NCBI RefSeq assembly: GCF_028356935.1
Contig: NZ_CP102798.1
Location: 3,286,001-3,350,000, forward strand
Source of the DNA: Lysinibacillus sp. OF-1
GTDB lineage: Bacteria > Bacillota > Bacilli > Bacillales_A > Planococcaceae
DNA: 64,000 nt
Direction: 5' to 3'
Shown here piece after piece: positions 1 through 64,000 of this stretch. The first letter of the stretch is position 1; the number at the start of each line of letters is the position of its first letter. The notes below the pieces were generated by a model. The model was not told where the DNA came from. It searched no databases and was given only the letters and a program-made list of their open reading frames with translations. Position numbers and translations under genes: made by a program.

Positions 1-179
1 TTTTTAAAACATCCAGTTCTTCCGCTAAGAATCTGATAGCGACTTAATGCTCCCGTGAGTTGTCCCATTGAAATAGCTAAATTAAAATGAGTATTGAACA
101 TTTCAAGTAATTGTTTCTTTGAATGTGAAACATAATGTTCCCTTAAATATTCAAGCTCTTCTTTCGACCACCAATGCAC
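1..179 (-). CDS. Phage HNH-type endonuclease, N-terminal part (cut by window edge)
   Basis: This is the first ~59 codons of a gene that runs off the left edge. I start it at a GTG at 179, preceded by a good ribosome site (GGAGGGG) lying in the end of the upstream gene. The product has an aromatic start (VHWWSKEELEYL), then a helical segment and SGRTGCFK. That pattern resembles the N-terminal DNA-binding segment of phage HNH endonucleases, which often contain a SGRTGxF motif. The HNH nuclease part would lie outside the window. It is the last visible gene of the leftward early operon. The family call is from memory of motif shape. Confidence 0.5.
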   Translation of the reverse strand, partial: MHWWSKEELEYLREHYVSHSKKQLLEMFNTHFNLAISMGQLTGALSRYQILSGRTGCFK

Positions 180-182
180 GTT

Positions 183-413
183 TTACCCCTCCAATAGCTT
201 CGGTTTTTTGGCATCTGCGTTAAGATGATCATCATATACAGTTTGAGCCTTTAAAACTAATGAACCGTTAGCAATGATTTGGTTAGCTACATCTGTAACA
301 GCCTTCGCACGATTAATTTCTTCTACTAGCTGATCACCTTTTAAATCTTCATCATTTAAGCGTTCAAGCTGTGCAAATAAATGGTTGTTTAAATCTCCTA
401 ATGTGTTCCGCAA
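183..413 (-). CDS. Small phage early protein, function unknown
   Basis: A 76-residue, mostly helical, charged protein (MRNTLGDLNNHLFAQLERLN... ending KPKLLEG). It resembles short proteins often seen beside HNH endonuclease genes in Firmicute prophages, but I know of no assigned function. The start is a TTG at 413 with the purine-rich stretch AGGCGGTGGG upstream, inside the end of the preceding gene, which it overlaps by 16 bp. The stop lies 4 bp before the GTG of the HNH-type gene, so the two are probably translationally coupled. Confidence 0.6.
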   Translation of the reverse strand: MRNTLGDLNNHLFAQLERLNDEDLKGDQLVEEINRAKAVTDVANQIIANGSLVLKAQTVYDDHLNADAKKPKLLEG

Positions 414-658
414 TTAATCCCACCGCCTTTCAGGGCTTGGTAAACATTTTTGGCATAGGCCACTTGTTGCTTAATGTATGGATCTGTTTCTTTGCCACCG
501 CTGGCAAGCCAATCGCCTATACGCTGTTTCACATCTGATAAAACGTTTAAAGGTAACTCATAGGCGATTTGGTGTAATTCATACAGCGGGCTAACGTTGC
601 ATGTTAATGCTTCACCAACCAATGCAACTGGAACTGATTTAATGTTCACTGGATTCAC
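398..658 (-). CDS. Small phage protein of DUF6877 type
   Basis: An 86-residue protein whose middle (LHQIAYELPLNVLSDVKQRI, then GDWLASGG and DPYIKQQ) matches what I remember of the DUF6877 family, a phage protein of unknown function. The start is a GTG at 658 preceded by AAGGAGG and overlapping the stop of a 30-codon ORF (GTGA). It belongs to the leftward operon. Family assignment is from memory; no catalytic motif is visible. Confidence 0.55.
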   Translation of the reverse strand: MNPVNIKSVPVALVGEALTCNVSPLYELHQIAYELPLNVLSDVKQRIGDWLASGGKETDPYIKQQVAYAKNVYQALKGGGINCGTH

Positions 659-747
659 CTTAATGACCTCCTTTTCACTCGCTTATTCAACTCAGCCTGC
701 TTATCCTCACCCGACATTGCTAGCCATTGTAGGTTGGTTGTGTTCAT
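655..747 (-). CDS. Possible 30-residue phage microprotein
   Basis: A 30-codon ORF (MNTTNLQWLAMSGEDKQAELNKR...). Its ATG overlaps the stop of the upstream excisionase-like gene (ATGA) and its own stop overlaps the GTG of the next gene (GTGA). It also contains that gene's ribosome binding site. The tight two-sided overlap suggests it is translated, either as a small protein or as a coupling leader. I recognise no family. Confidence 0.4.
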   Translation of the reverse strand: MNTTNLQWLAMSGEDKQAELNKRVKRRSLR

Positions 748-962
748 TTGGTTTCACACCCTTCCTTTTTCCACTCCCCTTGCAACCATTGGTCAATAGC
801 ATCTAAATGAAATATCCATATATGTGAAGTGAGTTTTACATGAGGTATTTCACCACTGTGAATTAAATTTAAAAGAGTTGATTTTCCAATAGGGCAATTA
901 TGTTCAGTTAAATACTGCATTAATTTATCTACTGTTCTTACTGCCCTAATCTTCTCAGTCAT
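744..962 (-). CDS. Excisionase/MerR-like helix-turn-helix protein
   Basis: A 72-residue DNA-binding protein. The core (GKSTLLNLIHSGEIPHVKL followed by WIFHLDAIDQWL) has the winged helix-turn-helix layout of phage excisionases and other small MerR-like proteins, where a helix-turn-helix is followed by a wing and an aspartate/tryptophan-rich final helix. The ATG at 962 has GAGGAAGTG upstream. In a leftward early operon of a prophage, a role as recombination directionality factor or early regulator is plausible but not shown. Confidence 0.55.
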   Translation of the reverse strand: MTEKIRAVRTVDKLMQYLTEHNCPIGKSTLLNLIHSGEIPHVKLTSHIWIFHLDAIDQWLQGEWKKEGCETK

Positions 963-997
963 ACTTTCACTTCCTCTCTAATAACTAATGAAATGTA

Positions 998-1180
998 TTA
1001 AATTTCTAAAATTTTACGAATGTGTCTGATATGCTCTTGTGCTTTTGGACCCGTTTTATTACCACGAATAATGTCTGATAGATAGACACTAGAAATACCA
1101 AGCATTTTTGCTAAATCTTTTTGGCTCATCTTGCGTTTGAATAATTCTGAACGTACTAGAGCACCTAACTCTTCTGACAT
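998..1180 (-). CDS. Short XRE-family helix-turn-helix regulator
   Basis: A 60-residue protein that is little more than one HTH_3 domain (SQKDLAKMLGISSVYLSDIIRGN). This is the classic Cro/CI fold, with no oligomerisation or protease domain. The start at 1180 overlaps the end of the upstream XRE gene by 16 bp, so the two are co-transcribed. It is probably a Cro-like antagonist or auxiliary regulator of the early operon. Confidence 0.75.
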   Translation of the reverse strand: MSEELGALVRSELFKRKMSQKDLAKMLGISSVYLSDIIRGNKTGPKAQEHIRHIRKILEI

Positions 1181-1377
1181 ACCTTAGCCTCTTTTCTTAA
1201 ATCATCCAAACTTACTTCTAGGGCATCTGCAATCTTACACATCACTCGAAAAGTAGGGTTAGGATTATCACTGTTTTCTATCATTTGAAGAGTAGATTCA
1301 TTAACCCCTGATAGTTTTGCAAGTCGATATCTTGATAACTTGCGATATTCTCTTATCTCTCTCACACAAAAATTCAA
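1165..1377 (-). CDS. XRE-family helix-turn-helix regulator
   Basis: A 70-residue regulator: MNFCVREIREYRKLSRYRLA, then KLSGVNESTLQMIENSDNPNPTF and a second helical pair. I start it at a TTG at 1377 because GGAGGT lies 8 nt upstream and MNF-REIRE is the usual beginning of such proteins. The longer ATG reading has no ribosome site. A perfect 14-bp palindrome (1406-1419) lies just upstream, in the divergent region shared with a DUF1883-like gene, and is its likely operator. Confidence 0.75.
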   Translation of the reverse strand: MNFCVREIREYRKLSRYRLAKLSGVNESTLQMIENSDNPNPTFRVMCKIADALEVSLDDLRKEAKVCQKS

Positions 1378-1405
1378 TATATAGTACCTCCAATCATTTG
1401 ACCAC

Positions 1406-1419
1406 CACAATATATTGTG
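1406..1419. promoter_or_regulatory. Perfect palindrome, probable operator between divergent phage genes
   Basis: CACAATATATTGTG is a perfect 14-bp inverted repeat. It lies in the 79-bp gap between the leftward XRE gene and the rightward DUF1883-like gene. The AT-rich centre could also be part of a -10 element. Position and symmetry suggest binding by the adjacent 70-residue XRE protein; this is inference. Confidence 0.5.
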
Positions 1420-1456
1420 TTAAATTACAGTTATATTAATCTAAGGATGTGATTAT

Positions 1457-1696
1457 ATGACTAGAATCCCTTATGCTGACAGCGCTGGTCAACTAGGCGT
1501 GGTGGTAGAACTTCAACATGCTGCTGATGTATTTTTAGTAGACCAAAATAATTTTAGAAAGTATCAATCAGGACAACGTTTTGAGTATTATGGCGGTCAT
1601 TACAACAAGACACCTGTAAAAATCAACGTCAAAGGCATGGGTAGATATTTTTTAATCGTCCGTGGCGGTGGTAGATACCGTTATGAGTTCTTCTAA
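1457..1696 (+). CDS. DUF1883-like protein
   Basis: A 79-residue beta-rich protein. The segment VVVELQHAADVFLVDQNNF, then YYGGHYNKTPVKI and GRYFLIVRGGG, follows the DUF1883 pattern as I remember it: Leu/Met-Asp-x-x-Asn-Phe, YYGGH, and a strand ending in a Gly-rich turn. DUF1883 has no established function; in some bacteria it is said to be joined to TIR domains. Here it faces an XRE regulator and is followed 35 bp later by a small basic protein, forming a short rightward cassette inside the prophage lysogeny region. This is the position where prophages often carry genes expressed in the lysogen. Confidence 0.6.
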   Translation: MTRIPYADSAGQLGVVVELQHAADVFLVDQNNFRKYQSGQRFEYYGGHYNKTPVKINVKGMGRYFLIVRGGGRYRYEFF

Positions 1697-1731
1697 TCAA
1701 ATGCTTTTTTCCTAGAAAGGTGGTGTGAAAT

Positions 1732-1860
1732 ATGGCTAATAAAAAGCAAACATCTAAAAGTGTTGCTTCAAAAGCTAGCAAGATATTAAAAGATAACCGT
1801 TATAGCGCTACTTCTAAATCGGTTGCGGCTTCTGCTCTTGCTCAAGCTAAGAAGAAATAG
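1732..1860 (+). CDS. 42-residue basic Ser/Ala/Lys-rich protein
   Basis: A short ORF with a clear ribosome site (GAAAGGTGGTG, 3-4 nt before ATG). The product begins MANKKQTSKSVASKASKILK and ends in KKK: lysine-, serine- and alanine-rich, with no hydrophobic core. I have seen small proteins of this composition next to DUF1883-type genes, but that is memory only. It probably forms an operon with the gene at 1457. Its stop region overlaps the 3' end of a convergent minus-strand gene by 14 bp. Confidence 0.5.
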   Translation: MANKKQTSKSVASKASKILKDNRYSATSKSVAASALAQAKKK

Positions 1861-2047
1861 CTCTCAAGTTCTTCTCTAGTTGCAGTGATGCAATAAACTC
1901 TTTTTGAAGGTAGATTGTATATTGCTTGGTCTTCACACCAATGAAATGCCCAGGCACTATACTTTCTATCTCAATTGGTATTTCTATTACTAATTCGACA
2001 TTTTCATATTCGTCACCATTAACAAGTGCTAGGCGCTTGACTTTCAT
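1847..2047 (-). CDS. Phage protein of unknown function
   Basis: A 66-residue beta-rich protein (MKVKRLALVNGDEYENVELV...). I start at the ATG at 2047 because AAGGAG lies 8 nt upstream; an in-frame ATG 6 codons earlier has no site. No motif is recognised. It converges on the small basic-protein gene and may be a separate single-gene unit. Confidence 0.45.
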   Translation of the reverse strand: MKVKRLALVNGDEYENVELVIEIPIEIESIVPGHFIGVKTKQYTIYLQKEFIASLQLEKNLRAISS

Positions 2048-2149
2048 TTGTTTTCTCCTTTTCATTTTCTAACGTTGCTACCGTCACATCAGCTATAAGT
2101 CTGATTATGCTAGTTCATTGGCTACCAGCTCAGCGCTTTAAATATTTGG

Positions 2150-2155
2150 TATAAT
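2150..2155 (+). promoter_or_regulatory. Extended -10 promoter element
   Basis: TGGTATAAT gives a perfect -10 hexamer with the TGn extension, about 35 bp before the GTG start of the next plus-strand gene. No good -35 is visible, which is usual for extended -10 promoters. Confidence 0.5.
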
Positions 2156-2188
2156 GTTCCTATCTTAAATTGATAGGCGGTGATAAAC

Positions 2189-2365
2189 GTGTCAAAACAC
2201 ATTGATAAAAAAGATTTTGCTTTAGCAGTAGTATCTGGAAATCCTGTGGCGGGAAATACACCAGAAGAAATTGCTAAAAAGGCTTTAGAACTTTATCAAA
2301 CTGCTGTTAAAGTTGCAGATGATCACAACAAGTTAAACGGATCAGGTATGAAAGTTCTGAAATAA
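2189..2365 (+). CDS. Small conserved prophage/plasmid protein, function unknown
   Basis: A 58-residue protein (MSKHIDKKDFALAVVSGNPV, then AGNTPEEIAKKALELYQTAV). I start at the second GTG (2189), which has AGGCGG 6-8 nt upstream; a GTG three codons earlier overlaps that site. The TPEEIAKKALELY helix is typical of short conserved hypothetical proteins of Bacillus prophages. No function can be read from it. Its stop is immediately followed by the stop of a convergent small gene. Confidence 0.5.
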   Translation: MSKHIDKKDFALAVVSGNPVAGNTPEEIAKKALELYQTAVKVADDHNKLNGSGMKVLK

Positions 2366-2503
2366 TCACACATAATGGGCGAGGAGCATTTTAGCGATAA
2401 TTGCTACTTGTTCCTCGTCAATTCCACTTTCAATTAAAAAGTTGACGACTTTCTTGTAATTCTCGAAAGTTTCTGTTGGATAAAGCACTAAAGAGTTTCC
2501 CAT
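2366..2503 (-). CDS. 45-residue phage protein
   Basis: A short ORF with an almost ideal ribosome site (AAAGGAGGTGA, 4-6 nt before ATG). The product starts MGNSLVLYPTETFENYKKVV and continues with a second amphipathic helix. It lies just downstream of the Cro-like gene on the same strand, so it is probably the second gene of the leftward lytic transcript. No function known to me. Confidence 0.55.
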   Translation of the reverse strand: MGNSLVLYPTETFENYKKVVNFLIESGIDEEQVAIIAKMLLAHYV

Positions 2504-2531
2504 TATTTTCACCTCCTTTATTTCCTTTTAT

Positions 2532-2801
2532 TTAAACTGTGCAAGATAGTTCGTTTTCCCCCAGTACACAATTCGTGTACTCTATATCAAAAAAAAGAAT
2601 AACAGGATTTTCACCTAAAATTTCTGCTATTATTTGCATTTCATTTTTTTTAAATTCTCTTACACCGTTAATTTTATTTCCTAAAGCAGATGCAGTTAAA
2701 AATACACCTCTTTCTCTCATAAGAAATGCTAATTCTTTTATGGTCATACCATTAGCAGCAAGCACTCCGCGCAATTTTGGAAATGTAACTTCTTTTTTCA
2801 C
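2532..2801 (-). CDS. Cro-like XRE-type regulator
   Basis: An 89-residue DNA-binding protein (MKKEVTFPKLRGVLAANGMT, then IKELAFLMRERGVFLTASAL), an HTH with a long second loop, as in small phage Cro-like proteins. The start is GTG at 2801 with GGAGGTGA upstream. It faces the CI-like repressor across a shared control region, and its promoter contains a repressor operator, so it is expected to be switched on when the repressor is cleaved. Its own 3' end carries a third operator copy (2563-2581), which fixes the residues EYTNCVLG. Confidence 0.75.
   Translation of the reverse strand: MKKEVTFPKLRGVLAANGMTIKELAFLMRERGVFLTASALGNKINGVREFKKNEMQIIAEILGENPVILFFDIEYTNCVLGENELSCTV
2563..2581. promoter_or_regulatory. 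Operator O1, inside the Cro-like gene
   Basis: AGTACACAATTCGTGTACT: two 7-bp arms (AGTACAC/GTGTACT) around a 5-bp centre. The arms are identical to those of the operator at 2828-2846. It lies in the 3' end of the Cro-like coding sequence, about 265 bp from the promoter operators. Its position suits an auxiliary site for repressor looping, as known for other temperate phages. Binding is inferred from symmetry. Confidence 0.65.
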
Positions 2802-2822
2802 AATCTCACCTCCTTGTTCAAC

Positions 2823-2851
2823 ATCATAGTACACATTTCGTGTACTGTCAA
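2823..2851 (-). promoter_or_regulatory. Leftward lytic promoter with operator O2 in its spacer
   Basis: On the minus strand TTGACA (2846-2851) and TATGAT (2823-2828) are 17 bp apart. The palindrome AGTACACATTTCGTGTACT (2828-2846) fills that spacer exactly. Repressor bound there would block RNA polymerase. The promoter drives the Cro-like gene. Confidence 0.8.
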
Positions 2852-2867
2852 CAAAAAACATTAATTT

Positions 2868-2898
2868 AATTTACAAAATGTGTACTGTATAGTATATT
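2868..2898 (+). promoter_or_regulatory. Rightward repressor promoter with operator O3
   Basis: TTTACA (2870-2875) and TATATT (2893-2898) are 17 bp apart and sit 24 bp before the TTG start of the repressor gene. A half-matching operator (right arm GTGTACT at 2880-2886, left arm 4/7) overlaps the -35 and spacer. This suggests weaker autoregulatory binding, as at the maintenance promoters of lambdoid switches. Confidence 0.7.
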
Positions 2899-2921
2899 AT
2901 GTGTTGAAGGGAGGTGAAACA

Positions 2922-3581
2922 TTGGTTGATATATCAAAAGTTTTAAAAGATATTATCTCAAAAAGTGGGATGGAGCAAGAAAGATTCGGGGAAACCATCG
3001 GACTTAAAAAGGCAGCTTTTAATAATTATGTGCAAGGTCGAAGAGAATTACCTAAGTCTGTAATCTCAAAAATGATGGAAGTCCATGGAATTAATCCAGC
3101 AGTGTTTTTTGATAAGAATGCCCCTTTATATATTAGAGATATATCTGGTGCAAATATTAAAAACTTACCAACAAACCTTATCCCGGTCCAGCCTAACTTT
3201 GTGGAAATACCAATCTTAGGTAACATCGCTTGCGGAGACCCCATCACAGCAATTGAAAATCATGATGGGTATAGGTATGAACCTGAGGAAACGTTACCAA
3301 GTGGGAATCTATTCTACTTAAAAGCGAAAGGCAACAGTATGGAACCAACAGTTCCAGACGGCTCATACGTATTAATACGAGAACAACCAGAAATAGAATA
3401 TGGACAGATAGCAGCTGTGTTAGTGAACGGTGATACGGAAATAACGTTGAAGCGTATTAAGAAGCAAGGAAACGCCATCTTCCTCATGCCTGATAATCCT
3501 AAACATGATCCGATTTTAGTGGACGAAAACAATCCGGTAAGAGTTATTGGAAAAGCAGTACGTTATACACAAGATTTATAA
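2922..3581 (+). CDS. CI/LexA-type prophage repressor with S24 peptidase domain
   Basis: A 219-residue lysogeny repressor. Residues ~5-60 are a helix-turn-helix (QERFGETIGLKKAAFNNYVQ). Residues ~95-215 are a LexA-like S24 self-cleavage domain with cleavage site Cys104-Gly105 (NIACGDP), nucleophile Ser139 (GNSMEP) and general base Lys177 (TLKRIK). By family knowledge, RecA-stimulated autocleavage inactivates it during DNA damage and induces the prophage. The start is a TTG at 2922, chosen because GGGAGGTGA lies 5 nt upstream; the longer ORF reading has no site. It faces the Cro-like gene. The hairpin at 3613-3648 probably ends its transcript. Confidence 0.9.
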   Translation: MVDISKVLKDIISKSGMEQERFGETIGLKKAAFNNYVQGRRELPKSVISKMMEVHGINPAVFFDKNAPLYIRDISGANIKNLPTNLIPVQPNFVEIPILGNIACGDPITAIENHDGYRYEPEETLPSGNLFYLKAKGNSMEPTVPDGSYVLIREQPEIEYGQIAAVLVNGDTEITLKRIKKQGNAIFLMPDNPKHDPILVDENNPVRVIGKAVRYTQDL

Positions 3582-3612
3582 ATTAATACTTAAACGTTTA
3601 AGCATTAAAATC

Positions 3613-3648
3613 AAGAAAGAGCAGGCTCATTCGTCTAGCTCTTTTCTT
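3613..3648 (+). terminator. Terminator after the repressor gene
   Basis: AAGAAAGAGC pairs with GCTCTTTTCTT around a 15-nt loop, with one bulge, followed by TTCTT. It lies between repressor and integrase genes. Upstream of it, CTTAAACGTTTAAG (~3590) is a 14-bp palindrome. Confidence 0.5.
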
Positions 3649-3672
3649 AATACTGAATAAAGGGGAATTTAT

Positions 3673-4851
3673 ATGGCAAGTTATGAAATTTTAAACCCTA
3701 CTAAAAAAGGTGAACCACGAATAAAAATTACCGTGGAAGAAGGCTATGATGATAGAGGACGGCGCATTCGTTTTACAAAAACTGTACGTATGAAGAGTCT
3801 ATCTGATAGAGCGATTAAAAAGGCTATAAAGGAATTTGAACTTGAGGTGGCAACATCTAATAAGGTAACCAAAAACGAGGAACTTTCATTTGAAGCTTTT
3901 GTATTGGAAAAATGGATGAAGTTGCATGTGAAAAAGAATTTAAGATTAAGAACCTATCAAACTTACAATAGCACACTAACAAATTACATCATTCCATTTT
4001 TCAAAGGTATGAAATTAAGCAAGATTAAACCGATTGATATCGAGGAATTTTTTGCTTATGAGAAAGATTCAGGACGAAAAAACTTGAAAGGCAAGTATCT
4101 GATCCTGAAAAGTATATTTACGAAGGCTATAACATGGAAGTTTATCTCTAAAGAGAATGATCCCATGGAAGAAATAAAAGAACCAAATGTTGATAAGCGA
4201 CATCGAGAAAAGAGTTATTACAATGAAGAGGAACTTTTGATTTTATTCAAAGTACTTGAAGGAGTGCAACCGAAACAAAGAATAGCAATAAAAATGGCAG
4301 CAGTATTAGGACTAAGACGGTCTGAAATCTTAGGTATACGCCACCACTCTGTTAATTTTAATAATAATACTATTTTAATCGATGCACAATTACATTATGA
4401 CCATGAACATAAAAAGTTTTTACTTGGCCCTCCTAAAAATGGATTAGCAAGAACTGTTATAGTTCCAGATAAATTTATGGAGGAGATAAAAGAATATATG
4501 AAAGAACATAGGAAACAAAAAGAGTTATGCGGCGATGCATGGGAACCAGCAATTGACGAAAATGGAGAACCTCTTGATTTACTATATACCAATCCATACG
4601 GATACCCGAATCATATAAACAGTATCACAAATGAATGGGTAAAGTTATTGAAAAGGCACAATCTTGATTATATAAATTTCCACGGATTGCGGCACTCTTT
4701 CGCTTCTTTTATGGTGGCCAAAAACTCAAATATTAAAGTAATTCAAGAACAGTTAGGACACACCGATGTTAGACAAACAATTCAAACATACAGTCATTTA
4801 ACAAAAGATTTCAAGTTAAAAGAGCTTTCAAAGTTTGACGATATTTTATAA
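3673..4851 (+). CDS. int: Phage tyrosine integrase
   Basis: A 392-residue site-specific recombinase. The N-terminus (residues ~1-60) looks like an arm-type DNA-binding domain. Residues ~70-160 are the core-binding SAM-like domain. The catalytic domain shows the full set: Arg215 (LGLRRSE), Lys255 (PPKNG), His337 and Arg340 (HGLRHS), His363 (LGH) and Tyr373 (TYSH). Length is normal and the gene appears intact. It ends less than 100 bp from the broken radC gene, so it is the integrase at the phage-host junction and presumably uses radC as its attachment gene. GGGGAA lies 6 nt upstream of the ATG. Confidence 0.95.
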   Translation: MASYEILNPTKKGEPRIKITVEEGYDDRGRRIRFTKTVRMKSLSDRAIKKAIKEFELEVATSNKVTKNEELSFEAFVLEKWMKLHVKKNLRLRTYQTYNSTLTNYIIPFFKGMKLSKIKPIDIEEFFAYEKDSGRKNLKGKYLILKSIFTKAITWKFISKENDPMEEIKEPNVDKRHREKSYYNEEELLILFKVLEGVQPKQRIAIKMAAVLGLRRSEILGIRHHSVNFNNNTILIDAQLHYDHEHKKFLLGPPKNGLARTVIVPDKFMEEIKEYMKEHRKQKELCGDAWEPAIDENGEPLDLLYTNPYGYPNHINSITNEWVKLLKRHNLDYINFHGLRHSFASFMVAKNSNIKVIQEQLGHTDVRQTIQTYSHLTKDFKLKELSKFDDIL

Positions 4852-4853
4852 CG

Positions 4854-4945
4854 TTGGTCACTTTTTGGTCACTCATTTTATATTTCCTAGTATCTAAAGC
4901 CTTTTATACCAGTAAATATAAGACTTCTCTTCCCTGGGATGAACG
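4854..4945. other. Prophage attachment junction with integrase-type direct repeats
   Basis: TTGGTCACT occurs twice, at 4854-4862 and 4865-4873, an 11-bp (one helical turn) spacing, right after the integrase stop. This fits arm or core integrase sites. RadC similarity holds through Val-His-Pro-Arg-Glu (codons at 4930-4944) and stops there, so the crossover core probably lies at about 4925-4945 and includes part of ATCCCAGGGAAG. The partner junction is outside the window. Confidence 0.6.
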
Positions 4946-5421
4946 ATCGAGGCGTTTAAACTACCTATAAAAATGGTCTGTTTATGAATAATTTGATTCT
5001 TGATATTCAGAAAAAGAACAACAAAATGCTCTTGGTTAAGCGACGTCATATCAGGCATTAAGTAGGCTGCTGCATCTTGCGGAGAACGTATCGTAAATTT
5101 CTCAATATTTTGTTTTTGAGCCAATCGTCTACCAAGTTCAATGGCTGCGAGTAATTGAATGGCTTTCACCTCACCGATTCCTTTAATAGCCACCATTTCT
5201 TCGATGGTTGCATGCTTCAAATGATGTAAACGTTCAAACACATTTAATACTCTATTTGCAAGAGCAAGTACAGATTCTTCCTTCGTCCCTGTTCTCAATA
5301 AAATGGCGAGCAGCTCTTGATTGGATAGACTTTCAGCCCCTTGCCGTAACAGCCGTTCACGAGGACGATCCTCCATATGGACATCACGTATCATCAAACT
5401 TGGTAAAACCTCTTCCAGCAA
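4894..5421 (-). pseudogene. radC: radC, 3' part replaced by prophage sequence
   Basis: A 175-residue N-terminal portion of RadC. RPRERLL and the helix-hairpin-helix (IKGIGEVKAIQLLAAIELG) are intact, and identity to the family continues through FIGSLNASIVHPRE. The next residues (EKSYIYWYKRL, stop) come from phage DNA. Bacillus RadC is about 230 residues, and the JAMM metal site (HNHPSGD) that should follow is lost. The start is TTG at 5421 with GGAGTGAG upstream, 6 bp after maf. In Bacillus radC lies between maf and mreB; mreB should therefore lie beyond the prophage. Precise excision should restore the gene. Confidence 0.9.
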
Positions 5422-5427
5422 AAATAC

Positions 5428-6021
5428 TCACTCCTTCGCAAATTGGATAATTTGTCGTGCTACCAATTGCGAAAACAAAGCTGCAAGTGGTAGACCTACA
5501 ACATTGTTATAATCTCCTTCAATTCGTTTAACTAATAGTGTGCCTACTGTCTGAATACCATAACCACCAGCTTTATCAAATGGATCTCCAGAATCTACAT
5601 AGGCTTCAATTAACTCTTGTGATAAATGATGAAAAATAACTGTAGTTTCCTCTACAAAAATCGTTTCTTTTCCATTTGGTTCGATAATTGCTACCGCTGT
5701 CATAACAACATGCTTGTTGTCTGACAATCGCTGTAAATGTGAAATAGCTTCCTCACGTGTTTTTGGTTTATGTAGTAGCTCATCCTTGTAAACCACGATT
5801 GTATCTGCACCAATAATCGTGGCATTAGGTGCTTTTCTGGCTACATCACGCGTCTTTAATAAAGCCACTCCCTTTACATAATCCTGCATAGTATTGGCTT
5901 GTACACTTGTTTCCTCCACTTCACTAGTCATTACTTCAAACGGAAGTGCTAACATGCCCAGTAATTCCTTTCTCCTTGGTGACGCAGAAGCAAGGACAAG
6001 CTTATAATTTGTTTTCAACAT
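5428..6021 (-). CDS. maf: Maf-family nucleotide pyrophosphatase
   Basis: A 197-residue protein with the Maf signature near the N-terminus (LVLASASPRRKELL) and the downstream GADTIVVYKDELLHKPKT and SGDPFDKAGGYGIQ motifs. Maf proteins hydrolyse non-canonical or modified nucleoside triphosphates (dTTP/UTP pyrophosphatase in Bacillus) and affect septum formation when overproduced. AAGGAGG lies upstream of the ATG. It lies in the normal SpoIIB-maf-radC order, with radC starting 6 bp after it. Confidence 0.95.
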   Translation of the reverse strand: MLKTNYKLVLASASPRRKELLGMLALPFEVMTSEVEETSVQANTMQDYVKGVALLKTRDVARKAPNATIIGADTIVVYKDELLHKPKTREEAISHLQRLSDNKHVVMTAVAIIEPNGKETIFVEETTVIFHHLSQELIEAYVDSGDPFDKAGGYGIQTVGTLLVKRIEGDYNNVVGLPLAALFSQLVARQIIQFAKE

Positions 6022-6119
6022 GATCTGACCATTCCTCCTTATCCTTATGATAACGAAGAATAGACGATTTGAAAATTTTCAAAAAATCAAGATAATGATA
6101 CTTTCGCGATCTTTTATGC

Positions 6120-6764
6120 TTAAAACTTCACCTGAAGACATGTATTTTTAGATTGATAATGCGCAAAAACATGCAGTCGAATAATGTTAACATCGTTGGA
6201 AATAGTAGAGGCAGCCGCTCCAATTGATTGCCAATCCTCTGGTAATGTAGAGTCCTTTCCATTTTCTTTAAAATTTAATTTTGTAGCTTTTTTGTCTGCT
6301 AAGGCTGTTGGCAGTTCTGCAAGTGTTGGTTCCTTACAGCTTGCGCCACTGACAGTAAATGCTTTTTTAAAGGTTGCGGGTTCCTGTAAAAATTCTAGCT
6401 GACTTTCTTCTGTTACCATGCTTGTCCATACATAGAATTTTCCATCAACCTGAACAATCGCACTCTCTTTTAATGCTGGGTATTCCGCAACAAAAGAACT
6501 GGCACTCTCATAATTCGAATACACACCTGCTTGACTGGCAAAAAACATAGGGGCATTAGATGTATTGGTTGTCTCACCGGCAGTTGGAATCGTCTCTGTT
6601 TTTGATTGATTATTTGCTACTTCACTACCATTTATCTTTAACGGTAACTGTGTACTGGCCTGTAACACGCCTAAAAAAATCGCCACACCTAATAAACCAA
6701 CAAATCCACCAATAATCATTGCTCGAAATATTTGTTTTTTTATCACATGACTTACAATTTTCAT
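6120..6764 (-). CDS. SpoIIB-like membrane protein with a SPOR-like region
   Basis: A 214-residue protein with a short cytoplasmic N-terminus, one membrane helix (about residues 15-35) and an extracytoplasmic part. Residues ~73-115 (FFASQAGVYSNYESASSFVA ... VDGKFYVWTSM) look like one SPOR repeat, the peptidoglycan-binding fold of SpoIIB. In B. subtilis spoIIB lies directly upstream of maf, as here; SpoIIB helps engulfment at the sporulation septum. The protein is shorter than B. subtilis SpoIIB, as I remember it, and similarity is weak, so position carries much of the call. Confidence 0.55.
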   Translation of the reverse strand: MKIVSHVIKKQIFRAMIIGGFVGLLGVAIFLGVLQASTQLPLKINGSEVANNQSKTETIPTAGETTNTSNAPMFFASQAGVYSNYESASSFVAEYPALKESAIVQVDGKFYVWTSMVTEESQLEFLQEPATFKKAFTVSGASCKEPTLAELPTALADKKATKLNFKENGKDSTLPEDWQSIGAAASTISNDVNIIRLHVFAHYQSKNTCLQVKF

Positions 6765-6924
6765 GCATCTATCACCTCACCCTTCCACCGATCTATCCAA
6801 CTAGTAGCGTTGCAAAAATTCGATGACTCAATATGATATAAGTATATGTAGATTACGAAGTGTAAATGCGAGTTAATTGTGATTTGCTACAGAACTGTTG
6901 AAAGGAAAACATGGTCTCTAGCTA

Positions 6925-6959
6925 TAAAAAAACTAGGACTCCCTCTCAAGAGTCCTAGT
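6925..6959 (-). terminator. Terminator of the folC pair
   Basis: A perfect 10-bp stem (ACTAGGACTC/GAGTCCTAGT) with an 8-nt loop, followed on the minus strand by seven T. It lies 5 bp after the second folC stop. Confidence 0.9.
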
Positions 6960-6963
6960 CGGT

Positions 6964-8214
6964 TTATTCTTTTAATCTATTACGTACCGCTGTTAGTAAA
7001 TACAATGAGCCAGATACGATTGTTCTTTGCTGACTTAGTGACTGCGCCTGTAAAAAAGGTACATAATCCACAAGGACAGCTTTGGATGCTGCATTGGAAA
7101 GGGTTAGCATTTGTTGCGCAGTCATCGCTCGCGGATTGTCAAAATCAACAAAATAAAAATTATCGCTGACCTGCTCAAAAAGGCGGAGAATCTGCTGTAC
7201 GTCTTTATTTGCTAATATACCGATAACAAATGTTATGCGCTCATTTGGAAACTCACATTGAATCGTTTCCACTAATTTTTCCGCACTTGCTGGATTATGA
7301 GCACCATCTAAAATAACACAGGGCATTATTTCTTCAAAACGTCCTAAAATAGTAGCCCTTTGCACTGCCTGACGTATAGCTACTTCACTCGTAGATACAT
7401 CTAATACAGATGCCACTTCAAAAAATGCTGTAATGGCAAGTGCCATATTATTCGCTTGATGTGTTCCCTTCATAGACCGAGTTAGTTTTGCTATTTGAAA
7501 CTGTTGCACTACATTGGTATAGCATTCTCCATCAGCTGTTGATTTGACAGTAAAATGTTGACCTAATGCTAGAACATTGGCATTTTTCCGAGCGGCTTCA
7601 TCATCAACAATACGCTTAGCTTCATCTGGTAAATCACCTATAATGACAGGGCGAGATCGTTTAATAATGCCTGCTTTGTGACGGGCAATATGGGCAAGCG
7701 TATCTCCTAAAAATTTTGTATGTTCTAACGCGATGCTTGGGATAATGGAGACAATCGGTGTTACCACATTCGTGCTATCCAGTAACCCACCCATACCTGC
7801 TTCAATAAGCGCGATATCCACGTGCTCATTCACAAAATGTAAAAATGCAGCTACAGTTAGTAATTCAAAATCCGTTAGTTTTTCACTAAGCTCTGCCTGT
7901 TGCATTTGTTGAAAAACTCGATCCATTTCAGCTTCCGTTATAGGGTGACCAGCTATTTGAATTTGATCATGGACATCCACTATACATGGAGACATAAATT
8001 TGCCTACGCGTAAGCCATGTTCTTGAGCAATTGCCTCCAGAAACGTTAACGTAGATCCTTTACCATTTGTGCCTGCTAAGTGGACAACACGCAATGTTTG
8101 CTCGGGGTTTCCTACTAAGGACAAGGCCTCTTCAATCGCCTCAAGACCAGGTTTAATCACATCATCGCTTTTGACATGCCATTTTTCTTTATAATGATCA
8201 AGTTTTGGAATCAT
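6964..8214 (-). CDS. Second FolC-family Mur ligase (divergent paralogue)
   Basis: A 416-residue Mur-ligase-fold protein with P-loop LAGTNGKGST, HKAGIIK and LDGAHNP motifs, so it belongs to the folylpolyglutamate/dihydrofolate synthase family. The ATG at 8214 overlaps the stop of the canonical folC (ATGA), with AGGAGGAAGG as ribosome site. Against the first copy, the SPHLxxxNER segment, which contacts the pterin substrate, reads SPCIVDVHDQI here. That may mean a changed substrate preference, for example a split of dihydrofolate synthase and polyglutamylation between copies. This is inference. Confidence 0.85.
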   Translation of the reverse strand: MIPKLDHYKEKWHVKSDDVIKPGLEAIEEALSLVGNPEQTLRVVHLAGTNGKGSTLTFLEAIAQEHGLRVGKFMSPCIVDVHDQIQIAGHPITEAEMDRVFQQMQQAELSEKLTDFELLTVAAFLHFVNEHVDIALIEAGMGGLLDSTNVVTPIVSIIPSIALEHTKFLGDTLAHIARHKAGIIKRSRPVIIGDLPDEAKRIVDDEAARKNANVLALGQHFTVKSTADGECYTNVVQQFQIAKLTRSMKGTHQANNMALAITAFFEVASVLDVSTSEVAIRQAVQRATILGRFEEIMPCVILDGAHNPASAEKLVETIQCEFPNERITFVIGILANKDVQQILRLFEQVSDNFYFVDFDNPRAMTAQQMLTLSNAASKAVLVDYVPFLQAQSLSQQRTIVSGSLYLLTAVRNRLKE

Positions 8215-9503
8215 TGTCCTTCCTCCTCTAGCCATTGTCGAACTTCCGCTATAAAGTATAAAGAACCTGTAATGACCACAATATCCTCTTCATGGCGTTC
8301 ATGTAGTACAGTTTGAACAATTTCTAGCCATTCTTCGTGATGTGTTTTATGTGCATGTGTCGATAACATCGCTAAGCTCTCGGCAGGCATTGCATTGGGC
8401 AGGTTTATTTGCGTAAAAGCAATTGAAATCGCCACAGCATCCATTAGCTCTATACTGTTGGCATGATCCTTATCAGCCAATGCTGCATAAATGAATCGAT
8501 ATTGGTTGTTAGGATAGACATCCTTGAGTGTTTGGATTAGGGCAGCTGTACCTTCTGAATTATGAGCGCCATCTAGCACAATATGATTCGGCCATTGCTC
8601 GAAACGGCCAGCCCACTGTGCGCGTTGTAGTCCTTGACGAATTGTATCATCAGCAAAGGAAAGGTATCCGTCTTCACGTAATAAAAGTAGAGCCGTAATA
8701 GCAAGACTTGCATTATTAATTTGATGGGGACCAGCCATTTTTAAAGGTACATCCATCATCACGACCTGTTCTTTTTTATATGTAAATTGCTGATAATCTG
8801 TGCCTTGCTCACTATTTGTCACCGTAAAATCTTGTCCTAAAACGAAGCATGGTGCGTGTCGTTCCTCTGCCGTGGCTTTAATAACAGCTAATGCCTCCTC
8901 ATTCCTAACTCCTACTACAACTGGTACGCCTCTTTTGATGATGCCTGCTTTTTCACTGGCAACCTTTGCGAATGTATCACCTAAAAATGCAGTATGCTCT
9001 AGCGAAATCGTTGTAATAATCGCTAAAAGCGGCGTGACGACATTGGTCGCATCTAAACGTCCTCCAAGCCCTGTTTCAATAATCGCTATATCTACTCCTT
9101 GATGGGCAAAATATTGAAACATAATCAGTGTGACTACCTCAAAAAAGCTGGGAAAATCGCCATTGTATTGTTCTTCTATAATTTTGGCTAGTTGATTGAA
9201 ATAGGCTAAAAATTGCTCATCCGAGATTTGCTTGCCGTTAATAGTCATCCGTTCATTGACTCTCTCCAAATGCGGGGACGTAAATGCTCCTACTTTGTAA
9301 CCCGCATGTTGTAGCATTTCTCTTAAGGCATTCACCGTAGAGCCTTTGCCATTTGAACCTGCCACATGAATTACACGTAGTTGATTGTGCGGATGACCTA
9401 AATGGGCAAGTACTTCTCGCATGAGGACAAGTGGTGCACGTTTATGATCAACTGCTTTTAATGTAAAGATAAATTTTGTACATTCGTTCATTGTGTTAAA
9501 CAA
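8211..9503 (-). CDS. folC: Folylpolyglutamate synthase / dihydrofolate synthase
   Basis: A ~430-residue bifunctional enzyme that adds glutamate to dihydropteroate and to folates. The P-loop VAGSNGKGST, the signature TSPHLERVNERM, SEKAGIIKRG and LDGAHNSEG are all present. The start is uncertain: a TTG at 9503, with GGGAG 8 nt upstream, is best placed. An ATG four codons later has no good site. The position near valS and maf is as in other Bacillales, but comC, which follows folC in B. subtilis, is missing and a second folC takes its place. Confidence 0.92.
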   Translation of the reverse strand: MFNTMNECTKFIFTLKAVDHKRAPLVLMREVLAHLGHPHNQLRVIHVAGSNGKGSTVNALREMLQHAGYKVGAFTSPHLERVNERMTINGKQISDEQFLAYFNQLAKIIEEQYNGDFPSFFEVVTLIMFQYFAHQGVDIAIIETGLGGRLDATNVVTPLLAIITTISLEHTAFLGDTFAKVASEKAGIIKRGVPVVVGVRNEEALAVIKATAEERHAPCFVLGQDFTVTNSEQGTDYQQFTYKKEQVVMMDVPLKMAGPHQINNASLAITALLLLREDGYLSFADDTIRQGLQRAQWAGRFEQWPNHIVLDGAHNSEGTAALIQTLKDVYPNNQYRFIYAALADKDHANSIELMDAVAISIAFTQINLPNAMPAESLAMLSTHAHKTHHEEWLEIVQTVLHERHEEDIVVITGSLYFIAEVRQWLEEEGQ

Positions 9504-9588
9504 AAGAAACACTCCCTCTTACTGCAATACCTTTATTTTAGTACAAGTAATGTTTAATAACATCGTTAAATAGCAAAACACTCGAAAA

Positions 9589-9613
9589 AACACGCTGCTA
9601 GCGACTGCGTGTT
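9589..9613 (-). terminator. Hairpin in the folC-valS gap
   Basis: AACACGC pairs with GCGTGTT around an 11-nt loop; on the minus strand it is followed by six T. It could end a transcript of the small gene at 9819-9977. The rest of 9504-10156 holds that small ORF and otherwise nothing I can name. Confidence 0.5.
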
Positions 9614-9818
9614 AGTTTTATTTTTTCAATTAATGTACTTGGTGAGCATCTAATAGAACCCCCATATTGTCAATAGCGGGAGAATATTTGGACGTTGTAC
9701 TCATTCAAAGGGGTTTTTAACATTTAAATATCGAAATTCGAGCAATACTCATTTATTTTTTGAATCGTTAATAAATCTGTACGTGATAACTGGATACAAT
9801 TCTGTTGAGGTTTATTTG

Positions 9819-9977
9819 CTAATAGAGCACACGTCCACTGGCATTAAATAAACGATAATACTTTGCTTCTAATAATTTCAAAAGATTCGTTTCTATCAGT
9901 ACCCTTGCACTTACAAAATCTAATTCATCACATGCTTTATTGACTTTCGTAATAATTGTGGCAATGTGTCCTGTCAA
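9819..9977 (-). CDS. Possible 52-residue protein, TTG start
   Basis: An ORF of 52 codons in a 690-bp intergenic region: MTGHIATIITKVNKACDELD, then FVSARVLIETNLLKLLEAKY. It has a strong ribosome site (GGAGGTG, 6 nt before TTG), and a terminator-like hairpin lies ~200 bp downstream. The product is predicted as two amphipathic helices. No family is recognised. The ribosome site is the main support. Confidence 0.4.
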   Translation of the reverse strand: MTGHIATIITKVNKACDELDFVSARVLIETNLLKLLEAKYYRLFNASGRVLY

Positions 9978-10156
9978 CCTCAACACCTCCACTTTTCATA
10001 CAATAGGCTCTACAAAAAGGGGGCTAGCCATCCCAATTCACCAAAACATTCAGGTTTTTTATCCTACTGAACGAATGATAACACTAATCTATTAGACTTA
10101 TTATTTCGAATAACACTATATTTTAACCTAATTACACACATACCTTTTGCTCCATA

Positions 10157-10199
10157 TAAAAAAGAAGCAATGGATGACTTTACAGCCATCCATTGCTTC
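10157..10199 (-). terminator. valS terminator
   Basis: A 13-bp stem (GAAGCAATGGATG/CATCCATTGCTTC) followed on the minus strand by six T, 5 bp after the valS stop. Confidence 0.93.
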
Positions 10200-10203
10200 C
10201 TCA

Positions 10204-12849
10204 TTACATATTTTTTAATTCTTCTAAACGTTTTAACACAACAGCATGCTTGCTTTCATAATCTGCTAATTTTTCACGCTCTGCATTGACTAACGCTTCA
10301 GGTGCTTTCGATACGAACTTCTCATTTGATAACTTACCAGTAACAAGCTTTACTTCTTTTGCCCATTTCTCTAACTCTTTTTCAAGGCGAGCAATTTCTT
10401 CCTCTAAGTTAATAAGACCAACAAGTGGTAGGAACACTTGCGCTCCTGTGACAACAGCCGTCATTGATTGACCTGGTGCCTCTAAACCTTCACCAATTGT
10501 GAGGGTATCAGGATTACAGAATTTTTCTAAATAGCCTTGATTCGCTTCAAGAACAGCTACTGTTGCTGCATCTTTCGCTGAAATAAATAGCGGTACTTTT
10601 TTGCTCATCGGTGTATTCACTTCCGCACGAATATTACGTACTGAACGTATAATATCCATTAGGAGCTTCATATTATCTGCTTCATCAGCAAAATGAAGAT
10701 CCGCACGTACTGTTGGCCATGCAGCCACTGTAATCGATTCACCTTCATGTGGTAAGTGCTGCCAAATTTCTTCTGTAATGAATGGCATAAATGGATGTAA
10801 TAAACGCATTGTTTGATCCAGTACGTAAGCTAAAATAGAACGAGTAGTCTTTTTAGCTACTTCATCCTCACCATAAAGTGGTAATTTCGCCATTTCAATA
10901 TACCAAGAACAGAAATCATCCCAAATGAAATTGTATAATTCACGACCAACTTCTCCAAATTCATAACGTTCTGCAAGAGAAGTTACACGTTCAATCGTTT
11001 CATTTAAGCGTGTTAAGATCCATTTGTCAGCAACGGATTTTTCACCTGTTAAGTCGATTTCATCATAGGTCATACCGTCCATATTCATAAGTGCGAAACG
11101 TGATGCATTCCAAATCTTATTGGCAAAATTCCATACTGCCTCTACTTTTTCAGTTGTATAGCGTAAATCTTGACCAGGTGATGAACCAGTCGCTAGGAAA
11201 TAGCGTAAAGAGTCTGCACCGTATTGCTCAATAACATCCATTGGATCTACACCATTACCAAGTGACTTACTCATTTTACGACCTTCGCCATCACGTACTA
11301 AACCGTGAATTAACACATCTTTGAATGGGCGTTGACCTGTAAATTCAAGGCCTTGGAAAATCATGCGAGATACCCAGAAGAAAATAATATCATATCCCGT
11401 TACTAATGTGCTGGTTGGGTAATAACGTTTATATTCTTCATTTGCCTCATCTGGCCAGCCCATTGTAGAAAACGGCCAGAGCGCAGAAGAGAACCAAGTA
11501 TCGAGTACATCTTCATCTTGCGTCCAATTTTCGGAATCAGTTGGGGCTTCTTTTCCTACGTAAACTTCGCCTGTTTCATTATGATACCAAGCTGGGATTT
11601 GATGGCCCCACCATAATTGACGAGAAATACACCAATCACGGATATTCTCCATCCAACGAGAATATGTGTTTTCAAAACGAGCTGGGACAAAGTTTACTTT
11701 CCCTTCTTCATCTTTTTGAAGCTCGAGGGAAGTGTCAGCAAGTGGTTGCATTTTAACGAACCATTGTGCTGAAAGGTATGGCTCAACAACAGCACCAGAA
11801 CGTTCAGAGTGACCTACTGAATGCATATGCTCTTCAATACGAATCAGCACGCCTGCTTCTTGTAAATCAGCAACAATTTGCTTACGGCATTCAAAACGAT
11901 CCATCCCTTTATATTTGCCAGCAAGATCATTCATTGTACCGTCTTCATTCATCACAAGAATGCGCTCTAGGTTGTGACGATTTCCAACTTCAAAGTCGTT
12001 CGGATCATGGGCTGGTGTCATTTTTACAACTCCAGTACCAAATTCCTTATCAACATAGTCATCAGCTACAATCGGAATTTCACGACCTACAATCGGTAAA
12101 ATAACTGTTTTACCAATTAAATGCTGATAGCGCTCATCGTTCGGGTGAACAGCTACCCCAGAGTCACCGAGCATTGTTTCAGGACGTGTTGTAGCAACTT
12201 CTACATATCCTGAGCCATCCGCTAAAGGATATTTCATATGATAGAATGCACCTTGCACATCCTGATAAATTACCTCAATATCAGATAATGCTGTTTTCGC
12301 TGCTGGATCCCAGTTGATAATACGTTCGCCACGGTAAATTAAACCTTTTTCATATAACTCAACAAAAACTGTTTTAACTGCATCTGAAAGACCTTTATCT
12401 AGTGTGAAACGTTCACGTGTGTAGTCTAAACCAAGGCCAAGCTTTGCCCATTGATCACGAATATGTCCAGCATATTCTTCTTTCCATTCCCATGTTTTTT
12501 CAAGGAATTTTTCACGGCCTAAATCATAACGTGTAATATTATCCTCACGCAGTTTTGCTTCTACTTTTGCTTGTGTTGCGATCCCTGCATGGTCCATACC
12601 TGGTAACCAAAGGGCATCATAGCCTTGCATGCGTTTCATACGAGTAAGGATATCTTGTAATGTTGTATCCCAAGCATGCCCAAGATGTAATTTACCTGTT
12701 ACGTTCGGTGGTGGAATAACGATGGAATAAGGCTTTTTCCCACTTTCAGGCTGTGCCTCGAAAAATTTCCCTTGTAACCACCATTCATAGCGACCGGCTT
12801 CAATGGACTGTGGGTCATATTTAGTTGGCATTGAAATGTTTTCTGTCAT
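10204..12849 (-). CDS. valS: Valyl-tRNA synthetase
   Basis: An 881-residue class I aminoacyl-tRNA synthetase that charges tRNA-Val. It shows [15 protein letters not shown] (HIGH), the editing-domain segment [12 protein letters not shown], the KMSKS loop ([10 protein letters not shown]) and a C-terminal coiled coil ([20 protein letters not shown]). This is the usual length for Bacillus. The gene is preceded by a T-box leader with its own promoter and followed by a strong terminator, so it is a single-gene unit regulated by uncharged tRNA-Val. Confidence 0.98.
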
Positions 12850-12909
12850 CTTGACTCCTCCTATTGTTTGAAGACTATTGGTAAAGAAATGCTGTTCATT
12901 TTTTTACCC

Positions 12910-13190
12910 AATAAAAAAACTCCTCTCGTCTAAAAGGACGAAGGAGTTTTAATTCGCGGTACCACCTTTAATTCCAGCAGCGGTTAAGATCAATGCTAAA
13001 TGACACATTTTCTCAGCCTTCCCTACTGGCTCTTAATTCGGTAACGGTGTTTAACCGGCTTTAACTACTGTTAGTTCACTAAAGCTGCTCAAGGGCTACC
13101 TTCAATTAAGTACAAATAGAAACTTCTCAGCTACCGTTTCCTCTCTGAAAATGTAGACATAATTTACTCTTCCCTATCATAGCATCTGTA
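12910..13190 (-). ncRNA. T-box leader of valS
   Basis: The conserved T-box sequence AGGTGGTACCGCG lies at 12955-12967 (minus strand) and is followed by a terminator: AAAACTCCTTCGTC pairing with GACGAGAGGAGTTTT plus a T-run, 12913-12953. The T-box sequence and the 5' half of that stem form the alternative antiterminator that binds the CCA end of uncharged tRNA. The Stem I region includes GATAGGGAAGAGTAAA and AGCTGAGAAG-like elements. A GUA (Val) triplet at 13097-13099 lies where the specifier is expected, but I did not fold the RNA. Confidence 0.92.
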
Positions 13191-13203
13191 TTTGATTTTC
13201 CTT

Positions 13204-13233
13204 ATTGTACCGCAGAATCGTGTCATTTTTCAA
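13204..13233 (-). promoter_or_regulatory. Promoter of the valS T-box transcript
   Basis: On the minus strand TTGAAA (13228-13233) and TACAAT (13204-13209) are separated by 18 bp, just upstream of the T-box leader. Confidence 0.65.
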
Positions 13234-13290
13234 GTGATTTAGTCATCTTTTAGTAAGAGTAAAGTAAATAGAAAAGGAAGTGACAATTCA

Positions 13291-13485
13291 ATGCGTCGAC
13301 GCAAGTATAACCCTTGGCTTTTACCTCCTTGGCTACGACAAGTTCGTTTTTATTGTAGAACCATTATTGTGCCAATTTGTGCTTTTCAGTTTATCCGTGT
13401 CATTATTGTGCCAACATCAGGCGATTTAGTCTTCTTATTGCTCCTACTACTTCTCTGCTATTTACTTTTGAAAGACATCATTTGA
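13291..13485 (+). CDS. Small membrane protein, function unknown
   Basis: A 64-residue protein with a basic tryptophan-rich start (MRRRKYNPWLLPPWLRQVRF) and two hydrophobic stretches, the last nearly all leucine (DLVFLLLLLLLCYLLL). AAGGAAGTGA lies 8 nt upstream of the ATG. Short proteins of this make-up are common in Bacillaceae, but I know no function. It is the only plus-strand gene in this stretch, and its 3' end overlaps the convergent gene by 24 bp. Confidence 0.6.
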   Translation: MRRRKYNPWLLPPWLRQVRFYCRTIIVPICAFQFIRVIIVPTSGDLVFLLLLLLLCYLLLKDII

Positions 13486-14136
13486 AACACGGACTTTAAG
13501 CGGTGTATACTCTTCTGTTAGGTCCCAAATCATGGAAGGCACTTCATGCCAAGTGCTGGATTCACGTACAACAATATGGCTTGAGGATTCTCTCATTACT
13601 ATCTTTTGGTCAACTGTTGTAGAGGTCTCTTGGCGTGAAGCTGCTGCTACTGCGGTAGGTTGTTTCACTTGAACACTTTCCTCGATCACAGCCATTTTTT
13701 CTTCTTGATCGAAAGCATGAGCCATTAGGTGTGGATTGTCTAAAGTATCATTTTCAACAACGGGTTCATATTCGTTAAAAATACTTGTAACTGTCCACTC
13801 AAGCTGACACATCTGATTCGACAGACTAGGGCGAATATCTTTGACCATTAAATCTTTGACATCCGATTCTTTTGGTAAATCCACATGTAAAGGGACAGCA
13901 TACTCAAAATAACCAGTATCTCCTTGGACATCAAGGGCATCAATTGTAATTAAATTATCATCACCTGTAAATGCTTGCATATCTTGAAAATCAAAACGAA
14001 CATGTGCCGTAATATGGTAGATGCCCATTAATCGAAGTGAATTCTCTAACTGCATGGCTTGCCACTGTGGTTTAATTTGTACAGCAGCTAATTCTGTTGG
14101 GCAACCATATCCAGGAAAACAAAATGTTTCTCGCAT
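13462..14136 (-). CDS. SpoVID-like spore coat assembly protein (tentative)
   Basis: A protein of ~224-234 residues. The N-terminal half is beta-rich (RETFCFPGYG, then LRLMGIYHITAHVRF and a FPKESDV-like turn), like the N-terminal domain of SpoVID, which encircles the forespore with coat protein. The C-terminal half is acidic and low complexity. In B. subtilis spoVID lies between hemL and valS, as here; no LysM domain is visible and ysxE is missing. The start is uncertain: the annotated ATG at 14136 has no ribosome site, while a strong GGGAGGG at 14164-14170 is followed in frame by ATT ATT ATC. Confidence 0.5.
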   Translation of the reverse strand: MRETFCFPGYGCPTELAAVQIKPQWQAMQLENSLRLMGIYHITAHVRFDFQDMQAFTGDDNLITIDALDVQGDTGYFEYAVPLHVDLPKESDVKDLMVKDIRPSLSNQMCQLEWTVTSIFNEYEPVVENDTLDNPHLMAHAFDQEEKMAVIEESVQVKQPTAVAAASRQETSTTVDQKIVMRESSSHIVVRESSTWHEVPSMIWDLTEEYTPLKVRVSNDVFQK

Positions 14137-14248
14137 ATTCCAAGTTTTTTGTTCGATAATAATCCCTCCCTTTGCATCATATGACGATTTAAAGGATAGT
14201 ATGCTAGTGTGTTTCAAGTTGAACATAATTATAAATAGATACTACTAG

Positions 14249-14289
14249 AAAAATGGCATGCTAGAATATTACTTCTAGCATGCCATTTT
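14249..14289 (-). terminator. Terminator after the SRPBCC gene
   Basis: AAAATGGCATGCTAGAA pairs with TTCTAGCATGCCATTTT around a short loop; it can act in both directions. It shares the core GGCATGCTAGA with the hemL terminator at 15018-15053. Confidence 0.85.
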
Positions 14290-14307
14290 CATGGATGTTC
14301 TTATCAT

Positions 14308-14754
14308 TTAAACATTGACTAATTTAATTTTATTAGCTACACGATCTGTTAGCATTTGTGTTGCCTTTGGTACAATCGGTTTAAAAATCGGATTTAACAC
14401 AGGGCCAGCTAAGCCGCCAGCAACGACTTCTAAAAAACCTGTCATTTTTGTGTTTTCAGCATCAATGCTTTCTGCAAGGAAATAGCCATTTCCAGTGAAA
14501 TTATCAGAAAGACCCTTTAATTCGAATGTAACTTTTGATGGTGCTACCCATTCTAAAATTGTAATTTCTACTTGTACCGTTTTTTTCAAAACGCCAACAT
14601 TGCCTTTAAAAGTCCATGTTGAATGTTTGTCATCAATCATTTCGTGTGTATTATAACCTGGGACAAGCTTTGCCCATTTTTCCATATCACTGACGAATTC
14701 CCATACATTATCAATTCCTACGGGTACTTCGACCATGTGTGTGCCAGTTGCCAT
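14308..14754 (-). CDS. CoxG-type SRPBCC family protein
   Basis: A 148-residue single-domain protein with the START/SRPBCC helix-grip layout: N-terminal strand (THMVEVPVGIDNVWEFVSDM), the WAKLVPGY helix, a central beta sheet, and a final long helix (ATQMLTDRVANKIKL). The PGY segment and the GFLEVVAGGLAGPVLNPIF end recall CoxG (carbon monoxide dehydrogenase subunit G family). These proteins bind hydrophobic ligands. It is a lone gene between hemL and the SpoVID-like gene with its own terminator. No CO dehydrogenase genes are near, so the CoxG name is a family label only. Confidence 0.75.
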   Translation of the reverse strand: MATGTHMVEVPVGIDNVWEFVSDMEKWAKLVPGYNTHEMIDDKHSTWTFKGNVGVLKKTVQVEITILEWVAPSKVTFELKGLSDNFTGNGYFLAESIDAENTKMTGFLEVVAGGLAGPVLNPIFKPIVPKATQMLTDRVANKIKLVNV

Positions 14755-15017
14755 ATTAATTCACTACTTTCTATTATGAATAGCTATATTATAAACGATA
14801 TCGCCCACAATTTGGCCATGCTGAAAGATATAATTTTAACAAAAACAGGTCCTTCATCCAGTATAGAAGTTCTTATTTGCTAGTTAATATATGCTATACT
14901 TTCTCTTTTGCTCATTCATTGCTCAAGTACTAGAATGACTTCCATCATAGAAAACCATTAATCGTAAGCGCTTGCGGTTTTCTGCCTCTGTCGCTTCACT
15001 TTAAGCTGAATTAAGCT

Positions 15018-15053
15018 AAAAAAGGCACGCTAGATTTGTTTCTAGCATGCCCT
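15018..15053 (-). terminator. Terminator of the hem operon
   Basis: GGGCATGCTAGA pairs with TCTAGCGTGCC around a 6-nt loop, followed on the minus strand by six T, 9 bp after hemL. The gap 14755-15017 upstream of the SRPBCC gene otherwise shows only a short palindrome (AAGCGCTT at ~14966). Confidence 0.9.
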
Positions 15054-15061
15054 AAACTTTG

Positions 15062-16354
15062 TTATCTTGCTAATTGTGCAAATACTTTATGGAAGGCATC
15101 CACTGTTTTAGCAATATGTTCTTCCGTATGTGCTGTGGAAATAAATAATCCCTCAAACTGAGAAGGTGGTAGGAAAATCCCTTCCTCTGCCATCAGGCGG
15201 AAGTATTCAGCGAATAATTGTAAATCAGATGATTTAGCAGAAGCAAAATCAATAACATCTTCATTCGTAAAGAAGAAACCAATCATAGAACCAGCACGAT
15301 TAACTGTGTGCGGAATATTGTATTTTGTTGCGGCTTCACGGAAACCTGCTTCCAGCAGATCACCTAATTTTTTAAAGTAATCATACGTACTATGGTCTAA
15401 GCGTGATAACGTTTCGTAGCCGGCTGTCATCGCTAATGGATTCCCAGATAGTGTACCTGCTTGATAAATAGGGCCAGCTGGTGCTACTTGCTCCATAATC
15501 TCTTTTTTCCCAGCAAACGCTCCTACTGGCAGACCACCACCGATTACTTTTCCTAAAGTAGTTATATCAGGCGTGACATCAAAATAGCCTTGTGCACAGC
15601 CATAATCTACACGGAAACCTGTCATAACCTCATCAAAGATTAATATTGCACCGTGCTCCGTTGTAAGGGCACGTAGACCTTCTAAGAAACCTGGCTGTGG
15701 TGGTACAACCCCCATATTCCCTGCAACTGGCTCCACAATGACTGCTGCTAGCTCTGCACCAAATTTCTCGAACACCGTTTTTGCCCCTTCTAAATCGTTG
15801 TAGGCAACTGTTAACGTATTTCGAGCGATATCTGCCGGTACACCAGGGCTGTCAGGTAAGCCTAATGTGGCTACACCAGAGCCAGCCTTAATCAATAAGG
15901 AATCACCATGACCATGATAAGAGCCTTCAAATTTTAAAATCTTATCACGTCCAGTAACACCACGAGCTACACGTAAGGCAGACATAGTAGCCTCTGTTCC
16001 TGAAGAAACAAAGCGAATCATTTCCATACCTGGCAGACGATCTAAAACTAATTGAGCTAAACGATTTTCTGTATAGCTTGGCGCACCAAAGGAAGAGCCT
16101 TTTGCTGCTGTGTCAGCAATTGCTTTCACTACCTCTGGATGAGTATGGCCTAAAATCAGTGGCCCCCAAGATAATACATAATCAATATATTCGTTGCCAT
16201 CAATATCTTTAATAATAGCACCGTGGCCAGATTCCATGAAAATCGGATCCATATTTACTGATTTGAATGCACGTACTGGGCTACTAACGCCACCTGGCAT
16301 TAATTGAACAGCTTCAGCATAAGCTTGCTTTGATTTTTCGTAAGAACGTGTCAT
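15062..16354 (-). CDS. hemL: Glutamate-1-semialdehyde 2,1-aminomutase
   Basis: A 430-residue PLP enzyme that converts glutamate-1-semialdehyde to 5-aminolevulinate, the second step of the C5 heme pathway. It contains [10 protein letters not shown], the [16 protein letters not shown] region, [10 protein letters not shown] and the PLP-lysine motif [15 protein letters not shown]. Length is standard. Its ATG follows the hemB stop directly (TAAATG), with GGAG in the end of hemB, so it is the last gene of the operon. Confidence 0.97.
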
Positions 16355-17335
16355 TTATTTCTCCTCCAACCAACGTGCAGCATCTTTTGCATGATACGTA
16401 ATGATTAAATCAGAGCCTGCACGTTTCATACCTAATAATGTTTCAAGCACAACTTTTTTCTCTTCAATCCAACCATTCATAGCAGCCGCTTTAATCATTG
16501 CATATTCACCTGAAACATTATACGCAACAAGCGGTAATGGATAGTTATTTTTCATATCTCGAATAATATCTAAATAGCTAAGGGCAGGTTTTACAATTAA
16601 GAAATCTGCGCCTTCTTCGATATCTGACTCTGCCTCACGGAAAGCCTCTAAACGGTTCGATGGATCCATTTGGTAGGACTTCCGATCACCAAATTGCGGT
16701 GCACCATCTGCAGCGTCACGGAACGGACCATAGTAGCTAGATGCATATTTGACTGCATACGACATGATTGGAATATGCTCGAATCCTGCTTCATCTAGAC
16801 CAGCACGGATTGCTGTAACAAAGCCATCCATCATATTAGATGGAGCAATAATATCTGCACCAGCTTTTGCTTGTGACACAGCTGTACGGGCTAACACATC
16901 TAATGAAGGGTCATTTAAAATCTGATCGCCTTCAATTAAGCCACAATGTCCATGGTCTGTAAATTCACATAAGCATGTATCGGCAATGACTAATAGCTCA
17001 GGATGACGTGCTTTAATAAGTCGTGTCGCTTCTTGAACAATGCCATGATCATGGAACGCACCTGTTCCAACAGCATCTTTTTCAGCTGGTAAACCAAATA
17101 AAATAACCGCAGGAATTCCTAATGCTACAACCTCATCAATTTCAGCTTCTAGTTTATCCAATGAAAATTGAAAAACGCCAGGCATTGAATGTACTTCATT
17201 TTTAATATTTTCGCCTTCAATTACAAAAATAGGATAGATCAGGTCCTCTTTATGTAAGTATGTTTCTTTTACCATTGATCTCATCGTTGCATTAGCACGC
17301 AAACGACGATGTCTTTGAAATTGTAGTTTTGTCAT
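16355..17335 (-). CDS. hemB: Delta-aminolevulinic acid dehydratase (porphobilinogen synthase)
   Basis: A 326-residue enzyme that joins two 5-aminolevulinates into porphobilinogen. It shows the metal-binding cysteine cluster [15 protein letters not shown], the two active-site lysine segments ([16 protein letters not shown] and [12 protein letters not shown]) and the conserved ending [10 protein letters not shown]. It overlaps hemD by 4 bp (ATGA) and abuts hemL, so translation is coupled. The cysteine triad points to the zinc-dependent type. Confidence 0.97.
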
Positions 17336-18093
17336 GATTTGTCCCCTACTTTCATAATTTCTTCGATAACTGCTTGCATGGTATATACACTTGGCATAAT
17401 CTCCACAGTAGCACCATATTGTTCAAGAGCCGCTTCCGTAATATGACCAATGGCTGCAATACGAGTTGCTCGCCAGCCAACATGTGATGCTACATCCCTT
17501 GCATACACATCAACAGCTGATGGACTAGCAAAAATGACCGTGACATCTTGATGTTGCTCGATGCATTTGAGAATAACTGAGGTTTGATCATGTCGTTCCC
17601 TCGTTTCATAAACAGTCCACTCTTTTACTTCAAAGGGCAGTCCATCCTTCAGCGTACTTTTCGCCTTCTCTCCACGAATAAACAAACATCTCGGAAGATT
17701 ACCTGCTACACTCGGAAATTCTTGGACGAAAATATCAGCACTAAATACAGAAGGCATAAAGCTCACTTGAAATCCTAGCTTTTCTAATGCTGTCGTTGTT
17801 TTTGTTCCAATGGAAGCAATTTTCCCTTGGAAGTGATCGGCATTCAAATGATGCCGCAGCATTTTACGAGCAAAAGCATCGACAGCATTTTGACTCGTAA
17901 AAATAAGCCAATCAAATTGATTCGCACAATTCAATCGTTCAGCATCATGATTGTCTAATCGTTCGCATGTTTCAATTAATGGGGCAATGATGGCATGGCC
18001 ACCTAAAGCTGTTATATTGTCGACAATGGCTGTTGTCTTAGATGTCCCCGTTAAAAGGATCGTTTTACCTTTTAGAGGTAAATTACTTGGCAT
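17332..18093 (-). CDS. hemD: Uroporphyrinogen-III synthase
   Basis: A 253-residue protein with the loose HemD pattern: an N-terminal ILLTG strand, [31 protein letters not shown] and, in the second domain, [10 protein letters not shown] and [16 protein letters not shown]. It cyclises hydroxymethylbilane with inversion of ring D. HemD is poorly conserved, but the SQNAV/SPSAV pair and the place between hemC and hemB make the call firm. The start overlaps hemC by 11 bp. Confidence 0.93.
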
Positions 18094-19015
18094 CTTGCTC
18101 TGCCTTTACACGTTGAATCAGTTCGAAAGCGCCCTGTTCTGTTAAAATAGCAGCCAGCTCTTCCCCAATTTTTTGTGCGTCTGTTCCTACTACTGTTTCC
18201 TTATACAAAACAGAAGCATCTGGAGCTGCGACAAGGCCAGTTAATGTCATTTCGCCCCCATTTGAAGTGGCATACCCAGCGATTGGTACCTGACAGCCAC
18301 CATCCATTGCTGCCAAAAAGGCACGTTCCGCATGTGCCTCTTGCCAAGTGGATGGATCCGTTAATTTTCCTAACTCAGCTAATAGCTCCGCATCATCTCC
18401 ACGACATTCAATACCAAGAGAGCCTTGCGCTACTGCTGGCAGACAATGTTCTACAGGTAAAAACTCTGTGACTACATCATCACTCCAGCCAAGACGTTTC
18501 AAACCAGCGGCTGCTAGAATAATTGCATCATATTCCTCTGTCTCCAACTTAGCTAAACGTGTATCAACATTTCCTCGAATCCATTTAATCTCGATATCTG
18601 GGCGTACTGTTAATAGCTGTGCACTGCGACGTAATGAACTTGTCCCAACTACAGCTCCCGCAGGAAGTTCTGCAAATTTAACATGACCTTTCGAAATAAA
18701 GGCATCACGTGCATCTTCACGTGGAGGAATGCAACCAATCACTAACCCTTCTGGCAACACAGCAGGCATATCTTTCATAGAATGGACAGCAAAATCAATT
18801 TCTTTATCGTAGAGGGCTTGCTCAATTTCTTTCACAAACAATCCTTTTCCCCCTACTTTTGAAAGCTGCACATCTAAAATTTGATCCCCTTTTGTTACGA
18901 TCTCTTTTACTTCAAATTCGAATGGGGCACCAGCCGCTTTTAATTCATTAATGAACCAATTTGTTTGAGTTAGCGCTAGCTTACTTCTCCTAGAACCTAC
19001 AATAATTTTTCTCAA
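18083..19015 (-). CDS. hemC: Porphobilinogen deaminase (hydroxymethylbilane synthase)
   Basis: A 310-residue enzyme that builds the linear tetrapyrrole. It begins [18 protein letters not shown], contains [18 protein letters not shown] and SSLRRSAQL, and carries the dipyrromethane cofactor cysteine in [12 protein letters not shown]. Length is standard. It lies 18 bp after hemX and overlaps hemD. Confidence 0.97.
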
Positions 19016-19033
19016 CAGTCTCCAACCTTTCTT

Positions 19034-19861
19034 CTAATACCATAAATGGAATCGCGATAAACTACTTCCTAGGAAGAAGTTCACAACAACTAATAGATAG
19101 GCATAAATATGTACCCATGCATAAGTTGTTCCTGTCAGCTTGCTTTTGCGATTCACATATAGGATAAAGCAATACAAAATTAAAATAATGAAGGACCCTA
19201 TGATTTTCGAATCGAAAATCGAAAGACTCTCTAATGTTAATAGTGCCCATTCAAACCCTAATATTAAACTTATAAATAACATCGGAATCCCAATAAAAAA
19301 TGAAATATTCATCCAGCTACTCGTTTGCTGTAGGGATGGTAATCTTGTCCATAAATGTGTCCACTTTTTCTTTTTCAGTAAACGATATAGAACGAGATAC
19401 AAAATGGCAAACACGAATGTTAAAGTGAACGCTGCATATGACAGTATCGCAAATGATATATGAATAAAAAGCATTTCCGAAATTAATGTCTCTCCGACGG
19501 CTCCTGTAGGGCGTTTAGGCATAAATGTAAAGATACTAGCGAATAAAAATCCTAGTATATTAATAATAAACACCGGTAAGTCCACCTTCGCAATACAGTG
19601 AAGGATAATCGATAACGTCACAAGTAACCAGGAATAAAATAAAATTCCCTCGGACAAGGATAGAATCGGAAAACGCTTTGTTTCCACAAATGTTAAAATA
19701 ATAATGGCACTTTGAATCACCCATACAAATGAAACAAGCCAAAAAGCAATGCGTCTTGCTCGTACTTGCTTATAAAAATAATCAGTAAAGTAAAAAACTA
19801 GACTGATCGCATACAAGACGATCATCACTTCATATAGTCTCGTCATGGTCAAATCAGCCAA
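19034..19861 (-). CDS. hemX: HemX-type multi-pass membrane protein (cytochrome c assembly family)
   Basis: A 275-residue integral membrane protein with about eight hydrophobic segments and the conserved SEGILFYSWLL and FIHISFAILSYAAFTLTF stretches of the CcsA/HemX family. In B. subtilis HemX is encoded between hemA and hemC and lowers HemA abundance. The start is a TTG (19861) with AAGGGATG upstream. A strong terminator-like hairpin lies between it and hemA, which is unusual for this operon. Confidence 0.9.
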   Translation of the reverse strand: MADLTMTRLYEVMIVLYAISLVFYFTDYFYKQVRARRIAFWLVSFVWVIQSAIIILTFVETKRFPILSLSEGILFYSWLLVTLSIILHCIAKVDLPVFIINILGFLFASIFTFMPKRPTGAVGETLISEMLFIHISFAILSYAAFTLTFVFAILYLVLYRLLKKKKWTHLWTRLPSLQQTSSWMNISFFIGIPMLFISLILGFEWALLTLESLSIFDSKIIGSFIILILYCFILYVNRKSKLTGTTYAWVHIYAYLLVVVNFFLGSSLSRFHLWY

Positions 19862-19913
19862 TAGACATCCCTTCTTTGTAGTAAAATGGTCAAGCTAGTA
19901 TCTCTCAGAAAAC

Positions 19914-19960
19914 AAAAAAACGTTTTCGTATCCTTAGTTTACCATACAGATACGAAAACG
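19914..19960 (-). terminator. Strong terminator-like hairpin between hemA and hemX
   Basis: A 12-bp perfect stem (CGTTTTCGTATC/GATACGAAAACG) with a 16-nt loop, followed on the minus strand by seven T. It lies 83 bp after the hemA stop and 53 bp before the hemX start. It would stop or attenuate the operon transcript. No clear promoter for hemX lies after it. Confidence 0.85.
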
Positions 19961-20042
19961 CCTCTTGTAATATCAGTAGAGAATCCAATTGCGCGAAGTA
20001 CTTACGTACAACCATTTTGGCTACGCGTACACATTGGATATT

Positions 20043-21407
20043 TTAGAAAGAGTACTTTGGCTCAGCAGAAGTTTGAGATGCCTTTGAGCGTTCTTTACGC
20101 TCAAGATCTTGCTTTGTCATCTCCTGAACTTCAACTTCAACAGCCTCTTCTATACCAAAAATTTGTTGGAATAAACGTAACTGTTCATTTGCTTTTGGTT
20201 CATTTGCCAATTCTTTAGCTTGTAAAATTGGCTCTTTTAACAATTGATTGATAATAGATTTTGTATGTTTGCTTAAAATTTTACGTTCACGATCCGTTAA
20301 ATTTGGCATTTTATTTTCGATACTAATCATCGTCTCTTCTTGAATACGATTAGCTTTTTTACGTAACGCTGAGATGACTGGTACTACACCAAGCGTTGCT
20401 ACCCAATCTTTAAATTGGTCAACTTCTTTGCCAATCATATCTGTAATATCAGCAGCAGCACGTTCACGCTCTGCTAAATTCGCTTCAACAATACCTTGTA
20501 AATCATCAATATCATATAAGAAAACATTTGGTAAGTCGCCTACTCGTGGATCAATGTCACGAGGAACAGCAATATCAACCATAAACAAAGGTTTTCCTTT
20601 ACGTAAACGTTCCACAAATTGCATCAGCTCATAATCAATAACAAAATCTGTTGCACCTGTTGAAGTGATTAAAATATCCGCCTCTAAGAGAGAACATTGC
20701 AATTCCTTCATTGACTTGGCTTCTCCGTGGAATTTAGCTGCTAAAGTTTCTGCTTTTTCAAATGTACGGTTGATGACAGTAACTTTTCCTACACCACTAC
20801 CGTAAAGATTCTCAATAGCAAGTTCCCCCATTTTTCCTGCACCTAAAATAGCTACATGCTTACGTTGTAAAGAGCCAAAAATTTTCTTAGCTAATTCAAC
20901 GGCTGCATAGGAAACAGATACTGCATTCTCACCAATCGCTGTTTCATTATGTGCACGTTTTGCAAATGTTACCGCTTGTTTAAATAGCTGATTATAAACC
21001 GTACCTGTTGTACCAATCTCTTGTCCACTTAAAAAGCTTTTTTTTACCTGCCCTAAAATTTGCGTTTCACCAAGAACCATTGAATCAATTCCAGCTGTCA
21101 CTTTAAATAAATGTTCGATTGCCTCATCTTCTTCACGAATCGTTAAATACGAAGAAAATGTCTCCACAGGCAAATCAAACCATTTGGCTAAAAATTGTTT
21201 CACAAAATGACGTCCAGTATGCAATTGATCCACAACAGCATATATTTCTGTACGGTTACAAGTCGAAACAATAACGTTTTCTAAAATACTTTTTTGCTTT
21301 TGCAGCGCTTCCATTGCTTGTGGTAGTTCACTCTCAATGAATGATAACTTCTCACGTATTTCAACAGGCGCTGATTTATAATTCAAGCCTACTACGATGG
21401 TATGCAT
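20043..21407 (-). CDS. hemA: Glutamyl-tRNA reductase
   Basis: A 454-residue enzyme that reduces glutamyl-tRNA to glutamate-1-semialdehyde, the first and controlled step of heme synthesis. I start at the ATG at 21407 ([20 protein letters not shown]) because GAGGTG lies 6 nt upstream; this puts the catalytic cysteine at position 50 (VSTCNRTE), as in the family. [10 protein letters not shown] and the NADPH-binding [10 protein letters not shown] are present. The C-terminal tail is charged. A PerR-like box and an extended -10 promoter lie upstream. Confidence 0.97.
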
Positions 21408-21442
21408 GAATAACACCTCACACGTTCTAATTCACAAATCTC

Positions 21443-21451
21443 ATTATAGCA
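21443..21451 (-). promoter_or_regulatory. hemA promoter, extended -10
   Basis: The minus strand reads TGCTATAAT, a perfect -10 with TGn extension, 36 bp before the hemA ATG. No consensus -35 is visible. Confidence 0.6.
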
Positions 21452-21517
21452 CAGTTCGACAATAGTTCATCACTAATTTGTGAACATGTCATGAAGAACT
21501 GCAATTCGTCATCTACA

Positions 21518-21532
21518 TTAGAATTATTATAA
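21518..21532. promoter_or_regulatory. PerR-like box upstream of hemA
   Basis: TTAGAATTATTATAA matches the PerR/Per box consensus TTATAATnATTATAA at 13 of 14 defined positions. B. subtilis hemA is known to be repressed by PerR, so the match is in the expected place. It lies ~70 bp above the extended -10, and its TATAAT half could itself be a -10 element. Confidence 0.65.
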
Positions 21533-21567
21533 ACTAAGTGTAACAAATTATACGTCTTGTTTCAAAT

Positions 21568-21600
21568 TAAAAAACTGCCCCCACTGTTTGGGGGCAGTTT
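21568..21600 (-). terminator. Terminator of the VWA/SLH gene
   Basis: A perfect 12-bp stem (AAACTGCCCCCA/TGGGGGCAGTTT) with a 5-nt loop, followed by T on the minus strand. Confidence 0.95.
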
Positions 21601-21605
21601 GCTTA

Positions 21606-24527
21606 TTAATTTGTAATTGTAACTGTTTGTAACGCGATTATATTGCCATCTTTATCATATGCCACAAACTGGATTTCATTATTGACTTTAAAGTCCTGCA
21701 TCGTTTGTACAGTTTTCGTTAACATATAAACATGATCACTACGCTTTTGTAATTCAAATTGGACATCTCCACTAATCGAATTGTAGCGTACATTCATCTT
21801 ATCAACGTTTTGACAATTACCATCAACTCGAGCGCTCATTGTAAGATAGCCTTTTCGTAGCGAAACGCTTGTTTCTTCAAATAAATCTTCCGGGTTGATA
21901 CAGCTTGAAGCAGGTGTTTTACATAAAATAGTATCAATTAACTTCTGGAACACTTGATGCAATTTTAGATTATCAATCGCATGGAAATATGCTCCGCCAG
22001 TTTCTGTAGACAATTGCATTAATGTGGCATCATTTACTTGTGATTTTTTGCCCATACTTACAGTGTACACTTTAACGCCTTGCTTTTTCGCCTCATTAAT
22101 AACCTTCGTCATTTTGGTTTTACTTGTTTTACCGTCAGATACTACGACAATCGCTTTGGCTGTTTTTGTATCATTTGAGAATTTTGTTAGTGCGATATCA
22201 ATACCAGCAAAAATATCTGTCGCACCCTTCTCTTTGGATGCTTTGTAAAGATCTTTCTTCAGCACAGCATCTGTCGTCCCTTCACCAAGAACCGTTGCTT
22301 TTGTATTCGTTTCGATGACGATATTATTTTTTGCTTTCAATTGATTGATCAGCTCAATCATTTTTTTACCACGATAATTCGTTGGATCAACTGCCTTCAT
22401 AGAAGAAGAATAGTCGACTACATAGGCAATCTCTGTTGCTAACGAACATGAATTTTTACTAAAGTATGGATTAGTAAAAATATCTTTCGTTACTGTTTTA
22501 TCTTTTAAACCCCTTAAAATTGTTGCATAGCGAGGATCTATTGGATTAACGAGTGTTGCCTCCACTTTTGATTTTCCATAAATAACTGAGTCAAAGTAGG
22601 CTACGGCCGTGCCTGGGCTACCTGTATTATTTAATGGATCTGAAGTATTCGTAATGAATGAAGCTGTTTTTTCCACGCCATCATACTTAATTTTAACGGT
22701 TCCTTGATAATCCGTCACAGGCTCTCCACCAGGGCGAACTAAAGTCACCATAACTTTTGTATATCGATCTTTCCCAGATGGTCTTGAGGCTGCATCGGCA
22801 CTTTCTTTCAATGCATCTACACGTTTTTTGTAGGCCTCTACTTGCCCAAGTAATTTCCCGCCTTGATATTTTAATAACACCGTACGGTCATAGTTACTTA
22901 AGTTAGTGAAGATAGCATAAATTTTCATCACACTATCATAGTGCTCTAATGTTAGATTTTTTTCATCTGGCATTTCTTTCATAAGTTGAATAATGGCGCC
23001 GACCGGATTAATATTTTCAACCTGTGATGCAATATCATCATCAATCCCTTGAACGCGATAAATTGGACGACCGTCTTCCGAAATCATATACATGATTTCA
23101 GTTTTAGCAGGTGTAGTCACAGAGTCAAGCAAACGACCTTTTATTAGTTCTTCAAATAAGAAAACGGAAATATCATAGTTTTCAAATTGTAATATTGCAT
23201 GTTCATACCCTAATGCTGGATATCTAGGGTCAGATCCACCATAACGCAAATAGACATTTTGTACATTCCCCAAAGCATCTGTTACATTTGTTTGCTGCCC
23301 AATACTAAATAGCTTTTTATCCCCATCATACGCAAAAGGAATTGGATCATACACATCAATTAAGTTTTGTGTGAAGAACTCTGGCAATTTTTCATAAGGG
23401 ATATATGGAGGTGTCACATTGCCATTATCATCATCTGAATTTGCAGGATCATATACTTGATAATCAATACGTAATTCTGGCTGTGGTGCGTAACGAACTT
23501 CTGCATTTAGCTTCTCCCCAACAAGACATTTCATAGCTGGATCTGTATTATTCACTAGCTCAAAAGAGATAGTATCACGTACTGATTTAGTTAACGATGG
23601 TGCGATAACGATAGCTGATACAGTCGAGCCGTCAGATTGGACAGTTTTAACTGCTTCTCCAGATGTATCAACGATTGTGCCGTAAGATGACGTAACTTTG
23701 AACGTATACGATTTATCATCCGCAATCGGGTCACCATTACAAGCCTTTAGCGATACGGTCACAAGTGTAGAATCTACATCGTTCGCAATTAAATCTGGCT
23801 TTTCCACCACAATGCTTTGCAATGCATTATTAACATTGCTAGGACCAGTAAAATCATTGGAATTATCCTTTGGTACTTCAAAATCAGAACTGTTGGAGCC
23901 CATGAAACCAGGCGGTAAAGTGATACTGTCATTATCACGACCTGCTGCACTACGTTTTAATCCTTGTACAGCAAAATTGCCATTTTGAACAGCTCTATAT
24001 AAAAAGGTTGCAACATCACCACGTGTTAGTTTAGTAGAAGGATTAAAACTAGCAAATGTTTTTTTGCCTGAACTACTTGTAGATAGTTCATTTGAATATA
24101 AATATTGTACAGCCTGTGGTTCATCTAAATCTAAGCCTTTAAAGGCAGCATAAATTCGAGCAAATTGGCCACGTGTAACGGCTTTTGTTCGATTAGCATT
24201 CACATTTGTACCATTAAACGGTAAATAAAAATCACTATAGAAATTATAAGCAACACTATCAATATATGATAATGCATAGTTACGATCCAGCTTAGCAAAC
24301 ATCAAGATAAGCTCTCGTTCCGTTACTTGTTCATATGGTAAAAAGTTATTGGCATTGTTCAAAGACATTAGGTCATTGTCAACTGCCCAAGAAATAGCCT
24401 TATAATTATTGCTATTTGTAGGAACATCTTTAATTGTTGGAGCTGCTTGCGTGACGACAGGCGTTGCTGTCATCAGTATTAGCATGAAGCAAAGCGTAGT
24501 GAGCAGTGCTTTTTTTACATAGGTCAT
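21606..24527 (-). CDS. Exported protein with SLH-like region and von Willebrand A domain
   Basis: A 973-residue secreted protein. Residues 1-29 are a signal peptide ending in TQAA. Residues ~30-190 carry S-layer-homology-like repeats (KLTRGDVATFLYRAV and relatives), which usually anchor to secondary cell-wall polymer. Residues ~235-335 resemble an invasin/Ig-like domain (PDLIANDVDSTLVTVSLKAC). Residues ~700-865 are a VWA domain whose MIDAS starts at D704-Y-S-S-S, with VVVSDGKTSKTK and TGGAYFHA following. A second Ig-like region closes the protein. The MIDAS suggests metal-dependent adhesion. AAAGGAC lies upstream of the ATG, and it is probably co-transcribed with the SLH gene 18 bp upstream. 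Confidence 0.85.
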   Translation of the reverse strand: MTYVKKALLTTLCFMLILMTATPVVTQAAPTIKDVPTNSNNYKAISWAVDNDLMSLNNANNFLPYEQVTERELILMFAKLDRNYALSYIDSVAYNFYSDFYLPFNGTNVNANRTKAVTRGQFARIYAAFKGLDLDEPQAVQYLYSNELSTSSSGKKTFASFNPSTKLTRGDVATFLYRAVQNGNFAVQGLKRSAAGRDNDSITLPPGFMGSNSSDFEVPKDNSNDFTGPSNVNNALQSIVVEKPDLIANDVDSTLVTVSLKACNGDPIADDKSYTFKVTSSYGTIVDTSGEAVKTVQSDGSTVSAIVIAPSLTKSVRDTISFELVNNTDPAMKCLVGEKLNAEVRYAPQPELRIDYQVYDPANSDDDNGNVTPPYIPYEKLPEFFTQNLIDVYDPIPFAYDGDKKLFSIGQQTNVTDALGNVQNVYLRYGGSDPRYPALGYEHAILQFENYDISVFLFEELIKGRLLDSVTTPAKTEIMYMISEDGRPIYRVQGIDDDIASQVENINPVGAIIQLMKEMPDEKNLTLEHYDSVMKIYAIFTNLSNYDRTVLLKYQGGKLLGQVEAYKKRVDALKESADAASRPSGKDRYTKVMVTLVRPGGEPVTDYQGTVKIKYDGVEKTASFITNTSDPLNNTGSPGTAVAYFDSVIYGKSKVEATLVNPIDPRYATILRGLKDKTVTKDIFTNPYFSKNSCSLATEIAYVVDYSSSMKAVDPTNYRGKKMIELINQLKAKNNIVIETNTKATVLGEGTTDAVLKKDLYKASKEKGATDIFAGIDIALTKFSNDTKTAKAIVVVSDGKTSKTKMTKVINEAKKQGVKVYTVSMGKKSQVNDATLMQLSTETGGAYFHAIDNLKLHQVFQKLIDTILCKTPASSCINPEDLFEETSVSLRKGYLTMSARVDGNCQNVDKMNVRYNSISGDVQFELQKRSDHVYMLTKTVQTMQDFKVNNEIQFVAYDKDGNIIALQTVTITN

Positions 24528-24545
24528 TTTTGTTCAGTCCTTTCC

Positions 24546-25994
24546 TTAGTTAAAGAACAATATGTCATCACGATAGTTTTGCTTTAAGTCATCTTCTAAA
24601 TATTTCAAGAAACGCTCTAGAACAACTGATGCCTCTGCACGAGTTAATGGTTTATTTGGATTAAAACGACCGGCCGAGTCGCCAATCATAAGACCAATTT
24701 CATTTGCAATATAGATGCCATCTCTTGCATAGTTTGGAATCTGGTTTTCATCTTTAAATTTCGTTATATAGCCAGGATTTGGTGCTCTATTTTCAAGGCC
24801 TAAGGCACGAACAAAAATAGTGGCAGCCTGTGCTCTTGTTATGGCACTATCTGGCTTAAAGTAATCAGCAGATACACCTTTAATTATCCCTTTGTTTAAG
24901 GCTGACTCTATATAACCATAATCTTTAACAGAACGCTTTAAATCTCTAAACACGCTTGTAGTTGCAGTCTTTTTCGATTTCTTTTCTTCAAACACACGTA
25001 AATCTACTGCTTTACCAATTGCTGTTGTAAAGTCTATGCGTTTCATCGGTGTGTTTGGAGAGAAGAAATTACTTGAATCTGAATAAATTCCTAGAGAATA
25101 TAGCTTTTCAATGGCTTCTTTTGCGTAGTGATTAGTTAAATCACGGAATTTAGGAATAATAAGGCGCTCGATCGTTGGCATGTATTCTGTATCTAAATCA
25201 AGCGTACCTTTTTGTCCAGAAGATAAATCATAAGTGTATTCAGAAATAACATCCTTTTCACTTAAAACTGCATAGCCACCCTCAAAACTTCCTAAACTAC
25301 CAAGGTTTTCTTCATAATTTAAAACACGTGATTTACTTGTAGACAAACGATTTTTCACATGGCTTGTCTTGCCATTACTATAGGAATAAACTGACTCTGT
25401 AATTTGTGTTTCTGTTGCTCCCCAAAAATTTTCATAGCCAGCATGTCGACTATCTGTTTCAATCGTTACTGTGTTTTGAACTGCGTTTTTTCCTTTTCCT
25501 GTTTCAAATGCATACGTTTTTCGCGAGATTACATTTCCTGAGTAATAATCAGAGGCTGCACGATTATCCGTAACCGTTCCTTGAGAAAATTGATAATCGA
25601 CTAATGTATAAGTAATAGATCCAATCGTAATTTTCTCCGTATACTTTTTAACCTCACCATTGGATGTTTTTTGGCCGAGTACCGCATAATCTACTACATC
25701 AGATTCGTAGGCAATATTTCTTGTCAATGTAGCCCCATTGCTTGCCGTTAGCTTCATGCTATACGTTTCTGTTAACTTACCTTTGGATTCCTTTTGTGCA
25801 ATTTTAAGATCTTTACTTGTTCCCTTAAAAATAACTGGTGTCCCTGACAGGAACACGGCTTCCTCATATGTATACTCGTTTTTTACAGCACCTGTTGTTT
25901 CTAATGAAGCAGCCGATGCATTGAACGGGATAGTAGTTCCAATTACAAAAATAACAAGAACTACCAACGTTATTTTGGATAAATATTTTTGCAT
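24546..25994 (-). CDS. Exported protein with three C-terminal SLH repeats
   Basis: A 482-residue secreted protein. The start is the ATG at 25994 (MQKYLSKITLVVLVIF) with AGAGGAAAAG upstream; the longer ORF reading lacks a site. A signal peptide ends in NASA. Residues ~30-290 are beta-rich with no recognised domain. Three SLH repeats follow (FRDLTNHYAKEAIEKLYSLG, FRDL with TRAQAATIFVRALG, and FKDE with TRAEASVVLERFL), which should hold it to cell-wall polymer. The 18-bp gap to the VWA gene suggests one transcript. Confidence 0.85.
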   Translation of the reverse strand: MQKYLSKITLVVLVIFVIGTTIPFNASAASLETTGAVKNEYTYEEAVFLSGTPVIFKGTSKDLKIAQKESKGKLTETYSMKLTASNGATLTRNIAYESDVVDYAVLGQKTSNGEVKKYTEKITIGSITYTLVDYQFSQGTVTDNRAASDYYSGNVISRKTYAFETGKGKNAVQNTVTIETDSRHAGYENFWGATETQITESVYSYSNGKTSHVKNRLSTSKSRVLNYEENLGSLGSFEGGYAVLSEKDVISEYTYDLSSGQKGTLDLDTEYMPTIERLIIPKFRDLTNHYAKEAIEKLYSLGIYSDSSNFFSPNTPMKRIDFTTAIGKAVDLRVFEEKKSKKTATTSVFRDLKRSVKDYGYIESALNKGIIKGVSADYFKPDSAITRAQAATIFVRALGLENRAPNPGYITKFKDENQIPNYARDGIYIANEIGLMIGDSAGRFNPNKPLTRAEASVVLERFLKYLEDDLKQNYRDDILFFN

Positions 25995-26054
25995 TTGCTT
26001 TTCCTCTCTTTCACTGTGCATGAAGTGCATAATGAAGCTTGGTCTCATGACTAA

Positions 26055-26171
26055 CAAAAAAAATCTGCTCGTCTATCGAATGTATTCAAGCCTATGCGAA
26101 GTACCTTCCTCTTTTCAGATCATGTATACATCGCCTTTTTGCAAATACTATTCGCATTAGACTCGCAGATT
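26055..26171 (-). ncRNA. 110-nt structured terminator/leader RNA (candidate)
   Basis: On the minus strand this 132-bp gap can fold into stacked helices: AATCTGC/GCAGATT, a GA/GA internal loop, GTCTA/TAGAC, CGAAT/ATTCG, GTATT/AATAC, and a 7/8-bp apical stem (GCGATGTA/TACTTCGC). Eight T follow the outer stem. It lies after the 26190 gene and before the SLH gene. It could be just a long terminator, but the stacked stems and tandem G-A mismatches look like a structured regulatory RNA. No known riboswitch consensus was recognised. Confidence 0.5.
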
Positions 26172-26189
26172 CTTTCTTTGTCTTTTATG

Positions 26190-27848
26190 CTAATCTACTA
26201 AAATAAAATGAGCTTTCACAAATCGATCGGATAAGACAACTAAACGATCGGATGGTTGTAAGTCAGCAGCTTGAATGACTTTTCCCGCTTTAATCAACGT
26301 CGCTTGGTCAATATTCACATTAACCATTTCACCCGCTTCATACCAACGACCATTTTGCCATTGGCTCACACTCTTGACATTTAGCACAGCAGGGTACGTA
26401 GATTTTACTGATTGTAGCTTCCCTGTCAGCATTAATGGAGCAACAGGTTTAGCATTATTTAAAATATGAAGTGCTTGTACATGCCCTTCCTTCACATAGA
26501 AGTAACCATAATCACCTTCAGATAAGTAAAGTTCAATATCCGGCATAACACTATATGTTTTATTGCCATCATCCACTAAAGCTTTTGTGGAATTACTTAC
26601 TGACAGTACTGTACGTTCAGTTTTCTTGAAAACATTCGATTCAATTTTCATCGCATCGTCAATCTCAATTAAATAACCATCTGCTTGAGCTAAGCGTCCA
26701 TAATATAATTCATGACCAGCTAAGTTAGGTGATATAAAGCTATCACTTGTCACTTGTACAACCTGTGCATAATGATCACGAGCAGCACCGTCTGTAATGA
26801 CAAAAGCAGTACCATACGCCATCAGCCCAGTAGGTTCAATTAAACGCCCATTCCGAATTAAAATGGTACCATTATGGAAGTACATTGAGCCCGCTGTTTT
26901 TAGTTTCAACAGTTTATAATCTGTATCTACAGAAAGCATTGGCTCATAATACGTTCGCTCATTATTTTTCAATACTACAATCTTCTCAATGACTTCTTTC
27001 CCAAATTGTTTAACTGTCGCATAGTATGCTTCACTACCTATATAATTTTTCAGTTGACCTTTCTCTACTTTCGTATTGCCAACATATATTGGCACCTTGG
27101 ATGTAAAAGACATTGTCGAAAGGTCATTTGTTGTTTGTGAGCCAAATTGCCAATTCACAAAGGCATGTTGGTTTTTCACGGTTAATTTATTAGCATTTGG
27201 ATTGACCGCTTGTATTTCGCCTTTGTATAAGTTTTCCACTAGAGTACCTGTTTCACTAATGGCTACTTTCGTCACCACAGAGGTATTTTTATTTTTAAAA
27301 CTTAATTTAACTCGATCTCCAACATATAACGCACTAATATCTGTTGCTGAAGAGCCTTTTTGATAATTGGTTTCTTTGTTTATATAGTAGGTTGTTTCTG
27401 CACCAACATCTGGTTTTACCATAATAAATAATCCATTTGGATCAATACTCGTTACGACACCAGCCGACGTTTTAACGCTACCTCCAGTTGATGTTCCATT
27501 CGTTTCTATTGGTGTATTAGATGTACCACGAAGCTCTACAACACTTCTTAAGGATATTTCAGCTTCCACTGCCATGCCCATTTTAAAGCCCTCAATAGTC
27601 GTAGACGTATTATTAATTGATAAACGAGTGTTCTTATTAATATTGAATGTGACTGTTCGTCCACGATCATTTTGCAATGTCACTTTGCTAAGCTGCTTTT
27701 CTATCGTACCATCTGGCTTTGTATATTCTGAATACGTTACATCGACAAAGGTCCCCGTCACCAATTGGGCTGCTTTTGCAGGTTGGCTAAAGGAAAAACC
27801 AATAACCATCAGTAACATCAGCATTAGTATGTATGAATACTTTCTCAA
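26190..27848 (-). CDS. Exported beta-rich protein of unknown function
   Basis: A 552-residue protein with a clear signal peptide (MRKYSYILMLMLLMVIGFSF, cleavage after AKA). The rest is mostly beta strands in repeated OB-like units: LVTGTFVDVTY ... VTLQNDRGRTVTF, then TSAGVVTSIDPNGLFIMV, then LYKGEIQAVNPNANKLTV and VAPLMLTGKLQSV. Such units with MGMAVEAEI and GDRVKLSF segments occur in other cell-surface proteins, but I name no family. It is the first of three genes for exported proteins and is separated from the next by a structured terminator. Confidence 0.7.
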   Translation of the reverse strand: MRKYSYILMLMLLMVIGFSFSQPAKAAQLVTGTFVDVTYSEYTKPDGTIEKQLSKVTLQNDRGRTVTFNINKNTRLSINNTSTTIEGFKMGMAVEAEISLRSVVELRGTSNTPIETNGTSTGGSVKTSAGVVTSIDPNGLFIMVKPDVGAETTYYINKETNYQKGSSATDISALYVGDRVKLSFKNKNTSVVTKVAISETGTLVENLYKGEIQAVNPNANKLTVKNQHAFVNWQFGSQTTNDLSTMSFTSKVPIYVGNTKVEKGQLKNYIGSEAYYATVKQFGKEVIEKIVVLKNNERTYYEPMLSVDTDYKLLKLKTAGSMYFHNGTILIRNGRLIEPTGLMAYGTAFVITDGAARDHYAQVVQVTSDSFISPNLAGHELYYGRLAQADGYLIEIDDAMKIESNVFKKTERTVLSVSNSTKALVDDGNKTYSVMPDIELYLSEGDYGYFYVKEGHVQALHILNNAKPVAPLMLTGKLQSVKSTYPAVLNVKSVSQWQNGRWYEAGEMVNVNIDQATLIKAGKVIQAADLQPSDRLVVLSDRFVKAHFILVD

Positions 27849-27953
27849 AAATCCTGCCTCCTTACTAAATATTAGTAATAGTATATCGTATTATTGGTAG
27901 TTTTTCTTATTCGAAAAGTTACATTTTAGAAGTTTCAAACATTCTTAAAAGTA

Positions 27954-27981
27954 AAGGTAGCTTTCAACTTCAAGCTACCTT
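27954..27981 (-). terminator. Terminator after the YjfB-like gene
   Basis: AAGGTAGCTT pairs perfectly with AAGCTACCTT (8-nt loop), 7 bp after the stop; a weak T-rich tail follows on the minus strand. Confidence 0.65.
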
Positions 27982-27988
27982 GCCTGCA

Positions 27989-28162
27989 TTACACTTGAAT
28001 ATCTATTGTATGTCCGGCTGTTGGATGTGGAGCATCTAACATTTCAACTAATTGTTCTGTGTTTTGTTGCTGCATATCCATAGCCTGTTTCGTAACAGCT
28101 AAAGATACATTTTGCATAAGTGTCGCTTGATTCATTGCCATTGATAAAGCTGCGATATCCAT
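27989..28162 (-). CDS. YjfB-family small protein
   Basis: A 57-residue protein: MDIAALSMAMNQATLMQNVS, then LAVTKQAMDMQQQNTEQLVEML and a PHPTAGHTIDI tail. This is the pattern of the YjfB family (annotated putative motility protein): MDIA..S..., VSxAVxKxAMD, LDxxxPHLGxxIDxxV. Function is not established. AGGAGGTG lies 5 nt upstream of the ATG. It is a single-gene unit with its own terminator. Confidence 0.85.
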   Translation of the reverse strand: MDIAALSMAMNQATLMQNVSLAVTKQAMDMQQQNTEQLVEMLDAPHPTAGHTIDIQV

Positions 28163-28252
28163 CTAGTCCACCTCCTATCTCATTTATCGGACAAATTGTT
28201 TAATCATCAAGCGTTTTCCCCAATTTTCTACTTATCTTACTGGTAAAAAGAC

Positions 28253-28297
28253 AAAAAACATCTACTGTCCTAACGACTAGACACAATAGATGTTTTT
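28253..28297 (-). terminator. Terminator of lonA-ysxC
   Basis: AAACATCTACTGTC pairs with GACACAATAGATGTTT (one mismatch/bulge), with T on both flanks, just after the ysxC stop. Confidence 0.8.
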
Positions 28298-28300
28298 ACA

Positions 28301-28882
28301 TTACATTTTATTTTCAATTGTTTCCCAAACTTCTTCAAAGCCAAGACCCGTTTCCGAAGAAAAGACAATAAGTGGATCACTTTTCTCCAGTTCCAATGTC
28401 TCTTTGACAATTTTTTTATGTTTATCCCATTTACCTTTTGGGATTTTATCTGCCTTCGTTGCAATAACAATACAAGGAATATTGTAGTGCTTTAAAAAAT
28501 CATACATCATGCGATCATCTGCTGTTGGTGGGTGACGCAAATCTATAATTTGTACAACCGCTTTTAATTCCTGGCGCCCTGTAAAGTAACGCTCAATCAT
28601 TTTTCCCCAAGCTTCGCGTTCAGACTTAGAAACCTTTGCATATCCATAACCCGGAACATCCACAAAAAATAATTGTTCTTCGATTTTATAAAAGTTAAGG
28701 GTTTGTGTTTTACCAGGCTTCGAAGAAATCCGCGCTAAAGCTTTACGTCCAATCATTCGATTAATGAAGGAAGATTTCCCTACATTCGAACGACCAGCTA
28801 ATGCAAATTCTGGCAGTCCATCTTCTGGATATTGGTCTGGCCTTACCGCACTAATGACCATTTCGACATTATGGACTTTCAT
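28301..28882 (-). CDS. ysxC: Ribosome biogenesis GTPase YsxC/EngB
   Basis: A 193-residue TrmE-Era-EngA-EngB-type GTPase needed for 50S subunit assembly. It has G1 [11 protein letters not shown]3 DVPGYGYA and G4 TKADK. The start at 28882 (MKVHNVEM) has GGAGG upstream and gives the usual EngB length. It follows lonA by 4 bp, as in B. subtilis. Confidence 0.97.
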
Positions 28883-28886
28883 TTTT

Positions 28887-31211
28887 CTAAAAACCTCCGT
28901 CCAGTGCATAGGCTAATACTTCATCAGCCGACGACACTAGTTTAAATGTTAGTTGCTCACGCACACTGTCAGGAATATCTTCTATGTCACGTTCATTATC
29001 TTTTGGACAAATAATCGTTGTTAAGCCTGCACGGTGAGCACTTAATGTTTTTTCTTTTAGACCGCCAATTGGCAATACACGGCCGCGTAACGTAATTTCA
29101 CCAGTCATACCTACCTCACGGCGAATCGGACGATGTAGAATCGCTGAGACAATAGCTGTTGCCATTGTAATACCAGCGGATGGTCCATCTTTTGGTACAG
29201 CCCCTTCTGGCACATGGATATGAATATCATGATTATCAAAATATTCTGCATCCACATTAAGTTGTTCCATTTTCGTACGAACATAGGATAATGCTGTCTG
29301 AGCAGATTCCTTCATGACTTCACCAAGTTTACCAGTTAGCTGTAACTTCCCTTTACCTGGTGTTAAGGATACTTCAATTTGAAGTGTATCTCCACCGACT
29401 GTTGTATAAGCAAGCCCTGTAGCGACTCCCACTTGATTTTCCTTTTCAGCCTGTCCATAACGGAAGCGATGTTTACCAAGTAATTCTTGTACAGACTTTG
29501 AGCTAACTGTTACTCGTTTTTTCTCACCAGATACAATTACTTTGGCGATTTTACGACAAAGTGTAGCAATTTGCCGTTCTAAACCACGAACGCCTGCCTC
29601 ACGTGTATAATAACGTATAATGTCGAGGACTGCTTCATCCTTCATTACCACTTGTGTTTTTTTCAAGCCATGTTCTTTAAGTTGCTTTGGTATTAAGTGG
29701 TTTTTCGTTATTTGCGCTTTTTCAATTTCTGTATAACCTGCAATGGAAATCACTTCCATACGATCTAACAATGGTCCTGGAATACTGCTTAAATCATTGG
29801 CTGTTGCAATAAATAATACATTCGATAAATCATACGGTTCCTCAATATAATGATCACTAAATGTATTGTTTTGCGCAGGATCTAAAACCTCTAGCATTGC
29901 TGCTGCTGGGTCCCCTCTAAAATCATTCGACATTTTATCAATTTCATCCAATAAAAATACCGGATTAATGGTACCCGCTTTTTTCATTCCTTGAATGATA
30001 CGTCCTGGCATTGCGCCTACATACGTTCGTCGATGTCCGCGAATTTCAGATTCATCACGCACGCCACCTAATGAAATACGAATAAACTTACGATCTAAGC
30101 TCTCCGCAATAGAGCGAGCTAACGATGTTTTCCCCACACCTGGTGGTCCTGCCAAGCATAAAATAGGTCCTCTAAGCGAATTTTTCAGCTGACGCACAGC
30201 TAAATACTCCAAAACTCGTTCTTTGACTTTTTCTAATCCATCATGATCTCGATTTAAAATATTCTCAGCATGGGCAATATTCATGCGATCTTCTGTTGAA
30301 TTTGTCCATGGTAATGAGATGAGCCAATCGATGTAATTGCGAATAACGCCGCTTTCTGCACTGGCACTTGGTATTTTTTCATATCGATCTAATTCTTTCA
30401 GTGCCGCCTCTTTTGTTGACTCTGGCATACCCGCTTCGTCAATACGCTTACGCAATTCCGCTACTTCTCCAGTCTTCCCTTCGCGGTCTCCCAGCTCTGT
30501 TTGAATAGCTTTCATTTGCTCACGCAAATAATATTCCTTCTGCGTACGCTCCATTGATTGCTTTACTTTAGAATTAATTTTCTTTTCTAAATCTAACACT
30601 TCTTGTTCATCGTGCAAACGAATAATTAAGTGATCTAATCGTTTTTTTACATTCAGCATTTCCAATACTTCTTGCTTATCCGCAATCTTAAATGGTAAAT
30701 GAGAAGCAATGATATCTGCTAAACGGCCAGGCTCTTCAATATCTGTTACAGTGTTGATGGTTTCAGTCGTAATCTTATTGGAGGATTTTGCATATTTTTC
30801 AAAATACGTCATTAATGTACGCATCAATGCCTGCGTTTCTACATCTTTATCTATTGACTCCTCTTTTACGTCAACATCCACAACAGTATACTTCTCTAAC
30901 GCACGGTAGTTATTCCAGGTAGCACGCGATACCCCTTCTACTAGTATACGCAATGTGCCATTTGGTAATTTTAGCATTTGTTTAACAAAAGCCATCGTAC
31001 CAACTGCATACAAATCTTGCTCTTCTGGCTGTTCATCGTGCATTTCTTTTTGTGTCACCAATAAAATCATTTGGTCCTCTAACATCGCCTGCTCTAGCGC
31101 CGCTACAGAACGATTTCTACCCACATCAATATGTAACACCATCGATGGGTATACTAAAAGTCCACGTAAAGGCAATAATGGTACATTTGTTGTTTTTTGT
31201 ATTGTCACCAT
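28887..31211 (-). CDS. lonA: ATP-dependent protease Lon (LonA)
   Basis: A 774-residue protease with the N-terminal substrate-binding domain ([20 protein letters not shown]), AAA+ module (GPPGVGKTS Walker [11 protein letters not shown]alker B) and C-terminal protease domain with the catalytic serine in [13 protein letters not shown] and a downstream lysine. The ATG at 31211 has GGAGGTG 8 nt upstream and gives exactly the B. subtilis LonA length. lonB, which separates clpX and lonA in B. subtilis, is missing here. Confidence 0.97.
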
Positions 31212-31349
31212 GCGGGCATTCACCTCCGTCAAAATTTTCATGTTCACATCCCGCGCTACTAGTATGTGTTTAAAAAATTGATTCACACTAGTTATTGAAG
31301 CGAGCCAAAAATTTCTTCAAGTTACAGCTGGCTTTATGTAGGAATGAAT

Positions 31350-31398
31350 AAAAAGCTGACTGTCGATATGTGCGAATATTGCACAATCGAAGTCAGCT
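31350..31398 (-). terminator. clpX terminator
   Basis: AGCTGACT(T)CGAT pairs with ATCGACAGTCAGCT around a loop, followed on the minus strand by TTTTTA; 40 bp after the clpX stop. Confidence 0.85.
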
Positions 31399-31441
31399 AA
31401 TTACTCTCTATCTCACAACGGTAGACAGCCACATCTATTCG

Positions 31442-32713
31442 TTATGCTGAAGTTTTAGTGTCGCTACCTTCATCGAGTTCAGTGCCATCTTCAAGAAGCA
31501 ATTTCGGTTTTTCTTTATCCGTAATTGTTTTTGCTGTAATGATACATTTTTTTACGTCTTCACGGGAAGGCAATTCGTACATTACATCAAGCATTGTTGA
31601 CTCAATAATTGAACGAAGACCACGCGCACCTGTTTTACGCTCAATCGCTTCCTTCGCAATTGCCACAAGAGCCCCTTCATCAAATTCAAGCTCAACACCA
31701 TCTATTTCAAGCATTTTTTGATACTGCTTAGCTAGTGCATTTTTTGGCTCCGTTAAAATTTGTACAAGTGCAGCTTCATTTAATTGCTCTAGACTCGCAA
31801 GTACAGGTAATCGACCAATGAACTCTGGTATTAGACCAAATTTCAGTAGATCCTCAGGAATCAGCTTGGACATGATAGAACCTTCATCAACTTCTACTTT
31901 ATTCGGATCTGAACCGAACCCAATTACTTTTTCCCCTTGTCGGCGTTTAATGATAGTTTCAATACCATCAAATGCACCACCAACAATGAAAAGAATATTG
32001 GTTGTATCAATTTGTAAAAACTCTTGATGAGGGTGTTTTCGTCCTCCTTGTGGTGGAACACTTGCAACTGTTCCTTCTAAAATTTTAAGGAGTGCCTGCT
32101 GAACACCTTCGCCAGAAACATCTCGTGTAATCGATGGGTTTTCTGACTTTCGTGCAACTTTATCGATTTCATCAATATAGATAATCCCTTTTTCAGCACG
32201 CTCGATATCATAATCTGCTGATTGGATTAGCTTTAATAAAATATTTTCTACGTCCTCACCGACATAACCTGCTTCAGTTAGTGAGGTAGCATCCGCAATT
32301 GCGAATGGAACATTTAATATACGTGCTAACGTTTGAGCTAATAAAGTTTTACCGCTACCAGTTGGGCCGATTAACACAATGTTCGATTTTGCTAATTCAA
32401 CATCATCAATTTTACTGTTCGTATTGATGCGTTTATAGTGATTGTAAACTGCGACTGCCAATGCTTTTTTAGCACGCTCTTGTCCAATTACATACTCATC
32501 TAGAATCGTTAGGATCTCTTTCGGTTTTGGGATATCTTGGAATTCGATTTCCTCTTCTACACCTAGTTCCTCTACAACGATTTCGGAACAAAGCTCGATA
32601 CATTCATCACAAATATAAACACCTGGACCTGCAACTAATTTACGTACTTGTTCCTGTGGTTTTCCACAGAATGAGCATTTTAAATTGCCTTTTTCATCAT
32701 TAAATTTGAACAA
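31442..32713 (-). CDS. clpX: ATP-dependent Clp protease ATP-binding subunit ClpX
   Basis: A 423-residue AAA+ unfoldase that feeds proteins to ClpP. It has the N-terminal zinc-binding domain (CSFCGKP and CDECIEL), Walker A GPTGSGKT, Walker B IYIDEIDK and the IGF-type ClpP loop region (KVIGFGSD). The start is a TTG at 32713 with GGGGTG upstream, matching the normal ClpX beginning MFKFN. Length is standard. Confidence 0.97.
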
Positions 32714-33335
32714 TATGTTTCACCCCTATTCAAGCAACAATCTTACAAGATTATTGAACCTTTATCAAATAAATTGTCTGCATCATTTACTGCTCGGCGT
32801 TCCTGCCTACATAGATTATAACGCATCGTCATGTACTTTACTTCATTTGTCTCCTGAAGCACTGTAGAAACCTGTTACCTTTGCCACCTTACGCGCTATA
32901 AAGTTACGGCTCTTCACTCCAGTTATACAAAAGAATAACTGATCTCTATTTATAAATCTACTACATGCATGGACCGAGGGCTTTTTTCATTCAAAAAAAT
33001 AAGTCATGTTAATAAGATCTATCTGAATGAAGTTAAATTTAGCATCGTATCAATTTCGCCTTGACGCAAGGTCATCTAAATTTTAAATTGTGCTAGCACC
33101 TTTAATTTCTCGAAACCTGTCAATGGCTCTATCTTCATTCAGTGATTGGACACACACTACAAAGTCTATATAGAATACAACACTCCCCCTAAAGAGAAGA
33201 GGTCTTTTGTACTGATCTATACTTTCAGTACAAACATCTGCTGAATGAAAATAAAAACTAAAACAATACTATGTATAAGTGAAGTAAAAAGAGAACTAAA
33301 CTTTAAGGGGACTGATTTTAAGAGTTTATGTGATA
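32714..33335. other. 622-bp gap between tig and clpX
   Basis: No convincing gene here. A perfect 10-bp hairpin (TTTGTACTGA/TCAGTACAAA, 33206-33234, 9-nt loop) and a small inverted repeat near 32733-32755 (CAATCTTACAAGATT) are visible. The strand of either is unclear. The gap presumably contains the clpX promoter, but I could not assign it. Confidence 0.4.
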
Positions 33336-33373
33336 AAACAAGGCACGGATTAATGCCGTACCTTGTTTTTTTT
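33336..33373 (-). terminator. tig terminator
   Basis: AAACAAGGCACGG and CCGTACCTTGTTT pair around a 6-nt loop, with T-runs on both strands; 22 bp after the tig stop. Confidence 0.9.
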
Positions 33374-33395
33374 AACTATCTAATTACACAAAAAC

Positions 33396-34685
33396 CTATT
33401 CAGTAATTTTAGCGTTTTCTACTAAAAATTCAACTGTTTTTTGGATTTTGATGTCGTTTTCAAGTACTGCTGTTCCACCTAAAGCACCTGTGATTTGATC
33501 TTTTGTCATGTTGAATTGAGCAGCCATTTTTTCTAATTCTGCTTCAATATCAGCTTCAGTTGCCTCAATTTTTTCAGCTTCAGCAATCGCTTCAAGTGTT
33601 AATGACACACGTACACGGCTTTCTGCTTCTTCTTTCATTTGGCCACGTAGATCTTCTTCTGATTGACCAGAGAATTGATAGTAAAGATCTAAGTTCATAC
33701 CTTGCGTTTGTAAGCGTTGACCGAACTCTTGTAACATACGATCAGTTTCAGAGTTAATCATACCTGCTGGTACTTCAAATTCAGCATTTTCAGCAGCTTT
33801 TTCTACTAGCTCATCACGAAGAGCTGCATCTGATTCTGCTACTTTTTGCTCTGCAGTTTGTTCTTTAATTTTAGCGCGTAAAGCTTCTACGCCTTCCACT
33901 TCTGGATCAATTTCTTTTGCGAATTCATCATTTAACTCTGGAAGAACTTTTGTTTTAACTTCTTTCACAGTTACTTTGAACGTAGCTTCTTTACCAGCTA
34001 ATTCAGCTGCATGGTATTCTTCTGGGAATGTCACAACAACATCTTTAGATTCGCCAGCTTTTACACCTACTAATTGCTCTTCAAACCCAGGAATGAATGA
34101 ACCTGAACCGATTTCTAGTGGATAGTCTTCACCTTTACCACCTTCAAAAGCTTCTCCACCTACGAAACCTTCGAAGTCGATTACAGCTGTATCACCATCT
34201 ACGATTGCTTCGTCTTCTTTAATTTCTAGCTCAGCTTTACGAGCTAATTGTTCTTGAATTTGAGCATCCACTTCTTCATCTGTTACTTCTACTGGAAGTT
34301 TAGATACTTCTAGACCTTTGTAGTCACCAAGCTTTGGTTCTGGTTTCACTGTTACTTGTGCAGTGAAAGTGAAGTCTTGGCCATGTACAAAGTTTTCTGT
34401 ACCAGAGATTTCTGGGTAATCAACTGGCATAATTCCAGCATCATCAATTGCTTTTGCATAAGAATCAGGAACGATGATTTCTAATGCATCTTGGTATAGA
34501 GATTCGATACCAAAACGTTGTTCAAACATTTTACGAGGCATTTTACCTTTACGGAAACCTGGTACGTTAATTTGTTTTACAACTTTTTTGAACGCTTGGT
34601 CCATTGCTGCATCTACTTCTACAGCAGGTACTTCGATTGTAAGAGTACCGATATTACCTTCTTGTTTTTCCCATTTTGCTGACAT
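33396..34685 (-). CDS. tig: Trigger factor
   Basis: A 429-residue ribosome-bound chaperone and peptidyl-prolyl isomerase. The N-terminal ribosome-binding signature [17 protein letters not shown] is present, followed by an FKBP-type domain ([20 protein letters not shown] ... [11 protein letters not shown]) and a helical C-terminal arm domain. Length matches the family. Codon use is strongly biased, as expected for an abundant protein. Confidence 0.97.
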
Positions 34686-34803
34686 GTATAAATACCTCCA
34701 AATAAATAATCAAGTTTAGATGTTAGACAATTCATTCGTAACTACGATTTTGACAACCATTTTAGTATAACATAGATGAGTATAGTTTCAACTTATTTCA
34801 TAC

Positions 34804-35787
34804 CTAATGTAGTTCTGTTAGCTTTTCTAACATTTGTAAAAAGTCGATGAGTTCATAGTCCATTTCCTGCACATTACCTAGCATCGCTGAGACAAAATCA
34901 ATATAACTATAGGCAACATCATCGGCTTCGAATGGATGCCATTCAAACGGATACGTTACAATAGCATGTTTCGCCATTAAATATTGTACCATTTCTAATG
35001 TCGTTGGGTCTTGTTCTAGCTTCTTTTCTATTATATTTTTTATCTCGCCATACTGTGGTAGCTGGTTAGGTAATACTAACTGGACAGGATTAACGTTTTT
35101 GGTTTGCTTAAATTTGGCTACGGTAACGTCAATGGCTACTTCTTGTTCCACTAATAAAATTAATGCCAAGCTCTGGACAAAAGGATGAATCGTTGAACAT
35201 TCAATAATCGCTTTTAGTGCCGTTTTTAATTGTCTTACATTTGTATCCATCAGACGATGTAAACGAATGGATTGTTCATTTGGAGTAAGCGCACAAAATT
35301 TCTCCAGCTCATATTCCTGTTCCTCTATTAAAAGCTGAGCATTTTCTCTTTTTTCTAGATTTTTAGACACTTCTCTATTTAAACTCTTCAATCGTTCAAA
35401 TTTCTCCACTTGATCATGAGGCAATACATTTTCTTCAAGAAGCGTCGTAATTAATGTCTCAACCTGATGGTATTCTTTCAACTGCATACATATTGTAATG
35501 TACAATTCCATCACTTCCACATAAAGTGTCGTTCCCATCGTAAATAACTGTTCACAAACACCTTTCGCTTTGTCATAGTCTTTTAATTCATATAAAGCAA
35601 AGGCATATGCACTGAGTGCAAATTCATCTCCCGCTTCATAGACAAATGCCTTTTCAAAACTGGCTACCGCCTTTTCATATTGATAATTCTCAGCAAACAT
35701 ATGCCCTTCACGTAGTAACGTTTGGACAGTGCCAGGAAAAACAACAATATTGTCATGTTTAAGAACATGACGCTTTCGTTTTGTCAT
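34804..35787 (-). CDS. YsoA-like TPR protein
   Basis: A 327-residue cytoplasmic protein with at least two tetratricopeptide-like units near the N-terminus (AENYQYEKAVASFEKAFVYE, DEFALSAYAFALYELKDYDK) and a long helical remainder. B. subtilis ysoA, a TPR gene beside tig, is the probable orthologue by position. The ATG at 35787 has AGAGGTGAG upstream. Molecular role unknown. Confidence 0.7.
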   Translation of the reverse strand: MTKRKRHVLKHDNIVVFPGTVQTLLREGHMFAENYQYEKAVASFEKAFVYEAGDEFALSAYAFALYELKDYDKAKGVCEQLFTMGTTLYVEVMELYITICMQLKEYHQVETLITTLLEENVLPHDQVEKFERLKSLNREVSKNLEKRENAQLLIEEQEYELEKFCALTPNEQSIRLHRLMDTNVRQLKTALKAIIECSTIHPFVQSLALILLVEQEVAIDVTVAKFKQTKNVNPVQLVLPNQLPQYGEIKNIIEKKLEQDPTTLEMVQYLMAKHAIVTYPFEWHPFEADDVAYSYIDFVSAMLGNVQEMDYELIDFLQMLEKLTELH

Positions 35788-36002
35788 TTTTCTCACCTCT
35801 TTATTTCTATTTTTCATTTCGGTTATTTACTAAAAAATCCACAAGTTTCTTATTTTTAACAAAAAATCATTGCTTTACATTCATATTTTGTAATAAATTG
35901 TATTATAATTAGAATAATCTAAAATTTATTACAAATTGCGGACGCTCTTTATTAATGTCTGCTACTTCAAGAAAATCAAGTTCTTAATAAGGAGTGGAAT
36001 CC

Positions 36003-36467
36003 ATGCAATTACTAGATACAATCACAGAATTTGATCATTGTATCTCATCTGCATTTGAGGCATTATCAATTAAAGTCATTTCATTTTCTACAGCGGACGG
36101 ACCTTTTCAAGATAAGCCGATAGAATTTGAATTTTTAACACGCACCAAAATTGACGTCTATACGCAAGAAGCCTGCACCTATATTTTACGTATTCAAGGG
36201 TGTATTCCTGGTTCTATTGCACTTGGTCATCAAAATGAATCACTTTCCATTATTCCTCAAAAAGTAAACATTGAATGTAACTACAAGCTGTTACATGTTG
36301 ATAAAAAAGATATGCAGCAAATTTTACAACATCCTGAGCCAAATCATCATTACAGTGAATGGCTTATTGATGCGATCAAAAATACCCACATTCTTGTCGA
36401 GTTAAAAACAAATCAGCACACCCTTATTGAATGGCCCATCGGCATAAAAGCGGCAATCATCGTCTAA
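36003..36467 (+). CDS. Protein of unknown function
   Basis: A 154-residue acidic protein (MQLLDTITEFDHCISSAFEA...), mixed alpha/beta, no signal peptide or membrane segment. The ATG at 36003 has AAGGAG 8 nt upstream; the ORF opens with a GTG that is inside this site. No family is recognised. It is a single-gene unit with its own terminator and is divergent from the TPR gene. Confidence 0.6.
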   Translation: MQLLDTITEFDHCISSAFEALSIKVISFSTADGPFQDKPIEFEFLTRTKIDVYTQEACTYILRIQGCIPGSIALGHQNESLSIIPQKVNIECNYKLLHVDKKDMQQILQHPEPNHHYSEWLIDAIKNTHILVELKTNQHTLIEWPIGIKAAIIV

Positions 36468-36474
36468 CTAGACT

Positions 36475-36505
36475 AAGACATACTTAAATAGGTATGTCTT
36501 TATTT
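36475..36505 (+). terminator. Terminator
   Basis: AAGACATAC pairs with GTATGTCTT (8-nt loop), followed by TTATTTATT, 7 bp after the preceding stop. Confidence 0.75.
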
Positions 36506-36708
36506 ATTGTTCACATTTAAGCTTTACCATTTTGTAGCGTTTCTATCATAACAACTTTCTATAGTTTCTGGAAATAATATTGTAAAAGTTATATTGGTAA
36601 TTAGCCACGTATCCTTTCTTCATATAATGAAGGTTTCAAATTGCTCCATTCGAAATAAAAAAGGCTATAATATATAGTACAAAAATGATGATGGGGGCTT
36701 TCTCAAAT

Positions 36709-37551
36709 ATGAACATTAAAGAAACATTACAGTCTTTTTCTACAATGACACTTTCTGAACGACAGGCATTTATGCTACAGCATAGTGATTGGTTATTACA
36801 AGAAATGTTAGCTCATATCGGCTCAGTTGATGCAGAATTACGCGACCACCTAATTTATCGGACTTTCATTGAATTACTAAGTGACAATTTATTAACTCCC
36901 CAACAACTACACTATTTATTTGAAACAGCAATTAGCGAGGATTTCTTATATTTACATATTGGTGAAAAAGCTACAGATAGCGTCTTTACTCGTTCATTTT
37001 CTGCTTTACTTGTAGCAGGGCTTCTTGCAAAGGATGCTGAATTATTAGTTTTAAACGATGATGACTTACACATTTTCTTTAAAAAAATCGGACGCTATCT
37101 ATTATTGGAGCATGATATAAGAGGTTATGTACAGGATAAAGGATGGGCACATAGCATTGCACACGGTGCTGACTTAGCTGCAACGACCATTAAACATCCA
37201 AAATTCGATTTACAATACGCACCATCAATCTTACACGCATTAAAGCTTGTAACTTGGAAGGACAATGTCTATATCAATGATGAAGAGGAGCGCTTAATCA
37301 ACATAGTTGACGCACTATTACAACAAAATTATTCCGAAGAAGCACTAATAGAGTTTGTAGAGCAGGCTTTTGATAGATTTGAAATGCATTTAATGACACA
37401 AGGTTATAATAATTCCTTCTTTAGTGGGCGCACCTGTACCTTAAACTTTATGAAAACATTGTATTTTTCGTTGAAAATGAATAATAAAGCACATCAACTG
37501 CAAAACACGATTTATGGGCAAGTTTCTAAATGGCTAAAGCTCGGGGATTGA
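36709..37551 (+). CDS. DUF2785 family protein
   Basis: A 280-residue helical protein whose KGWAHSIAHGADLAA motif is the hallmark of DUF2785 as I remember it. It looks like an alpha-solenoid with no catalytic site that I can name. The start is uncertain: the ATG at 36709 follows GGGGG by 11 nt, while an ATG triplet 24 bp earlier sits before the site. TATAAT at ~36670 may be its promoter. Confidence 0.75.
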   Translation: MNIKETLQSFSTMTLSERQAFMLQHSDWLLQEMLAHIGSVDAELRDHLIYRTFIELLSDNLLTPQQLHYLFETAISEDFLYLHIGEKATDSVFTRSFSALLVAGLLAKDAELLVLNDDDLHIFFKKIGRYLLLEHDIRGYVQDKGWAHSIAHGADLAATTIKHPKFDLQYAPSILHALKLVTWKDNVYINDEEERLINIVDALLQQNYSEEALIEFVEQAFDRFEMHLMTQGYNNSFFSGRTCTLNFMKTLYFSLKMNNKAHQLQNTIYGQVSKWLKLGD

Positions 37552-37619
37552 CAGTCAACTTCAAAAATGCTGATTTACTACATTTCCTTCTCCATAACTT
37601 AAAAATTTTCTAAAACACC

Positions 37620-37652
37620 AGCAAACTAGGACAAGTCTTAGTTTGCTTTTTT
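37620..37652 (+). terminator. Terminator
   Basis: AGCAAACTAGGAC pairs with GTCTTAGTTTGCT (one mismatch), followed by TTTTT. Confidence 0.8.
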
Positions 37653-38381
37653 ACTTTTCAGATAGAATAAACAAAGTAAAAAATTGGATATTAAAGAAAA
37701 GTAATAGTTATATTAACATAATTAATAACCCCCTCCAATTATTCCCTTATTGCAAATTCCTTACATTGAAAATTCATCCTATAGTTTCCACACAACGCTA
37801 TTGCGTTTACTCCTTTTTTTAAAAAAAGGCAAACAAAAAGTGTTGTAACGACTTATTAGGCGCTGATTTTATTACAAAACAGCGTCCAAAATGTGAAATG
37901 CTATTTTTCACAAAAAAATTTATTTACTTAGGTAAACATGAGGAATCCAGTATTTTCAACGTTTCCACAGTGTTTATTAATAAAAACCTATAAATACCAA
38001 TACTAAAATAACGATTTTCGTTCAAAAAATGTTCAAATTCGGTGTCGTCTTACTATCATTTTCATAACAAAATTATGTTTTTTCTTAAAAACAGGGCGTA
38101 TAATCCAATGTGCAAACAACGACAAAATGTGACAATCGTAGTCAGGCAAGTACGTCTTTAGAAACGATTGCACATCGCTTTGATTTTGCTAACGCTTGCA
38201 TCACATCAATCAACACTAGATTTTATGTTTCATATTGAACCATGCCATTGTAAATTCTTATGCTGTTGATTGATACTCCAAGATAAAAGAGGTGACCTCA
38301 GTATCTACTATTTGTAAATGTGAGACTGACAAAAAACACATGAATTTTATGAATAGCCGTTCTTATAGAAAGGAGTCAAAC
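37653..38381 (+). promoter_or_regulatory. 730-bp region upstream of qoxA
   Basis: No gene is visible. A TATAAT hexamer at 38099-38104 is the best -10, about 280 bp before qoxA, with no convincing -35. Downstream of it, ATCAATCAAC (38205-38214) and GTTGATTGAT (38265-38274) form a perfect 10-bp inverted repeat with a 50-nt loop. The long leader would end at the AAAGGAG before qoxA. Confidence 0.4.
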
Positions 38382-39275
38382 ATGAAGAAAAAATTAAGTT
38401 TAATGTTTGTAGCATTGAGTGCGCTTGCTCTTCTTGCTGGTTGTGAACCATTAACAGTGTTCAACCCAAAAGGACCTAATGCCGAAACATTATCAAACAC
38501 AATTATCTTATCCATTATTACAATGGCCTTTATATTACTAGTCGTGTATGTGCTTTTAGCCTTTATGCTAACAAAATATCGCGCATCAAAAGCATCTGCA
38601 GATTATGAGCCTCCTCATGAAGAGGGTAGCCATCTTCTTGAAATTACATGGACAGTAATTCCAATTATTATCGTAGCTTTCTTAGCTGTTGTTACAGTAA
38701 GAACAACTTCTACAGTAGAAGCCCAACCTGCGGGTTATGACGATAAGGAGCCTTTAGTTATTTATGCATCATCATCAAACTGGAAATGGCACTTCAGTTA
38801 TCCTGAAGAAGGTGTTGAAACAGTTAATTATGTAAACATTCCAGTGGATCGTCCAATAGAGTTTAAGCTTTATTCATTTGGTCCAATTACAAGTTTCTGG
38901 ATTCCTCAATTAGCAGGTCAAAAATATGCCATGAGTGATATGTTAACAACGATTCACTTGGCTGCAGATGAAGTTGGTTCATTTATGGGACGTAACTCTA
39001 ACTTTAATGGTCGTGGCTTTGCAGAAATGGAATTTGAAGCACAAACTATGACGCAAGAAGATTTCGATCAATGGGTTGCTGATGTCAAAGCAAAAGAAGC
39101 ACCATTAACTGAAGAAAAATTTGACGAGCTATTAGAGGCGGAGCATGTTGGTCGCCAAAGCTTCTCATCTACACACTTAGACTTCAGACCAGCTCCAATG
39201 GAACATGGTAAACACATGAATATGGATGACATGGATCATGAGGATATGTCTGAAGAGCATTCAGGACATCACTAA
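38382..39275 (+). CDS. qoxA: Cytochrome aa3 menaquinol oxidase subunit II
   Basis: A 297-residue lipoprotein: signal peptide with lipobox LLAGC (ATG at 38382, AAGGAG upstream), two membrane helices, then a cupredoxin domain (NWKWHFSYPEEG ... SFWIPQLAGQKYAMSDM ... NFNGRGFAEMEF). After lipid-cysteine processing no other cysteine remains, so the CuA centre of cytochrome c oxidases is absent. This marks a quinol oxidase. The C-terminus is His/Met-rich (MEHGKHMNMDDMDHEDMSEE). First of four qox genes. Confidence 0.95.
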   Translation: MKKKLSLMFVALSALALLAGCEPLTVFNPKGPNAETLSNTIILSIITMAFILLVVYVLLAFMLTKYRASKASADYEPPHEEGSHLLEITWTVIPIIIVAFLAVVTVRTTSTVEAQPAGYDDKEPLVIYASSSNWKWHFSYPEEGVETVNYVNIPVDRPIEFKLYSFGPITSFWIPQLAGQKYAMSDMLTTIHLAADEVGSFMGRNSNFNGRGFAEMEFEAQTMTQEDFDQWVADVKAKEAPLTEEKFDELLEAEHVGRQSFSSTHLDFRPAPMEHGKHMNMDDMDHEDMSEEHSGHH

Positions 39276-39331
39276 TTTTTTATTCGAACGAATATTACCA
39301 TTAATTTTTAATTTTGAAAGGAGCGCATCCA

Positions 39332-41275
39332 ATGAGTATGGAAGAATTATTCCATCCAATGCAAGAACCGATGATTTTAGCGGCAGCTATTAGTATCGTA
39401 GTTGGTGCAGTGGTTATCGTAGCAGGCCTTACTTATTTCAAAAAATGGGGCTATTTCTACAAAAACTGGCTATCAACTGTTGACCATAAAAAAATCGGGA
39501 TTATGTATATCGCAGTAGCCTTATTAATGCTATTCCGCGGTGGTATCGATGCACTGTTAATGCGTGCACAAACAGCCGTTCCAGATAACGGACTTCTTGA
39601 TGCACAACACTATAATGAAATTTTCACAACACACGGTTTATTAATGATTCTATTTATGGCGATGCCATTTGTGATCGGCTTAATGAACATTGTCATTCCA
39701 CTTCAAATCGGTGCACGTGACGTTGCTTTCCCACGTCTAAACGCTGTCAGCTTCTGGCTATTTGCAGCAGGTGCTGGTTTATTAAACTTATCATTCATTA
39801 TCGGTGGTTCACCAGACGCTGGTTGGACAGCCTACTTCCCTCTTGCAAGTACGGAATTTAGTCCGACTGTAGGGAATAACTATTATTCTTTAGCACTTCA
39901 ATTATCAGGTATTGGTACTTTAATGACAGGTGTTAACTTTATCACGACGATCATTAAAATGCGTGCCCCTGGTATGACATTAATGAAAATGCCAATGTTT
40001 TCTTGGTCTATTTTAATTACAAACATTATTATCGTATTCGCGTTCCCAGTATTAACTGTAGCGCTTGCACTTATGATGTTTGACCGTCAATTCGGCACAA
40101 AATTCTTTGCAATGCAAGACGGTGGTATGGATATGCTTTGGGCCAACCTATTCTGGGTTTGGGGACATCCTGAGGTTTATATCGTTATCCTACCTGCTTT
40201 CGGTATTTTCTCAGAAATCATTGCAACGTTTGCACGTAAAAACTTATACGGTTACAAATCAATGGTGATGAGTATGGTGGTCATTTCCCTACTATCATTC
40301 GTAGTTTGGGCCCACCACTTCTATACAATGGGTCACGGTGTAATGGTTAACAGTGTTTTCTCTATTACAACAATGGCAATCGCAGTTCCTACTGGTGTTA
40401 AAATATTTAACTGGCTACTCACAATGAGGCACGGGAAAATTCAATTTACAACACCGATGCTTTATGCACTTGGCTTTATTCCTATCTTCACTATTGGTGG
40501 GGTTACAGGGGTTATGCTCGCGATGGCAAGTGCCGACTACCAATATCATAATACGATGTTCTTAGTTGCCCACTTCCACTATGTATTAATTCCAGGTACA
40601 GTATTTGGTGTACTTGCAGGTTACCACTACTGGTGGCCAAAAATGTTCGGTTTCCGTTTAAATGAAAAATTAGGGAAAGCTGGCTTTTGGTTCATTGCCA
40701 TTAGCTTCAACGTAACATTCTTCCCACTATTTATTTTAGGTTTAGATGGTTATGCTCGTCGTATGTACACTTATTCAGAATCTACTGGTTATGGTCCATT
40801 GAACATGTTATCGTTCATCGGTGCGCTAGGACTTGCAGTCGGCTTTGCATTAATTGTTTATAACATTTACTACAGCTGGAAACATATGCCTCGCAATGAA
40901 AAGGCAGATGTTTGGGATGGTCGTACACTTGAGTGGGCTACACATTCTCCAGTACCAGAATATAACTTTGCCGTAGTGCCTACTGTTACTCGCTTAGATG
41001 AGTTTTGGTTCGCGAAAAAAGAAGGTCGCGATATTACTGCAGGTCCAATCGAAAAAATTCACATGCCAAATAATACAGGCACACCATTCTGGATGAGTGG
41101 ATTCTTCTTCCTTGCAGCATTCTTCGCTGTATTCAATCTATGGATTCCAGCCATCATCAGTATGCTTGGTGTATTTGGCTTCATGATCCATCGTTCATTC
41201 GAAAAAGATCATGGTCGTTACATTTCAGTTGAGGAAGTAATGGCAACTGAAAAAAGCTTGAGAGGTGATAAATAA
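39332..41275 (+). CDS. qoxB: Cytochrome aa3 menaquinol oxidase subunit I
   Basis: A 647-residue heme-copper oxidase subunit carrying heme a and the heme a3-CuB centre. The H-(x)-E segment [15 protein letters not shown] gives the CuB histidine-tyrosine region, [11 protein letters not shown] the two further CuB histidines, and [11 protein letters not shown] the heme ligands. The K- and D-channel regions look normal. The ATG at 39332 follows AAAGGAGCG; the ORF opens 18 bp earlier inside that site. Length matches QoxB. Confidence 0.97.
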
Positions 41276-41276
41276 T

Positions 41277-41876
41277 ATGAAAATCGATTCTTCACTTCCA
41301 TTAGAATATAGTACAGAGGAAAACCGTCTAAAAATCTTTGGTTTCTGGATTTTCCTCGGCGCCGAAATCGTGTTATTTGCCACACTATTCACAGTGTATT
41401 TCACACTTCATACACGTACAGGTAGTGGCCCAAATGGTGCCGAAATTTTCGAATTAACTCCAGTGCTATGGGAAACATTCTTATTATTAACAAGTAGTTT
41501 CACAATTGGTCTTGGTGTTCATGCAATGCGTATTGGTCGTAAAAAAGCGATGATGACATTCTTTATCATCACTCTTTTACTAGGTCTTGGCTTCTTAGCT
41601 ATTGAGATTGATGAATTTGTCACTTATGTACACGAAGGTGCGACGATTCAAACAAGCGCATTCTTATCGTCCTTAATGACTTTACTTGGAACGCATGGTG
41701 CCCACGTAACATTTGGTTTCTTCTGGGGCGTAGCTATTTTAATCCAAGTGGCTAAACGTGGTTTAAATCCACAAACAGCGAACAAAGCGTTTATCTTCTC
41801 ATTGTACTGGCATTTCCTAGACGTTGTTTGGATTTTCATCTTCAGCTTCGTCTACTTGAAAGGACTGATTAGCTGA
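41277..41876 (+). CDS. qoxC: Cytochrome aa3 menaquinol oxidase subunit III
   Basis: A 199-residue membrane protein with five predicted helices and the subunit III hallmarks FGFWIFLGAEIVLFATLF and THGAHVTFGFFWG. The ATG at 41277 lies 1 bp after the qoxB stop, with AGAGGTGAT in the end of qoxB. Confidence 0.95.
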   Translation: MKIDSSLPLEYSTEENRLKIFGFWIFLGAEIVLFATLFTVYFTLHTRTGSGPNGAEIFELTPVLWETFLLLTSSFTIGLGVHAMRIGRKKAMMTFFIITLLLGLGFLAIEIDEFVTYVHEGATIQTSAFLSSLMTLLGTHGAHVTFGFFWGVAILIQVAKRGLNPQTANKAFIFSLYWHFLDVVWIFIFSFVYLKGLIS

Positions 41877-42160
41877 TGAAGGAATTATTCCCAAAACAAC
41901 ATGTGATGGGCTTCGGCTTCTCACTATTACTAACAATTGTAGCTTTAGCTGTTGTTAAATTCGATATGTCTCTTAATATGGCATTTGGAATTTTACTAGT
42001 AACTGCCCTTGCACAAGCAACTGTACAATTAGTATTATTCATGCACATCGGTGAATCTGAAGATAAGAAAACGTTGTATACAACGATTTTATATTCAGTA
42101 TTCGTAGGTGTAGTCACAATCATTGGTACATTATTCGCCATGATCTGGGGTTATAATTAA
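41876..42160 (+). CDS. qoxD: Cytochrome aa3 menaquinol oxidase subunit IV
   Basis: A 94-residue protein with three membrane helices (GFGFSLLLTIVALAVVKF; ILLVTALAQATVQLVLFMH; VFVGVVTIIGTLFAMIW). The LVTALAQATVQLxLFMHIGE segment is typical of QoxD/CyoD. Its ATG overlaps the qoxC stop (TGATG). A terminator follows. Confidence 0.93.
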   Translation: MKELFPKQHVMGFGFSLLLTIVALAVVKFDMSLNMAFGILLVTALAQATVQLVLFMHIGESEDKKTLYTTILYSVFVGVVTIIGTLFAMIWGYN

Positions 42161-42224
42161 TCCATTACATCAGGGCATTATCGTGATCAGTGGACACTTA
42201 AATCTCTGCTGAACAAAGATAATC

Positions 42225-42280
42225 AAAAAAGCTGTCCCAAGCTATTGTCATTGAACAATTGCTTGGTGACAGCTTTTTCC
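42225..42280 (+). terminator. qox operon terminator
   Basis: AAAAAGCTGTC and AAGC pair with GCTT and GACAGCTTTTT around a loop with small internal mismatches; T-run on the plus strand. Confidence 0.85.
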
Positions 42281-42459
42281 TTTTTAATTATGGCTTCTGT
42301 ACCTTTATTAATTTTTGCATGTTTATCACGTGCAGTTGTGAAAAGAATGTTATTTTTTTAATAAAAGCTTAGTCTTTTTTTAAAAATAACGAAACTTTTC
42401 CTTTTTTAGGGCGTATAGTAGTAGATAGTGTTTTTTACCAAGAATAGGAGATGAAAGTA

Positions 42460-43317
42460 ATGAAGAAAATTTTTAAAGTATTAGCAGTTGGGACACTAGC
42501 ATTGACACTTGCAGCTTGTAACTCGAGTGCTACCCCTACGAAAGACACAACTAAAACAAGCAAACTCACTTTAGAACAAGTGTATGACAAAGCAGTGGAC
42601 CGCCAGGCTGACATTAAAAGTGCAAGTGCCAATATGGACATGACACAGGTAACAAAGGTTGGATCTGGTAAAGAGGCAATGGAATTTTCTATCGACTCTA
42701 AAATGGACATGGACATCATTGTTGACCCACTTGCAATGCATTTGTCAGGTTCAATGTCGATGCCCGATATGATGAGTGAAGGCGAAGAAACAACGGACAT
42801 GCCAATAGAAATGTACATGAAGAAAGACACTGGTCTTTTCATGAAAGATATGACAACTGATAGCTGGATCAAGTTACCTGATGAGAATTTTGATGAGATT
42901 TTAGATCAAACGGCTGCTTCTGCAGATGCGAAAGAACAGCTAGAACATCTAAAAAAATTCATTGGTGATTTTAAATTTGAACAAACAGACGATGAGTATG
43001 TCCTTACTTTAGAAGCAAAAGGCGATAAATTTAAAGAGCTAATTGATTCTGAGATCACTAAATCTATCGAGGATATGGGATTAGAAGAAAATCCAATGGA
43101 TCAATTAACAATTGAAAAAATCAACTATGTATTACACATCGATAAAGAGACTTTCGATACAAAAAAAATGGATATGAATTTTGATTTAAAAATGGCCGTA
43201 GAAGGTGACGAATTAATCATGAATACAAAGTCAGTCGTTACTTACACTGATTTCAACCACCTAAAAACAATTGATATTCCTCAAAGCATTATTGATAACG
43301 CTCAAACAATCGAATAA
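42460..43317 (+). CDS. DUF6612-like lipoprotein
   Basis: A 285-residue lipoprotein: signal peptide with lipobox LAAC (ATG at 42460, AGGAG upstream). The rest is a beta-rich domain with repeated KMDMDI/SMSMPDM strands and MPIEMYMKKDTGLFMKD. This recalls the Bacillus lipoproteins annotated DUF6612, distant relatives of LppX/LolA-like lipid carriers. It probably acts on the outer face of the membrane. Single-gene unit with its own terminator. Confidence 0.7.
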   Translation: MKKIFKVLAVGTLALTLAACNSSATPTKDTTKTSKLTLEQVYDKAVDRQADIKSASANMDMTQVTKVGSGKEAMEFSIDSKMDMDIIVDPLAMHLSGSMSMPDMMSEGEETTDMPIEMYMKKDTGLFMKDMTTDSWIKLPDENFDEILDQTAASADAKEQLEHLKKFIGDFKFEQTDDEYVLTLEAKGDKFKELIDSEITKSIEDMGLEENPMDQLTIEKINYVLHIDKETFDTKKMDMNFDLKMAVEGDELIMNTKSVVTYTDFNHLKTIDIPQSIIDNAQTIE

Positions 43318-43322
43318 TAATG

Positions 43323-43363
43323 AAAAAACCTGCTTGTCTACTAGCACAAGCAGGTCTTTTTTA
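43323..43363 (+). terminator. Bidirectional terminator
   Basis: AAAAAACCTGCTTGT pairs with ACAAGCAGGTCTTTTTT; it serves both the lipoprotein gene and the convergent universal stress gene. Confidence 0.9.
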
Positions 43364-43372
43364 TTCAAAAAA

Positions 43373-43792
43373 TTAACGGACAATTAGCACATCACATAGA
43401 GCATAGCGCACTACTTTCTCTGCAACAGATCCTAACATCATTTTCTCCATACGATTTAACCCTGTTGCACCACAGACAATTAAGTCCACATTCGGTAATT
43501 GCGTTAAAATACCTTTTGGTGAGCCTGCTTCTACTACAGATTCCACGGTTTTGACTCCTGTCTGCAATGCCTCTTTTTCCAGCTGTTCCATTTTTACAAC
43601 GTTTTCTTTCTTTAGTTCCTCCGCATATTTCAAATCATATGCAGATACCGCTCCAAATGATTTTGTATCAATGACGTTCACTAATTGCAAAATAGCATTG
43701 TGTTGCATGGCTAAGTGACTTGCTCGATCCAATGCTTTTAATGATTGTTCCGAGAAATCAATTGCCACTGCGATTTTAAGATAATTAGCCAA
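43373..43792 (-). CDS. Universal stress protein (UspA family)
   Basis: A 139-residue single Usp domain: KIAVAIDFSEQSLKAL at the N-terminus and the ATP-binding signature GATGLNRMEKMMLGSVAEKV (G-x2-G-x9-G-S) at the C-terminus. The start is TTG at 43792 with GGGAGGAC upstream. It probably forms dimers that bind ATP; cellular role unknown. Confidence 0.9.
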   Translation of the reverse strand: MANYLKIAVAIDFSEQSLKALDRASHLAMQHNAILQLVNVIDTKSFGAVSAYDLKYAEELKKENVVKMEQLEKEALQTGVKTVESVVEAGSPKGILTQLPNVDLIVCGATGLNRMEKMMLGSVAEKVVRYALCDVLIVR

Positions 43793-43843
43793 TGTTAGTC
43801 CTCCCCATTCCTTATACCCTTCTATGTCTTCACAAATAGTATA

Positions 43844-44923
43844 TCACAATGGTATCCGATATAGTTTATCGTCCTGTGACTGTGGGCTTCCTCGACCATC
43901 TGTATTATTGCTAATAAAATAAAGAAATGCGTCATCCACAAAGACATCACGAATTCTTCCAAATTCCGACAATCGTTCAATATATTTGTTTTCTTTCACA
44001 GCAAACGCTAACACTGCACTACCTCTTAAAGCTGCGACATATAATTGATCATCCATCATATCAATGCCAGATGGTGCCCACGTTTTAGAAGTACCTGATG
44101 TAAAGAGAGGTGTGATCATACCTTGCTGTTTTTTTGTTCCTTCAATATCGGGCCAGCCATAATTCTTCCCCTTCTCGATTATATTAATTTCATCGTTTGC
44201 GGCATTGCCATGCTCACTGGCATACATCGTACCATCTGTTGCCCAGGTCAAGCCCTGTGGATTTCGATGTCCATAGCTGTATACATAGGACTGTGGAAAA
44301 GGATTATCGTTCGGTATGGAGCCATCCAAATTGATGCGTAAAATTTTTCCCTCTAGAGCATCTAAATTTTGTGCTAAGGAAGGTTGCGTCGCATCACCTA
44401 CTGTTGCATACAGTTTACCATCAGGCCCTATTTTTAAACGACCACCATGATGATATGTACCACTCTTTATTCGATCTATGATAAGATCCGTTTCTAACCA
44501 CTTATTATCGTTCAAGGTTAATGTAACAATTCTATTAAACTGCTCGCTTCCTTCAACATACGTATAATAAGCAAAGGCAATCTGTTTGTCTGAAAAATTA
44601 GGTGCTAATACAAACCCCAATAAACCAGCTTCTGGCGCTGTTGAAAGCTCCTTATCGAGGATGACCTGTTGCCTGTCAACTGCTCCTCCTTCCTCAATTT
44701 TCACAATACTACCAGGCCTTTCTGCTACATAAAAAACAGTACCACTTTTTTGAATCGACCATGGTGTTTGCAATTGATTTGCTAGTATTTCTACTGTTGA
44801 ATTTATTGAAGGAGCCATGCGCGTTTCCTCTTTTTCTAAGCCTCCGTCACTCTTGTCCTTAGGTGGCACGCAAGCAACACATAAAACCATTACTAGCAGT
44901 AATAGTGGCATGATACATTTCAT
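43844..44923 (-). CDS. PQQ-type soluble aldose sugar dehydrogenase-like lipoprotein
   Basis: A 359-residue beta-propeller protein of the GSDH family (YliI/aldose sugar dehydrogenase). The signal peptide ends in a lipobox-like CVAC. The family motifs TPWSIQ, AERPGSIVKIE, GLLGFVLAPNF, YHHGGRLKIGPDGKLYATVGD and YSYGHRNPQGLTW are present; the histidines after YH and in GHRN match the PQQ and metal region of the family. The real substrate is unknown and no PQQ synthesis genes are near. Confidence 0.9.
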   Translation of the reverse strand: MKCIMPLLLLVMVLCVACVPPKDKSDGGLEKEETRMAPSINSTVEILANQLQTPWSIQKSGTVFYVAERPGSIVKIEEGGAVDRQQVILDKELSTAPEAGLLGFVLAPNFSDKQIAFAYYTYVEGSEQFNRIVTLTLNDNKWLETDLIIDRIKSGTYHHGGRLKIGPDGKLYATVGDATQPSLAQNLDALEGKILRINLDGSIPNDNPFPQSYVYSYGHRNPQGLTWATDGTMYASEHGNAANDEINIIEKGKNYGWPDIEGTKKQQGMITPLFTSGTSKTWAPSGIDMMDDQLYVAALRGSAVLAFAVKENKYIERLSEFGRIRDVFVDDAFLYFISNNTDGRGSPQSQDDKLYRIPL

Positions 44924-45038
44924 TGTTGTTCACCCTTTCATTTTTAATGCATTAAGAAAATAGAAAAAGACGCCCCTAGACGTCTCTTAGTGTTGAAAAA
45001 CAAAACGATCTATAGAAATTTTGTGAAAGGTAAAAATA

Positions 45039-45165
45039 GATTTCCGTTGCAGGCTACTTGCTTTCCTGTGGGCGAGCGCCGAGCCGCTTCCTCCGCTACC
45101 GCTCCGTGCAGGGGCTCGCCTGTCTCGCTATCCCACGGGAGTCAAGTAGCCTTCCACTCCAATCC
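45039..45165 (+). repeat. Hairpin repeat unit, copy A
   Basis: A 127-nt GC-rich unit beginning GATTTCCGTT and ending CACTCCAATC. GGCTACTTG (45052-45060) pairs perfectly with CAAGTAGCC (45143-45151), with GTGGG/CCCAC inside. The apex contains GAGCCGCTTC and CTCC/GCAGGG blocks shared with the other copies. Confidence 0.75.
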
Positions 45166-45360
45166 ATAAAGATGTTTCTTTTTAGCAAAGGTTTTCAAAT
45201 GAAGTGAAGGTGTTCCCTACTCTTTATGAAGAGGTGTTGTCACGCATCACTTCTCCACATTGAAAATAAGGAGCTTTCCTTTCTCTCATCAGGCAAATAA
45301 GGAGCGATTTTGATCGTGACGGCTCATATGAAAGAGAAAGAAAAGCCACTTTTGCCAAAT

Positions 45361-45493
45361 GGTTGATTGAAGTGGAGCCAGCGTCACTCCTAGGGGATTT
45401 AGCGTCACAGCTGAGACCCTGGAGCGAACGGAAGTGAGTGAAGCGGCTCAGCGGACGCCCCCTGGAAAGGACGCTGGCGGAACGGAAATCAAC
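45361..45493 (-). repeat. Hairpin repeat unit, copy B (inverted)
   Basis: Read on the minus strand it aligns with copy A along its length (GATTTCCGTT ... GAGCCGCTTC ... CAGGGTCTC ... CACTTCAATC). Its outer stem is CCAGCGTC (45378-45385) with GACGCTGG (45470-45477), different in sequence from copy A but still perfectly paired. Confidence 0.75.
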
Positions 45494-45556
45494 CCCTCGC
45501 TAAAAGTTCTTTTTCTGCTATTGACATGATCTTATTTCAACAACATGAGACGTCCC

Positions 45557-45721
45557 CTAGACGTCTCTTTTATTACCTTTTATACCTTCAAAAGTGATTA
45601 TTTCACCAAATGCTTTTGTTTTCGCTAACACATCAAGATACGCTTCTTTTCGATGGATGAGTCTTTCTTGTTGCAATTTCTGATGGGAATGTTGAAAATC
45701 ATCTATAGCTATTTTGTCCAT
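45557..45721 (-). CDS. 54-residue protein, function unknown
   Basis: A short charged, helical protein (MDKIAIDDFQHSHQKLQQER, then LIHRKEAYLDVLAKTKAF). The ATG at 45721 has AGAGGTGAG upstream. Its last codons and stop lie inside the right-hand direct repeat (45549-45569), so the original 3' end may have been altered by the repeat element. No family is recognised. Confidence 0.5.
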   Translation of the reverse strand: MDKIAIDDFQHSHQKLQQERLIHRKEAYLDVLAKTKAFGEIITFEGIKGNKRDV

Positions 45722-45873
45722 AAACTCACCTCTTCTAGTAGTGTACGTTAACACTATTATAATGTTGGAAAATTCTTACGACAATTCTATTTCTATTTTT
45801 GATTACAAGTTCCCAATAATAAAAAGGAAAAAAGGCATATAATTTTAGCCATTAGCTATTCAAATTTATCTAG

Positions 45874-46290
45874 CTAATGCATAAAAAAAGGTAGCACTTT
45901 TTCTTCAACAGCTTGTTCGCCTGCTTGAATCCATCTACTTTTATCGTGAATATACCCGTCTTTATCAAGCGGAGTTTGGAATTGACTAACACCAGTTGCA
46001 TCAAGTAAAGACCCCTCATCATAATCTAGACCTATATTCTCAACATGCTTAATGACAAATGGTTTTTGAAAACGAATTTGGGCATCCTCATTATCAAGTT
46101 CCCCTGATGTTACGATAAAGGGAACACGCAAATAAATAGTTTCCCCTGCCTCTTTCCATAATATCGAATCGAAGCTTCCTTTATAATACTCCCAATTCCC
46201 ACCAATCGTAAAACCTCGATTGGCAATTTTATCACGTAAATAGCCGAAACCAATCTCTTTTCCAACAATTTTTGAATCAAATTGTAGCAA
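45874..46290 (-). CDS. YugN-family protein
   Basis: A 138-residue protein: LRDKIANRGFTIGGNWEYYK, then LRVPFIVTSGELDNEDAQIRF and FVIKHVENIGLDYDEG. This follows the YugN-like pattern (an N-terminal helix, W-Y-KG-FD, then a beta sheet). Function unknown. The start is a TTG at 46290 with AAGGAGGAG upstream; the longer reading with MPPFRLDFY has none. Confidence 0.65.
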   Translation of the reverse strand: MLQFDSKIVGKEIGFGYLRDKIANRGFTIGGNWEYYKGSFDSILWKEAGETIYLRVPFIVTSGELDNEDAQIRFQKPFVIKHVENIGLDYDEGSLLDATGVSQFQTPLDKDGYIHDKSRWIQAGEQAVEEKVLPFFMH

Positions 46291-46374
46291 TTTGTATTCT
46301 CCTCCTTTCACTCGATAAAAGTCTAACCTAAAAGGTGGCATTACAAACTAGTTATGATGTAATTATGATTGCCA

Positions 46375-46417
46375 AAAAAGTCTCGAAACTTTTTTAAATC
46401 AAAGTTTCGAGACTTTT
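46375..46417 (-). terminator. Terminator of the monooxygenase operon
   Basis: A 17-bp perfect stem (AAAAGTCTCGAAACTTT/AAAGTTTCGAGACTTTT) with T on the minus strand, 10 bp after the esterase stop. Confidence 0.93.
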
Positions 46418-46426
46418 GTAAGTTAT

Positions 46427-47380
46427 TTATAAAGGCACTGAAATCTTTCGATGCAAAACATATTTAGCAGCTTCTACATACTCTGTGGCAGCCCTTTGAC
46501 TGACTGCGGCTGTTGGAGCAATACTTTCAAAGCCATGATAGCAACCTGGGTATAAGTGGAATTCGACATCTACTCCAGCCTGACATAGCTTTGTCACATA
46601 TTGTAAAGTCTCGTCACGGAATGGATCTAATTGTCCAACACATGTATACGTAAACGGTAATCCTGATAAATCATCTGCTCTAGCTGCTGCGGCATATGGT
46701 GACACATTGTCGCTGCCGTTCTCTCCACTCAAATACATTTCCCAGCCTTTTTGATTGAGCGAGTGGTTCCAGATCATATGTCCCGTAATTTCCAATGAAG
46801 ATGGTGTGTTATTCCGATCATCTATCATTGGATATAGAGGCATTTGGAAACTAAGCTTTGGATAATTACGATCTCGAGTAAGTAATGCGAGTGCAGCTGT
46901 GAGACCTCCTCCAGCACTTGCTCCAGCAATTCCTAAACGACTGGGATCAATCCCTAATTCGTCCGCATGATCTGCTACCCATTTTAACGCAGCATAACAA
47001 TCTTCAAGTGGTGCTGGATAAGGATGTTCAGGAGCAAGTCGATAGTCTACAGATACAACCACACACTTCGCTTCATTAACAAAGCGCTGACAAAGCAAAT
47101 CATCTCCTTCTGGAGCACCTAAGACATAGCCGCCGCCATGAATCCATAGTAGCCCTGGGGAAATTTCTTTCTGCTCTTTTGACTTATAAATACGAATGCG
47201 AAGAGAATCGTTGTCATCAGGCCCTTGAATCACTTTATTTTCAACTGTTATCTGTTCATCTATCGGAGCTGGCACAGCAACGGCTGCCATTCCTTCTCTT
47301 GTTGCCTGTACATTATCTAAATCTAATGGGGGGAAAATTGCTAACGTTTCTCTTAGTTCTGAATCAATACGATGTTCCAT
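46427..47380 (-). CDS. Alpha/beta hydrolase of the hormone-sensitive lipase type
   Basis: A 317-residue esterase: oxyanion-hole motif HGGG (81-84), nucleophile Ser155 in GASAGG, and C-terminal Asp (GQLDPFRDE) and His (YPGCYHGFE). This is the family IV (HSL) layout. The gene is third in an operon after a Baeyer-Villiger monooxygenase and a dehydrogenase, so it probably hydrolyses the ester or lactone made by the monooxygenase. The exact substrate is unknown. Confidence 0.92.
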   Translation of the reverse strand: MEHRIDSELRETLAIFPPLDLDNVQATREGMAAVAVPAPIDEQITVENKVIQGPDDNDSLRIRIYKSKEQKEISPGLLWIHGGGYVLGAPEGDDLLCQRFVNEAKCVVVSVDYRLAPEHPYPAPLEDCYAALKWVADHADELGIDPSRLGIAGASAGGGLTAALALLTRDRNYPKLSFQMPLYPMIDDRNNTPSSLEITGHMIWNHSLNQKGWEMYLSGENGSDNVSPYAAAARADDLSGLPFTYTCVGQLDPFRDETLQYVTKLCQAGVDVEFHLYPGCYHGFESIAPTAAVSQRAATEYVEAAKYVLHRKISVPL

Positions 47381-47412
47381 TAAAATTCTTCCTTTCTTAT
47401 TTAAAATATTTT

Positions 47413-48138
47413 TTACGATGTTAAACCGCCATCAATTGGTACGACAGCGCCATTCACATAAGAGGCTTCCTCCGAAATTAAGAAAGCGATTACATTTGCG
47501 ATTTCAGAAGCATCTGCTAATCTTCTTAGGGGGCCGTTTTCCTCTGGACTGGACGTTAAGCCCTTTGTCATATTAGTCATTACACCACCTGGACAAATAG
47601 CATTTACTCGTATACCGCTAGGACCATATTCAATGGCAGCAGTTCTAGTTAACCCAATAACACCGTGCTTACTAGCAGCATAGCCGCCTAAATAGGGTTG
47701 TCCTTGTATTCCTGCCGCTGAAGAAGTATTCACGATGACACCTGACTGTTGTTGCTCCATCTCTTTTAATACATATTTTAAGCCTAAAAAAGTTCCTTTT
47801 AGATTGACCGAAATGACGTTATCAAATGTCTCTTCCTCTAAATCTGCTAGTAAAGATGGCGGGCTTAACACACCTGCATTATTGATGAACGCATCAATTC
47901 TACCAAACGCTTCTTTTGCAGCCTCCACATATTTCTTCACGTCTTGGCTTTTAGAAACATCTGCGTGGACAAAGATAGCCTGTTGTTGATGTTCCTTCAC
48001 AGCGTGTAGTGTGTCTTGACCACTTTTCTCATCAAAATCTACTAATACTAATGCCTTGTCCTGTGTGGCTAGTAATTTTGCTGTTTCTCTCCCTATACCA
48101 TTTCCTGCACCTGTAATAATGACTACTTGTTGTCCCAT
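47413..48138 (-). CDS. Short-chain dehydrogenase/reductase
   Basis: A 241-residue classical SDR: TGAGNGIG at residues 9-16, NNAGV, catalytic Ser (NTSSAAG), Tyr and Lys (YAASK), and NAICPGGVMT. The acidic residue after the second beta strand (VLVDFDEKSG) suggests NAD(H). In this operon it likely oxidises an alcohol to the ketone that the neighbouring monooxygenase uses. 26 bp separate it from that gene. Confidence 0.92.
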   Translation of the reverse strand: MGQQVVIITGAGNGIGRETAKLLATQDKALVLVDFDEKSGQDTLHAVKEHQQQAIFVHADVSKSQDVKKYVEAAKEAFGRIDAFINNAGVLSPPSLLADLEEETFDNVISVNLKGTFLGLKYVLKEMEQQQSGVIVNTSSAAGIQGQPYLGGYAASKHGVIGLTRTAAIEYGPSGIRVNAICPGGVMTNMTKGLTSSPEENGPLRRLADASEIANVIAFLISEEASYVNGAVVPIDGGLTS

Positions 48139-48164
48139 ATTGATATATGCTCCTCTCTTGCAAA

Positions 48165-49790
48165 CTATGATATTGGTTTTAATCTCATTAATTTAAAGCC
48201 TTCATAATTATTTTGAGCCACCTCATGACAATGCTTTGTATAATAATCAAATCCGCCCAGATAAATTAAAAAACTGCGGGGTTTACCTTCAATATTAGCT
48301 CCCGTATACCAGGAATCACCTTTGACGTAAAGTGTTGTGTTAGCAATCTCTCGACAATGCTTGCTCCAAGCTTCCTCGGCATCTTTATTTGGTTCCACAA
48401 GGTCAATGTCATGCTCACGCAAGTAATCGATACATTGTGCAATCCATTCTACATGCTGCTCAATAGCGATTGGCATATTCACGAGGACAGATGGACTTTC
48501 TGGACCAGTAATCATAAATAAATTAGGAAAACCTGCTGTTGTTAGTCCGAGATATGTTTGAACAGAAGCACCATCCTCCCATTTTTCCTTTAATGTCTCA
48601 CCGTTCCTTCCCCTTATATCAATTTTAAATAATGGTCCTGTCATGCCATCATAGCCTGTTGCAAAAATGATACGATCTAAATCGTAATGTTCATCCGTCG
48701 TTTGAATACCTGTTTCTGTTATTTTTTTGATAGGTGATTCTTTTACATCCACCAGTACAACATTCTCCCTGTTGTAGGTTTCAAAATAATCACTATCTAA
48801 AACCTGTCTTTTCGTGCCATACATATACTTCGGACATAATTTTTCTGCTACCACAGGGTCTTTCACAATTTGTCGTATTTTAGAGCGAATAAATTCCGCT
48901 GCTTTTTCATTGGATTGTTCATTTGTTAACAGATCATCATAAGTGGCTGCGAAGGCAAAACCACCTTGTGCCCAAGCTTTCTCAAAAACCGCCATCCTTT
49001 TATCATCACTATGCTCCATTGCAGATTGCTGATTTTGTGCAAAAGGTGTACCTGATATAGAATTTCTCATCGACTGCTTTAAAGCTTCGAAATTTTGCTT
49101 GGTTTCTTTGATAAAGTTCTCATCATATGGATGATTACGAGCCGGAATCGTATATTGTGGTGTCCGTTGAAATACAGTAAGCTGCTCTGCTTCTTTCGCA
49201 ATTACAGGTATGGCTTGAATACCACTGGAGCCTGTCCCGATAATTCCTACTCGTTTCCCTGTAAAATCAACCTTTTCATGTGGCCAATGCCCCGTGTGAT
49301 ACCAATTTCCGCTAAACTGTTGCAGTCCATGAATGTTAGGAACATTGGCAGCAGACAGACAGCCTATTCCTGTAATAAAATACTTAGCTAAGATGTGCTG
49401 TCCGTCGTTTAGATAAACAATCCATTTATGACGTTCCTCATCAAAATGTGCTGCAGTGACCCTTGTATTAAATTGGATATCCGTTCGCAATTGAAAGCGA
49501 TCTGCCACGTAATTTAAATAACGTAATATTTCCGCTTGTTCTGGAAATCTAGATGTCCAAGTCCATTCTTCATACAACTCTTTTGAAAATGTATAGTTAT
49601 AATAGATGCTTTCTATATCACATCTAGCGCCCGGATAACGATTCCAATACCAAACACCGCCTACACCATCTCCAGCCTCGCATACAATGGTAGAAAAACC
49701 TTTACTCCTCAGCTGATGTAACATATATAAGCCTGCAAAGCCAGCGCCTAAAACAACTGCATCCACCTCTTTAATTGTTTGGCTACTCAT
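48165..49790 (-). CDS. Baeyer-Villiger monooxygenase (flavin-containing)
   Basis: A 541-residue flavoprotein with two Rossmann motifs (GAGFAG at 15-20; GIIGTGSSG at ~187) and the type I Baeyer-Villiger fingerprint FxGxxxHxxxWP (F159, G161, H165, W169, P170). It resembles cyclohexanone/phenylacetone-type monooxygenases, which insert oxygen beside a ketone carbonyl with FAD and NADPH. Length is standard. First gene of a three-gene operon, divergent from a LuxR-type regulator. Confidence 0.93.
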   Translation of the reverse strand: MSSQTIKEVDAVVLGAGFAGLYMLHQLRSKGFSTIVCEAGDGVGGVWYWNRYPGARCDIESIYYNYTFSKELYEEWTWTSRFPEQAEILRYLNYVADRFQLRTDIQFNTRVTAAHFDEERHKWIVYLNDGQHILAKYFITGIGCLSAANVPNIHGLQQFSGNWYHTGHWPHEKVDFTGKRVGIIGTGSSGIQAIPVIAKEAEQLTVFQRTPQYTIPARNHPYDENFIKETKQNFEALKQSMRNSISGTPFAQNQQSAMEHSDDKRMAVFEKAWAQGGFAFAATYDDLLTNEQSNEKAAEFIRSKIRQIVKDPVVAEKLCPKYMYGTKRQVLDSDYFETYNRENVVLVDVKESPIKKITETGIQTTDEHYDLDRIIFATGYDGMTGPLFKIDIRGRNGETLKEKWEDGASVQTYLGLTTAGFPNLFMITGPESPSVLVNMPIAIEQHVEWIAQCIDYLREHDIDLVEPNKDAEEAWSKHCREIANTTLYVKGDSWYTGANIEGKPRSFLIYLGGFDYYTKHCHEVAQNNYEGFKLMRLKPIS

Positions 49791-49847
49791 CCACTACACC
49801 CCTCACTCCAATAAATTATTAAATACAAATACAAGAAAATACTGGAT

Positions 49848-49902
49848 TTCCTTAGCTTAAATACTACAACTTACAGAAAATATTGAAAATTCCTTATTTT
49901 AA
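49848..49902. promoter_or_regulatory. Paired direct repeats in the divergent control region
   Basis: TTCCTTAGCTTAA (49848-49860) and TTCCTTATTTTAA (49890-49902) agree at 11 of 13 positions and start 42 bp apart, four turns of DNA. They lie between the monooxygenase operon and its divergent regulator and are a plausible activator site. Confidence 0.45.
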
Positions 49903-49934
49903 GCGTAGTATATACTTAAAAAAGGGGATAGGTC

Positions 49935-50630
49935 ATGTCCAATCTTTATACCATTCAAAAACGTTTCGACACGGTACAAAGTTATGCCAATCATGAAGAG
50001 CTGTTGATACATATTTTGCAGGTATATTTAGATTCTTTTCCTATCAAAGATGCCTACTTATTAAGGTATTCTCCAATAGGCTTTGTAGCTGAAGGAATCA
50101 TTTTTTTGAATGAATCTGGAGGTAGTCATATCGGTGAAATTCGAGAGGAGATTCGTAGCTTCCCTATTATTTATGCTGCTATTGAGGATAAGAAGGCTAA
50201 ATTTTGTACAGGAATGGATTATTTAAAAAATATAAGTATTAAATATTCTATTCCCTCACAAAATAATTCATTTTTAATCATTCCCATCTTCATTGGCCAA
50301 TATGTTTTCGGCTATATTTGTAGTACACAATTGGAAGAGGAAATCGCTATAAATGAAAAGCTATTGGATGACATGACAGCTTTTGGAAATGTTATTGGTC
50401 AGCTTATCATGCAAGCTAGAAATAGCAAAAAGGAAGGCCTTCTTAGCAAACGTGAGCTGGAGGTGATGAGACAGGTAGCACAAGGGGGAAGTACGAAGGA
50501 AATTGCAGATTTTATGGATTTAAGTGAATTAACTATTACCCAATATGTCAAATCTGCTATCAAAAAATTACATGCCAGAAATCGTTCTCATGCCATTAGC
50601 ATTCTTTATCAAGAGGGAATTATTCTATAA
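49935..50630 (+). CDS. LuxR-type transcriptional regulator with GAF-like sensor domain
   Basis: A 231-residue regulator. Residues ~15-160 look like a GAF-type ligand domain (LLIHILQVYLDSFPIKDAYL ... FLIIPIFIGQYVFGYI). Residues ~168-230 are a LuxR HTH (LSKRELEVMRQVAQGGSTKE ... ITQYVKSAIKKLHARNR). Its place opposite the Baeyer-Villiger operon makes it the likely activator. The inducer is unknown. AAAAGGGGATAGG lies upstream of the ATG. Confidence 0.88.
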   Translation: MSNLYTIQKRFDTVQSYANHEELLIHILQVYLDSFPIKDAYLLRYSPIGFVAEGIIFLNESGGSHIGEIREEIRSFPIIYAAIEDKKAKFCTGMDYLKNISIKYSIPSQNNSFLIIPIFIGQYVFGYICSTQLEEEIAINEKLLDDMTAFGNVIGQLIMQARNSKKEGLLSKRELEVMRQVAQGGSTKEIADFMDLSELTITQYVKSAIKKLHARNRSHAISILYQEGIIL

Positions 50631-50636
50631 AAATTC

Positions 50637-50660
50637 AGGGGGAGCATGCAACTCCCCTCG
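50637..50660. terminator. Weak hairpin after the LuxR gene
   Basis: GGGGAG pairs with CTCCCC around CATGCAA; no T-run, so its terminator role is doubtful. Confidence 0.35.
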
Positions 50661-50742
50661 ATTACTACACAAGTATGCTCTGCATCCATTGCATAATGCA
50701 ACAATTTTCTTAGACTCAAATGTCTTCGCTTTAACAACTTTA

Positions 50743-51204
50743 TTACCCCCAGTAGGCCCTCATTAAATCTATTGACCATGCTGGCTGTTGAACATCCTTT
50801 TTAGGTAAAAACTCTTTCATCACAGGCTTTATATCTAGTATAGGTGTGCCATCAATGGCATCTAGCCCTTGGACGATTAATGCTCTTGGTTTGACCTCTA
50901 ATAACTCAACGATTGTACTTCCTAATTTATTGGGTCTATTCTTACCCCTTTGCGCGAAAATGCCGACCTCGGGATAATTTTGATTATTTCTAGGATGTCT
51001 CGCCTCATATTGGATATGATCGTCTGTAACTTTATCAAAATAAAAAATAATTTCTAGATGAGAAAAATCTCCTATTCCTTTTAAGGATGCCTCCTGGATA
51101 TGATCAGCAAGTTCAATAGTTGAAATAATCTCTCCCCAATAATCATCTTTGATCATTTGCCGATTGTTATAAACTGTAGCGATTGATTGAACGATATATT
51201 GCAT
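50743..51204 (-). CDS. TrmO-like tRNA methyltransferase (TsaA/YaeB domain)
   Basis: A 153-residue protein with the TsaA beta-barrel core: IQEASLKGIGDFSHLEIIFY, the HPRNNQNYPEVGIFAQRGKN segment containing the RGxxRPN motif, and VKPRALIVQGLDAIDGTPIL. TrmO N6-methylates t6A37 in tRNA using SAM. E. coli TrmO is longer, but single-domain forms are common. The ATG at 51204 has GGGAGA upstream. Confidence 0.8.
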   Translation of the reverse strand: MQYIVQSIATVYNNRQMIKDDYWGEIISTIELADHIQEASLKGIGDFSHLEIIFYFDKVTDDHIQYEARHPRNNQNYPEVGIFAQRGKNRPNKLGSTIVELLEVKPRALIVQGLDAIDGTPILDIKPVMKEFLPKKDVQQPAWSIDLMRAYWG

Positions 51205-51273
51205 GTCTTTTATCTCCCATCGTTTCGAATGTTTAATAATACGGACTTTAATTCCAGTATATACAAAATAGAC

Positions 51274-51302
51274 AAAAAAAAGATGATTAACCTCGTTAAT
51301 CA
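51274..51302 (-). terminator. gerA operon terminator overlapping the gerAC stop
   Basis: TGATTAAC pairs with GTTAATCA around GAG, followed on the minus strand by CTTTTTTTT. The stem includes the gerAC stop codon. Confidence 0.8.
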
Positions 51303-52486
51303 CCTGACGTCCCATAATCTTTAATGGTTACATTCACTTCACATGTGATTGGAACCTCACTAAATGTTTGATCCCAATCTTTTTTTATTTTTTGCCATAC
51401 CTTTGGATAATCTATTCTTATTTTATTGCCAAATCCAGCAACATCCGTTTGAAATTCATGTTGCGTTTTTTCCAAAACCTTCTTCACTAATCGTTCAATC
51501 TCTTTTTCAAATACTTTCTCCGCTTTTTTCAAAAATCGATTGTCAAATGCCTTATCTGATAGGACCCAATGTTCAGAGATTCTACCCTCTGTTTGAATTT
51601 TTATGGTAAAAGAGATTTGATCGTCCTTTATGAGAGGAATAATTTTACTTTTAGCTGAAATAATTTCATAGATAATGGGTGCCCCTGACTCCTCATCAAA
51701 GCCTTTGACTAAACCACCTTTCCCTTCGCCTGTTATCCATGCAATTCCTTCCAAGTCACTTTCATTTAAAAAGCCACGCAACTTTTTCGTTTTGCCTTCA
51801 ATGACAGCAGCTCCTGCAAACCTTACTTCCCCATCTTCCGCTAACACATTTTGCAATAAAAAGCTTGAGTCTGAATAGAGCTTTCCTTCTAACTTGGCAA
51901 CGGTCATCGGTGGTAAAATCTTAGTCGTCCTTTCATGCCCCTCCATCATTTCCACTAATTGAAAAGCTGGAATTTTCGTTGGTTCATTCGTTTCAAGTGC
52001 CTGACTTGCACGATTTTGAGCAATAAGGAGCAGGCCACTCGGTCGTATTTCTAATTCTCTTAGAAAAAAATCTAGTGTTTGTTGAAGATTGACGGTACTG
52101 GCTAAATCTTCCCCAATAATAATCACTTTGGAATGTTCAGCAAAGGAGCGTTTATCAACTTTTAGAAGCATATTTCGTAATGTTGGCAACACCGCATCGC
52201 CCGTTTCAGTGACATTTTTATATGCTTTTTCAGGTAAGGTACCCTCTTTCGTTCCAGAAACTGTTGTCTCTGATGTAATGAATTGATTGGTAATTGTTAG
52301 CAGATCCCTATTTGCATATCTAGCATCTTGTTGCTCCTCAGAAGATACATCACCTGTTTCTAAATCCAATGATGTGCCTACAATAATACCTAAATCCTCA
52401 ATCTCTTTACTACTCCAGCAACCAGTAAGAAGAAAGGATACAGTCATTAATAGAAGGTATCGGATATATTGATGTTTTCGCTTCAT
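51296..52486 (-). CDS. gerAC: Spore germination lipoprotein, Ger(x)C family
   Basis: A 396-residue lipoprotein with lipobox LLTGC followed by WSSKEIEDLGIIVGTSLD, the standard beginning of GerAC/GerBC proteins. The three beta-rich domains of the family fit the length. It lies on the outer face of the inner spore membrane as part of a germinant receptor. Its ATG overlaps the permease gene stop (ATGA). Symbol by class; germinant unknown. Confidence 0.93.
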   Translation of the reverse strand: MKRKHQYIRYLLLMTVSFLLTGCWSSKEIEDLGIIVGTSLDLETGDVSSEEQQDARYANRDLLTITNQFITSETTVSGTKEGTLPEKAYKNVTETGDAVLPTLRNMLLKVDKRSFAEHSKVIIIGEDLASTVNLQQTLDFFLRELEIRPSGLLLIAQNRASQALETNEPTKIPAFQLVEMMEGHERTTKILPPMTVAKLEGKLYSDSSFLLQNVLAEDGEVRFAGAAVIEGKTKKLRGFLNESDLEGIAWITGEGKGGLVKGFDEESGAPIIYEIISAKSKIIPLIKDDQISFTIKIQTEGRISEHWVLSDKAFDNRFLKKAEKVFEKEIERLVKKVLEKTQHEFQTDVAGFGNKIRIDYPKVWQKIKKDWDQTFSEVPITCEVNVTIKDYGTSGD

Positions 52487-53580
52487 GCTTTATTTCCTCT
52501 CCATTTCGATATAAGGAGTAAAATTATAGGTACGGCACCAAATAAAATTAGTGCAGCATGGCCAATCTTATCGCCAAATGTAAAAAGATCATTAATATTT
52601 TTTGGCGTCATCGCAATGATATAAATAATCGGTAATAATCCGTATAAGAAAGGATTCATACTTTTCTTAAAAAGTTGAGCTAATCCTAAAGCAGCTGCAT
52701 AATAGGTAATCGAGAAGGTAGCAAATATTTGCATAATCCAGATGACCAGTAAAAACGACTCAAAGCGTTCAAAAATTAATCCAGGAATTTCAAAACTTCG
52801 CATCAATTCAATCGTGGGCCATGTCCTTGTCATAACCCCTTCAATGGATAAAGCTCCAATAACCATAACAACTGTAATAACATAAAAAAGTAAAGGAATC
52901 GTTATGCCCACTAGTACAACCTTTACAGCTTTTGATTTATCTGATGGATACATAAATGCTACTATAAGCAGCATAATTTCAGGACCTAAAAATGCCAGTG
53001 TCGCTGTTTTGATCCCCTTTAACATGGGTACAACACCCAAACCTAATACTGGTCTAAGATTATCGATTTCAAAGATTCCTAAGCTTAAAAAGGCCACGAG
53101 CAAAAAAATCACAAAGGTTATAGGGAAAATGATTTCAAACAAACGAGCAATTGTATTGATGCCACCACTAATCAAATAAATCCCTACCCACAAAAAGGGC
53201 AAAATGATAGCCCATGTAGGTGTTCCTTCTAATAAGAAGAGAGATGTTACTTCAGCCATTATGCGAACCTCAAAAGCAGAAATGGTAAAAAAGTAGACAA
53301 TTACACATATACTTATGAATGAGCCCAACCATTTCCCTATAATATCTTGATTGTATTGATAAAATGTTTTGTCAGGATATTGTTGGCTTAGCTTGACAAT
53401 AATTACGCCCGCAATCATGGCAACAACTCCACCTAAAAAAACACTAATCCATACATCCGGCGTTTTTACTTTTTCTACAGATGCACGAGGTAAGGTAAGA
53501 ATTCCAGTGGCAAGAATATAGTTAATAATAATAACAACTGCTTGTGATGTCGTTATTTTATCTTTTAAAGTGCTGTTCAT
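52483..53580 (-). CDS. gerAB: Spore germination permease, GerAB family
   Basis: A 365-residue protein with ten predicted membrane helices (SQAVVIIINYILATGILTLP at the start), of the APC-type spore permease family thought to bind the germinant. AAGGAG lies 8 nt upstream of the ATG. It is the middle gene of the receptor operon. Confidence 0.93.
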   Translation of the reverse strand: MNSTLKDKITTSQAVVIIINYILATGILTLPRASVEKVKTPDVWISVFLGGVVAMIAGVIIVKLSQQYPDKTFYQYNQDIIGKWLGSFISICVIVYFFTISAFEVRIMAEVTSLFLLEGTPTWAIILPFLWVGIYLISGGINTIARLFEIIFPITFVIFLLVAFLSLGIFEIDNLRPVLGLGVVPMLKGIKTATLAFLGPEIMLLIVAFMYPSDKSKAVKVVLVGITIPLLFYVITVVMVIGALSIEGVMTRTWPTIELMRSFEIPGLIFERFESFLLVIWIMQIFATFSITYYAAALGLAQLFKKSMNPFLYGLLPIIYIIAMTPKNINDLFTFGDKIGHAALILFGAVPIILLLISKWRGNKA

Positions 53581-53601
53581 GGCTGTTTTTCTCCTTTCCT
53601 C

Positions 53602-55269
53602 TTATTTCCCTTTGCGGATAGAATCTTTTGGCTTTAATAATCTCGGACGATGTTTCATCACCCTGAACGGCATACGAACCATAAAGTCTTTCCAGTCACC
53701 TGCTCTATACGGAACAGTAGGACTAAGATATGGTACGCCGAAGCTCTTTAGTTTCACTAAATGACTGCAAAGGAATAAGAAAAATAGGATGATGCCATAT
53801 AGTCCAAATAAAGCAGCAGAAAACATTGAGACAAATCGCAGCATTCGTAGCGTGATGCCAGCATTATATTGAGGAATAGCAAAGGAAGAAATCGCCGTTA
53901 GTGCAACAACAATAACCATAATTGGACTAACAATTCCTGCCTGTACTGCTGCTTCTCCAATGACAAGCCCCCCAACAATTCCCATTGTCGGACCAATCGG
54001 CTTAGGCAAGCGAAGGCCCGCTTCTCGTAGTATTTCAATGGCAACCTCCATAATGAGAGCTTCGATTAATGCTGGGAAGGGTACCCCTTGCCTTGTCCCC
54101 ATCATGGACAACGCTAGTTTAGTGGGAATTAACCCCTGATGAAACGACACAAAAGCAATATACAAGGACGGTCCAAATAAAGTGATACCTGCAGCAAAAT
54201 AACGAAGCAAACGGATAAGAGAGCTAGGCAACCAACGTTCATAATAATCTTCTGGTGATTGCAATAACATATTAAATGTGACAGGTACAATTAAAGCAAA
54301 GGGAGTGCCGTCTAATAGAATTGCAACTCGTCCTTCCAGTAAAGCTGCAACAACACGATCAGGACGCTCGGTACTCTGTACTTGCGTAAACGGACTAAGG
54401 TAATTGTCCTCAATCAATTGCTCAATATAACCTGATTCAGCTACATCATCCAAATTGATTGTTTCAATCCGTTTCCTCACCTCTTTGACGAGATCAGGTT
54501 CCACAATTTCATCTATATAGGCTAAGACTAACTGTTTTTTTATTCGCTCCCCCACTTCCATTTCAATAATAGATAAATGTTGGTTTTCACCATGTTGCCT
54601 CAATAAAGAAGTATTGACACTTAATTTTTCCGTGAAGCCCACCCTTGGTCCACGTACCAATGCTTCAGAAACAGGCTCCTCAAGATTTCGAGTCTTTCCA
54701 TGTGCGGTACCAATGATAAATACACTCGGTATACCGTCAACAATTAATACAGTAGAGCCAGTTAATACTTTTCCCACGGAATTCATGACATTCGATTCAT
54801 CTATAAGATCACTCACTGGTAGGATTTCATTTGCAATCAATTGTTGTAATTCATAACCTCTTATCAACGTGGAACTTTCTGAAAGTCCATTCATTAATGA
54901 TTTTAAAATATGCTTGTCAATCAGCTCTTTATCGCATAACCCTTTAAGAAAAACGATGGCTGCACGATTACCAGTATTTCCAATATGAAATTCTCTGAAA
55001 TGGATATCCCAATTATGACCAAGTTCTTTCCTCATTAGTAAGAGATCTTCACTGTAATTACCTGTAAATTGCTCTAACGTTTTTTGAATAGGTTTATGCA
55101 CCGTCTCACTTTGATCACTATATTCTTTTATATCAATCTTGCCGTTGCCCTTTTTGACAATAAAAAAACCATTAAACAATTTGAAAATCAAATATGGAAT
55201 GAAAAATGCTAAAAAGCCCTGAAAAAAAACTTGCCAATGCGGCACATAGGAAATCACCTTTTCCCACAT
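53602..55269 (-). CDS. gerAA: Spore germination protein, GerAA family
   Basis: A 555-residue protein of the GerA subunit class: a soluble N-terminal part ([20 protein letters not shown] ... [12 protein letters not shown]), then the membrane domain with [24 protein letters not shown] and [32 protein letters not shown]. It begins with an extra hydrophobic segment (residues ~12-35, [20 protein letters not shown]) ahead of the soluble domain, which is not usual for the family. ATG at 55269 with AGAGGGTG upstream. Confidence 0.93.
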
Positions 55270-55401
55270 ATTGATCACCCTCTTTAGTACAATCGTACAG
55301 AGTATCCCTACATGTTTTTAGCATTATCTAAGCAACGGCATTTTAAACTTCTAATCCCCAACATTCTTCTCAAAACAAGACATCTGATCTTTGACAGCCA
55401 T

Positions 55402-55436
55402 AAAAAAACCAGCCTCAAATAATTTGAGAACTGGTA
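55402..55436 (-). terminator. Orphan minus-strand terminator upstream of gerAA
   Basis: ACCAGTTCTCAAAT pairs with ATTTGAGGCTGGT, followed by seven T on the minus strand. No gene with normal length lies upstream on that strand; only the 22-codon remnant at 55513-55581 does. Confidence 0.75.
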
Positions 55437-55512
55437 TTAATAAATTGTTGAGGTATTGGATAAGCTGACTTGTCTTTCCTAAGTATTCTTCAATATCGAT
55501 TCTACTTACTTT

Positions 55513-55581
55513 CTAAATCCAATTTTCTTTAACGACATTGATTTCATGCGTTATGAGCAGGACTCCCCATTCCCCTCTCAT
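55513..55581 (-). pseudogene. Possible remnant of an ABC transporter ATPase gene
   Basis: A 22-codon ORF, MRGEWGVLLITHEINVVKEN, resembles the switch region of methionine-type ABC ATPases (LLITHEMDVVK). AAAGGTGG lies upstream. It is far too short to be functional and is followed by an orphan terminator, so it may be what is left of a deleted operon. The similarity is over about 12 residues only. Confidence 0.3.
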
Positions 55582-55674
55582 GCCTTATTTCCACCTTTAA
55601 TGTTTAGGATAAATGAAATCTATTAAATAGGATATGGTATACTAGCTACTATGAAAAATTAGAAGGTGAAATTT

Positions 55675-56679
55675 ATGCTAGAAGTCAGTGAAAGTAAATT
55701 AGCACAATATAGTCTACATTTTGTGAGCGAAACACTTATTTTAGGAGAAGAAGCCTTGTCTCAACCGGAAGTCATGCTAGAAGCAGCCTTTACACAGCTT
55801 GCATTTAGTAAAATAGATATGGAGCAGCAATACGAATTTTTCCATGAAACCAATATTGAGCTTAATGAAGTTTTTACGTATTCTAAGGCTATTTTTGAAC
55901 AGAACAGTAACTTTCTAGAACAGTCACAAAATATGGCTAGGCACTTACATAGTGTCTCACAACATCCAAACATCAAAAGCGGTGAACTGTTTATTGGTTT
56001 GTTCGAAAATTGTTTACTATTGAATGAGGCTAAAAAAGTTATTGCCATTGTCAAAATTGATGAAAAAGAAATATTTTTAGATGTAAAAAATGACCACAAT
56101 CAAATGATTATCAACGGCGTTGATGGTATTAACGTCAAGAAAATAAATAATATGGCTATCATTGTTGATATGGGACCAGATCAAGCACCTGCTGTGTTTA
56201 TGAAAACGAAACGTAAAGAAGATATTGTTTATTGGCAAGAACGATTTTTAAAAATTAAAGCAGCAGATGAACATTATCATAAAACGGATTTAGCATTAGC
56301 TGAATGTAAAAAATACATCTTAAAGGAAGAAAATTATACAAACACGGAGAAGCTGGGACTTCTGAATAAAACACTAGATTATTTTAGAAATGAAGAGGAG
56401 TTTCAAGTAAACCATTATATCGACACCGTATTTGAGCAAGCAGATGCTAGCCAAAAAGATATCATCATCAACTCAGTCAAACCCTATGAAACAGTCATTT
56501 CGGACAGTGCTTTAGAAAAGGCTGAGAAGAAGTATAAACGTAAAATCAAACTGGATGCCAACATTGAAATACAAGTAAATATTCAACATATCGATCAAAT
56601 AGATGAGCTGATTGAAGTTGGCTATGATGAGGCAACGAATCGTAAATTCTATAAAATCTATTTCCAGGATGAACAGTAG
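55675..56679 (+). CDS. Nucleoid-associated protein (YejK/NdpA-like)
   Basis: A 334-residue protein with the features of the 37-kDa nucleoid-associated family: an N-terminal region with LFIGLFENCLLLNEAKKVIA, I-KIDEKEIFLDV, NMAIIVDMGPDQAPAVF and a C-terminal part with KRKIKLDANIEIQVN and YDEATNRKFYKIYFQ. By the family it binds DNA; its role in Firmicutes is unclear. The ATG at 55675 has GAAGGTGAA upstream. Single gene with no partner nearby. Confidence 0.75.
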   Translation: MLEVSESKLAQYSLHFVSETLILGEEALSQPEVMLEAAFTQLAFSKIDMEQQYEFFHETNIELNEVFTYSKAIFEQNSNFLEQSQNMARHLHSVSQHPNIKSGELFIGLFENCLLLNEAKKVIAIVKIDEKEIFLDVKNDHNQMIINGVDGINVKKINNMAIIVDMGPDQAPAVFMKTKRKEDIVYWQERFLKIKAADEHYHKTDLALAECKKYILKEENYTNTEKLGLLNKTLDYFRNEEEFQVNHYIDTVFEQADASQKDIIINSVKPYETVISDSALEKAEKKYKRKIKLDANIEIQVNIQHIDQIDELIEVGYDEATNRKFYKIYFQDEQ

Positions 56680-56734
56680 AAAGGGCATTCACTTTTTATG
56701 AAAGCTGATTTAACATAAACAAATAAAAAATAAT

Positions 56735-56861
56735 GATTCCCATTTCAGACTACCCGCTGTCCTGTGGATTGGCGTTAAGCTACTTCCTTCGCTATCTCTA
56801 CGTGCAGGGTCTCAAAAAGGCTCGCTTACCCACTGGAATCGGTAGACTTTCACTATAGTCA
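56735..56861 (+). repeat. Hairpin repeat unit, copy C (degenerate)
   Basis: Same 127-nt length and order of blocks as copy A (GATTCCCATTTCAG, CTGTGG, GCTACTTCCTTCGCTA, GTGCAGGGTCTC, CTTTCACT). Outer stem AGACTACC (56747-56754) with GGTAGACT (56841-56848) pairs at 7 of 8 positions, in sequence unlike copies A and B. Confidence 0.65.
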
Positions 56862-56892
56862 GTAGTAGTGGAACATTTTAAACATTAGAATT

Positions 56893-57025
56893 CAATTGAT
56901 GTTCATCAGAAGGTGCTCCTAAAGCTAACAATTAGGAGCACAAAGCTAAAACCATCATACTCTGCACTAATGCCTTCGTTACTCGTGCAATTCCAAGGAC
57001 GTACTAGGTCGTAACGGAAAACGCT
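56893..57025 (-). repeat. Possible fourth hairpin repeat unit (degenerate) with a perfect hairpin
   Basis: The right end (AAGGACGTACTAGGTCGTAACGG and on to CTC) resembles the end of copy B, so this is likely the decayed inverted partner of copy C. At its left is a perfect 10-bp hairpin GTGCTCCTAA/TTAGGAGCAC (56913-56941). Otherwise the 640-bp gap 56680-57321 shows no gene; a GAG-rich hairpin near 57189-57222 may be a terminator. Confidence 0.4.
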
Positions 57026-57321
57026 CCTCTCCTTGCAGAATAGTAACGTTCAGTTCTCTTTCTCCCTATAGAAAACACTTTCGTCATGTCCTTGTACATA
57101 TACTCCTTCCTTCAATCTAAATAAGACCCAATCTTTTGTGTAAGTTGTACTGTAAATAATGGCTATTTTTCAAAGCAATCGGGTACTAAAAAAGAGAGGG
57201 CATGTCTTGAACTCCGCTCTTTTGATTTCTTTAAAAATTTTTAAAAAAGATAAAACCTTTTCAATTGGTAAAACGTCTAATTATTGGTAACACAAGTTAA
57301 CCTAAAGGAGAATTGATAAAC

Positions 57322-58449
57322 ATGAAAAAACCTGTTAAAAAAACATGGCTATTGGCTTCAGCACTAACACTAGGAATGGCTGTATTAACACCGCTGCAAG
57401 CTGGTGCAACATCTGTGGAAACAACAAATAATGTCATAATGCAAATAGAACAAAAAATACAAGGTACCGTTAAATATTTTGGTGGTGATGGCCTTACTAT
57501 CAAAGGTACAGATGGCAAAAATTATTATATTGGGTTACACAAATTCTCTGATCAGCAAATCGAGCAATTGAAGCTAGTGGAAGGACAGGAAATTTCAGTT
57601 GAAGGTAGCATTATAGAGGATTACTCGGACTTCTATACCTTTGATGTGTACAAAAAATCACTACCTAAGGGCGTAACGAAAGAAGAGTTAATCCAATTAG
57701 AAAAACTCTTTCATGACATGAAAAAAGCAGGAAAAGAAGAGAATTATGAGGAAATGGAACGTCTCTATCAAGCGATGGATAACATCACAAGACCCTATGA
57801 ATTAGCAAACTGGCAACCTGAGCCGTTTGAAGAATTTATCAATGAAGCAGCCTTTACTGAAAAGAACATTGTTATTAAAGCTCAAGATAAAGAGCAGTTG
57901 AAAATTCTTTATACAGAATGGATAAAATTCACAAAAGAAGATAAAACGGAAATGGCACAAGAAAAAATAGATAAAATTTACACGATCCTTGAGCCGTATC
58001 ACCAAGAGCTGTATCCGCCACTAACGTTTGAGCAATACATGGCGGACATGGAAGTAGATTTGACAAAAGAGGAACTCACAGAGTTAAAATCTATCTATGA
58101 TGAAGCTCAAAAAGCAGATAAAGATAAAAACGAAGAGTTATCAATGAAGCTTTGGGATCAATTCTACGAAAAGTTGAACTCACATTTTAAATATGAACAA
58201 ATTTCCTTTGAAGAATATATGGCTGATATTGAATTCGAAATTAGTCAATCGGATTACACAAAATTAAAACAACACTATGAAAAAGCTGTTACCCTTGAGA
58301 AAGATGGGGAAGAAGAAAAAGCTGGTGAGCAATGGGAAGCCTTCTATAAAATTTTAGATCCTTATTATGAGGCCAATAAAGATATTCTCATCTCTGCATC
58401 TAAACTCATAATTAATGGGCAAGATTTACTTCCAGAGCAAACTAAATAA
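57322..58449 (+). CDS. Exported protein with repeated helical units
   Basis: A 375-residue secreted protein: signal peptide ending AGATS, a small OB-like domain (residues ~30-110: VKYFGGDGLTIKGTDGKNYY ... VEGQEISVEGSI), then three or more helical repeats built on LTFEQYMADMEVDLTKEEL / ISFEEYMADIEFEISQSDY, each ending WDQFYEKL- or WEAFYKIL-like. The repeats look like internal duplications. Function unknown. ATG at 57322 with AAAGGAG 11 nt upstream; followed by a terminator. Confidence 0.75.
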   Translation: MKKPVKKTWLLASALTLGMAVLTPLQAGATSVETTNNVIMQIEQKIQGTVKYFGGDGLTIKGTDGKNYYIGLHKFSDQQIEQLKLVEGQEISVEGSIIEDYSDFYTFDVYKKSLPKGVTKEELIQLEKLFHDMKKAGKEENYEEMERLYQAMDNITRPYELANWQPEPFEEFINEAAFTEKNIVIKAQDKEQLKILYTEWIKFTKEDKTEMAQEKIDKIYTILEPYHQELYPPLTFEQYMADMEVDLTKEELTELKSIYDEAQKADKDKNEELSMKLWDQFYEKLNSHFKYEQISFEEYMADIEFEISQSDYTKLKQHYEKAVTLEKDGEEEKAGEQWEAFYKILDPYYEANKDILISASKLIINGQDLLPEQTK

Positions 58450-58457
58450 ATTTTATT

Positions 58458-58492
58458 GGGGCTCTCCTATTGATATAGGAGTAGCCCTTTTT
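58458..58492 (+). terminator. Terminator
   Basis: GGGGCTCTCCTAT pairs with ATAGGAGTAGCCC (two mismatches), followed by TTTTT. Confidence 0.85.
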
Positions 58493-58623
58493 GAGTTTTC
58501 TGATGTGACAAAATTGTCATGTTATCCCTCGAATAGTCATGCTAATCGATGGTTTGACCATATTTTGGTTGTTATAGTAATCCATGTTGTAACAAATATA
58601 TTTCATTCTAAGGAGAAAACAAC

Positions 58624-60114
58624 ATGACACGATTAATGAAAAAATCGATGATGATTGCTGTAATATTGATCTTTTATATTTTGATACCCAAATTAGTACA
58701 GGCTGCATCAAATGATACAATTAGGAAAATTGATCAATTTATTGAGGAACAGCAAACCATTAGCGAAATCCCAGGCCTTTCGGTAATCATTGTTGATAAA
58801 GGGAAAACGGTATATCAAAAGGGCTTTGGTTTTGCAGATATGAAAACAAAAACGCCTGTCACTTCTCATACCCTTTTTGAGCTAGGCTCCACCTCTAAAG
58901 CATTTACGGCGCTTGCTATTCTGCAATTAGAAAATCAAGGTTTGTTAAAACGCTCTGATAATGTTCAAAAATATATCCCTTGGTTATCATTAGCCTATAA
59001 AGGGGAGGAACAGGTCATGACAATTCAGCAGTTATTGTCACATACAAGCGGAATTCCCTCTAATTCAATTACTCGTATTCCAGAAAGCACGGCTGATAAC
59101 GCCCTTGAGCTAACGGTCAAAACATTACTGGATCATCCATTAAATCGCAAACCAGGTAGCTCCTTTGAATATGCAACGATTAATTATGATGTCTTAGGAC
59201 TAATTATTGAGCATGTTTCGAAACAGCCATTTGATCAATATATCCAGCAAAATATTTTACAACCTATTAACATGGATCAATCTTTTGTAGGGGTTCATCA
59301 AGTACAATCTAGTAATATGGCTTCTGGTTATAAAATTGGCCTTATGAGAGAGCAGGCATATATACCACCTGTCTACCGTGGGAATATCCCTGCTGGCTAT
59401 ATCATCAGTAACGCCAATGATATAGCGAGATGGTTGAAATTACAGTTAGGAAACAGCGAAATCTATTCACTCAGTAACAATCTCATTCAACAATCCCATA
59501 TTCCCGATCAAACAGTGGAGCCTTTTGATACGAATACTTTTTATGCAAACGGTTGGGCAGTTGTTGAAAAGGACAATAAACCATATATTTACCATGCTGG
59601 TGAAAATCCAACCTTTACTTCATATTTCATCATGCAACCAGATGAACAAATAGGCGTAGCTATTTTAGTCAATATGAATACAAGTTTTACAACAGCGATT
59701 GGACAAGGGGTCATGGATTTATGGGAAGGCAAAACGATTCAAAATCAACATGTTAGTAGCTATCAAAAGCTTGATAAAATTGTAACAATTATAAGTGCTA
59801 TCGTCATCGCAATTAGTATTTTCTTCTGTTACCTATTATTTAAAAATATTCAAAGCCTCTATAACAAGCAATGTGGTTTGGCAAAATTAAATTACAAAAG
59901 AATATTCCTTTTATCTGTACATTTTGTACTCGCTACTACACTACTGGCCGCGATATTTTTTACGCCCACTATTTTACTCGGTGGCCTAAATTGGACATTT
60001 ATCAAAGTTTGGGCTCCCACTTCTATTACGATATTGTTGTATAGCACCATTGTGGCAAGTTTCCTCTATTTTTCACTAGGGTTTACACTCATTGCTACAA
60101 AAAAGAAAATCTAG
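58624..60114 (+). CDS. Beta-lactamase-fold serine hydrolase with C-terminal membrane domain
   Basis: A 496-residue protein: signal peptide (1-28, VQAAS), then a class C-type penicillin-binding/serine hydrolase domain with SxxK motif S89-T-S-K92 (ELGSTSKAF) and HxG-like motif YHAGE. Where the second motif should read Tyr-x-Asn, the sequence has Tyr183-Ala-Thr185 in FEYATINYD. Residues ~385-496 contain three or four membrane helices. It is likely an extracytoplasmic esterase, peptidase or penicillin-recognising enzyme tethered to the membrane. AAGGAG lies upstream of the ATG. Confidence 0.88.
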   Translation: MTRLMKKSMMIAVILIFYILIPKLVQAASNDTIRKIDQFIEEQQTISEIPGLSVIIVDKGKTVYQKGFGFADMKTKTPVTSHTLFELGSTSKAFTALAILQLENQGLLKRSDNVQKYIPWLSLAYKGEEQVMTIQQLLSHTSGIPSNSITRIPESTADNALELTVKTLLDHPLNRKPGSSFEYATINYDVLGLIIEHVSKQPFDQYIQQNILQPINMDQSFVGVHQVQSSNMASGYKIGLMREQAYIPPVYRGNIPAGYIISNANDIARWLKLQLGNSEIYSLSNNLIQQSHIPDQTVEPFDTNTFYANGWAVVEKDNKPYIYHAGENPTFTSYFIMQPDEQIGVAILVNMNTSFTTAIGQGVMDLWEGKTIQNQHVSSYQKLDKIVTIISAIVIAISIFFCYLLFKNIQSLYNKQCGLAKLNYKRIFLLSVHFVLATTLLAAIFFTPTILLGGLNWTFIKVWAPTSITILLYSTIVASFLYFSLGFTLIATKKKI

Positions 60115-60598
60115 ATAACGCCTACATTTTCGATGAAGAAAAGAAGGATAGTTCGTCACAATCAATGGATATATTTCACACATTTAAATGATAGATAAGA
60201 ATTTTATCCATCTATTTTCATTGTAGGTTGAAAATTAAATGGTAGGTTCAAACAGGAAAGGTCACCTCTATACTTTTTAAGATTCTATTCGTAATGCTGA
60301 GGAGATGACAGAAGACTTTCACCTGCGCAAATTAAAAAGGCAAAAAGAATGGGTAGTCTTATGAATTGAACGATGAATGGTAAGTTGGTTCGCCCATATT
60401 GCACTAACACCAAATAATAATAAAAGCGGCGTTTTTGAAACTTGACATTTATTTTTTTATAAAAGCATCACCGCTTCATTTAAGCTAAAACACTAGCTAC
60501 AATTCTGGATTGGGTCATTATAGAATAATCAATTAGACGAATACCCCTCTCCTTTCAATATCCCCACATACAATAAATTGAAGAAAGGAGAGGTCACA
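60115..60598. other. 484-bp gap
   Basis: I see no gene, hairpin with T-run or known repeat here apart from short AT-rich stretches and a 19-codon ORF at ~60306 with an AGGAG before it, too short to judge. Confidence 0.4.
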
Positions 60599-60790
60599 AT
60601 GGGATACTTTGGAAACACAGGCGGTTTTAATTGTTGTTACGGAGGCTATAGTCAAGGCTTTGGTCAAGACTATGGCGGAGGTTATTGCATGGACTACGGT
60701 AAAAATAATAGTTCCACATTCGTTTTAATTGTTGTTCTATTTATTCTTTTAATTATTGTAGGCGCAACTTTCGTGCAAAAAGAATATTAA
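60599..60790 (+). CDS. YjcZ-family small sporulation-type membrane protein
   Basis: A 63-residue protein: Gly/Tyr-rich start with a CC pair (MGYFGNTGGFNCCYGGYSQG), then one hydrophobic segment (TFVLIVVLFILLIIVGATF), the pattern of the YjcZ/YbaW-type family often found in spore or membrane fractions of Bacilli. AAAGGAGAGG lies 4-7 nt before the ATG at 60599. Function unknown. Confidence 0.85.
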   Translation: MGYFGNTGGFNCCYGGYSQGFGQDYGGGYCMDYGKNNSSTFVLIVVLFILLIIVGATFVQKEY

Positions 60791-60880
60791 TATGAATCAT
60801 CTTTCACTGTAAGAAAACGAATATAAGCTAGTGCCTTCATTATTGGCAACTATCAATCATGTCGTTACTCAGCACCATAA

Positions 60881-60911
60881 GAAAAGGGTCACCTCCAGCT
60901 GGTGACCCTTT
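60881..60911 (+). terminator. Terminator
   Basis: AAAAGGGTCACC pairs with GGTGACCCTTTT around TCCAGCT. The rest of 60791-61220 has no intact gene. Confidence 0.9.
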
Positions 60912-61220
60912 TGTTATGGTGAGAACATCTTGTTGATGTCATTATAAAACTTGCCTCGTCAAATTTTGTTAGTCCACGTAAAAAGCCAGTTCTTTTCCCA
61001 GCTTTTCATCGGACTAGGCGTCTTTTTTAAGGAAATGCTATTGTTCTCACTTCAATTTTCGTCAGTTCAATATAACCAATAAGCTAGACATAATTGAATA
61101 AAATGATAGAAATTCCAGATGCACAATTCGAGGAAAGTTTTATATTGAAAGATGGCAGAGAAAAATAGAACAGATGGCAAATAAAGTCGCCTGTTTTTCA
61201 TTTTTCGCTTTTCATCATAA

Positions 61221-61676
61221 ATAAATCTTGCTATCATTTCTTTATTTCCAGCAGGTAAAGTCGTAAAATCGGGGAAAATCTATAGTTTATTGAAGAAATC
61301 CGGTAAAAAGGATGAGGTAAATGCATTAGCAGGATTAGGGAAAGTTCAAAAGTTTAATAGCAGAGGAATCTTAATGGATGGAAATTCTAAGACTGGATGG
61401 CAACATATTGATAAAAGACATGTGTCAGGAACTGCTGCTATAAAAGGGACAACACTTTTTCCAAAACACCTTGGTGAGGCGAAAATTAAAAATTTAATTA
61501 TGGAGTCTCTAGAAAAAGGACAATTAGCAAGTGTTAATCCAAAAGATGGTACTATGGTATATAAATATAAACCTAATAAATATGGTATTGATGAAATGAC
61601 AACAGTTGTGACAGATAATTATGTTATAAAAACTTCTTACCCAACCAGTGGGAAATCAGTCATCACTAAAAAATAA
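61221..61676 (+). pseudogene. Truncated polymorphic toxin, C-terminal domain
   Basis: An open frame of 151 codons without its 5' part. It begins after a stop at 61218 with INLAIISLFPAGKVVKSGKI, which looks like the hydrophobic linker (pre-toxin) of large secreted toxins, and continues into a ~105-residue domain with GWQHIDKRHVSG, TLFPKHLGEAKIKNLI, GIDEMTTVV and ending YVIKTSYPTSG. The H..RH...TSYP layout recalls BECR-type RNase toxins of the contact-dependent or T7SS class; the family is not certain. No start with a ribosome site exists (a TTG at 61290 lacks one). The probable immunity gene follows by 17 bp. Confidence 0.6.
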
Positions 61677-61693
61677 TTAGAGGAGAGCACTAC

Positions 61694-62158
61694 ATGCGAA
61701 TAAAATTTAATGTCGATGAAGATATATTCGTTTTAAAAAACGAGGATCTTGGTTATGATTACTATTTCGATAGTTATTTAGAAGTATTAGTTAGTGATGG
61801 AGATGTCGAAGAATTACTCTTTTCTACAACTATGCACAGTACTATTGTAATTGAATTAAATGAGTTATTAATACGACTTCATCAAACAAATGAAGTACAA
61901 AAATTAGACCCATTTGGAAACGCTAATATTATTAGCTTTGAAAAGAAAGGTCATAATCTCATTATTACGAACTACAGTCAATTATCTGGTAATAATGAAT
62001 GGGTACATACTTTCGATTTATTCGATTTTACAAGTGCTTATATTAATGAATTAAAGAGATATTTAAATTCTTTGATGGCGGTAGATAGTAATGTAATAAA
62101 ATATAAAAGTTTTGTATATCTTAAAGAAGGGTTAGACTCATTACAAGCAATTAATTAA
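61694..62158 (+). CDS. Probable immunity protein for the toxin domain
   Basis: A 154-residue acidic, cytoplasmic protein (MRIKFNVDEDIFVLKNEDLG ... LKEGLDSLQAIN) with no signal peptide or membrane segment and no recognised family. It lies 17 bp after the toxin C-terminal domain, with AGAGGAG upstream of the ATG, and a strong terminator follows. Size, acidity and position are what is expected for an immunity protein; the role is inferred. Confidence 0.5.
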   Translation: MRIKFNVDEDIFVLKNEDLGYDYYFDSYLEVLVSDGDVEELLFSTTMHSTIVIELNELLIRLHQTNEVQKLDPFGNANIISFEKKGHNLIITNYSQLSGNNEWVHTFDLFDFTSAYINELKRYLNSLMAVDSNVIKYKSFVYLKEGLDSLQAIN

Positions 62159-62194
62159 TAATAATGGAGTAATTAACAGAGAATCATATGAACT

Positions 62195-62244
62195 AACCCC
62201 ATAAAAGTCAGATACTAATTTAAACTTTTATGGGGGTTTTTTTA
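62195..62244 (+). terminator. Terminator of the toxin-immunity unit
   Basis: AACCCCATAAAAGT pairs with ACTTTTATGGGGGTT, then TTTTTTT. The rest of the gap to 62603 shows no gene. Confidence 0.92.
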
Positions 62245-62603
62245 TTCAAGTAGTCTAGCGATACTGCATCTATGATTGAAATTGCGAAAAATAATCTTAA
62301 ACCTTCTAGCTTTCCTTTAATCAGTTCATTTTTTGTCAAACCAAGCTTTATAGACTGCTTGCTGTAATCTAGTAAGGAGCGAGAATGGAAAGGGTATACT
62401 TATCTATTCTCAACTGAGTTTGGTAAAGCTTATCTTCGTTACTCCTTCAGTAGTGATGGGATTATATTATAAAAAAATCCAGATTCGTGTTATCGATTAA
62501 CGACACACTTTTGCTAATTTATATAAATAGTTATTTAATCAAGAAGCAAGAATGTAAAAACTATTTGATAATTAAAGTTATCTTATAAACATATTGTAAG
62601 GCT

Positions 62604-63185
62604 TTATATACTTGTTCCATCCGTAAAGATTATGGATTTAATTTTATAGTTAAAAGTCATATTCTCAAATGGTAAATTATAAAAGCGCATATCTACATCA
62701 TTGAATTGATTTAAATCAACAGCAGTATTAAAGTTTGTAGAACCATTTGCAGGAATAACATCCCATTCATATTTCATTGCTGACTTGTATACTAACTCGC
62801 CGAACATATCATAAAAATATGTTTCTGCTAAAAATCCTTTAATGTCTTTATCTGTGTGATTTATATATTTCATAATAAAATTTAATTCATATCCATAGAC
62901 ATTATTATCAGTACTAGGATCTCTAGGAATAACATCTTCTAAAACTACTGTCAAAGATGTATTTAAATGATTGTCTTCATCAGTCTCTTCATTAGTGGAA
63001 GCTTTCTCGATAGCTAAATTATCTTGATTTGTTGTTACTGCTTTTTCCTCTTGATGTAAAGTCTCTACTTTTTCTTGTTCATTCTCACCTGATTTATCAA
63101 CACGCTCTTCTTTCTGATTACATGCTGATAGAATTAAAATATACAATAAACATAGTAATAATAACTTTATTTTACTCTTTTCCAT
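62604..63185 (-). CDS. Lipoprotein of unknown function
   Basis: A 193-residue lipoprotein: signal peptide with lipobox LSAC, a charged Glu/Lys/Asn-rich linker (~residues 25-75), then a compact beta domain (VVLEDVIPRDPSTDNNVYGY ... YINHTDKDIKGFLAETYFYD ... IPANGSTNF). The latter part looks like an Ig-like, FxLYD-type domain of surface lipoproteins. ATG with GGAGG upstream. It may belong to the accessory region. Confidence 0.65.
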   Translation of the reverse strand: MEKSKIKLLLLCLLYILILSACNQKEERVDKSGENEQEKVETLHQEEKAVTTNQDNLAIEKASTNEETDEDNHLNTSLTVVLEDVIPRDPSTDNNVYGYELNFIMKYINHTDKDIKGFLAETYFYDMFGELVYKSAMKYEWDVIPANGSTNFNTAVDLNQFNDVDMRFYNLPFENMTFNYKIKSIIFTDGTSI

Positions 63186-63786
63186 AATAATTCCTCCATA
63201 TATGTATTAATCTATATGGTATCATAATTAGGAAATTCCACTCAATACAAAATAATCATTTTAAGTGTTAATAATATAAATCAAATTAAAAAAATGTCCT
63301 TGCAATAAAGCTAAATAACTAGGAAAAGAAAATATGACATCTACATTGCATTTATAAATATAGCTAAGCTACTTTCCCAAAGAATGAACTTATTTTAAAC
63401 AAGTAAATTTTTCACTATACCTTAGCAAACTTTTTTAATATGTTATTAATCTTAACAAAGCATATTCGTCTACACATATTGTTTTCTCATGAACGTAGCA
63501 AACGATATTTAAAATGACTACTATGTTATTTGAAGAAGATTTATTACCATCTAGATGGCTTCACGCTAAATGTTTTTTATCCTCCTTGTCGGAGAGTTGT
63601 GTGCCGAACAAAACTATACTATTAGATACTTTTGAGGTAACTGTAGCTACCTTGAAGCTTGATTGCTTCCTATTTTAGGAGATATAAAGATAAGTTGAAC
63701 AGCCTTGTATTACTCTCATGGCTGGCTCAAACGATCGTCGATTTGGATTACTGTTCGAATAGTTGCTGTCTCTTTTTAACATAGTA
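63186..63786. other. 600-bp gap
   Basis: AT-rich, no ORF with a ribosome site and no known repeat. A short inverted repeat (AGGTAACTGTAGCTACCT, ~63639) is the only structure seen. Confidence 0.4.
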
Positions 63787-63810
63787 AAAAGCACCCAAAT
63801 AGGAGTGCTT
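63787..63810 (-). terminator. Terminator
   Basis: AAGCAC pairs with GTGCTT (loop ~11 nt), with TTTTTAC on the minus strand, 15 bp after the stop of the gene entering from the right edge. Confidence 0.65.
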
Positions 63811-63824
63811 AATACAATAAATAG

Positions 63825-64000
63825 CTATCTAATTATTTGTTCATACGTTTTCCCTTTTACAGTAATTATCGCTTTAAGCGGCTTCCCATCCTGCTCTACT
63901 TGTTCTGGAACGGAAGCTAAAAAATGTAGTGTACCATTTTTCAGAGGTTCAATTGATGTAATATTTGTAAACGTGAAATCTGATCCACCTCGATTTTCTA
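63825..64000 (-). CDS. 3' end of a protein-coding gene
   Basis: The last 57 codons of a gene whose beginning lies past the window. The tail reads ENRGGSDFTFTNITSIEPLK, then NGTLHFLASVPEQVEQDGKP and ends TVKGKTYEQIIR; a beta-rich, probably extracytoplasmic domain. No family is recognised. Confidence 0.5.
   Translation of the reverse strand, partial: ENRGGSDFTFTNITSIEPLKNGTLHFLASVPEQVEQDGKPLKAIITVKGKTYEQIIR

Follow-up and report, generated by a model that had tools for sequence, protein, structure and literature searches.

The repeats described here resemble the REP and REPIN sequences, which have RAYT (Y1) transposases, in being dispersed hairpins with conserved flanking bases, but their hairpin is much longer (~130 nt) and is associated with a DDE transposase. 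IS1272, of the IS1182 family, targets hairpins without sequence specificity, often terminators, and removes or replaces the stem-loop with no target duplication (PMC5678879, PMC4923244); one of these papers draws duplication of a whole stem-loop only as a hypothetical pathway, b of Fig. 13 (PMC5678879). Our repeats share with IS1182 and IS1272, as far as those texts describe them, the DDE transposase family and a hairpin target that is often a terminator, and differ in that the whole stem-loop is duplicated and the element is non-coding with covarying hairpin arms. The bacterial MITEs Bcr1, RUP, NEMIS and ERIC (PMC3733652) are likewise short, non-coding, intergenic inverted-repeat sequences in many copies; compared by description, the present element differs in its hairpin duplication of 20-41 bp, its two covarying subterminal hairpins and its IS1182-type ends. 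Bhal-1 of B. halodurans, a family of stem-loop sequences, is, by its description, also an intergenic hairpin repeat in the Bacillaceae but of a different length, 74 bp (PMC2267715). Bacillaceae-1 RNA (Rfam RF01690), described as a structured motif of Bacillaceae (PMC2864571), is similar in kind, but RF01690 has no match in our window or in seven further loci scanned.

The window, 64,000 nucleotides of the Lysinibacillus sp. OF-1 genome, contains repeats that a preliminary description took for three separate copies of a hairpin unit and a degenerate fourth. The three units exist where they were described, with covariance-model scores of 151.5, 135.0 and 91.2 bits from a model trained on 18 units of this genome, these three among them, and over the window the model finds nothing beyond them at E<=1. 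The first two (U1 and U2) are not independent copies, because they are the two hairpin arms of one short non-coding mobile DNA element, with U2 on the minus strand. The whole non-autonomous element, probably an IS1182-type MITE, is 559 bp long (44989..45547, plus strand; boundaries set by flush repeats, to within 1-3 bases), and the ORF list holds no open reading frame of 80 aa inside it. It begins with a left terminal inverted repeat, AGTGTTGAAAAACAAAACG (44989..45010, plus strand), common to the copies in this genome and similar to the left end of an intact IS1182-family element, L132. There follow the left arm U1 (45039..45165, plus strand; outer stem GGCTACTTG/CAAGTAGCC), a middle segment (45170..45355, plus strand) with ~69-90% identity among the copies compared, and the inverted right arm U2 (45364..45490, minus strand; outer stem GCCAGCGTC/GACGCTGGC), both arms being supported by the covariance model and a fold test. 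A right terminal inverted repeat (45527..45547, minus strand; CTTATTTCAACAACATG on the plus strand), also common to the copies and similar to the right end of L132 and to L148, closes the element. On either side lies one copy of a directly repeated hairpin, AGACGCCCCTAGACGTCTCTT on the left (44968..44988) and AGACGTCCCCTAGACGTCTCTT on the right (45548..45569), neither with an assigned strand, with 21 identities in 22 columns and 1 base off each element end. Both are terminator-like in a terminator scan limited to the hairpins of the window.

Full or near-full pairing of the outer stems had been reported for the three units. The stems of U1 and U2 pair completely, and the folding of these two units is much stronger than that of shuffled sequences (z -3.6 as DNA, -5.9 as RNA). 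In the third unit, U3 (56735..56861, plus strand), the stem AGACTACC/GGTAGACT carries a mismatch and shuffled sequences fold equally well (z -0.72). U3 is a decayed relic of the left-arm class and, used as a query, finds only three further weak matches genome-wide at E<=1. The degenerate fourth unit is weakly supported: the best match, at 56901..57022 (minus strand), a possible decayed right arm of U3, is equalled by 8 of 200 shuffles and missed by the model.

Across the OF-1 genome the element or pieces of it lie at 50 or more loci, a lower bound, as are the genus and class copy numbers below. At 43 of these 50 the left arm is followed by the middle segment and then the inverted right arm, and one or more pieces are missing at the remaining 7. 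Free-standing copies of a structured RNA as the sole form are ruled out by the fact that the arms belong to one element, and single REP-like hairpins do not account for this genome, where the arms are paired and have ends. Two copies, L021 and L033, bear 1.4-kb inserts, both within the right arm; the L021 insert is an IS3-family element and that of L033 carries near-identical ORFs, so that neither qualifies as the autonomous partner. The whole element has no match in plasmids or phages.

Evidence of transposition comes from the flanks. Among the 44 copies with both ends (6 of the 50 lacked a recognisable end and were excluded), 32 have a direct repeat of 20-41 bp flush at both ends, compared with 64 of 1892 mismatched flank pairs in the control, and 12 have no flush repeat. 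In 30 of the 32 the repeat is itself a hairpin, with a fold that surpasses shuffled sequences at p<=0.05. Of the 32 copies with a repeat, 26 have within 200 nt an apparent gene 3' end, defined as the end of an open frame of >=90 codons rather than by annotation, as against 253 of 960 random positions. Empty sites were found at three of the four loci tested, in six genomes: for L010 in the conspecific G043 (100% over 289 bases), for L025 in G042, G013 and G041, and for L022 in G042. One might suppose that the flanking hairpins are natural tandem terminators, which can occur, and that the element merely inserted between them, but each of the three empty sites matches one hairpin, and the two copies are near-identical within each locus and different between loci, which makes this explanation very improbable. 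Nor do these copies show stem-loop replacement of the IS1272 type, in which the target hairpin is deleted and nothing is duplicated; here the hairpin is duplicated. In L040 and L041 most of one arm is missing and the duplications are still near-perfect, so that the arms are perhaps not required, or their loss was a later event.

The ends point to a partner. No transposase gene lies inside the element, and its left and right terminal repeats are identical to those of L132 at 31 of 42 and 26 of 31 positions, respectively; the ends of L146 and L148 are also similar. L132 is an intact element of 1556 bp with a transposase open frame of 473 codons, which scores 288.9 bits against NF033551 (cut-off 270) and contains the Pfam domains DUF772 and DDE_Tnp_1_6. 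Intact elements of this type occur in two sister species, in 5 copies in G005 and 3 in G001. Hairpin duplications flank L132, L147 and L148, as well as 3 of the 10 named relatives (L168 in Neobacillus, L170 in Bacillus sp. AFS006103 and L169 in Priestia flexa) and the other IS1182 elements L066-L070 and L073. We found no close copy of the L132-type transposase in the OF-1 genome (best 32% identity), which counts against proven current mobility of the MITE here. This genome's own 451-codon CAGACTG-type IS1182 (L070) was ruled out as the partner, having different ends and 32% identity.

The likeness of the ends, the duplicated hairpins, the finding of empty sites and the existence in sister species of an intact insertion sequence with the same target habit suggest, with a probability that we put at roughly 85%, that the repeat is a non-coding MITE derived from the IS1182 family and that what it duplicates on insertion is an entire terminator-like hairpin. 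The preliminary suspicion of a mobile repeat, with hairpins and a transposase involved, is borne out. The enzyme it had proposed was a Y1/TnpA transposase moving a REP-like element; the likely partner is instead an IS1182-family DDE transposase, and the apparent substrate hairpin is the target hairpin and not the repeat's own arm. Such a transposase would act in trans on the MITE ends CATAGTGTTGAAA.../...TTTCAACAACATG and insert the element where a terminator-like hairpin has its foot, with the whole hairpin duplicated to give the order hairpin, element, hairpin. Joining could take place at the two feet of a hairpin that is extruded or otherwise recognised. If the target hairpins are working terminators, each insertion would leave one on both sides, so that neighbouring genes would hardly be disturbed.

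The arms raise separate questions. Of 113 units in the OF-1 genome, 39 were set aside as partial and 74 were full, from which 18 were picked for diversity to build the covariance model. Compensatory change had been proposed among the copies in this one genome; the stems do covary, but within the genome this mainly separates the arm classes. In the 18 units (alignment A1), 9 pairs show two-sided change, a number reached by 247 of 500 shuffles, with the score and the cells above the shuffles; inside an arm class stem changes are mostly one-sided, with the exception of pair 23-115 in the decayed copy L047. Covariation is strong only across species, where two-sided change is seen in 19 of 26 pairs (alignment A2, 64 rows) and where the proposed conservation of structure with compensatory change is upheld. 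The covariation score is 0.440 in A2, compared with 0.151 in shuffled and <=0.058 in slid controls, and 0.413 in the 41 distinct rows of A4, compared with 0.120 and <=0.090, so that compensatory change exceeds both kinds of control in both alignments; fitting both alignments to the model favours covariation, and the slid controls stay low. The arm fold is kept in many Bacilli while the stem letters change, and selection on structure is the simplest reading of this covariation.

Complementarity might also be kept by mutation, if template switching between the palindrome arms copies changes across, although we think this unlikely. The outer stem would fit such a process, since its pairs are almost all Watson-Crick although the letters vary freely: of 68 distinct outer arm pairs, 18 have Watson-Crick pairing throughout the nine places and 30 throughout their scorable places, where these number at least six, and the others contain gaps or mismatches. 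The lack of an excess of G-U intermediates in this stem would fit as well. Against it, some positions stay unpaired family-wide and are not erased, with pair 25 unpaired in most units, and unpaired boxes such as CTTTCC and CCAATCA are common to many units. A GGAGT/ACTCC alternative pairing, seen by eye as a possible switch, was dropped, as it is not kept in all units.

The arm unit is widely distributed, in all 32 genus genomes searched (OF-1 and its conspecific included), at least 34 of 200 class genomes and at least 15 of 94 genera, a spread at odds with remnants of one recent duplication. Plasmid matches in Priestia, Bacillus, Radiobacillus, Planococcus and Niallia (8 records) agree with the preliminary remark on similar repeats in other Bacillaceae; in phages the unit has no match. 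It lies upstream of the transposase gene at 12 IS1182 loci with at least two unrelated end types, and also in B. badius. The arm hairpin is missing from intact L132 and from the majority of the 55 IS-bearing sources that were searched. The 130-nt arm hairpin is a module conserved in several groups of IS1182-type elements, where it is located either between one end and the gene for the transposase or close to each of the two ends. A tentative alternative is that it is an independent dispersed repeat, REP- or REPIN-like and possibly served by another enzyme, that IS1182 elements and MITEs have captured. The breadth of genera would suit this, as would a tandem array of four units in L203, a site (L250) at which the unit is missing in the relative G241, and solo units in G206 that have no visible IS1182 ends; at 8 of 10 G206 loci read, the unit spans GTTGATT to AATCAAC, and by eye the flanks look unrelated save for one pair. 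However, by eye, units adjoin IS1182-type ends at 6 of 10 G222 loci and in plasmids of P. megaterium and B. badius, and the class loci show no target duplication around units. A flanking hairpin repeat exceeds the control's 99th percentile at 9 of 30 loci of genus units and at 0 of 27 class loci (L206-L232), and no empty sites were found for the unit flanks in two P. megaterium plasmids. One random pair in the flank-repeat control reached 46, which we attribute to MITE sequence common to loci.

As a structured RNA the arm unit would be a leader or read-in hairpin controlling transposase expression, with the MITE copies as leftovers, a proposal that we consider doubtful. The 12 IS1182 loci, where the unit directly precedes the transposase gene and is oriented the same way, and the strong cross-species covariation speak for it, and so do the inner stems, with 39 G-U and 19 A-C cells (p=0.012). 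The outer, most variable stem has 8 and 22 (p=0.016), the reverse of what RNA pairing predicts in this orientation. Overall the count at paired positions was 47 G-U and 41 A-C cells in 123 units, identical units and those with <18 scorable pairs or <80% paired being excluded; a second count omitted two weak pairs. The MITE, moreover, has a unit at each end, the two facing opposite ways. A TATAAT-like box (<=1 mismatch) lies between unit and start codon in 5 of 8 leaders, so that the unit might fall outside the mRNA; TATAAT is exact in three leaders by script, and also in L218 by eye. When two leaders were scanned for promoters, each had a single weak site, which in L070 is upstream of the unit and in L274 downstream of it. 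No Rfam match above gathering score was obtained for the element in the window, for 44900-45700 at a lax threshold or for the units in seven loci, where the matches were outside the units or far below gathering scores. The most likely role, which we hold at somewhat under even odds, is that of a putative cis-acting structure used by the transposase or in its regulation. More speculatively, the module may work in DNA, the enzyme that reads target hairpins by shape also reading the internal hairpin by shape in the assembly or control of transposition, and amplification of the MITE may be due to its having the module at both ends.

We found no description in the open-licence literature of the covarying module or of the hairpin-duplicating MITE. 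In ISfinder-based reviews, IS1182 is said to make target duplications of 0-60 bp, so long duplications in this family may be known already. The OF-1 genome nevertheless supplies about thirty natural cases, three with empty sites, of duplication of an entire target stem-loop, an outcome drawn in PMC5678879 only as a hypothetical pathway. A terminator-like hairpin left on both sides suggests a simple route to a harmless mobile element, and a large alignable set of covarying hairpins tied to a transposase family makes recognition of DNA versus RNA shape directly testable.

The preliminary description took this part of the window for a repeat family of three units and a degenerate fourth with covarying hairpin stems, an observation that is real and useful but was misread in part. 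Comparative sequence analysis indicates that the repeat is an IS1182-type MITE that duplicates an entire hairpin as its target site and carries a conserved hairpin module, the ~130-nt arm unit. Units 1 (45039-45165, + strand) and 2 (45364-45490, - strand) are present, though not as separate repeats; they are the two arms of a single element at 44989-45547, because the order of left arm, conserved middle and inverted right arm recurs in 43 of 50 loci (49 fetched loci and the window), one or more of these pieces being missing from the other seven. Unit 3 (56735-56861, +) is itself a left arm that has decayed; support for the fourth (56901-57022, -) is weak. BLAST against the organism's own genome (one contig, 4.71 Mb) matched unit 1 in at least 40 places and gave at least 41 further matches for unit 2, many of them paired in opposite orientation with 200-300 bases between. 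Shortened or decayed copies occupied 13 of 16 extra places located in this genome through the end patterns. Two copies bear 1.4-kb insertions within the right arm (L021, 2262-3687, encoding an IS3-family transposase; L033, 2290-3716), and a remnant of 60-odd bases retains both MITE ends with its interior nearly gone (L050, 4129-4192, -). Elsewhere in the window lies a T-box leader (12931-13189, -; Rfam RF00230, 145.5 bits).

MITE copies start near (C)ATAGTGTTGAAAAACAAAAC and finish near CTTTTTTCAACAACATG. The sequence beyond these ends varies by locus, yet the left and right sides repeat one another, with AGGCTGAATACTAGTTCCACTAGCATTCAGCC on either side of the element at L032 and AAACCGCTAGGCATTCTCATGCCTAGCGGTTT at L022. 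Direct repeats flush with the ends and matching at 18 or more positions were seen in 32 of the 44 copies with both ends recognisable, compared to 64 of 1,892 mismatched left-right pairs. These repeats have a median length of 32 bp (range, 20-41), and 30 of the 32 outperform shuffled sequences in folding (p<=0.05). With open frames of 90 codons or more taken as genes, 26 of the 32 repeat-flanked copies have an apparent gene 3' end within 200 nt, versus 253 of 960 positions drawn at random from the same loci. The six lacking such a gene end include the window copy, whose flanking repeat is the terminator-like hairpin AGACGTCCCCTAGACGTCT; the terminator scan covered the window's hairpins.

Empty sites were sought in six genomes of the genus with queries joining the flanks of four loci across one hairpin. 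The L010 site is contiguous in the conspecific genome G043 (289 bases, 100%), the L025 site in G042, G013 and G041 (88-89%) and the L022 site in G042 (87%), and all agree with a query carrying one hairpin. In G043 the sites of L022 and L025 are split in the manner of filled sites; the L027 site is filled in G043 and contiguous in none of the six. At the level of sequence, the empty sites thus show insertion of the element. In a further congener, G018, the L025 site is also split and the same hairpin bears an element (C1:921741-922284), three other congeners being empty there. This shared occupancy may reflect either common ancestry or a repeated hit.

Matches to the IS1182-family transposase model NF033551 occur in 37 of 41 genomes (our own and 40 relatives), above cut-off in 19, and repeated hairpins flank 6 of 18 scanned IS1182 loci (L066-L070 and L073), the two copies differing slightly at L070 and L073. 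When copies of ten IS groups were compared pairwise, one group proved to begin with TTCATTCTGTTGAAAAACAAAATCGTCTATAGACAAAATGTGAA and finish with CATTGACATAATCTTATTTCAACACTATGAA, identical to the window element at 31 of 42 bases on the left and at 26 of 31 on the right. Its 473-codon open frame scores 288.9 bits with NF033551 (cut-off, 270) and contains Pfam DUF772 and DDE_Tnp_1_6. There are five copies in G005 and three in G001, and G018 has a 63% relative interrupted by a single internal stop; our own genome holds no close copy of this transposase (best, 32%). Duplicated hairpins flank L132, a sister-species element with MITE-like ends, as well as L147 and L148, and at L146 and L147 a MITE-like end lies at the same hairpin as the IS. 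Hairpin duplications were also found in 3 of 10 named-organism loci, in Neobacillus sp. OS1-33 (18 bp), Bacillus sp. AFS006103 (36 bp) and Priestia flexa (18 bp). At L146 (~1340-2972), a single hairpin stands in series with the MITE-like end and the IS, as though struck twice. At L138 and L139 in G007, an IS1182-family element of another group has apparently entered hairpin units at GACGCTGATC, accompanied by a short duplication.

The IS1182-family elements IS1272 and TnSha1 likewise target hairpins but are reported to remove or substitute them, with no duplication (PMC5678879, PMC4923244), whereas the present elements duplicate the hairpin. They look like the outcome proposed in PMC5678879 for joining at the 5' foot, a duplication of the entire stem-loop. 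The gene-end targets are in keeping with the over-representation of IS1182 between convergent genes given in PMC9208149. Neither a MITE that duplicates hairpins nor the covarying module was found described in the open-licence literature searched; long IS1182-family duplications may already be known from reviews.

A covariance model built on 18 own-genome arm units matched in all 32 genus genomes searched, own and conspecific included, and, with stricter filters, in 34 of 200 class genomes (three of our own genus) and 15 of 94 genera. The covariation proposed earlier holds in part. Among the 18 own units the score exceeds that of shuffles (0.383 versus 0.163), but pairs with two-sided change do not (9 versus 8.5). 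In both wider sets, two-sided change affects 19 of 26 pairs, with 91.8% of cells paired in 64 genus matches and 90.3% in a set of 44, of which 41 are distinct, drawn from the class, G222 and G206. The genus set scored 0.440, compared with 0.151 for shuffled controls and no more than 0.058 for slid ones, and the other set 0.413, compared with 0.120 and no more than 0.090; as the alignments are fitted to the model and the sequences related, these figures are indications, not probabilities. The 127 units contain 68 distinct outer arm pairs. Of these, 18 show Watson-Crick pairing throughout their nine places and 30 at every one of at least six scorable places, as in GACTGAGTG/CACTCAGTC, AGGTGCTTG/CAAGCACCT and GTCTGCTCG/CGAGCAGAC. 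The complementarity of the stems may, though less probably, be of mutational origin. L203 (1501-2441) holds four hairpin units in direct tandem at ~271-base spacing.

Whether the arm unit acts as DNA or RNA draws mixed evidence, and we lean toward a role in DNA. Across 123 units, G-U and A-C cells are nearly even (47 versus 41); A-C exceeds G-U in the outer stem (22 versus 8, p=0.016) and G-U exceeds A-C in the inner stems (39 versus 19, p=0.012). The MITE holds the unit in both orientations. A TATAAT-like box lies between arm unit and start codon in five of eight leaders (exact in three; that of L218 exact by eye), but for L070 the promoter scan placed a weak site on the upstream side of the unit.

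In 13 of 55 IS-bearing sources the arm unit stands between the left end and the start of the transposase gene, on that gene's strand. With L079 and L144 counted as a single locus, these sources represent 12 loci: L066, L068, L069, L070, L073, L080, L086, L087, L136, L137, L144 and L145. Transposases are partial at L086 and L087, L136 and L137 are copies of one element, as are L144 and L145, and at least two unrelated end types are represented. L070 belongs to our own genome; a glmS ribozyme (178-349, -; RF00234) lies near this IS1182 copy. The unit is also seen inside an internally deleted IS1182 in Bacillus badius, in short plasmid-borne elements of Priestia megaterium with ends judged by eye to be of the GAGGCTGAGAC type, after an IS1182-type end and adjoining sequence like a transposase 3' end at 6 of 10 loci in G222, and solo in G206, with GTTGATT...AATCAAC ends at 8 of 10 loci. 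Since it is present in several IS1182 groups and absent, among the 55 IS-bearing sources searched, from the IS sharing the MITE's ends, the arm unit is an optional module common to several groups of the family.
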